33,647 nucleotides of DNA from positions 1 through 33,647 of the forward strand of contig JACDUA010000051.1 of the NCBI GenBank assembly GCA_013519935.1, in the 5' to 3' direction. Source of the stretch: Ectothiorhodospiraceae bacterium WFHF3C12. Its GTDB lineage: Bacteria; Pseudomonadota; Gammaproteobacteria; Nitrococcales; Nitrococcaceae. Both the position numbers and the translations under genes were made by a program. Under the pieces are notes generated by a model, which made no database searches, was not told the DNA's origin, and saw nothing but the letters and a program-made list of their open reading frames with translations. Below are positions 1 through 33,647 of this stretch, in pieces (positions within the stretch are counted from its first letter, which is position 1; every line of letters begins with the position of its first letter).

Positions 1-859
<859 letters not shown>

Positions 860-869
860 GCCGCCCGCG

Positions 870-909
870 AGGCCCGCATGGCGCGGTCTCGACGCCTTGG
901 CGGGCCTTT
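870..909 (+). terminator. Possible intrinsic terminator of mtnA
   Basis: An 8-bp perfect stem, AGGCCCGC (870-877) with GCGGGCCT (900-907), encloses a 22-base loop that can form an inner GGCG/CGCC stem. It is followed by only three T. It lies just after the mtnA stop and before gyrA. The T-tract is poor, so termination may be partial. Confidence 0.45.
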
Positions 910-1005
910 GTGGCGTAATGTGCAAAGCCCCCCGCTGTGTTACACTTCTGCGCTTTCCGAATCCCCGTTCCAGACCCCTGAGTGAAGGGCTTAGAGAGAT
1001 CGCCG

Positions 1006-3579
1006 ATGTCGAGCGTCGCCAAAGAGATATTGCCGGTTAACCTCGAAGACGAGATGCGGCAGTCCTACCTCGATTACGCCATGAGCGTGATCGTCGGACG
1101 CGCCCTGCCGGATGTGCGCGACGGCCTCAAGCCGGTGCATCGCCGGGTCCTGTTCGCCATGCGGGAGCTGGGCAACGACTGGAACAAGGCCTACAAGAAA
1201 TCGGCCCGCGTCGTCGGCGATGTCATCGGTAAGTATCACCCCCACGGGGATTCCGCCGTCTACGACACCATCGTGCGCATGGCCCAGGACTTCGCCATGC
1301 GTTATCCGCTGGTGGACGGCCAGGGCAACTTCGGCTCGGTGGACGGCGACGCTGCGGCGGCCATGCGTTACACCGAGGTCCGCATGGCCAAGATCGCGCA
1401 TGAGCTGCTGGCGGACATCGACAAGGAAACCGTCGATTTCATCGACAACTACGACGGTTCCGAGAGCGAGCCGGTGGTACTGCCCACCCGGGTACCGAAC
1501 TTCCTGGTCAACGGCGGCTCCGGCATCGCCGTCGGCATGGCCACCAACGTGCCCCCGCACAACCTGCGCGAGGTCATCGATGCCTGCGTGGCGCTCATCG
1601 ACGACGAGAACCTGACCGTCGACGACCTCATGGAGTACGTCCCGGGGCCCGATCTGCCCACCTCCGGCATCATCAACGGTACCGCGGGTATCCAGGAGGC
1701 CTACCGGACCGGCCGCGGCCGGATGGTGATGCGCGCGCGCACCAGCATCGAGGAGGACGCCAAGTCCGGCAAGGCCAGCATCGTGATCACCGAGCTGCCT
1801 TATCAGGTCAACAAGGCGCGGCTGGTGGAGAAGATTGCCGAGCTGGTCAAGGAAAAGCGCATCGAGGGCATCACCGAGCTGCGCGACGAGTCCGACAAGG
1901 ACGGCACCCGCGTGGTCATCGACCTGCGCCGCGGGGAGGTCGCCGAGGTTGTGCTGAACAACCTCTACCAGCAAACCCAGCTGGAGACGGTATTCGGTAT
2001 CAATATGGTGGCCCTGACGGAGGGTCAGCCCAAGCTGCACAACCTCAAGGACATCCTTGACGCCTTTCTGCGCCACCGCCGCGAGGTGGTGACCCGGCGT
2101 ACCGTCTACGAGCTGCGCAAGGCGCGCCAGCGTGCCCACACCCTGGAAGGGCTCGCGGTCGCACTGGCGAACATCGACGAGGTCATCGCCCTCATCAAGG
2201 CCTCGCCGGGGCCGGCCGAGGCCAAGGCGGCCCTGGTGGAGCGCGCCTGGGCCCCGGGGCAGGTTACTGACATGCTCTCCCGCGCCGGGGCCGATGCCTC
2301 CAAGCCGGAGGGGCTCGCCGAGGCCCTCGGCATGTCCGCCGACGGGAGCAGTTACCAGCTCAGCGAGGACCAGGCCCAGGCCATCCTGGACCTGCGCCTG
2401 CATCGCCTGACCGGGCTCGAGCAGGACAAGATCATCGATGAGTACAAGGAAATCCTCGATACCATCGATGAGCTGCTGCAGATCCTCGCCAGCGGCGACA
2501 AGCTCATGCAGGTCATCCGCGAGGAGCTGGTCAGAATCCGCGACGAGTATGGCGATGACCGCCGCACCGAGATCCTGGAGAAGCGCCTCGACCTGACGCT
2601 GGAGGATCTCATCCAGCAGGAAGACGTGGTCGTGACGCTGTCTCACGGCGGTTACGCCAAGGCGCAGCCGCTGGACAGCTACCAGGCCCAGCGCCGGGGC
2701 GGCAAGGGCAAGGCCGCCACGCGGATCAAGGACGAGGACTTCGTCGACACCCTGTTCGTGGCCAACACCCACGACACGCTGCTGTGCTTCTCCAGTCACG
2801 GCAAGTGCTACTGGATCAAGGTTTACGAGCTGCCCCAGGGCAGCCGGGCCTCCCGCGGCAAGCCCATCGTCAATCTGCTGCCGCTGGAACCGGACGAGCG
2901 CATCAACGCGCTGTTGCCGGTCAGGGAGTTCGACGACGAACATTTCGTTCTCATGGCCACCCGCCAGGGCACGGTGAAGAAGACGCCGCTGTCCCATTTC
3001 GCCCGTCCGCGCTCCACCGGCATCCGCGCCGTGGACCTGCGCGAGGACGACTGGCTGGTAAACGTGGCCGTCACCGACGGGACGCGCGAGGCGATGCTGT
3101 TCACCGACGACGGCAAGGCCATCCGCTTCGACGAGCAGCAGGTCCGGCCCATGGGGCGTATCGCCGCCGGTGTGCGCGGCGTGCGCCTGGCAAAGGGCAG
3201 CCGCGTCATTCAGCTGCTGATACTGGGCGAGGGCGACGTGCTCACCGCCACGGAGAACGGCTATGGCAAGCGCACCGCCGTGGACCAGTACCCGGTCCGT
3301 GGCCGCGGCGGCATGGGCGTCATTTCCATCCAGACCAGCGAGCGAAACGGCAAGGTGGTCGGCGCCGCCCAGGTGGTGGACGGCGACGAGATCATGCTCA
3401 TCACCAAGGCCGGCACGCTGGTACGCACCCGCGTGGACGAGATCTCCCGGTTGGGTCGAAACACCCAGGGCGTTAAGCTGATCAGCCTCGACGAGGATGA
3501 GTACCTGATGGGCGTTGCCCGGGTCGAAGGCCTGGGCGAGGAAGACGAGCCCGAGGGCGACGAGGGCGACGCCGACTGA
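1006..3579 (+). CDS. gyrA: DNA gyrase subunit A
   Basis: Breakage-reunion subunit of DNA gyrase, which introduces negative supercoils as an A2B2 complex with GyrB. At 857 residues it has the usual length. The ATG at 1006 is chosen because [17 protein letters not shown] aligns with the family N-terminus; an in-frame GTG at 982 is less likely. Tyr122 in AAMRYTE is the DNA-cleaving tyrosine. In the quinolone-resistance region, Ser83 and Asp87 (HGDSAVYD) are the sensitive-type residues. The GyrA box QRRGGKG is at residues 562-568, which marks gyrase rather than ParC, and is followed by the C-terminal beta-pinwheel. The protein ends in a short acidic tail rich in Glu and Asp. It precedes serC by 220 bases, an arrangement also seen in pseudomonads. 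Confidence 0.98.
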
Positions 3580-3584
3580 TTCCG

Positions 3585-3601
3585 CGGGCCGCAAAGGCCC
3601 G
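3585..3601 (+). terminator. Weak GC hairpin after gyrA
   Basis: A 6-bp perfect stem, CGGGCC/GGCCCG, with loop GCAAA lies a few bases after the gyrA stop. There is no T-run, and a second short stem (CTCCGC/GCGGAG) follows. It could be an attenuating or Rho-assisted end. The rest of the 220-base gap before serC shows no convincing gene. Confidence 0.3.
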
Positions 3602-3799
3602 GCTCCGCCATGCCGCGGAGTCCGACGGTGGTACCGGTGCGCGGATTCCGCTCCTGCGCCGGTGCCCGCCGTACCGCGCGCCGTAACCGGCTTCGGCCCG
3701 GCCGATCCGCGCGCACACCGGTGACGTCACGAAATTCTGGGCGCCGCGCCGCCGGGCGCGCGCCTCCGGTTTCAATCAGCAATTTAGGGAGCGATAGAC

Positions 3800-4882
3800 A
3801 TGTCGCGAGTGTTCAACTTCAGTGCCGGACCGGCCGTGTTGCCGGAGGAAGTGCTCAAACAGGCCCGGGAGGAGATGCTGGACTGGCAGGGTTCCGGCAT
3901 GTCCGTCATGGAGATGAGCCACCGGGGCAAGGAGTTCGTCTCCATCGCCGAGACGGCCGAGGCCGATCTGCGCGAGCTGATGAGCATCCCCGACAACTAC
4001 AAGGTGCTCTTCCTTCAGGGCGGCGCCACGGGCCAGTTCGCCGGCGTGCCGCTGAACCTGCTGGGCGGCAAAGGCAAGGCCGACTACGTCAATACCGGCA
4101 ACTGGTCCAAGAAGGCCATCGCCGAGGCGAAGAAGTACTGCGACGTCAACGTCGCGGCCGAGGGCGGCAAGAGCGATCCCATGAGTATTCCCGCCCAGTC
4201 GGAATGGCAGACCAGCCCGGACGCGGCCTATCTGCACTACACGCCCAACGAGACCATCTCCGGCGTGGAGTTCCCGTTCGTGCCGGAAACCGGAGACGTG
4301 CCGCTGGTGGCGGACATGTCTTCCACCATCCTGTCGCGGCCGGTGGATGTCTCGAAGTTCGGCGTCATCTATGCGGGTGCGCAGAAGAACATCGGCCCGG
4401 CCGGTATCACGGTGGTCATCGTCCGCGAGGACCTGATCGGCAACGCCGATCCGAAGACCCCGTCGTTCATCGACTACCAGGTCCAGGCCGATGCCGACTC
4501 CATGTCCAACACGCCGCCCACCTACGCCTGGTACATCGCCGGACTGGTGTTCCAGTGGCTCAAGCGCCAGGGCGGGCTCGAGGCCATGGCTGAGATCAAC
4601 AAGCGCAAGGCCGACAAGCTCTACGCGGCCATCGACGGTTCCGATTTCTACCGCAACCCGGTGGACCCGGCCTGCCGAAGCTGGATGAACGTGCCCTTCG
4701 TGCTCGCCGATGACGGCCTCAACGAGACCTTTCTCGCCGAGGCCAAGGACGCCGGGCTGACCACGCTCAAGGGCCACCGCAGTGTCGGCGGCATGCGCGC
4801 CAGCATCTACAACGCCATGCCCGAGGCCGGCGTCGACAGGCTCGTCGAGTTCATGAAGGACTTCGAGCAGCGCAAGGCGTAA
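3800..4882 (+). CDS. serC: Phosphoserine aminotransferase
   Basis: PLP-dependent class V aminotransferase that converts 3-phosphohydroxypyruvate and glutamate to phosphoserine; in many bacteria it also serves pyridoxal phosphate synthesis. Its 360 residues match the family. The N-terminal [15 protein letters not shown] and the PLP-site [11 protein letters not shown] are diagnostic, and Lys196 in that motif should form the Schiff base. The start at 3800 is preceded by GGGAG about 8 bases upstream. It is followed by serA, so two consecutive serine-pathway enzymes are adjacent. A 100-base gap to serA holds no clear terminator, which allows co-transcription. Confidence 0.97.
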
Positions 4883-4982
4883 GTACCGCCCCATCATGCA
4901 GCCGCCCGGGAACGGGCGCGCGGTGAGGCCGCGGCGCCGTCCCCGGGCATTTCCAGAACCGGACAAGGGACGAACCAAGATC

Positions 4983-6152
4983 ATGTACAAGATACAGACC
5001 ATCAACAATATTTCCGTCAAGGGCCTGGAGCGCCTGCCCAGGGAGCTCTTCGAGGTCTCCTCGGAGATGGCCCATCCCGACGCCATCCTGGTGCGCTCGG
5101 CCAAGCTCCATGACATGGAGGTCCCGGATACGCTCAAGGCCGTCGGCCGCGCCGGCGCCGGGGTGAACAACATCCCGGTCGAGGAGATGAGCAAGCGCGG
5201 CGTCGCCGTGTTCAACGCCCCGGGCGCCAACGCCAACGCGGTCAAGGAGCTCGTGGTGGCCGGCATGTTCCTGGCGGCCCGCAACATCGTCCAGGCCTGG
5301 GACTACGCCCGGCAGCTGGAAGGCACGGATGCCGAGATCAACAAGCAGACCGAGGCGGGCAAGAAGCAGTACGTGGGTTTCGAGTTGCCGGGCCGTACGC
5401 TGGGCGTCATCGGCCTTGGCGCTATCGGCGTGCAGGTGGCCAACTCCGCCCGCGCCCTGGGCATGAACGTCATTGGCTACGACCCGCAGATCACGGTCAA
5501 GAGCGCCTGGAAGCTGGAGGCCGACGTCAAGCAGGCACACAGCGTGGACGAGCTGGTCTCCGAGTCCGACATGATCAGCTTCCACGTGCCGGAGAACGAG
5601 CACACCAAGGGCATGGTCAACGCCGAGCGCGTCCGGCTGATGCGTGACGGCGCGACGCTGCTCAACTTCGCCCGTGCCGGCATTATCGACGAGAAGGCGG
5701 TGGTGGAGGCGCTGGACGCCGGCAAGCTTCACGCCTATGTCTGCGACTTCCCCAGCAACACGCTCAAGGGACACGACAGGGTCGTGGCGCTGCCCCACCT
5801 GGGTGCCTCCACCCACGAGGCCCAGGAGAACTGCGCCATCATGGTCGCCGACCAGGTGCGCGACTACCTGGAGACCGGTAATATCACCAACTCGGTGAAC
5901 TTCCCGGATATCTACATGCCCCGGGGCGAGCTGGGGGACCGGCTGGCGGTGGTCAACGCCAACGTCCCCAACATGCTCGGCCAGATGTCCACGGCGCTGG
6001 CCGAGGGCGGCCTCAACATCGAGGACATGTACAACAAGGCCCAGGGCGATCTGGCCTATACCCTGGTGGACGTGGAAGGCAAAATCACCGATCAGGTGCT
6101 GGAGCGGATCAAGGGCATCGAGGGCGTGCTTTCGATCCGCGTTATCGAGTGA
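4983..6152 (+). CDS. serA: D-3-phosphoglycerate dehydrogenase (short, ACT-domain type)
   Basis: NAD-dependent enzyme that oxidises 3-phosphoglycerate to 3-phosphohydroxypyruvate, the first step of serine synthesis and the supplier of SerC's substrate. The ATG at 4983 gives 389 residues beginning MYKIQTINNIS, as in relatives; an in-frame ATG at 4896 would add an unlikely basic leader. Substrate domain halves flank the Rossmann segment (GVIGLGAIGVQVA). Catalytic Arg231 (FARAGIID) and His272 (PHLGASTHEA) are visible. The usual DxFxxEP stretch that carries the catalytic Glu reads DFPSN here, as in this short SerA subgroup. The last 65 or so residues form an ACT domain that may sense serine. The gene lies between serC and pheA. 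Confidence 0.95.
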   Translation: MYKIQTINNISVKGLERLPRELFEVSSEMAHPDAILVRSAKLHDMEVPDTLKAVGRAGAGVNNIPVEEMSKRGVAVFNAPGANANAVKELVVAGMFLAARNIVQAWDYARQLEGTDAEINKQTEAGKKQYVGFELPGRTLGVIGLGAIGVQVANSARALGMNVIGYDPQITVKSAWKLEADVKQAHSVDELVSESDMISFHVPENEHTKGMVNAERVRLMRDGATLLNFARAGIIDEKAVVEALDAGKLHAYVCDFPSNTLKGHDRVVALPHLGASTHEAQENCAIMVADQVRDYLETGNITNSVNFPDIYMPRGELGDRLAVVNANVPNMLGQMSTALAEGGLNIEDMYNKAQGDLAYTLVDVEGKITDQVLERIKGIEGVLSIRVIE

Positions 6153-6169
6153 CTGGACGGTAGGGTCCG

Positions 6170-7255
6170 ATGAGCGAAGAGACCAATCTCGAATCCATCC
6201 GGGCGCGTATCGACGCCCTGGACGATCAGATCCTGCAGCTGATCAACGAGCGCGCGCGGGCCGCGGAGGACGTGGCCCGCATCAAGCGTGATGCCGGCGA
6301 GTCGGGCGATTTCTACCGCCCGGCCCGGGAGGTCTCGGTGCTCAAGCGGATCCGCGACAACAACCCCGGGCCCCTGAAGAACGAGGATGTCACCCGGCTG
6401 TTCCGGGAGATCATGTCCGCCTGCCTGGCGCTGCAGCAGCCGCTGAAGGTGGCATTCCTCGGGCCCGAGGGCACCTACACGCAGGAGGCCACGGTCAAGC
6501 AGTTCGGCCACGGTGCCGGGATGTTGCCGCTGGAGAGCATTGACTCGGTGTTCCGCGAGGTCGAGGCCGGCGGTGCCCACTACGGCGTGGTGCCCGTGGA
6601 GAACTCCACGGAAGGCGTGGTGACCCATACCCTGGACCGGTTCATGAACTCGCCGCTGCAGATCGTCGGTGAGCTGGAGCTGCCCATCCATCACAATCTG
6701 TGTGCCGCGGGCGACAGCCTGGAGGGGATTGCCCGCGTCTATTCCCATCAGCAGGGCCTGGCCCAGTGCCGGCGCTGGCTGGACGTCAATCTCCCGCAGG
6801 CCGAGCGCGTGGCGGTGAGCAGTACCGCGGAGGCCGCCCGCCGCGCCGCAGAGGAACCGGACAGCGCCGCCGTGGCCAGCGACGCCGCGGCCGAACGCTA
6901 CGGGCTGAACGTGCTCAAGGACAACATCCAGGACGGTGCCGTGAACACCACGCGCTTCCTGGTTCTGGGCCAGCACTCGCCGCCGCCCACCGGGGAGGAC
7001 AAGACGTCCATCGTCGTCTCCCGGGCCAACAAGCCGGGCGGCCTGGCCGGGCTGCTGGCGCCGCTGGCGCGGTACGGTCTCAACATGACCCGCGTGGAGT
7101 CCCGCCCGTCCCACGAAGGCATGTGGCAGTACGTGTTCTTCATCGACCTGCTGGGGCATGTCGAGGAGCCGACGGTCAAACGCGCCCTGGACGAGATGCA
7201 GCAGCTTGCGAGCCTGCTGCGCGTGCTGGGCTCGTATCCGCGGGCGGCGGACTAG
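6170..7255 (+). CDS. pheA: Bifunctional chorismate mutase / prephenate dehydratase (P-protein)
   Basis: Converts chorismate to prephenate and then to phenylpyruvate in phenylalanine synthesis. The 361 residues hold an AroQ-type mutase domain (about 1-90, beginning ESIRARIDALDDQILQLI), a prephenate dehydratase domain (about 95-275, with VPVENSTEGVV and the catalytic TRF in AVNTTRF) and a C-terminal ACT domain with ESRPSHEG, the segment that binds phenylalanine for feedback inhibition in this family. It starts 17 bases after serA, with a GGTAGGG ribosome site. The aminotransferase that can finish the pathway follows directly. Confidence 0.96.
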   Translation: MSEETNLESIRARIDALDDQILQLINERARAAEDVARIKRDAGESGDFYRPAREVSVLKRIRDNNPGPLKNEDVTRLFREIMSACLALQQPLKVAFLGPEGTYTQEATVKQFGHGAGMLPLESIDSVFREVEAGGAHYGVVPVENSTEGVVTHTLDRFMNSPLQIVGELELPIHHNLCAAGDSLEGIARVYSHQQGLAQCRRWLDVNLPQAERVAVSSTAEAARRAAEEPDSAAVASDAAAERYGLNVLKDNIQDGAVNTTRFLVLGQHSPPPTGEDKTSIVVSRANKPGGLAGLLAPLARYGLNMTRVESRPSHEGMWQYVFFIDLLGHVEEPTVKRALDEMQQLASLLRVLGSYPRAAD

Positions 7256-7293
7256 AGCGGCCGCGTTCTCAATTCCGGAGAGCTTGCATTGCC

Positions 7294-8430
7294 ATGAGCG
7301 GAGTCGACTTCTGCGATCTCGCCGTGCCCGGCGTACAGGGCCTGCAGCCGTACCAGCCCGGCAAGCCCATTGCCGAGCTGCAGCGCGAGTACGGGGTCAC
7401 GGACGTGGTCAAGCTGGCGTCCAACGAGAATCCCCTGGGGATCAGCCCCCTGGCCGGGGAGGCCGTGAAGGCGGCACTGGCCGAGGCCCATCGCTACCCG
7501 GACGGCAACGGCTATTACCTCAAGCAGGCGCTGGCCGACCACCACGGCATGGAACCGGGGCGCATCACCCTGGGCAACGGCTCCAACGACATCCTGGATC
7601 TGGTGGCGCGGGTATTTCTGGGGCCCGGGCGCAAGGGGGTTTTCTCGCAGCACGCCTTCGCGATCTACGCCCTGGCCACGCAGACCGTGGGCGGCGAGGG
7701 CGTTACGGTGCCCGCCCTCCCTGCGGATCATCCCGAACAGCCTTTCGGTCACGACCTGGAAGCCATGGCGGCGGCCGTCGACGGCGACACACGCGTGGTG
7801 TTCGTGGCGAATCCGAACAACCCCACCGGTAACTGGTGTGACCGCGCGTCCGTCGAGGCCTTTCTGGAACGCGTGCCGGTGGACGTGGCGGTGGTCATGG
7901 ACGAGGCCTACATCGAGTACGCCAACATGGACGGTTTCCCGGATACGACGGCGTATCTCGACGCCTATCCGAACCTCATCGTGACCCGGACCTTCTCCAA
8001 GGCCTATGGCCTGGCGGGTCTGCGGGTCGGCTACGCGCTGAGCACACCGGCCGTGGCGGATCTGCTCAACCGCGTGCGGCATCCTTTCAACGCCAACTCG
8101 CTGGCCCAGTCGGCCGCCACGGCCGCGCTGGGGGACCGGTCGTTCATCCAGCGCTCGGTGAACCTGAACGAGGCGGAACGCCCGCGGGTGGCCGCGGCGC
8201 TGGACGATCTCGGCTATCGTTGCCTGCCTTCGGCGGGCAATTTCGTCTGTGTCGATGTGGGTGATGCCGCGGCGGTCAACGAGGCACTCTTGCGCCGGGG
8301 CGTGATCGTGCGTCCGCTCGGTGGCTACGGGCTGCCGCAATGCCTGCGCATCAGCATCGGGACGGCGGCGGAGAACGACCGGTTGCTCGCCGCCCTGGGT
8401 GAGATTGCCGCCCAGCGGGGGGCATCGTGA
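7294..8430 (+). CDS. hisC: Histidinol-phosphate/aromatic aminotransferase (HisC2/HisHb type)
   Basis: Class I/II PLP aminotransferase of 378 residues. Family motifs are LASNENPLG, ANPNNPTG and TFSKAYGLAGLRVGY, with Lys236 as the PLP lysine. Members act on histidinol phosphate, and those embedded in aromatic clusters also transaminate prephenate or aromatic keto acids. The ATG at 7294 follows a GGAG and fits the family N-terminus; the frame is open upstream inside pheA, but that part is out-of-frame overlap. Placement between pheA and tyrA suggests its main job here is aromatic, but sequence alone cannot separate the two roles. The stop overlaps the tyrA GTG start by 4 bases, implying translational coupling. 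Confidence 0.93.
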   Translation: MSGVDFCDLAVPGVQGLQPYQPGKPIAELQREYGVTDVVKLASNENPLGISPLAGEAVKAALAEAHRYPDGNGYYLKQALADHHGMEPGRITLGNGSNDILDLVARVFLGPGRKGVFSQHAFAIYALATQTVGGEGVTVPALPADHPEQPFGHDLEAMAAAVDGDTRVVFVANPNNPTGNWCDRASVEAFLERVPVDVAVVMDEAYIEYANMDGFPDTTAYLDAYPNLIVTRTFSKAYGLAGLRVGYALSTPAVADLLNRVRHPFNANSLAQSAATAALGDRSFIQRSVNLNEAERPRVAAALDDLGYRCLPSAGNFVCVDVGDAAAVNEALLRRGVIVRPLGGYGLPQCLRISIGTAAENDRLLAALGEIAAQRGAS

Positions 8431-9323
8431 GCGCCATGGGCCGACTGGCCATCATCGGCGTCGGGCTGATCGGCGGCTCCCTGGCCCGGGCGCTGAAGGC
8501 CAGGGGGCTCGTCGACGAAGTGGTCGGGAATGGCCGCAATGAGGCCACGTTGCGGCAGGCCGTGGATCTGGGGGTCATCGACCGCTACGAGCTCGATCCC
8601 GCGGCCGCCGTCGCCGGCGCCGACATGGTGGTGGTCTGCGTCCCGATGGGCGCGATGCGGGCCGTACTGGATTCGCTGAGACCGGGTCTGGCGGACGATG
8701 CCGTGGTGACCGACGTGGGCAGCGCCAAGGGGAGCGTGGTGCGGGATGCCGAGTCCGCCTTCGGCGAGGTGCCCGACTACCTTGTGCCCGGCCATCCCAT
8801 CGCCGGCACCGAGCGTAGCGGCGTAGAGGCGTCCTTCGCCGAGCTCTACCGGCAGCGGCGGGTAATCCTTACGCCGCTGCCGCACACCCGTGCCGACGCG
8901 GTGGCCCGGGTGCGGGCCATGTGGGAAGCCGCCGGCGCCGACGTGGTGGAGATGGAGGTGGAGCACCACGACGAGATCCTGGCCGCCACGTCCCACCTGC
9001 CGCACATGCTGGCCTTCGGCCTGGTGGATACGCTTTCCCGTTGGGAGGGGGCCGGCGAGATCTTCGAGTTCGCGGCCGGTGGATTCCGTGACTTCACCCG
9101 CATCGCCTCCAGCGACCCGGTGATGTGGCGGGATATCTGCATTGCCAATCGGGGCGCGCTCCTGAATGCCCTCAAGCGCTACCGCGACGATCTGGACGGC
9201 CTGATCGAAATGGTGGAACGCGGTGACGCGACGTCCATCGAGTCCCTGTTCCGTGACGCCAAGGCTACCCGCGACCGGTTCGTCGAGCGGCTGGAGAATC
9301 GGGAAAAAGGAGCCCGGGCGTGA
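8427..9323 (+). CDS. tyrA: Prephenate/arogenate (cyclohexadienyl) dehydrogenase
   Basis: NAD(P)-dependent oxidative decarboxylation of prephenate or arogenate in tyrosine synthesis. The 298 residues begin with a Rossmann motif GVGLIGGSLARAL. Catalytic His123 lies in PGHPIAGTERSG. The helical dimerisation domain with HLPHMLAF follows. The GTG at 8427 is preferred over the ATG at 8436 because a run of G at 8415-8421 sits at proper spacing and the GTG overlaps the hisC stop. There is no fused chorismate mutase and no fused EPSP synthase; the latter fusion occurs in pseudomonads. Its own stop overlaps the aroA GTG by 4 bases. Confidence 0.95.
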   Translation: MSAMGRLAIIGVGLIGGSLARALKARGLVDEVVGNGRNEATLRQAVDLGVIDRYELDPAAAVAGADMVVVCVPMGAMRAVLDSLRPGLADDAVVTDVGSAKGSVVRDAESAFGEVPDYLVPGHPIAGTERSGVEASFAELYRQRRVILTPLPHTRADAVARVRAMWEAAGADVVEMEVEHHDEILAATSHLPHMLAFGLVDTLSRWEGAGEIFEFAAGGFRDFTRIASSDPVMWRDICIANRGALLNALKRYRDDLDGLIEMVERGDATSIESLFRDAKATRDRFVERLENREKGARA

Positions 9324-10642
9324 ACGCGACGCCGGAAGTGATCTTCGACGTCGAGCCCGGCGGCCGGCTCGACGGTGAGCTGCGCGTGCCCGGCGACAAG
9401 TCGATTTCCCATCGCAGCGTCATGCTCGGGGCCATCGCCGAGGGCGAGACCCGCGTCGACGGCTTCCTTCAGGGGGCGGATGCCCTGGCCACGCTCCACG
9501 CCTTCCGTGAAATGGGCGTCCGGGTGGACGGGCCCCACGACGGGTGCCTGCGGATTCAGGGTGCGGGTCTGCACGGGCTTGCCGCGCCGGCGGGCGCGCT
9601 GGATCTCGGCAACTCGGGCACGTCCATGCGGCTGCTCTGCGGGCTGCTGGCCGGGCAGCGCTTCGATACGGTGCTCGCCGGCGATGCCTCGCTGTCGCGT
9701 CGGCCCATGCGCCGCGTGACGGAGCCGCTGGCGGAAATGGGCGCCGTGATCGAAACGACGCCGGCGGGAACCGCGCCGCTGCGCGTCCGCGGCGGACGGC
9801 CCCTGCATGGCATCGATTACGACATGCCCGTCGCCAGCGCCCAGGTGAAATCCTGCCTGCTGCTGGCGGGGCTCTATGCCGATGGGGTGACCCGCGTTAC
9901 AGAGCCGGCGACGACCCGCGATCACACCGAGCGCATGCTCGACGGGTTCGGTTGCGAGGTGCGCCGGGAGGGCGCCACGGCATCCGTGGCGGGCGGCCAG
10001 CGGCTGCGGGGTCATGCCATCGACGTGCCGGCGGATATCTCCTCGGCGGCGTTCTTCCTCGTCGGCGCCAGCATCGTGCCGGGGTCCGAGATCGTGTTGA
10101 GGCACGTGGGCGTGAATCCCACGCGCACCGGGGTCATCGACATCCTGCAGCGCATGGGCGCGGACATCGCCGTGGGCCAGGTCAAGGACAGCGGCGGCGA
10201 GCCCGTCGCCGACATCCGTGTGCGTGCGGCGCAACTGCACGGTATCGACATTCCGGCGGAGCTCGTGCCGCTGGCCATCGATGAATTCCCGGCACTGTTC
10301 GTCGCCGCGGCGGCGGCGCGGGGCCGGACGGTGCTCACCGGTGCCGGGGAACTGCGGGTGAAGGAAAGCGACCGTATCGCCGTCATGGCCGAGGGGCTCG
10401 GCCGGCTGGGGATTGCCGCGGAGCCAACCCCCGACGGGATGGTCATCGAGGGCGGCCGCTTCAATGGTGGTGAGGTCATGGCCCACGGGGACCATCGCAT
10501 TGCCATGGCGTTCGCCATGGCCGGCATGGTGGCCGGCGGTCCGGTCCGGATTCGTGACTGCGCCAATGTAGACACCTCCTTCCCCGGCTTCCAGGGGCTT
10601 GCCGCCGCTCACGGCCTGCGGATCTCCATGGAGCACGGGTGA
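9320..10642 (+). CDS. aroA: 3-phosphoshikimate 1-carboxyvinyltransferase (EPSP synthase)
   Basis: Joins shikimate-3-phosphate and phosphoenolpyruvate to make EPSP, two steps before chorismate. 440 residues. Visible motifs are [11 protein letters not shown] (substrate binding), [47 protein letters not shown] and [12 protein letters not shown]. The pattern of RPM, RDHTE and NPTR resembles class II-like enzymes more than E. coli AroA. The GTG start at 9320 is preceded by AAAAAGGAG and shares 4 bases with tyrA. It overlaps the start of cmk at its end. The sequence around LGNSGTSMR has Gly where the glyphosate-tolerant CP4 enzyme has Ala. Confidence 0.96.
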
Positions 10643-11355
10643 TGGGCGGGGGTGGCGTGGAGACGGACCGGGCCGCCGTGCCCACCGTGACCATCGACGG
10701 GCCCAGCGGCTCGGGCAAGGGCACCGTCGCGCGCCTGATCGCCCGTCGCCTGGACTGGCATCTGCTCGACAGCGGTGCCATCTATCGGCTGCTTGGCCTG
10801 GCGGCACTGCGCCAGGGCGCCGATCTGGCGGACGAGGCCGTGCTCGTGGATCTCGCCCGGGACCTGAACGTTGCGTTTCCGGCGCGCGTGCAGGATGACC
10901 AGCAGGTGCTACTCGACGGTGAGGCGGTGGGTCAACTCATCCGCACCGAAGACGTGGGCAATGCCGCGTCCAAGGTGGCCGCGCTGCCGGCCGTGCGCGA
11001 GGCGCTGCTTCAGCGACAGCGGGATTTTCGCAAGCCGCCGGGGCTGGTCGCGGACGGCCGGGACATGGGCACGGTCGTCTTCCCGGACGCGGGGTTGAAG
11101 ATCTTCCTCACGGCCTCGGTGGAAGAACGGGCGCACAGGCGCTATAACCAGTTGAAGGATCAGGGGCTTGGTGGTACGCTCAGCGACCTTTTACGGGAGA
11201 TCGCCGAGCGCGACGAGCGCGACGCGAACCGGGCGGTGGCACCACTGGTGCCCGCGCCGGATTCGGTCACCGTGGACACCACGGGCCTGTCTGTTGAAGC
11301 CGTAATGGCCGAGCTCATGGAGCACATCGCCGGCCGCTTCGATCTCCAGCAATGA
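10642..11355 (+). CDS. cmk: Cytidylate kinase
   Basis: Phosphorylates CMP and dCMP with ATP in the cytosol. About 237 residues. The P-loop GPSGSGKGT lies at residues 20-28, followed by [13 protein letters not shown] and the arginine-rich lid near [14 protein letters not shown]. Two neighbouring starts are possible: GTG at 10639 and ATG at 10642. The GGAG at 10630-10633 fits the ATG well, so 10642 is used. It overlaps the aroA stop by one base. The cmk-rpsA pairing is widespread in gammaproteobacteria. Confidence 0.95.
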
Positions 11356-11480
11356 TATTGCCGTTTCGGCGGCAGACCCAGGGTGGGCGGATGCGTGTAC
11401 GTGTAGGGCGTGCGCCACTGTCCTTTTTCTGAAGCAACCGCAATTGACTGTATTCGGTACGGTCCAGGATCAACTCACCA

Positions 11481-13160
11481 ATGAGCGAAAGCTTTGCAGA
11501 ACTCTTCGAGGAAAGCCTTGCGCAGACCGATATGCGCCCTGGCGCAATCGTCACCGGCGAAGTCGTGGCGATCGAGGGCGATTCGGTCATCGTCAACGCA
11601 GGGCTGAAGTCGGAAGCCGTCATCCCGCTGGATCAGTTCGTCGACGAGGAAGGAAACGTCGAGATCTCCGTGGGTGACGAAGTCGAGGTGGCGCTGGACG
11701 CCGTCGAGGACGGCTTCGGCGAGACCCGCCTGTCCCGCGAGAAGGCCAAGCGGGCCAAGGCCTGGACCGAGCTCGAGAAGGCCTACGAGAACAACGAGAC
11801 CGTCAACGGCATGATCAGCGGCAAGGTCAAAGGCGGCTTCACGGTCGACCTGGGCCACATCCGCGCCTTCCTGCCGGGCTCCCTGGTGGATATCCGCCCG
11901 GTGCGCGATACCACCTATCTGGAAAACAAGGACCTGGAGTTCAAGGTCATCAAGCTCGACCCGCGCCGCAATAACGTGGTGGTGTCCCGCCGCGCCGTGG
12001 TGGAGGAAGAGTACAGCGCCGAGCGCGAGGCCCTGCTGGAGAAGCTCCAGGAAGGTCAGCAGATCAAGGGCATCGTCAAGAACCTCACCGACTACGGCGC
12101 CTTCGTGGACCTGGGCGGCATCGACGGCCTCCTCCACATCACGGACATGGCCTGGCGCCGAGTCAAGCACCCGTCCGAGGTGGTGGAAGTCGGCCAGGAA
12201 ATCGAGGTCAAGGTCCTCAAGTTCGACCGGGAGCGCAACCGCGTGTCCCTGGGCCTCAAGCAGCTGGGCGAGGATCCGTGGGAGAACATCGGCCAGCGCT
12301 ACCCCGAAGGGGCCCGCGTCAACGGCCGCGTAACCAACATCACCGACTACGGCTGCTTCGTGGAGATCGAAGAGGGCGTCGAGGGCCTGGTCCACGTCTC
12401 CGAGATGGACTGGACGAACAAGAACGTGAATCCGGCGAAGGTGGTCGCGGTGGGCGACGAGGTCGAGGTGATGATTCTCGACATCGACGAGGAGCGCCGC
12501 CGCATTTCCCTGGGCATGAAGCAGTGCCAGCCCAACCCCTGGGACGAGTTCGCCGCCCGCTACAACAAAGGCGACCGCGTGGTCGGCACCATCAAGTCCA
12601 TCACCGACTTCGGCATCTTCATCGGGCTGGAAGGCGGCATCGACGGCCTGGTGCATCTGTCCGATCTGTCCTGGCAGGAAGCCGGCGAGGAGGCGGTGCG
12701 CAACTACAAGAAGGGCGACGAGGTCGAGGCCGTCGTGCTTTCCGTGGATCCCGAGCGCGAGCGCATCTCCCTGGGCATCAAGCAGCTGGAGCAGGATCCG
12801 CTCTCGTCCTGGATCGCCGAGCATCCCAAGGGCACCCTGGTCAATGGCACGGTCAAGGAAGTCGATGCCAAGGGTGCCATCATCCATCTCGCCGAGGAGG
12901 TGGACGGCTACATCCGCGCCTCCGACCTGGCGCGCGATCGCGTCGAGGATGCCCGCAGCGTGCTGAAAGAAGGCGAGGAGATCGAGGCGAAGTTCGTTGC
13001 CGTCGATCGCCGCAACCGGATGATCAGTCTGTCGGTCAAGGCCAAGGACGAGGCCGAGGAAGCCGCCGCCGTGCAGGATTACAGCCGCCAGGGCAGCGCC
13101 GGCACGACGACGCTGGGCGACCTGCTCAAGGAGCAGATGGACAACAAGGACGACTCCTGA
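11481..13160 (+). CDS. rpsA: 30S ribosomal protein S1
   Basis: RNA-binding ribosomal protein that helps mRNA reach the 30S subunit. 559 residues with six S1 repeats. Repeat cores can be followed as [66 protein letters not shown] and [13 protein letters not shown]; the middle repeats are the most canonical. The only Shine-Dalgarno-like element is AGGA at 11466-11469, 11 bases from the ATG. A weak ribosome site is also typical of E. coli rpsA, whose leader is autoregulated. The protein is acidic. It is followed by a strong hairpin. Confidence 0.98.
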
Positions 13161-13172
13161 GTCATGCCGTTG

Positions 13173-13200
13173 AACCGGGGGCACCAGGTGCCCCCGGTTT
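13173..13200 (+). terminator. Strong hairpin after rpsA
   Basis: Near-perfect inverted repeat AACCGGGGGCACC...GGTGCCCCCGGTT immediately after the rpsA stop, followed by three T. The stem is at least 10 bp of mostly GC. The T-run is short, so read-through into ihfB is possible. Confidence 0.75.
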
Positions 13201-13274
13201 CGCCTGCCCGACCTGTCCGCCTGGTACGCCCGGGTGTACACAGTGGTGAAAGCATCTGACCGCTGGGAATCGCG

Positions 13275-13580
13275 ATGACCAAATCCGAACTCATCGAAAT
13301 AATCGCTTCAAATCAACAACATCTGGCGTACAAGGATGTGGAGGTTGCCGTCAAGACGCTCCTGGAACAAATGAGTGAGGCGCTGTCCTCCGGGGAGCGC
13401 ATCGAGATCCGCGGTTTCGGCAGTTTTTCCCTGCATCACCGCCCGCCGCGAATCGGCCGCAATCCCAAGACGGGTGAGCCGGTGGCTCTGCCGGGCAAGT
13501 ACGTGCCCCATTTCAAGCCCGGCAAGCAGCTGCGGGAGCGGGTCAACGACGGCCGTGACCGGCCCATCCGCAGCAAGTAG
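13275..13580 (+). CDS. ihfB: Integration host factor subunit beta
   Basis: DNA-bending nucleoid protein; forms the IHF heterodimer with IhfA and acts in recombination, phage integration and transcription. The 101 residues fit the DNABII family: N-terminal helices ([11 protein letters not shown]), [11 protein letters not shown], then the minor-groove arm with RNPKTGEPV, whose proline intercalates DNA, and the C-terminal [11 protein letters not shown]. Several features favour the beta subunit: the position after rpsA and the [18 protein letters not shown] segment. Confidence 0.95.
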
Positions 13581-13679
13581 CGCAACAGGGCGGATGGCGC
13601 CGGCAGTTCGCCGTTGTTTCCCTGCCGGCGATCCCGGGGCAGAATGATCCGCCAGGACAGCAGCCAGCGAGGTTAGAGC

Positions 13680-13973
13680 ATGCGCCGTGTCATCGGCCTG
13701 GTGGTTGCCTTGGCAATCGTCTTTTTCGGGCTGAGCTTCTCCGTTCTGAACGCGCAGAGCGTGGACCTGGATTTCTATTTCGGCAGCGCGCATGTCCCGC
13801 TCTCCATGGTGCTGTTCATTGCGCTGTTCCTGGGTGCCGTTCTGGGCGTCCTGGCGGCGTTCGGCCTGGTTATCCGTCAGCGGCGCGAGATGGCGCGGCT
13901 TCGCCGCCGCGTGGGTGACGCCCAGAAGGAGCTCGCCGAGCTCCGGAAGCTGCCGATCAGGAACGCCCGCTAG
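13680..13973 (+). CDS. lapA: LapA-like lipopolysaccharide assembly membrane protein (DUF1049)
   Basis: Small inner-membrane protein of 97 residues that partners LapB in adjusting lipopolysaccharide synthesis. Two hydrophobic segments are visible, at about residues 4-22 (VIGLVVALAIVFFGLSF) and 40-63 (PLSMVLFIALFLGAVLGVL), followed by a basic, probably coiled-coil cytoplasmic tail (RQRREMARLRRRVGDAQKEL). NAQSVDLDFYFG between the two helices is typical of the family. The stop is two bases before lapB, so the two are almost certainly one operon. Confidence 0.88.
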   Translation: MRRVIGLVVALAIVFFGLSFSVLNAQSVDLDFYFGSAHVPLSMVLFIALFLGAVLGVLAAFGLVIRQRREMARLRRRVGDAQKELAELRKLPIRNAR

Positions 13974-13975
13974 CG

Positions 13976-15148
13976 ATGCTTGAACTGCTGTGGCTGTTGT
14001 TACCAGTCGCGGCGTTCTCCGGTTGGGTCATCGGGCGCCGGGAGCGAACGTCGCCGCCGCGCGACGACGACCGTGAGTTCTCCAGCGACTACTTCCAGGG
14101 CATCAATTACCTGCTCAACGAGGAGCCGGACAAGGCCATCGAGGTCTTCACCCGGATGGTCGAGGTGGACAGCGACACGGTGGAGACCCACCTGGCCCTG
14201 GGCAACCTCTTCCGCCGCCGGGGCGAAGTCGACCGTGCCATCCGCATCCATCAGAACCTCATTGCCCGGCCCAGCCTGAGCCCCTCTCAAAGGGGCTACG
14301 CGCTGTTGGAGCTGGGAGAGGACTACATGCGCGCGGGCCTGTTCGATCGGGCGGAGAGCCTGTTCAACGAGGCCGTCGACCTGGACATGCATGCCGGCGC
14401 CGCCCTGGAGAACCTGCTGGATATCTACCAGCAGGAAAAGGAATGGGAACAGGCGGTCAAGGCCGGCCAGCAGCTGGAGCAGCGCACCGGCCGCGCCATG
14501 GGCGCAACCATAGCGCAGTTCATCTGTGAGCAGGCCGAGGACGCCCTCTCCAGGGAAGCTGTTGCAGAGGCGCGGCAGCATATCCGGCGCGCCCTGCAGG
14601 TCGATCCCAATTGCGTTCGGGCCAGCATGCTCCTGGGGGATCTGGAGCGCCGCGAGGGCAACTACCGTGCTGCGCTCAAGGCCTATCAGCGCGTCAAGCA
14701 CCAGGACATCGCTTACATGCCGGAGGTGCTGGAGCGTCTGGTGCACTGCTACCGCGGCCTGGGTCAGACAGGCGAGGCGGTACGCTACCTGCGCCGCGTC
14801 CAGCGTGAATATCGGGCGGTGTCCATCACCATTGTGTTGACGGATCTCATCCAGGAACAGGATGGCGACAAGGCGGCCATGGATTTCATCTCGGCGCAGT
14901 TGCGCGAGCGCCCGTCCATCCGCGGGCTCAAGAGGCTCATAGAGCTCAATGTCAGCGATTCCGATCCCGACCAGCGTCGGCAGCGGGACCTGCAGGTGCT
15001 GCGGGAGCTTTTCGATGCTCTGCTGCGCGAGCGGCCGGGCTATCTCTGCCGCAGCTGCGGCTTCTCGGGTAAGGCGCTGCACTGGCAGTGTCCGAGCTGC
15101 AAGGCCTGGGCCACCATCAAACCCGTCAAGGGGCTGGAGGGGGAGTAA
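13976..15148 (+). CDS. lapB: LapB (YciM) TPR/rubredoxin protein regulating LPS synthesis
   Basis: Membrane-anchored adaptor that in E. coli promotes FtsH degradation of LpxC and so limits lipid A synthesis. 390 residues: an N-terminal hydrophobic anchor ([17 protein letters not shown]), then TPR repeats from about residue 35 to 330 (for example [17 protein letters not shown] and [16 protein letters not shown]), then a rubredoxin-type zinc knuckle with Cys358, Cys361, Cys372 and Cys375 (CRSCG and CPSC). All four metal-binding cysteines are intact. The stop codon shares one base with the pyrF ATG. Confidence 0.95.
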
Positions 15149-15861
15149 TGCGAAGCGAGCTCACGAAGGCACCCCGCCTGGTCGTGGCACTGGATTTCCC
15201 GAGCCCGCAGGCAGCGCTGTCCCTCGCCAACCAGCTCGATCCCGCGCGCTGCCGGGTCAAGGTCGGAAAGGAGCTGTTCTGCCGCGGCGGGCCCGCTATC
15301 GTCGAGCACCTGGCCGGACGCGGCTTCGCGGTCTTCGTTGACCTGAAATTCCACGATATACCGAATACCGTGGCCGGCGCGTGTCGGGCACTGGCGGATT
15401 CAGGCGCGTGGATGTTGAACGTGCATGCCCTGGGTGGCAGCGCCATGGTCGCCGCGGCCCGGGAAGCCCTTGAGGGCGTTTCTCGGCGGCCGCTGCTCAC
15501 CGCGGTTACGGTGCTGACCAGTCATGACCAGGACACTCTGGCCGAAGTGGGCATTCAGGGCTCTCCGGATGAGGCGGTTTCCCGGCTCGCCGGGGTAGCC
15601 GCCAGGGGCGGCGCGGACGGCGTCGTGTGCTCCGCCCGGGAGGCGGCGATGCTGCGTGACGAGCGGGGCGGGGACTTCGTGCTGGTCACCCCCGGTATCC
15701 GGCCGGCCGGGGGCGACTCCGGCGATCAGAAACGCACGATGACCCCGGCCGACGCCATCGAAGCGGGGGCGGACTATCTGGTCGTGGGGCGGCCGATTAC
15801 GAAGGCGCCGGATCCGCTGGCGGCGCTGGTAGCGCTCCAGGCCGAGATCCCGACCGCCTGA
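15148..15861 (+). CDS. pyrF: Orotidine 5'-phosphate decarboxylase
   Basis: Last enzyme of de novo UMP synthesis. The ATG at 15148 gives 237 residues, the usual length; it overlaps the lapB stop (TAATG) and follows a strong GGAGGGGGAG ribosome site. An upstream in-frame ATG at 15088 lies inside lapB and is not needed. The catalytic Asp-Lys-Asp set is visible as Asp65, Lys67 and Asp70 in [11 protein letters not shown]. The phosphate-binding end of the barrel shows VTPGIRP and VVGRPIT. The lapA-lapB-pyrF order is common in gammaproteobacteria. Confidence 0.96.
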
Positions 15862-16001
15862 GGCCCCGACTGGCGGCACCGCTCCCGGCCTGTTAAGGTC
15901 ATACCGCGTCCGCCAGGGATGCCTGTTTGGCAGGGCGGTCGCGTTCAAGGAGTCGGCGGAGCCGACAATTTGCCAAGGAAACAAGGAAAGGAGGCAATAC
16001 C

Positions 16002-16259
16002 ATGCGTGTATTCCGCGCACTCTCCCTCGCCGTGATGATGCTGGTCTCGGGGCTCGCCCTGGCCGCCCCGGTGAACATCAACACCGCGGACGCGTCGGCC
16101 CTGCAGGGTCTGGACGGTGTTGGCCCCGCCAAGGCGGCGGCCATCGTCGACTATCGCGACGCCAACGGGCCGTTCTCCAGTGTCGAGGACCTGACCGCCG
16201 TGGACGGTATCGGCGAGAAGACCGTGGAGGCGAACCGCGAGTCCATCGTGGTGCAATAA
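16002..16259 (+). CDS. comEA: Small secreted helix-hairpin-helix (ComEA-like) DNA-binding protein
   Basis: 85 residues. An N-terminal signal peptide (MRVFRALSLAVMMLVSGLALA) probably cleaves before APVNINTADA. The mature part carries two HhH motifs (LDGVGPAKAAAIVDYR and VDGIGEKTVEANR), as in ComEA, the periplasmic double-stranded DNA receptor of natural transformation. ComEA-like single-domain proteins may instead be general DNA-binding proteins, so a role in competence is inferred. The start at 16002 has a near-perfect AAAGGAGG ribosome site; the upstream frame from 15927 is not needed. A short stem GTCGGC/GCCGAC at 15952-15966 lies in the leader and could be regulatory or a weak terminator of pyrF. 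Confidence 0.85.
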   Translation: MRVFRALSLAVMMLVSGLALAAPVNINTADASALQGLDGVGPAKAAAIVDYRDANGPFSSVEDLTAVDGIGEKTVEANRESIVVQ

Positions 16260-16278
16260 GGCCGCTCACGGCGCGACA

Positions 16279-16307
16279 ACGCTGACCGTGCTTGGCGCGG
16301 TCAGCGT
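16279..16307 (+). terminator. Hairpin between comEA and galU
   Basis: A perfect 10-bp stem, ACGCTGACCG (16279-16288) with CGGTCAGCGT (16298-16307), has a 9-base loop. There is no T-run after it. It may end the comEA transcript. Confidence 0.55.
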
Positions 16308-16373
16308 CCTTCGGGTAGGCTCATGCGCGAAAGACCACAGCACAACGCGCCTATCCGAGGGGAAACCGCAGGG

Positions 16374-17252
16374 ATGACGAAGCGAATTCGAAAGGCCGTG
16401 TTTCCGGTTGCCGGTCTGGGCACCCGGTTCCTTCCAGCCACCAAGGCCAACCCGAAAGAAATGCTGCCCGTGGTGGACAAGCCGCTGATCCAGTACGCGG
16501 CGGAAGAGGCGGTCGCCGCCGGCATCGAAGTGCTGGTGTTCGTCACCGGACGTACCAAGCGCAGCATTCCCGACCACTTCGACAAGGCCTACGAGCTCGA
16601 GACCGAGCTCGAGGCCCGGGGCAAGATGGACCGGTTGAGGGAGGTGCGCGACATCCTGCCGAGCAGCGTCACCTGCGTATACATCCGCCAGGCCGAGGCG
16701 CTGGGGCTCGGGCACGCGGTACTGTGCGCCGAACCCGTGGTGGGCGATGAACCGTTTGCCGTGATTCTCGCCGACGATCTCATCGACGACGCCGAGGGCG
16801 CCGGCTGCCTCAGCCAGATGGTCAACCAATACGAGACCCACGTCGCCAGCATTCTGGGCGTGCAACGGGTGCCCAAGGAACACACCGACCGGTACGGCGT
16901 CGTCAGCATCGCTGACCAGGGCGAGCAGATCAGTCGCATCAACGGCATCGTCGAGAAGCCGAAGCCGGAGGCTTCACCGTCCACCCTGGGGGTGGTAGGC
17001 CGCTACATCCTCAACCCGGGCATCTTCAACAAGCTCAAGCAGACCCGGCCCGGCGCCGGCGGCGAGATTCAGCTCACGGATGCCATTGCCGCGCTGATGG
17101 AGCAGGAGCCGGTGTTCGCCTACGAATTCCGGGGCAAGCGCTACGACTGCGGGGACAAGCTCGGCTACCTCGAGGCCACGGTGGAATATGCCCTGAAACA
17201 CCCGGAACTGGGCCCCGCCTTCCGGGAGTACCTCAAGACCGTGAACTGCTGA
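16374..17252 (+). CDS. galU: UTP-glucose-1-phosphate uridylyltransferase
   Basis: Makes UDP-glucose from UTP and glucose-1-phosphate for polysaccharide, lipopolysaccharide and glucan synthesis. The ATG at 16374 gives 292 residues starting [19 protein letters not shown], the family N-terminus; GAGGGG lies upstream. Nucleotide-binding features are [29 protein letters not shown] and [16 protein letters not shown] is characteristic of GalU. An in-frame ATG at 16323 would add 17 atypical residues. It is monocistronic between two hairpins and converges on the minus-strand hydrolase. Confidence 0.97.
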
Positions 17253-17271
17253 ACGTTGGTCGGCGGTCAAC

Positions 17272-17293
17272 GGACCCGGATGGGTGCGGGTCC
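17272..17293 (+). terminator. Weak hairpin after galU
   Basis: A 7-bp stem, GGACCCG/CGGGTCC, with an 8-base loop lies 20 bases after the galU stop. There is no T-run. It sits between convergent genes and could slow both transcripts. The remaining sequence to 17398 shows no gene. Confidence 0.35.
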
Positions 17294-17398
17294 ATGCCGG
17301 TACGTCGCCGCCTGTCGCCGAGGCACGATCGAGGCGAGCCGGATTGTTATGGGGCAATCATTCGCCGCCGAGGCAACCCGTGGTGATACCGGCTGTGT

Positions 17399-18259
17399 TC
17401 AGTCGTCGTGGTCTGACAGCCACTGCGCGACAAGCGGCCAGATTTCCGCGGCAGCGGCTTTGCTGGCAACGATGTCGGGGTGGCCGAAGTCGTGGCTGAA
17501 GCCGTGGTCCCGTCCGGCTCGGACGAAGCGCCGGTCCGTGCTGGCGAAATGGCCGATGAAACGTTCGCAGCCCGGAGCGGGATCGACTTCGTCGGCCGTA
17601 CCCGAGATGGCCAGCACGGGCGCGGTGATCCCGGCCAGGGCATCGCGCATGCCGGGATTGCGGCGGCCTCGGGTGACGATCCGGACGGCGTCGGCCATGG
17701 CCGCTGGCGGCTCGTCGCTGGGGCCCAGGCCGATGCGGCTGGCGGGGAAGCGGCCCAACGCCCGGGTCATGGCCATCACCAGCCAGGACAGGGGCGGGTG
17801 CAGGGGGCGCTTGCCCACCTCGAATTGCGCGGCAAACAGGACCAGGCCGCGCACCCGCTCGGGGTCCAGATACGAGGCGCACGCCCGCGCCGCGAGAACC
17901 CCGCCGAAGGAGTGGCCCATCCAGAACGCCGGACGGCCCCAGTTCGCCTCGGCTGTGGCCTGAGCCACAGGCAAGTCCAGCCGCAGATGCTCCTCCAGGC
18001 CAGCGCGCGCCCCGCAATCCGCTTTCCGTCGCTCGACGATCAGTCCGGGGTGACCGCGGTCGGCGAGAAACGCCGCCAGGCCTATTCCCCGCTCGGAGCG
18101 CCAGAACGCCCGGGTGGAGAACATGCCGGGCAGGTAGATAATCGGCGCGCGCCGGTCGCCGGTGGGTGATTCGATCGCCGTCACGCGGAAGCGGGCCCCG
18201 TCGCCGGCCCGGAGCCAGCGCTCGGTGACCTCTTGCCGTGTTGTTGAGTCGTCCGCCAT
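17399..18259 (-). CDS. Alpha/beta hydrolase
   Basis: 286-residue alpha/beta-fold hydrolase. The nucleophile elbow GHSFGG places Ser117 as the likely catalytic serine; candidates for the Asp and His are in GTADEVDP and GRDHGFSHDFGHP. LPGMFSTRAFW resembles the oxyanion-hole region of this superfamily. The start at 18259 follows GGGAG in the minus orientation; a longer frame up to 18415 has no supporting features. It converges with galU and is divergent from the acyl-CoA dehydrogenase. The substrate cannot be told from sequence; esterase, lipase or thioesterase are all possible. Confidence 0.8.
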   Translation of the reverse strand: MADDSTTRQEVTERWLRAGDGARFRVTAIESPTGDRRAPIIYLPGMFSTRAFWRSERGIGLAAFLADRGHPGLIVERRKADCGARAGLEEHLRLDLPVAQATAEANWGRPAFWMGHSFGGVLAARACASYLDPERVRGLVLFAAQFEVGKRPLHPPLSWLVMAMTRALGRFPASRIGLGPSDEPPAAMADAVRIVTRGRRNPGMRDALAGITAPVLAISGTADEVDPAPGCERFIGHFASTDRRFVRAGRDHGFSHDFGHPDIVASKAAAAEIWPLVAQWLSDHDD

Positions 18260-18580
18260 GGGTCTGCTCCCTAGCGCCCGCAGGCGACCTGGGTCACGCC
18301 TGTTCCAAGATATGCCGGGATCCGGAAGCCGCAGCCTGCGGCAACAGAGCGGATACGGGCACAACCGTACGGGACATCGCTCGCCGTCGATTGTATGGTT
18401 GGCGTGCGGTGACAATCCAAGCGCATCATATCCGGTGATGCCGTCGCCGGGACCGCGCCTCCGTGAGCCGGGACCGGGTTCGTCCCATACAGCATCGTCC
18501 CGCGACGTGCCGGAACATCAGGAATCGGAATGCCGCAGAGCCGGTCGGTGACCGGCAGAACCAAGCAGAGGATCCGTGAA
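18260..18580. other. Divergent intergenic region, 321 bases
   Basis: Lies between the divergent hydrolase and acyl-CoA dehydrogenase starts, so it should hold promoters for both. Visible structure: inverted repeat GCCGCAG-c-CTGCGGC at 18328-18342 and a CCGTACGG palindrome near 18366. No consensus promoter or operator is convincing, and no gene is supported. Confidence 0.4.
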
Positions 18581-20374
18581 ATGACCGATTACCATGCACC
18601 GACCCGCGACATGCGGTTCGTCCTGGAGGAGCTGCTCGATCTGGAGACAATCGCGGCGCTCCCGGGCTTCGAGGAAACGGATGTCGACGTCGTCAACGCA
18701 ATCCTGGAGGAGGCGGCCAAGCTCAGTGGCGAGGTACTGGCGCCGTTGAACCGCAGCGGCGACGAGCAGGGCGCCCAGTGGACCCCGGACGGCGTGCGCG
18801 CCCCCGAGGGGTTCGGCGCCGCCTACCAGCAGTTCGTCGAGGGCGGCTGGAACGGCGTCGCCGCCGATACCGAGTTCGGCGGCATGGGGCTGCCGGAATG
18901 CGTGGCCACGGCGACGCAGGAGATGTGGCAGTCCGCCAACATGTCCTTCGCGCTGTGCCCGATGCTGACCGCCGGTGCCATCGAGGCGTTGAGCCAGCAC
19001 GGCAGCGCCGAGCAGAAGGGCACATACCTGGAGAAGATGGTCACGGGTGAGTGGCCGGGCACCATGGACCTGACCGAGCCCCAGGCCGGTTCCGACCTGG
19101 CTGCGGTGCGAACCCGCGCCGTGCCCGACGGCGACCACTATCGCCTGTATGGGCAGAAGATCTACATCACCTGGGGCGAGCACGACATGGCCGAGAACAT
19201 CGTCCATCTGGTGCTGGCGCGAACCCCGGAAGCCCCCGAGGGCGTCAAGGGCATCTCGCTCTTTCTGGTACCGCGCTATCTCGTCAACGACGACGGCAGT
19301 GTCGGCGAGCACAACGACATGCACTGCGGCTCCATCGAGCACAAGCTCGGCATCCATGGCAGCCCGACCTGCACCATGCTCTACGGCGAAAAGGACGGCG
19401 CCATTGGTTACATGGTCGGCAACGAAGGCCAGGGCCTGGCGCTGATGTTCACCATGATGAACGAGGCCCGCCACAAGGTCGGGGTGCAGGGACTGTCCAT
19501 CGCCGAACGGGCCTACCAGCAGGCGCGCTGGTACGCCAACGACCGGGTGCAGGGCAAGCCGCTGGGCTACGCGGGCACCGACCGGCCGCCCATCATCCAT
19601 CACCCGGACGTGCGCCGGATGCTCATGACCATGCGTGCCCAGATCGAGGCCATGCGGGCGCTGTGCTACAGCACCGCGGCTTCCATGGACCTCGCCCGCC
19701 ATCATGCGGACGAGGGTGAGCGCCAGGCCAGCCAGGCGCGGGTGGACCTGCTCATCCCCATCGTGAAGGGCTGGTGCACGGAACTCGGCGTGGAGCTCGC
19801 CTCCACGGGTATTCAGGTCCATGGCGGCATGGGCTTCGTCGAGGAGACCGGCGCGGCCCAGCATCTGCGTGATGCGCGCATCGCGCCCATCTACGAAGGC
19901 ACCAACGGAATCCAGGCCAACGACCTGGTGGGCCGCAAGCTGCTGCGCGACCAGGGCCGGGCCATGAGCGCCCTGATCGAGGAGATGCGCGAGGTCGTGC
20001 AGACGGTGGGCGACTCCGATTCTGAAGCCGTTCAGTCCATGCATGGCCAGCTGGTGGAGTCCGTTGAGGCCCTGCGGGAAGCGACCGAGTGGATCCTGTC
20101 CAATGGCGCCGAAGATCCGGTGCAGGGCTTCGCCAATGCCCATGCCTACATGATGCTGGCCGGCTATACCTGTGGTGGCTGGCTGATGGCGCGGGCTGCG
20201 ATGAAGGCCCGGGCGGCGCTGGACGCCGGCGCCCCGGACGCGGGCTTCTACGAGGCCAAGCTGGTTACGGCCCGCTACTACGTGGAGCAGATCCTGCCCA
20301 GGGCGCTTGGCTATGCCCGGGCGGTGACCGCCGGCGGTGACGCCGTCATGGCATTGTCCGCCGAGCAGTTCTGA
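18581..20374 (+). CDS. Acyl-CoA dehydrogenase (DmdC-like, long C-terminal form)
   Basis: FAD flavoenzyme that introduces a 2,3 double bond into an acyl-CoA. At 597 residues it is longer than classic acyl-CoA dehydrogenases and fits the DmdC-like/FadE-like group with an extra C-terminal domain. Family motifs are LTEPQAGSD (FAD/substrate region), GQKIYITWGEHD, NEARHKVGVQG, HGGMGFVEETGAAQ and IYEGTNGIQ, where Glu439 is the expected catalytic base. The ATG at 18581 is preceded by AGAGGA; the frame upstream to 18530 is not needed. Many members are annotated 3-methylmercaptopropionyl-CoA dehydrogenase on weak grounds, so the exact substrate stays open. A strong terminator follows. Confidence 0.9.
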   Translation: MTDYHAPTRDMRFVLEELLDLETIAALPGFEETDVDVVNAILEEAAKLSGEVLAPLNRSGDEQGAQWTPDGVRAPEGFGAAYQQFVEGGWNGVAADTEFGGMGLPECVATATQEMWQSANMSFALCPMLTAGAIEALSQHGSAEQKGTYLEKMVTGEWPGTMDLTEPQAGSDLAAVRTRAVPDGDHYRLYGQKIYITWGEHDMAENIVHLVLARTPEAPEGVKGISLFLVPRYLVNDDGSVGEHNDMHCGSIEHKLGIHGSPTCTMLYGEKDGAIGYMVGNEGQGLALMFTMMNEARHKVGVQGLSIAERAYQQARWYANDRVQGKPLGYAGTDRPPIIHHPDVRRMLMTMRAQIEAMRALCYSTAASMDLARHHADEGERQASQARVDLLIPIVKGWCTELGVELASTGIQVHGGMGFVEETGAAQHLRDARIAPIYEGTNGIQANDLVGRKLLRDQGRAMSALIEEMREVVQTVGDSDSEAVQSMHGQLVESVEALREATEWILSNGAEDPVQGFANAHAYMMLAGYTCGGWLMARAAMKARAALDAGAPDAGFYEAKLVTARYYVEQILPRALGYARAVTAGGDAVMALSAEQF

Positions 20375-20434
20375 ACCGCCGAGGGGCCGGCCACCGCTGG
20401 GTACCGGTCCCTCGCCAATCGCGGATCGATGGAG

Positions 20435-20463
20435 GCCGGATGGACGTTCCATCCGGCATTTTT
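20435..20463 (+). terminator. Strong intrinsic terminator after acyl-CoA dehydrogenase
   Basis: A perfect 10-bp stem, GCCGGATGGA with TCCATCCGGC, has a 3-base loop and is followed by ATTTTT. This is a textbook rho-independent terminator for the plus strand. The rest of the gap 20375-20605, between convergent genes, shows no gene. Confidence 0.9.
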
Positions 20464-20605
20464 CCCGTCGTCGGCGCCGGCTGCGCCGGTGCCGGCCTAC
20501 ACGCCTGCGCTGCCGTGCGGGACGTGCGGTATTCGACTCTGGATGGATGTCGGAGGGGCTCGCCATCCGACACCCTGATCGCCGCGGCCGGCGGGCGCTT
20601 CGATC

Positions 20606-21607
20606 CTAGACCTTGAGGACCAGCTTGCCGAAGTTCTCGCCCCGGAAGAGCATCATCAGGTGCTCGGGGAACCGGTCGATGCCTTCCACCACGTGCTCCT
20701 TGTGCTTGAGCTTGCCGGCCTGCATCCAGCCGGCCATCTCCTTCGCCGCTTCGCCGTAGCGGTCGGCGTAGTCGAAGACCACCATGCCCTGCATCTTCGC
20801 GCGGTTGACCAGCAGCGACATGTAGTTGCTCGGCCCCTTGGGCGCCTCGGTATTGTTGTACTGCGAGATGGCCCCGCAGATCACCACCCGGGCGTGCATG
20901 CGCAGCCGGGTCAGCGCGGCGTTGAGGATGTCGCCGCCGACGTTGTCGAAGAACACGTCCACGCCTTCCGGGCAGGCCCGCTTGAGGCCCTTGTAGACGT
21001 CCTCGCTGCGGTAGTCGACGGCATCGTCGAAGCCGAGCTCATTGATCAGGTAGTCGCACTTTTCCTTGCCGCCGGCGATGCCCACCACCTTGCAGCCCTT
21101 GATCTTGGCGATCTGGCCGACGATGGAGCCAACGGCACCGGCCGCGCCGGAGATCAGCACGTTCTCGCCTTCCTTGAGCTCGCCGACCTCGTTGATGCCG
21201 AAGTAGGCGGTCATGCCGGTCATGCCCAGCACGTGGAGGTAGGTGGTCAGCGGCGCCAGGCTGGTGTCCACCTTGCTGAGGTCCTTGCCCCGGGCGACGG
21301 CGTACTGCTGCACGCCAAGCTGACCGGTGACGTAGTCGCCCTCGGCGAATGCCGGATCGTTGGACTGCACCACCCTGCCGGCGGCCAGGGCGCGCATGAC
21401 GTCGCCGAGCTCCACTGGCTTGATGTAGGACTTGCCTTCGTTCATCCAGCCGCGCATGGCCGGGTCCAGGGAGATGTATTCCACCTCCACGATCACCTCC
21501 CCGTCACCGGGGGCGGGCACCGGGCCTGTGGTGATCTCGAAGTCGCTGCTCTTGGGCTCGCCCTTGGGTCGGGCGGCGAGCTTGACCTGGGTGTTATCCT
21601 GGCTCAT
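20606..21607 (-). CDS. NADP-dependent medium-chain reductase (CurA/PGR-like)
   Basis: 333-residue zinc-independent MDR-family oxidoreductase. The N-terminal domain has PGDGEVIVEVEYISLDP and AMRGW, as in NADPH curcumin reductase and prostaglandin reductase 1. The nucleotide site shows ISGAAGAVGSIVGQIAK, followed by FFDNVGGDILNAAL. Such enzymes reduce the double bond of alpha,beta-unsaturated ketones or aldehydes. The ATG at 21607 follows AGGAG; the frame runs further upstream, but without a convincing start. It is last in a minus-strand set after two short-chain dehydrogenases. Confidence 0.88.
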   Translation of the reverse strand: MSQDNTQVKLAARPKGEPKSSDFEITTGPVPAPGDGEVIVEVEYISLDPAMRGWMNEGKSYIKPVELGDVMRALAAGRVVQSNDPAFAEGDYVTGQLGVQQYAVARGKDLSKVDTSLAPLTTYLHVLGMTGMTAYFGINEVGELKEGENVLISGAAGAVGSIVGQIAKIKGCKVVGIAGGKEKCDYLINELGFDDAVDYRSEDVYKGLKRACPEGVDVFFDNVGGDILNAALTRLRMHARVVICGAISQYNNTEAPKGPSNYMSLLVNRAKMQGMVVFDYADRYGEAAKEMAGWMQAGKLKHKEHVVEGIDRFPEHLMMLFRGENFGKLVLKV

Positions 21608-21666
21608 TGGTGTTTCTCCTGATTCGAAGGTGTTGCTTCTGGTGTGAGGAACCTTGTCGGCGGCGA

Positions 21667-22425
21667 TCAGACCGCCGTGAAACCGCCGTCCACCGCCAGA
21701 GCGTGGCCGTGGACGAAGCTCGCGCCGTCGCTGCAAAGCCAGAGAATGGCCTCGGCGACCTCCTCGGGCAGGCCGAGCCGGCGCGTTGGGTGTTTGGCGG
21801 AGAGACTCTCCTCCAGACGGGGCTCCGCCCGGAGGGAACGCTCGAACATCTCGGTGCGGATGACCCCGGGGCAGACGCAGTTCACGCGAATCCCGTGCCG
21901 AGCATAGTCCGCGGCGGCGGACCGGGTGAGCCCGACGACGCCGTGCTTGCTGGCCGCGTAGACCCCGAACCGTTCCGCGCCAACCAGTCCCGCCACCGAG
22001 GCCACGTTCACGATGGCGCCGCGGCCCTGGGCCTTCATCTGCCGGAGCTCGGGCACCATGCAGTGCCACACGCCCCGGAGGTTCACGTCATGGACGCGCT
22101 CCCACTCGGCCGCCGGCACATCGGCCAGCCGCGCGTGGGGATGGTCGACGCCGGCATTGTTCACGGCGGCGTCCAGGCGGCCGTACTCGTCGGCGATCTC
22201 GGCGACGAGGCCGGCCACGGCCTCGGCATCGGTTACGTCCAGCCTCCGGAATACCGCGGTGCCGCCGGCATCGCGGATGGAAGCCGCGGTGGTCTCGCCG
22301 GCGTCGTTGACGTCGGTCAGCACCACCCAGGCGCCGCGCTGTGCCGCCAGGCGGCCGGTGGCGGCGCCGATTCCGCCTCCGGCCCCCGTAACGAGGATCG
22401 TGCTGCCGGCCAGCGAGCCGGTCAT
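21667..22425 (-). CDS. Short-chain dehydrogenase/reductase
   Basis: 252-residue classical SDR. Cofactor motif TGAGGGIG at residues 13-20 and NNAG at 89-92; catalytic Ser143, Tyr156 and Lys160 (YAASK). An Asp follows the second strand (LTDVN), which usually favours NAD over NADP. The C-terminal HALAVDGGFTAV is typical of 3-oxoacyl/3-hydroxyacyl-type SDRs. It begins one base after the stop of the upstream SDR, so the two are co-transcribed. The substrate is unknown. Confidence 0.88.
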   Translation of the reverse strand: MTGSLAGSTILVTGAGGGIGAATGRLAAQRGAWVVLTDVNDAGETTAASIRDAGGTAVFRRLDVTDAEAVAGLVAEIADEYGRLDAAVNNAGVDHPHARLADVPAAEWERVHDVNLRGVWHCMVPELRQMKAQGRGAIVNVASVAGLVGAERFGVYAASKHGVVGLTRSAAADYARHGIRVNCVCPGVIRTEMFERSLRAEPRLEESLSAKHPTRRLGLPEEVAEAILWLCSDGASFVHGHALAVDGGFTAV

Positions 22426-22426
22426 C

Positions 22427-23203
22427 TCAGGCGAGACCGGAAGAGAGCAGGCCGCCGTCCACGGTCAGGCAGGCGCCGTTGGTGTAGCTGGCCGCGTCCG
22501 AGACCATGTACAGGACCGCGCCGGCCATCTCGTCCGGCTGGGCCATCCGGCCGAGGGGAATCTGCTTCTCGGCGGCGCTGCGGATCTGGTCGTTGGAGGT
22601 CAGCGCGGAGGCGAACTTGGTGTCCGTTAGGCCCGGCAGCAGCGCGTTGACGCGAATGCCGTACTGGCCGCACTCCTTGGCGAAGGCCTTGGTCATGCTG
22701 ATGACGCCGGCCTTGGTGATGGAATAGATGCCCTGCATGTTGCCCGGCACCACGCCGTTGATGGAGGCCGTGTTGACGATGCGGCCGCCGCCCTGGTCGC
22801 GCATCATCTTGCCGCCCTCGGCGGACATGAAGAAGTAGCCGCGCAGGTTCACGTCCACCGTCTTCTGATACGCGCCCAGGTCGGTGTCGAGAATGTGGCC
22901 GAAGTAGGGGTTGGCCGCGGCGTTGTTCACCAGGATGTCCAGCCGGCCGTATTCGTTGCGGATGTGCTCGTAGACGGCCTCGATCTGCTCCATCTCGCCC
23001 ACGTGGCAGGGGAAGTAGCTGGCCTTGCCGCCCTCGGCCTGGATGGCTTCCGCCACCTTGGCACAGCCGTCCGCCTTGCGGCTGGAGACGATGACGTGGG
23101 CGCCGTACGCGGCCAGGATGTTGGCGATGGACTCACCGATACCGCGGCTGGCGCCGGTGACCAGGGCCACCTTGCCGCTGAGATCGAAATGGTCGTTTTT
23201 CAT
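22427..23203 (-). CDS. Short-chain dehydrogenase/reductase
   Basis: 258-residue classical SDR. Cofactor motif TGASRGIG at residues 16-23 and NNAA near 93; catalytic Ser147, Tyr160 and Lys164 (YSITK). VSSRKADG after the second strand, with Ser-Arg-Lys, suggests NADP preference. The start has a strong GGGAGGAG ribosome site. Downstream the second SDR starts after one base. With the MDR reductase it could form a short pathway acting on a carbonyl or unsaturated acyl compound, perhaps alongside the nearby acyl-CoA dehydrogenase; that link is inferred from proximity only. Confidence 0.88.
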   Translation of the reverse strand: MKNDHFDLSGKVALVTGASRGIGESIANILAAYGAHVIVSSRKADGCAKVAEAIQAEGGKASYFPCHVGEMEQIEAVYEHIRNEYGRLDILVNNAAANPYFGHILDTDLGAYQKTVDVNLRGYFFMSAEGGKMMRDQGGGRIVNTASINGVVPGNMQGIYSITKAGVISMTKAFAKECGQYGIRVNALLPGLTDTKFASALTSNDQIRSAAEKQIPLGRMAQPDEMAGAVLYMVSDAASYTNGACLTVDGGLLSSGLA

Positions 23204-23396
23204 GGGCTCCTCCCGAAGTCTTGGGCGTGTCGGTTTCTATTGTGATCCTGTGCGCCGTCGCTCCGGCGCGGTGAGCATTGTCACGCAGACGTCGCGCCCC
23301 AGCCACACCAGCGGGCCGCGGCAAGCGCAATCTGGTCCTGTTTTGAAACCGTAAAGGCTACGCGAAGCGGACGGCTCTGACTACCCGTGCCGTTTC

Positions 23397-23987
23397 CTAC
23401 GGATTGTTGATGCAGCGGATCCAGTCGATGACCAGCTCCGCCATCTGCGCATCGTCCATACCCTGCTGATCCAGCAGCCGCCAGGCATGAAACCCCACCG
23501 CCAGCCCCAGGGTCGCCGTCAGGCGCTCGTTGCGGTGATGCTGACCCCAGGCGGCGGCCAGGTCGTCGCGGACGCTGTCGAGGTAGGCCTCGAACTCGCC
23601 CATGGGGCCGTGAAGCGCCGCGACGTCGTGCACATCCCGATAGGACACGAACCACATGCGCGCCGTGCGCCGGTAGTAGGCGTACAGGGCGCCGAGGGCC
23701 CGCCGGGTGCGATCGGCCGGGTCGGTGATCGCCTGCCAGTCGGCGGGGTCGGGGGGTGGATGGCCGGCGAGCCAGTGGCTGGTGCAGGCCGCGAACAGGG
23801 TCTCGTCATCCGGGAAATGCCGGTAGACGGTCAGCCGCTGTACACCGGCACGTTCGGCGATGGCGCTGACCGTGGTGTTCCGCGGGCCGAGCTCCTCGTG
23901 GAGCTCGGCCGTGGCTTGGACGATGCGCTCGCGGGTCTGCTGCTGCTGCTCGGCCCGGCGGCGGAGGGTGTATTTACGCTTGCTCAT
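23397..23987 (-). CDS. TetR-family transcriptional regulator
   Basis: 196-residue one-component repressor. The N-terminal HTH is at about residues 20-62 (RERIVQATAELHEE, then TTVSAIAERAGVQRLTVYRHF), followed by a variable ligand domain. Two starts are possible: 23987 (MSKRKYT) and 23999 (MFTEMSKRK). A promoter-like TTGTCA-17-TATGTT on the minus strand would start RNA about one base from 23987, which favours the shorter form and an almost leaderless mRNA; neither start has a Shine-Dalgarno sequence. Palindromes at 23991-24010 and 24054-24073 are likely its operators. It is separated by 193 bases from the SDR downstream on the same strand, and is divergent from the MBL-fold gene. Confidence 0.87.
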   Translation of the reverse strand: MSKRKYTLRRRAEQQQQTRERIVQATAELHEELGPRNTTVSAIAERAGVQRLTVYRHFPDDETLFAACTSHWLAGHPPPDPADWQAITDPADRTRRALGALYAYYRRTARMWFVSYRDVHDVAALHGPMGEFEAYLDSVRDDLAAAWGQHHRNERLTATLGLAVGFHAWRLLDQQGMDDAQMAELVIDWIRCINNP

Positions 23988-23990
23988 TTC

Positions 23991-24010
23991 AGTAAACATA
24001 AATGTTTAAT
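23991..24010. promoter_or_regulatory. Candidate TetR operator 1
   Basis: AGTAAAC-ATAAAT-GTTTAAT: a near-perfect palindrome whose core TAAACAT-AA-ATGTTTA is exact. It overlaps the -10 of the tetR promoter and sits immediately upstream of, or over, the tetR start, so binding would block tetR transcription. The arms match operator 2. Confidence 0.75.
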
Positions 24011-24045
24011 GAAGTCTTGACAAGCGCAGGTGCCCGCGCTAGCTT
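23995..24045. promoter_or_regulatory. Divergent overlapping promoters of tetR and the MBL gene
   Basis: Plus strand: TTGACA at 24017-24022, 17 bases, then TAGCTT at 24040-24045, predicting a start near 24052. Minus strand: TTGTCA (24023-24018), 17 bases, then TATGTT (24000-23995). The two -35 boxes overlap. The plus -35 is consensus; both -10 boxes are poor. The assignments are inferred from spacing. Confidence 0.5.
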
Positions 24046-24053
24046 CCGAAATA

Positions 24054-24073
24054 AGTAAACGAGCGTGTTTACT
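24054..24073. promoter_or_regulatory. Candidate TetR operator 2
   Basis: AGTAAAC-GAGCGT-GTTTACT: perfect 7-bp arms separated by 6 bases. It lies at the predicted start of the MBL-SnoaL transcript. Its centre is 63 bp from that of operator 1, close to six helical turns, so both sites would face the same side of the DNA. Confidence 0.78.
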
Positions 24074-24128
24074 GAAAATGAGCCACCGCATCGCGGTGGA
24101 TCCCCTGAATCAAGACGAGGAACAAGCC

Positions 24129-24932
24129 ATGGACCAACCCACCCTTATGGAGGACCGCCGGCTGTCGGGCGATACGGTGCAGATTGGCGCCTACACGCCG
24201 GTGCCCGGCTTCGGCGTGCTGCCGGTCAACGCCTTCCTGATCAAGGCGGACCAGCCGGTGCTCATCGACACCGGCCTGGCCGCACTGCGGGAGGGATTCC
24301 TGGAAGCACTGGCCGCGGAGATCGACCCGGCGGATCTACGCTGGATCTGGCTGACCCACACCGACCCGGACCACCTGGGCAACCTGGCGGCGGTGCTTGA
24401 GCGCTCGCCCAACGCGCGGTTGGTCACCACCTTCCTGGGCATGGGCAAGCTGGGCCTGCACGGCCTGCCCGTGGACCGGGCCTACCTGCTCAACCCCGGC
24501 CAGAGCCTGGACGTGGGGGACCGGCTGCTGACCGCGGTGGCACCACCCAGCTTCGACGCCCCGGAGACCACCGCGGTGTTCGACGGGCGCCGCCGGGCGC
24601 TGTTCAGTGCCGACTGCTTCGGTGCCCTGATGCCGGCGCCGGCGGAGACGGCCGCCGACCTGCCCGCCGCCGGGCTGACCGAGGGCCTACAGACCTGGGC
24701 CGCCGTGGACGCTCCCTGGCTGCAGTGGGTCGCGGAGCCGGCGTTCCGTCAGCGTCTGGACGACGTCCGGGCCCTGCAGGCCGAGGCGGTCTACGGCAGC
24801 CATCTGCCACCGGCCCGGGGCATGGCCGACACCCTGCTCCAGACCCTGGACGCATCCCGCAACGCTCCGGCCTTCATCGGCCCGGACCAGGCGGACCTGG
24901 AACGGATGATGGCCCAGGCCGGCGTCGCCTGA
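24129..24932 (+). CDS. Metallo-beta-lactamase-fold protein with variant metal motif
   Basis: 267 residues from the ATG at 24129, which has GAGGAA upstream; an earlier ATG at 24078 has no ribosome site, and 24030 lies before the predicted transcript start. The MBL-fold signature is LTHTDPDHLGN (His77, Asp79, Asp81, His82), so the usual second His of HxHxDH is Asp. Acidic residues at this position also occur in the flavodiiron/ODP branch, and SADCFGALMPAPAE resembles that branch too. GSHLPP supplies a later His. There is no flavodoxin domain. It may be a hydrolase or oxidoreductase; function unknown. It probably forms an operon with the SnoaL-like gene under TetR control. Confidence 0.8.
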   Translation: MDQPTLMEDRRLSGDTVQIGAYTPVPGFGVLPVNAFLIKADQPVLIDTGLAALREGFLEALAAEIDPADLRWIWLTHTDPDHLGNLAAVLERSPNARLVTTFLGMGKLGLHGLPVDRAYLLNPGQSLDVGDRLLTAVAPPSFDAPETTAVFDGRRRALFSADCFGALMPAPAETAADLPAAGLTEGLQTWAAVDAPWLQWVAEPAFRQRLDDVRALQAEAVYGSHLPPARGMADTLLQTLDASRNAPAFIGPDQADLERMMAQAGVA

Positions 24933-24975
24933 TCCCGGGAATCGACGCATTGACCCAACCACAGAGGACAGACCG

Positions 24976-25398
24976 ATGAGTAATACCATCGAGCAGCACA
25001 AGCACACGGTTCGCCGATTCCTGGAAGGCACCCACAGCGGCCGGCACGAGGTGGTGGACGAGACCGTCCACCCGGCCATCGTCACCCACGGCTTCCCCGG
25101 CGGTAATCCCGACAGTCGCGAGAGCTACAAGGCCTTCTTCGCCGCCATGGACGAGTCGCTGCGGGGTATGGACTTCCGGATCGACGCCATGATCGGCGAG
25201 GGCGATCAGGTGGCCGTACGCTTCACCGTGGAGGCCGACCACGCCGGCGAGTTCATGGGCGTGCCCGCCACCGGGCGCCGGGTACGCTTCGGTGGCATGG
25301 TGATCTACCGCTTGCAGAACGGCCTGATCGCCGAGACCTGGCTGTTACCCGACGGCGCGACCCTGCTGCAGCAGTTGGGGGTGCTGGACGCGGCGTGA
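24976..25398 (+). CDS. SnoaL-like polyketide cyclase / ester cyclase family protein
   Basis: 140-residue protein of the NTF2-like fold. Features matching SnoaL-like proteins are TVRRFLEGTHSGRHEVVDETVHP at the start, GDQVAVRFTVEADHAGEFMG in the middle strands and VIYRLQNGLIAETWLLPD at the end. Most such stand-alone proteins have no known substrate. It starts 43 bases after the MBL gene with AGAGGACAG upstream, and a terminator follows, so the two form a unit. Confidence 0.82.
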   Translation: MSNTIEQHKHTVRRFLEGTHSGRHEVVDETVHPAIVTHGFPGGNPDSRESYKAFFAAMDESLRGMDFRIDAMIGEGDQVAVRFTVEADHAGEFMGVPATGRRVRFGGMVIYRLQNGLIAETWLLPDGATLLQQLGVLDAA

Positions 25399-25425
25399 AC
25401 GGTGCGCGACCCAGCCGCCGAAACG

Positions 25426-25455
25426 AAAAAGGGCCAGGCATATCGCCTGGCCCTT
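25426..25455. terminator. Bidirectional intrinsic terminator
   Basis: An 11-bp perfect stem, AAGGGCCAGGC/GCCTGGCCCTT, with a 5-base loop. The five A at 25426-25430 give a T-run on the minus strand, so it should end the AbiV transcript; on the plus strand TTCTCTAT follows and ends the SnoaL transcript. It marks the boundary between the metabolic genes and the accessory region. Confidence 0.88.
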
Positions 25456-25464
25456 CTCTATATC

Positions 25465-25496
25465 TGGCTCCCCGAGACGGTCGCCTCACGAACCAG
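25465..25496 (-). other. tRNA 3'-end-like remnant, possible attachment-site scar
   Basis: Read on the minus strand, the segment begins CTGGTTCG (a T-arm-like block) and ends GACCGTCTCGGGGAGCCA, resembling the end of a tRNA-Asn-type gene including CCA. Between them the T-arm is altered, and no 5' half with a matching acceptor strand or anticodon arm is present in the next 80 bases. It may be a fragment left by integration into a tRNA gene, where the 3' end is duplicated. It stands at the edge of the phage-like region, which fits that reading, but chance similarity is possible. Confidence 0.35.
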
Positions 25497-25541
25497 ACGA
25501 GTGCGGCTGCCTTGGGCTAGAGGCCTGTCTTCCAGACGATC

Positions 25542-26147
25542 TCAGTGTACCTCCGTCTCTGCGTAGTCGCGCGTTTCTTCAAAGGCGCTGTCGACTACAT
25601 CCAACATCTGTCTCGCCTCCTCACGCGCTTCGAGATACTCCTGTTCCGTGGCTGAGGGCTTCGAATCTACGGACCCATCCCCATTAATCGACACGTAGAG
25701 GCTTCGATGCTTCTGTCGCTCTCTTTCTCTTTTGCCCTGCCTGGCCTGGTGCATCGCGCGCCTGAGAGCGTCCTGATCTACCGCTCCTCGGGAAGGCATG
25801 GGCGGCGGAACGAGCTGGTGTTGTTGGCTGCGGATGAATGACCAAGCCTCCTTTACGTAAATTCGCATGGCCTCCGCAAGCTGCTGCTTCAACTCATGCT
25901 GGGTAAGTGACTTGAACAAGGGCTCATCCCACCGTTGTTGAAAGGCGGCCGAGTGAAGGATGAACGCTTTTGCTAGTTCCTCCTCGCCGAGAATTGCCAA
26001 AGCGAGGGCCCGGTCGAACTTGCCGGCATCCGCCAACGTGTCTGCATCCCGAAGGTACGAAGCACCATTCTCACGGCACGCTACGGCCGATGAGGCGAGC
26101 TTCCTGCGCTTCTTAGGTGTGACTTCGTGTGACCAGCCCTTGCTCAT
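25542..26147 (-). CDS. AbiV-like abortive-infection protein (HEPN fold)
   Basis: 201 residues. The segment ACRENGASYLRDADTLADAG...RALALAILGEEELAKAFIL follows the pattern of the AbiV family, which protects lactococci by blocking translation after infection. The rest is helical; a charged KRERERQK stretch lies in the middle. A short Arg-x3-His (RSQQH) is not a clean HEPN ribonuclease motif, so catalysis is uncertain. Base composition is lower in GC than the flanking genes, suggesting transfer. It is transcribed away from the phage genes, toward the shared terminator. It may be cargo of the prophage or an older defence gene at the same locus. Confidence 0.72.
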   Translation of the reverse strand: MSKGWSHEVTPKKRRKLASSAVACRENGASYLRDADTLADAGKFDRALALAILGEEELAKAFILHSAAFQQRWDEPLFKSLTQHELKQQLAEAMRIYVKEAWSFIRSQQHQLVPPPMPSRGAVDQDALRRAMHQARQGKRERERQKHRSLYVSINGDGSVDSKPSATEQEYLEAREEARQMLDVVDSAFEETRDYAETEVH

Positions 26148-26261
26148 AAGGCGTCTCGCTTAGATCGAAAAGACAAAATACTTAGACTGCATCTTGCGGA
26201 ACTCGTTCCAGACAGCTCCGTCCCTCATATCGTCTTGAATGTCGGGGCATCATAGGGCCCG

Positions 26262-27233
26262 ATGGGAAAGGCGCGCGCGGATAAACTGCACCAGGTCAAG
26301 TTCTACTGCCGGCTGTGTGGCCACAAGTTCGAGGCGGAGCCCGAGCGGATCGAGGAATCGCCTGACGAGCCGTGGCATCCCTGGCGGTATTTCGCTGCGT
26401 GCGGGCAGTGTGGGGAGGAATCCGAGCAGGCATATTGGGAGCGAAACCTGCTGAAGGCCTGGGCCCGGGCCACTGGACCGCAGACGGATGAGGGTAAGGC
26501 TGCCACTGCTGCGAACCTGGAGGGGCACCCGACGCCGGAGGAAGCGAAGCGGACGCGCTTCAACGCGATGACCCACGGGGTCTATGCGCGGACGGCCACC
26601 TACTTCCCGGCCAAGCCGGGGAAATACCCTCACTGCCAGACCTGCGAGTACTTCAATAACGGCTGCGACGAGGACCCGCCCCCGGGACAGCGAAACCCGC
26701 CGGCATGCATGAAGCGGGCGGAGCTGTTTATGAAACACCAGGTAGCCTTCGAGACGAAGGACCCGGGATTGCTGCTCAACATCCGGTCGGACGTCCAGGC
26801 GGCGCTGCAGGCGATCGTCGATGACATGATTCTGGCGATCACTGCCTCCGGTGTGGAGCTCCGCTCCCCCGAGTGGTACTTCAACCCGCAGACCGGCGAG
26901 GCCGGTATTGTCGAGTACACGGATTGGGAGACGGGCGAGCGGCGCACCGTGCACAAGATCACCGCGCATCCCCTCATCAAGCCGTTGGTGGAGCTGATCC
27001 AGAAGAACAACCTCACCCTCGCCGACATGGGTATGACGCCGAAGGTTCAGGAGGAGCAGGACCTGGTCCGCGGCACGCTCGAGCAGCGGGAGAACGATCG
27101 GCAGGCGGCGGAGAGTTACCGGTCACGCCAGACCCAGCTCCTCGAGGATCTCCGCGGCCAGATCCAACGCAGCCAAGCCCGGGTGGAGCGGGATCCCGTG
27201 TTGATAGAGCACCAGCAGAACGAGGGCGGCTGA
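26262..27233 (+). CDS. Phage terminase small-subunit-like protein with two Cys clusters
   Basis: 323 residues. Placement directly before the terminase large subunit suggests a packaging recognition protein. An N-terminal zinc ribbon is formed by Cys16, Cys19, Cys47 and Cys50. The stretch GPQTDEGKAA...RFNAMTHGVYA matches the GPxTxEGK...NAxxHGxxA motif common in phage and mobile-element proteins. A second Cys cluster is at 125, 128, 135 and 149 and could bind another zinc or an iron-sulfur cluster. The C-terminus from about 270 is charged and probably coiled-coil. The role is inferred from position; sequence similarity to known TerS was not recognised. Confidence 0.65.
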   Translation: MGKARADKLHQVKFYCRLCGHKFEAEPERIEESPDEPWHPWRYFAACGQCGEESEQAYWERNLLKAWARATGPQTDEGKAATAANLEGHPTPEEAKRTRFNAMTHGVYARTATYFPAKPGKYPHCQTCEYFNNGCDEDPPPGQRNPPACMKRAELFMKHQVAFETKDPGLLLNIRSDVQAALQAIVDDMILAITASGVELRSPEWYFNPQTGEAGIVEYTDWETGERRTVHKITAHPLIKPLVELIQKNNLTLADMGMTPKVQEEQDLVRGTLEQRENDRQAAESYRSRQTQLLEDLRGQIQRSQARVERDPVLIEHQQNEGG

Positions 27234-27234
27234 G

Positions 27235-28839
27235 GTGGCCCAACGCCTCAGCAAGGCTGACGCCATCCGCATGCAGAACGTCGCCGAGCGCGAGGTCATG
27301 CGCTACGCCGGCGATCATGCCTTGTGGCACAAGCACGTGCACGATGTGGAGCTTGACCCGGTCCAGGTGCTCAAGTGCATGGAGATGGACGAGCACCTGG
27401 AGACGGTGGACTGCAGCTGCCGGCGTACCGGCAAAACTGCCGTCAAAGAGCTGTACCTGCTCAAGCACAACGCCACGGAGCCGGACCAGGAGCTCGGCAT
27501 CGTGGCGCCACGGGAGGCCCAGAGCCTAACCAACCTGGGCTATCACCTGGACTCCATTCGACGCTCGGAAATCCTCACGGCGTGGCTGGACCACCGCAAC
27601 GGCCGCCGGCAGATCTCGGATACGGCCTACGCGTTCGCCAACCGGAGCAAGGCCAAGGCGTACGGCATCATGGCGCAGGTGGACGGCGGCGACCTGACGT
27701 CCGCCTCCCTCGAGGAGGTGGATGACATGCCGTCGGACCGGCTGTATTCGCGATTCCTGCTAATGATGGGTTCCACGCGGCGCCTGGGCGCCTCGACCGA
27801 GGCGAAGAACGAGCCGCAGATCCGCATCACCGGCGTGTTCAAGGGCGCCGATACCCTCTCCACCATGATAGAAAGCGGCGGCTATCACCTGTTGCCGACG
27901 GTGGACGTCCATCTCGGCATCGAGCTCGGCATCCTCAACGAGCAATTCATGGAGCAGATGCGGGAGCGGCTTTCGCCGGATGAGTACATCCGCCAACTCC
28001 TATGCCGGAACGTCTCCGCGCGCAACCTGATTTGGGAGAAGTACGTCCGCCTGGCGGTTCACAAGGGACTGCAGGCGGGCATCGAGATCCAGGAGCCGGT
28101 GCCGGGTGATCAGTACCGCAAACGCGGCCTAGTGGCCTTCGGCTATGACGCCGGCGGCCACGGCGAGGATCCGCAGGCCTCGCGGCACGCCCTGGTGGTG
28201 GAGGAGATGATCGGCAGCCACGTCTGCACCATCTTCACCAGGACCTGGCCGCCGGGCGCCGATGACAGCGTGGTGCGCCGTGACCTGCTCAGCTACTGGC
28301 GCTATTTCATGCCCGACTGCGGCATGGGGGATGCCTATGGCGTGGGTATGCTGACGGAGCTCAATGACGATCTGTTTCGCGAGGGCCTGACGACCATCGA
28401 CCGCCGGGCGATCGGCGACGGCGACAGCACGGCCAGCACCTGGCCGGAATGGGCCTTCTCCCCCATCCGTTTCGAGGGCATGACCAAGCACCAGATGGCC
28501 CAGGCCGTACGGGCGCTGTTCCATAACCGCCACGCCGCGCTGCCCTACGTGGACGACTTACCCGACAGCGACCCCGCCGTGTCGGATATGCGGCTGCTGC
28601 AGCGCCAGCTGCCGAACATCAAACCGGAGGAGACCAAGGCCAGCTACTCCAGCTACAAAATGGCCGACAAGAAGGTGGGAGACGACCTGTTCGACGCCAA
28701 GATGGCGGCGGTCTGGGCTTTGGTCACGCGCGGCGCAGCGCCTGCGCCGGGTAACGTCATAACGCGGACACGCACGCGGTCGGAGCTCCTCGGCGCTCCG
28801 TCCATCCGCCTACCCAGCGACCCCGTGGGGATGCACTGA
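27235..28839 (+). CDS. Phage terminase large subunit
   Basis: DNA-packaging motor that cuts and pumps DNA into proheads. 534 residues, starting GTG two bases after the previous stop. ATPase features are CRRTGKTAV (Walker A, Lys67) and ASLEEVDDM (Walker B, residues about 157-165). The nuclease domain follows, with acidic residues in FGYDAGGHGED (Asp305) and DCGMGDAYG (Asp361, Asp365) as probable metal ligands. The length is normal for the family. It overlaps the portal gene by one base (TGATG), implying one packaging transcript. Confidence 0.9.
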   Translation: MAQRLSKADAIRMQNVAEREVMRYAGDHALWHKHVHDVELDPVQVLKCMEMDEHLETVDCSCRRTGKTAVKELYLLKHNATEPDQELGIVAPREAQSLTNLGYHLDSIRRSEILTAWLDHRNGRRQISDTAYAFANRSKAKAYGIMAQVDGGDLTSASLEEVDDMPSDRLYSRFLLMMGSTRRLGASTEAKNEPQIRITGVFKGADTLSTMIESGGYHLLPTVDVHLGIELGILNEQFMEQMRERLSPDEYIRQLLCRNVSARNLIWEKYVRLAVHKGLQAGIEIQEPVPGDQYRKRGLVAFGYDAGGHGEDPQASRHALVVEEMIGSHVCTIFTRTWPPGADDSVVRRDLLSYWRYFMPDCGMGDAYGVGMLTELNDDLFREGLTTIDRRAIGDGDSTASTWPEWAFSPIRFEGMTKHQMAQAVRALFHNRHAALPYVDDLPDSDPAVSDMRLLQRQLPNIKPEETKASYSSYKMADKKVGDDLFDAKMAAVWALVTRGAAPAPGNVITRTRTRSELLGAPSIRLPSDPVGMH

Positions 28840-30245
28840 TGGGCATGTTCGATTGGATGTTCCGCGGCCGCCGCCGCGGATCCGTACCCGAGAGGGCAGA
28901 GACACGGGCCCGTGAAGAGGCCGGCTATTACGGCCAGCGAACCAGCGAGGTGGGAACACGGGCCACGCCGGAGAACACTATCGAGTACCTGTACCGGCAG
29001 ATGCAGCCGGACTACGGGCTGCGGGCCAAGATCCTCGACCTGCGCCATATGGACGAGACGGACACCCGGGTGAAGAAGATCCACACCCGGATGGCGCGAA
29101 CGGCCGTAAAGGGCGGTCTAAAGCTGCGTACGCCGAGCACCAACGAGCGCATCATCCGCGCCTGGCGTGATTTCGAGCGCCGGCTGAGCCTGGCGAAGCA
29201 GGCCAAGCTCGAGAGCGATGCCCGCGGGCTGATCATGGAGGGGAATCTGCCTCTGCAGTGGGTGCTCGACGAGCGGCAGCGGGTGGTTTCCGGAGTGCGC
29301 ATGCCCACGGAGGGCATTGTGCCCCGCGTAAACGGTGCAGGCCGATTCCTGGACCCGCGCAGCGCCTATGACCAGGTGGATCTGCTAAGCGGTGCCGTGC
29401 TCGCCACGTTCCCGCTCTGGCAGCTCACGGTCACGCGACTGACCCCCGACAATTACGACGACATGGGCAGCTTGGGCCGACCCTATCTGGACGCAGCGCG
29501 GGGCGTGTGGCGCAAGCTGAACATGACCGAGGAGGACCTGGTCATCCGCCGGCGCCACCGGGCGCCGCTGCGGATGTCCCACGTGCTCGAGGGCGCGACC
29601 ACGGAAGAGCTGGACGAGTATCGCGCCCGGGTGGAGAACGACCAGGCGGACATCACCACCGACTATTACCAGAACCGCAAGGGAGGCGTGAGCCCGATCC
29701 AGGGCGATGCGAACCTGGATCAGATCGCGGACGTGGTGCACCTGCTCGATACCTTCTTTGCCGGAAGCCCGGCACCCAAGGCGCTATTCGGGTACGCCGG
29801 CGAGCTGCAACGGGACATCTTGGAGGACCTGAAAAAGGACTACTTCGACGAGATAGACGCCCTGCAGGACACTCTGGCCGCGGCCTATGAGACCGGGTTC
29901 CGGCTAGAGCTGCTGCTGCGGGGGGTCAACCCCGACAACTACCAGTTCTCGGTGGTCTTCTCCGAGCGTCGAACCGAGACGCCGAACCAGCGCGCCGACC
30001 TGGCCCTCAAACACCAGGCCCTGGGCGTGCCTTACGAGATGCTCTGGGACACCGCAGGCCTGGATCCCGCAGAGGTGCGCGCGCAGCGGGAGGCCGAGGA
30101 CCGGGATCGGGATCCCTATCCGAGCGACCCGGAAGAGGAGGACGACGTTCCGGGCAATCGCCGGCGGCCGAGGGTGTCAGTGACACCGGGCAATGGCCGC
30201 AAGGGTGAGAGCGCCACGGACATCACTACGCGTTCGAGGCAGTAG
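28839..30245 (+). CDS. Phage portal protein
   Basis: 468 residues. Order after terminase, and segments such as MARTAVKGGLKLRTPS, GNLPLQWVLDERQR, and the DTFFAGSPAPKALFGYAGELQRDILEDL region, fit portal proteins that form the dodecameric DNA entry ring. The C-terminal 60 residues are acidic then basic and low in complexity (DPEEEDDVPGNRRRPR), as in many portals. The stop shares one base with the GTG of the next gene. Confidence 0.82.
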   Translation: MGMFDWMFRGRRRGSVPERAETRAREEAGYYGQRTSEVGTRATPENTIEYLYRQMQPDYGLRAKILDLRHMDETDTRVKKIHTRMARTAVKGGLKLRTPSTNERIIRAWRDFERRLSLAKQAKLESDARGLIMEGNLPLQWVLDERQRVVSGVRMPTEGIVPRVNGAGRFLDPRSAYDQVDLLSGAVLATFPLWQLTVTRLTPDNYDDMGSLGRPYLDAARGVWRKLNMTEEDLVIRRRHRAPLRMSHVLEGATTEELDEYRARVENDQADITTDYYQNRKGGVSPIQGDANLDQIADVVHLLDTFFAGSPAPKALFGYAGELQRDILEDLKKDYFDEIDALQDTLAAAYETGFRLELLLRGVNPDNYQFSVVFSERRTETPNQRADLALKHQALGVPYEMLWDTAGLDPAEVRAQREAEDRDRDPYPSDPEEEDDVPGNRRRPRVSVTPGNGRKGESATDITTRSRQ

Positions 30246-31966
30246 TGGCCAGGGGCCCGAGTACTCGCGCGGCGATCATCCGGCGGGAGAGCCGAAAGGC
30301 TCAGCAGCGGATACGTGAACTGGAGGGGGAGGCTCAGCGGCAGCTGCGCGCCATCTACGAGCGCGCGCGGGACGAGATCAGCGCCGATATCCGCAGCCTG
30401 GGCGACGATAACGGCAACCTGCGGATGACAGTGCTCCAGGACCTGCGCCGGCAGATCGATCAGCGACTGGCGGCATTGAGCGGGAACCGGGGACAGCTCC
30501 TGGACGAGGTGCTGGGTCAGTCGGCCAGTATCGGCACCGGGCCGTTCTCCGGCGAGCTAGCGACCTCGACGCTCTCGCGGATTTCAGACGACGCCGTGCG
30601 CCAAGTGCGCAACTTCGTGGCTGAGGACGGTCTGCAGCTCTCGGACCGGCTGTGGCGAATCGACCAGCATGCCCGCGACGCAGTCGGCCAGGCCGTGTCA
30701 AATGCCGTGGCCAGGGGGAGATCCGCAAGTAGGGCGGCGCAGGATTTCCTGCAGCGGGGCGAGCCCGTGCCCGCGGAACTCCAGCGCAAGATGGGGCTGT
30801 CCAGTACGGACCGTGTCGCGAGAATCGCCGGCGACGCGCTTATGACCAACCCGGATGAGCGCACGGCCTACCAAAATGCCCGGCGGGTATTCCGCACCGA
30901 GATCAACCGCGCCCACGGTCTGGCCTATCAGGCCTCGGTGTTCGAGCATCCTGACACCGCCGGGACGCGGTTCATGCTCTCACCGCGGCATCCGCGGCGG
31001 GATATCTGCGACATGCACGCCAACGTGAACCGCTACGGCCTGGGTCCAGGCGTGTACCCCCAGGGCAAATCTCCGTGGCCGGCCCACCCCAACACGCTGT
31101 CCTTCGAGGAGGTAGTCTTCACGGACGAGGTTACGGGTCCGGACCGGGAAGGTAAGCAGGATCGTGTCACCTGGCTGCGGCAACAACCGCCCCAGATCCA
31201 GGAGGCGGTGCTTAACTCCAGGCGCAAGCGCGTCGCACTGGAGCGGGGGATCCTGAGAGAGAACCAGATCGCCACGCCGTGGGTGCAGCTCAAGGAACGT
31301 TACCGGCGCCAGGGGGTGGATCTTGACCGGCTGCGGCCAGACCCCCTCGAGGCAAAGACGGTCGTCCGGCGTGGACAGTCGGCAGGGCGAACCATGGCCG
31401 AGCAGTACGTGCTTGAGAACGGCCGCCGTGACGGTGTGGAGTATGCCCTGGCCTTTGACGAGAGCGACGGCACGGAGTTGTTCCGGAAAACTTCACAGCA
31501 GCGCAGCGCGGTTTACTTCGACGCGAACGAAGTGGCGCTGTTTGACGACTCGTCCAGGGCCATCGAGCTGGTGCATAACCACCCCAGCAGCAGCTCCCTT
31601 TCCTTCGCGGACCTGAACCTGGCAACGCGGCCGGGTGTATACCGGATCGTGGCCGTGGGTCACGACGAGAGCCTTTACTCCGCGAGGTTATCGCCGGACG
31701 TAAAGCGTGGGCTCAAGGGGGCGCACAAGCGCGCGGAGTCGGTCGCACGGGCCAACCTACAGGTGGCTGTGAATGACCGCGACATTTCTCCGGAGCAAGC
31801 CAATAAGCTCCATGGTCACATCATCAACTCCGCGCTGGGCAGGGCCGGTATCATGGAATACGAGATCGAGCGCCAAGGCCCCGGAATAGGTGGGGCTATT
31901 GAGACGTTTGGGGAGCAGCGAATGGACAAGGTTATCGAACAGGCCGCCAAGGCGGCGAAGGGGTAG
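30245..31966 (+). CDS. MuF-type phage head morphogenesis protein fused to JAB-like metallopeptidase domain
   Basis: 573 residues from a GTG overlapping the portal stop. The N-terminal part is helical, and residues about 215-290 match the MuF/SPP1 gp7 head-morphogenesis signature (FRTEINRAHGLAYQAS, RHPRRDICDMHAN, WPAHPNTLSFEE). The C-terminal region has HNHPSSSSLSFAD (His444, His446, Ser453, Asp456), which resembles the JAMM zinc motif HxHP...SxxD of JAB/MPN peptidases; Glu411 (TELF) may be the acidic partner. Spacing between P and S is one residue shorter than in RadC. MuF proteins fused to enzymatic or toxin domains are known. The enzymatic function here is unproven. Confidence 0.75.
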   Translation: MARGPSTRAAIIRRESRKAQQRIRELEGEAQRQLRAIYERARDEISADIRSLGDDNGNLRMTVLQDLRRQIDQRLAALSGNRGQLLDEVLGQSASIGTGPFSGELATSTLSRISDDAVRQVRNFVAEDGLQLSDRLWRIDQHARDAVGQAVSNAVARGRSASRAAQDFLQRGEPVPAELQRKMGLSSTDRVARIAGDALMTNPDERTAYQNARRVFRTEINRAHGLAYQASVFEHPDTAGTRFMLSPRHPRRDICDMHANVNRYGLGPGVYPQGKSPWPAHPNTLSFEEVVFTDEVTGPDREGKQDRVTWLRQQPPQIQEAVLNSRRKRVALERGILRENQIATPWVQLKERYRRQGVDLDRLRPDPLEAKTVVRRGQSAGRTMAEQYVLENGRRDGVEYALAFDESDGTELFRKTSQQRSAVYFDANEVALFDDSSRAIELVHNHPSSSSLSFADLNLATRPGVYRIVAVGHDESLYSARLSPDVKRGLKGAHKRAESVARANLQVAVNDRDISPEQANKLHGHIINSALGRAGIMEYEIERQGPGIGGAIETFGEQRMDKVIEQAAKAAKG

Positions 31967-31968
31967 CA

Positions 31969-32139
31969 ATGGAGTCGGATGACTGGATCATTGACCCGCC
32001 GGTGGGGCCGTTCGATCCCCTGGAGGATCTTCGGGCTTGGCGAGAACGGGTGCGGCAGATGCCGGCGTCCGAGGCACGGGACCAGGCTCTGCAGGATGTC
32101 GAGGAGTGGATTCAGGGCCGAGAGGAGAATGCCGGGTGA
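31969..32139 (+). CDS. Small phage protein, 56 residues
   Basis: Begins MESDDWIIDPPVGPFDPLED two bases after the MuF-JAB stop, with AAGGGG as ribosome site, and ends by overlapping the next gene by 4 bases. It is acidic at the start, then helical (LRAWRERVRQM). No homology recognised. The tight spacing and good ribosome site suggest it is real and co-translated with the MuF-JAB protein. It could be a partner or immunity factor, which is speculation. Confidence 0.6.
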   Translation: MESDDWIIDPPVGPFDPLEDLRAWRERVRQMPASEARDQALQDVEEWIQGREENAG

Positions 32140-32312
32140 CTATTGCTTCGACAGTTGGGGCGGTGCTCCCCATCGCACCAGTAGTCTGTAGCTGCGGTTA
32201 CCGAATATTCGACGGAGAAGTGGTCAGGGCTAGGGTGGTTAAGCCAGCGGAGGGGCTTGCCAAGTGCAGGTGTAAGCGATGGGTTAAAATACCAATCACA
32301 ATTAGCGTCTAG
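32136..32312 (+). CDS. Small zinc-finger protein, 58 residues (Com-like?)
   Basis: Starts GTG at 32136, overlapping the previous stop (GTGA), with GAGGAG eight bases upstream. It has two Cys-x-Cys pairs (VCSCGYRIF and AKCRCKRWVKI) that could bind one zinc. The layout recalls Mu Com, a zinc-finger translational activator of mom, but Com uses CxxC pairs, so the match is only structural. An in-frame upstream extension from 32037 lies within the preceding gene and is unlikely. Confidence 0.6.
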   Translation: MTIASTVGAVLPIAPVVCSCGYRIFDGEVVRARVVKPAEGLAKCRCKRWVKIPITISV

Positions 32313-32322
32313 GCAAAAGGCA

Positions 32323-32388
32323 ATGCATGAGGAGGTCACAAGAAGCTGGCGAGAGTTTGTAGCTGTAGCTGATAGAAATGGACCCTGA
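32323..32388 (+). pseudogene. Short reading frame cut by IS3 insertion
   Basis: ATG at 32323 reads MHEEVTRSWREFVAVADRNGP and stops inside the IS left end. A strong AGGAGGT at 32330-32336 follows the ATG, so the original gene start is unclear. It is probably the broken first codons of the next phage gene. Low confidence. Confidence 0.25.
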
Positions 32389-32398
32389 ATCCTGGACA
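32379..32398 (+). repeat. IS3 inverted repeat (left in window)
   Basis: TGGACCCTGAATCCTGGACA; matches the other end at the outer seven bases and at CTGGACA inside, with the middle diverged. Confidence 0.8.
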
Positions 32399-32426
32399 CC
32401 GCCTTAAGTGGAATCCGCCTTGGGTT

Positions 32427-33272
32427 TCAGGCCGCCATTTCCGGGGCAACCTGTTTGAAGTACACCGCATCCGGGGTGCGTCGGTCCAGCGCCGTGTGAC
32501 GGCGCCGGGTGTTGTAGAACTCGAAGTAGCGGCCAAGCCCGGCGCGTAGCTCCGCCGGCGTCTCGTAGGCGCGCAGGTAGACGTCCTCGTACTTGACGCT
32601 GCGCCACAACCGCTCGACGAACACGTTGTCCACCCAGCGGCCCTTGCCGTCCATGCTGATCGCGACCCCGTGAGCCTTGAGCACACCGGTGAAGGCCTCG
32701 GAGGTGAACTGCGCCCCTTGGTCGGTGTTGAAGATCTCCGGCGCCCCAAAGCGCTTCAAGGCCTCTTCCAGGGCATCGATGCAGAAGTCCGTGTCCAGGG
32801 TATTGGACACGCGCCACGACAGTACCCGCCGGGAATGCCAGTCCATGATCGCCACCAGGTACATGAACCCCTTGGCCATGGGGATATAGCAGATGTCAGT
32901 GCACCAGCACTGGTTCGCCCGCTCGATGGACAGACCCCGCAGCAGGTAGGGGTAGATCTTGTGGCCCTTGCCCGGCTGGCTCGTTCGACGCCGCGGATAC
33001 AGCGCTCTCAAGCCCATCTGACGCATCAGCCGCTGGACGTGCTTGCGGTTGATCCGGTAGCCCTGTGCCTGGAGCTCGTCACGCAGGCGACGGCTGCCGT
33101 AGAACGGCCAGCGCAGATGGATCTCATCGATCAGCCGCATCAAGGCCAGATCCCGCTCCGAGACCGGCGCGGGGCGGTAGTAGGCACTCGAGCGGGCGAG
33201 CCCGAGCAGCTCGCAGCGCCGCGTCTTCGGCAATGGGTGCTCGATGGCTATCCCGGCGCGTCGCTCGCTCAT
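32427..33272 (-). CDS. IS3-family transposase OrfB (integrase core)
   Basis: 281 residues. An HTH_21-like start (ELLGLARSSAYYRP, then RLRDELQAQGYRINRKHV) is followed by the rve/DDE core: Asp in WCTDICYIP, Asp in FNTDQGAQFTS and Glu in DNVFVERLWRSVKYE. All catalytic residues are present, so the protein may be active. It starts ATG overlapping the orfA stop by 4 bases, and its frame is also open upstream through the slippery site, allowing an OrfAB fusion by -1 frameshift. Confidence 0.95.
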   Translation of the reverse strand: MSERRAGIAIEHPLPKTRRCELLGLARSSAYYRPAPVSERDLALMRLIDEIHLRWPFYGSRRLRDELQAQGYRINRKHVQRLMRQMGLRALYPRRRTSQPGKGHKIYPYLLRGLSIERANQCWCTDICYIPMAKGFMYLVAIMDWHSRRVLSWRVSNTLDTDFCIDALEEALKRFGAPEIFNTDQGAQFTSEAFTGVLKAHGVAISMDGKGRWVDNVFVERLWRSVKYEDVYLRAYETPAELRAGLGRYFEFYNTRRRHTALDRRTPDAVYFKQVAPEMAA

Positions 33273-33559
33273 CGGTCGCGCCCGAGCACTTTGGATAAAA
33301 AATCGTTCTCCATCGCCAACTGCCCGATCTTGGCGTGGAGCTTCTCTACCTCCTGCTCGTCATGCTGCGCCTTGACCGCGTTGCCACCGAACACGTCTTC
33401 GGCGCCTTCCGCCAGGCGTCGCTTCCAGTCCTGAATCTGGTTGGGGTGAACGTCGAACTGCTCGGCCAGCTCCGCCACCGTGCGCTCGCCCTTGATCGCC
33501 GCCAGCGCCACCTTCGCCTTGAACGCCGATGAGTGATTACGTCGCTTTCTCCGGGTCAT
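33269..33559 (-). CDS. IS3-family transposase OrfA (helix-turn-helix)
   Basis: 96 residues starting MTRRKRRNH at 33559, with AAGGAG upstream; a longer frame to 33604 lacks support. The HTH segment AELAEQFDVHPNQIQDWKRRL and the leucine-zipper-like tail (EVEKLHAKIGQLAMENDFL) match IS3-type OrfA proteins that bind the IS ends. Confidence 0.93.
   Translation of the reverse strand: MTRRKRRNHSSAFKAKVALAAIKGERTVAELAEQFDVHPNQIQDWKRRLAEGAEDVFGGNAVKAQHDEQEVEKLHAKIGQLAMENDFLSKVLGRDR
33296..33302 (-). other. -1 programmed frameshift heptamer T TTT TTA
   Basis: On the minus strand, near the orfA end, the zero-frame reads GAT TTT TTA; the heptamer T TTT TTA fits X XXY YYZ. A -1 slip moves ribosomes into the orfB frame, which is open there, giving the OrfAB transposase expected for IS3 elements. 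Confidence 0.6.
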
Positions 33560-33622
33560 CTTCCGCTCCTTCTCTCTCGAGAACTCTACGCCAGAAGATT
33601 CCACTTAGCAGGCTTCGATCTC

Positions 33623-33642
33623 TGTCCAGTCCCCGGGGTCCA
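33623..33642 (-). repeat. IS3 inverted repeat (right in window)
   Basis: Reverse complement reads TGGACCCCGGGGACTGGACA, the partner of the repeat at 32379-32398. Confidence 0.8.
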
Positions 33643-33647
33643 CCTCT

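Follow-up and report, generated by a model that had tools for sequence, protein, structure and literature searches.

In the tetR/tetA system a repressor gene and its target are transcribed divergently, two palindromic operators of the same kind lie between them, and one dimeric repressor shuts both promoters, as set out in the accessible part of PMC3511530. According to the same part of that paper, five of five TetR-family proteins tested, with genes less than 200 bp from a divergent gene, repressed that gene. TetR-family regulators of Streptomyces (PMC3511530) and mycobacteria (PMC4482099), as presented in the accessible sections of both sources, also have a divergent gene less than 200 bp away and palindromic sites, often two or three, and most of their targets are not efflux functions. 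The window analysed here, a stretch of 33,647 nucleotides from Ectothiorhodospiraceae bacterium WFHF3C12, presents a comparable arrangement, in which a tetR gene and a gene for a metallo-beta-lactamase (MBL)-fold protein diverge from an intergenic gap of 141 bp (starts at 23987 and 24129).

Two palindromes lie between these genes. The initial annotation had described AGTAAAC-N6-GTTTA(A/C)T as occurring twice between tetR and the MBL gene, and both copies were found with the centres claimed, 24000.5 and 24063.5, separated by 63 bp. The tetR-side palindrome, here termed O1, is AGTAAACATAAATGTTTAAT at 23991-24010, and the target-side palindrome, O2, is AGTAAACGAGCGTGTTTACT at 24054-24073, neither being assigned to a strand. 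The dyad of O2 is perfect (7+7), and that of O1 pairs at 6/7 positions. When the window was searched at up to three mismatches, O1 and O2 were the sole matches, each on both strands, giving 4 rows versus 0.40 expected, and 0/100 shuffles reached 4. A seedless search for matched palindrome pairs scored 26.0 in the tetR upstream region, with dinucleotide shuffles at 20.5 or below (n = 100), and a leave-one-out motif gave 23.3 bits for the better site, O1, and 19.0 bits for the second, O2, with 0/500 shuffles as high in each case.

The tetR gene runs on the minus strand at 23397-23987 and encodes 196 amino acids from the proposed start; an earlier start, at 23999, would give the longest open frame. 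Its product carries the N-terminal helix-turn-helix of the TetR family (PF00440, residues 26-72, 57.3 bits versus a cut-off of 24), and the 14 NCBIfam models that matched did so at the helix-turn-helix only, the best with 34.4 bits versus a cut-off of 150, so that the protein was not placed in any named characterised subfamily. Homologues were recorded at 4/54, 3/369 and 6/398 in the genome sets (own genome included) and at 1/2, 2/7, 1/41 and 9/385 in the orders or class around other centres, low counts from which it follows that this regulator is uncommon; no relatives were found in viral contigs. Seventeen homologous loci came from named genome contigs and a further one from a plasmid, and the record titles of the named loci cover three phyla, Pseudomonadota, Actinomycetota and Gemmatimonadota. 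In total 36 loci were compared, the window included, after removal before counting of L032, which duplicates the L015 stretch, and of L022, the window itself; the pairs L009/L010, L024/L025, L030/L031 and L040/L041 are likely close relatives, so the locus counts are not independent.

The recognition helix reads VQRLTVYR[H/Y]F in 13/36 loci, the window included, referred to below as same-helix loci. Twin sites of the same kind flanking the same central element were present in 12/13 of them, again with the window counted. The one locus that departs from this, L033, comes from a Pseudomonas plasmid; its tetR-side site is good (12.7 bits), its second site weak (4.4 bits), and the central element is absent. 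With the leave-one-out motif, the best and the second site were each equalled by no more than 1/500 shuffles in 13/13 loci. This test is not fully blind, since the window served as the seed for the motif and rounds of iteration preceded the leave-one-out step. The consensus half-site is approximately T(G/A)AACA with its mirror, separated by a gap of 4 bp, and specific letters, beyond pairing, are kept in both sites. The seedless search recovered the same pair in 15/36 loci, including 7/13 same-helix loci and 8/22 of the distant loci (L008, L018, L015, L035, L036, L030, L039 and L029), in which operators had been picked by eye, the centre in L030/L031 being set by hand with a 1-base shift. At four of those eight no more than 3/100 shuffles scored as high, and in the remaining 14 distant loci the pair was not recovered.

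The central element is the sequence TTGACAA/TTGTCAA at 24017-24023, which can be read from both strands and is invariant in 12/12 same-helix loci. It is predicted to fuse the -35 boxes of two divergent promoters, one strand offering TTGTCA to tetR and the other a perfect TTGACA to the target. Promoters and start sites are consensus predictions throughout. The predicted tetR -10, TATGTT (23995-24000, minus strand), lies 17 bp from TTGTCA and shares its letters with O1; across the 12 same-helix loci a -10-like hexamer at 17 bp is the best of 26 offsets, evidence that is not independent of the operator owing to this overlap. The predicted target -10, TAGCTT (24040-24045, plus strand), lies 17 bp from TTGACA and is weak (3/6), having been missed by the consensus scan. 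At 16-18 bp, target -10 sequences averaged 3.33/6 matches versus 2.54 in shuffles, with 0.25% of 2000 shuffles as high. The distance from the O1 centre to TGTCAA is 21.5 bp in 12/12 same-helix loci, and, relative to the predicted start site of the target, O2 begins anywhere from 2 bp ahead to 5 bp beyond, so O2 would mostly occupy the initial transcribed region of the target. The proposal in the initial annotation that each palindrome overlaps one promoter stands for O1, which covers the predicted tetR -10, and fails for O2, which begins 2 bases past the predicted target start, within the transcribed leader. By eye, the tetR ATG sits 0-2 bases 3' of the predicted +1 in 12/12 same-helix rows. 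This points to a leaderless mRNA and favours position 23987 over 23999; tetR probably starts at 23987 on such a message.

The target gene, at 24129-24932 on the plus strand, encodes 267 amino acids from an ATG located behind GAGGAA. Its predicted leader contains a perfect stem of 7 bp closed by a 3-base loop (24083-24099) that in the consensus scan appears terminator-like on the opposite strand. The usual zinc motif of MBL proteins is HxHxDH. In the target this first metal motif is replaced by H-x-D-x-D-H, invariant in 9/9 aligned sequences, and the subclass B3 model scored 21.7 bits versus a cut-off of 240, so the protein did not group with the classical metallo-beta-lactamases. Pfam scores were 47.9 bits for ODP (cut-off 27.2) and, higher, 52.7 bits for the general Lactamase_B family. 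The predicted structure has a pLDDT of 90.1, and on comparison of this model with the PDB the first 21 matches were flavodiiron proteins or fragments, with ODP from rank 22. As modelled, the fold is flavodiiron/ODP-like and not that of a classical beta-lactamase. A SnoaL-like gene follows on the same strand (24976-25398) after a gap of 43 bp and is probably part of the same transcript, judging from this proximity; it accompanies the MBL gene in 2/9 relatives among 13 loci searched and is not a constant partner. Further downstream, 26262-28839 holds two adjoining long open frames of 323 and 534 amino acids without Pfam or PHROGs match.

Among 34 loci the divergent genes comprise 10 MBL proteins of the window's kind, 12 cupins, 7 ODP-type MBL proteins, 3 MAPEG proteins and 2 small membrane proteins, families that were profile-scanned for six representatives and otherwise assigned by reading the sequences or, for L026, from the search that looked for SnoaL partners. 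The small membrane protein of L030 has no Pfam or NCBIfam match, and its identification as a hydroxylaminobenzene mutase is for that reason unsupported. A shared physiological theme of the targets is not established.

This diversity of targets allows the operator letters to be compared with the recognition helix and with the target separately. Operator similarity correlated with helix identity after removal of C-terminal identity (r 0.42, p 2e-4, 34 loci) and after target type had also been removed (r 0.39, 34 loci). The mean operator similarity was 0.83 for pairs with the same helix and different targets (n = 20), against 0.67 for pairs with different helices and the same target (n = 81), and the residual associations were r 0.19 for target type given the helix and r 0.13 for the C-terminal part. 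The geometry of the operator varies in the same manner: the half-site gap is 3 bp where the helix reads VTVY (7/7 loci) and 6 bp with the helix VQRHT (5/5 loci), and GACA-N4-TGTC is paired with the helix VRRSTVYRHF, on both sides in 2/3 loci and mixed in L013. The operator letters thus track the recognition helix, even where the target family is unrelated, in a test weakened by the choice of the distant operators by eye.

Within its own assembly (4,616,153 bases) the motif at 0-1 mismatch occurs only at O1 and O2, contrary to what a motif common at random across the genome, the refutation foreseen in the initial annotation, would have given. At two mismatches two extra places appear, with a total of 7 rows versus 8 in the backward control, so that the exact motif at up to two mismatches gives no excess over control that would point to a wider regulon. 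A looser 18-bp pattern returned 19 rows versus 3 in the control, 4 of them from O1/O2 and the remainder from 13 other places, all of which were scored, with the flanks read for four (L051, L052, L055 and L059) and nine judged by score alone. With the relatives' motif, L051 and L059 reached 18.7 and 18.0 bits, O2 19.4 and O1 23.6, and the other 11 places no more than 13.6 bits at the match. Both L051 and L059 contain, around position 1500, a repeat that is dispersed in this genome, whose exact 15-mer AGATGAACACGGATG occurs 39 times in the genome and 0 times in the backward control; L052 has an 18.8-bit site apart from its pattern match, in surroundings that resemble the same repeat. In some copies the repeat makes up palindromes whose operator-motif scores approach that of O2. 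The place in L055 lies shortly 5' of an open frame. No wider regulon is evident, and a weak extra target may lie among the looser-pattern places.

The separation of the two palindromes invites a further reading, raised in the initial annotation, that two bound dimers touch and loop or bridge six turns of DNA, trapping or excluding RNA polymerase. The 63 bp of the window equal six turns of 10.5 bp and the spacing in the 12 usable same-helix loci is confined to 60-67 bp, but within this range every integer is represented, O2 drifting over 7 bp, and the phase concentration (R 0.39) is like that of a uniform distribution, 46.6% of uniform draws over 60-67 being as high. A phase-locked loop is not supported precisely because all these spacings occur. 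The wider comparison used 31/36 loci, in five of which TGTCAA is present only in relaxed form, and omitted L033, which lacks the element and has a weak second site, L017, where no sites were found, L016 and L037, with a single site each, and L021, whose second site is doubtful (54 bp). There the spacing extends from 45 to 72 bp with R 0.06, and 10/31 loci deviate from a whole turn by 1.5 bp or less, versus 8.9 expected. The helically phased spacing that characterises pairs of DNA-looping repressor sites was therefore not found among these relatives. Moreover, the variation is entirely on the target side in the 12 same-helix loci, and in the set of 31 the distance ranges from 19.5 to 22.5 bp on the tetR side and from 24.5 to 50.5 bp on the target side. 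Looping is accordingly very unlikely, and the spacing of about 63 bp is better understood as the result of two back-to-back promoters sharing one 7-bp -35.

A regulator encoded elsewhere, with the adjacent TetR as a bystander, could also bind the palindromes, and the small association between operator and target that persists (r 0.19) would agree with it. However, the operators change with the recognition helix of the neighbouring TetR even where the targets are unrelated, and the exact sites are found at this locus only in the genome, which makes such a regulator even a little less credible than the loop. That the palindromes act as RNA hairpins of the transcripts, or are fortuitous, is the least plausible of all. 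O2 would form part of the target's transcribed leader, where it could pair, and a separate 7-bp stem exists at 24083-24099, yet O1 is placed ahead of the predicted start of tetR transcription, for which reason the hairpin was rejected, and both sites conserve letters and not pairing alone; a chance origin of O1 and O2 is excluded by the shuffles.

The palindromes are instead read as operators of the adjacent TetR-family protein because 12/13 same-helix loci have twin sites of the same kind in the same place, and it is highly probable, on this comparative evidence, that separate dimers bound there repress the back-to-back tetR and target promoters. A dimer at O1 would cover the tetR -10 and block tetR initiation, resulting in autorepression, while a second, separately bound dimer at O2 would stop transcription of the MBL-fold gene at initiation or in early elongation and probably shut the SnoaL gene as well; a ligand would be expected to free both operators. 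Binding, repression and release by ligand at O1 and O2 are what we infer from these sequences. The earlier suggestion that one regulator shuts both genes gains support from twin-site conservation, the covariation of helix and operator and the position of the sites relative to the predicted promoters. Against the switch count the weak target -10, the overlap of the tetR -10 letters with O1, the single good site of L033, the recovery of the pair by the seedless search in no more than 15/36 loci, the residual association with target type and the choice of the distant operators by eye.

A broader proposal is put forward tentatively, and is judged rather less likely than its contrary. The locus may belong to a portable bidirectional cassette in which two opposed promoters that exclude each other share a fused -35 of 7 bp and twin operators co-evolve with the helix in their letters and in a gap of 3, 4 or 6 bp, coupled in at least three phyla to targets as unrelated as MBL-fold, ODP-type MBL, cupin, MAPEG and small membrane proteins. 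If true, such a cassette would amount to a natural experiment in how TetR proteins recognise their operators, and a family in which several helix types pair with several operator types in different phyla could help to read the recognition code. The fused -35 would provide a simple setting in which to test how divergent promoters compete. More immediately, a concrete regulator-operator pair is predicted for an uncharacterised enzyme, and the relatives discriminate real operators from a speculative loop. No description of this regulator-operator pair or of the fused -35 cassette was found in a limited survey of open papers.

Compared with the Streptomyces and mycobacterial regulators, as far as the accessible sections of PMC3511530 and PMC4482099 extend, the half-sites here are different and a fixed geometry relative to a shared -35 is not described there. 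Relative to tetR/tetA, as covered by the accessible part of PMC3511530, the operators are longer (20 bp versus 15 bp), the target is an MBL-fold enzyme and not an efflux pump, and a fused -35 lies between the two sites, which keep conserved distances to it; repression of both promoters by one dimeric protein would be common to the two systems. By analogy, the layout of the O1/O2 switch is that of the tetR/tetA paradigm, of an ordinary kind and unusually well conserved. It is distinguished by its strict geometry about the predicted shared -35 and by a recognition helix and operators that have evolved in step.
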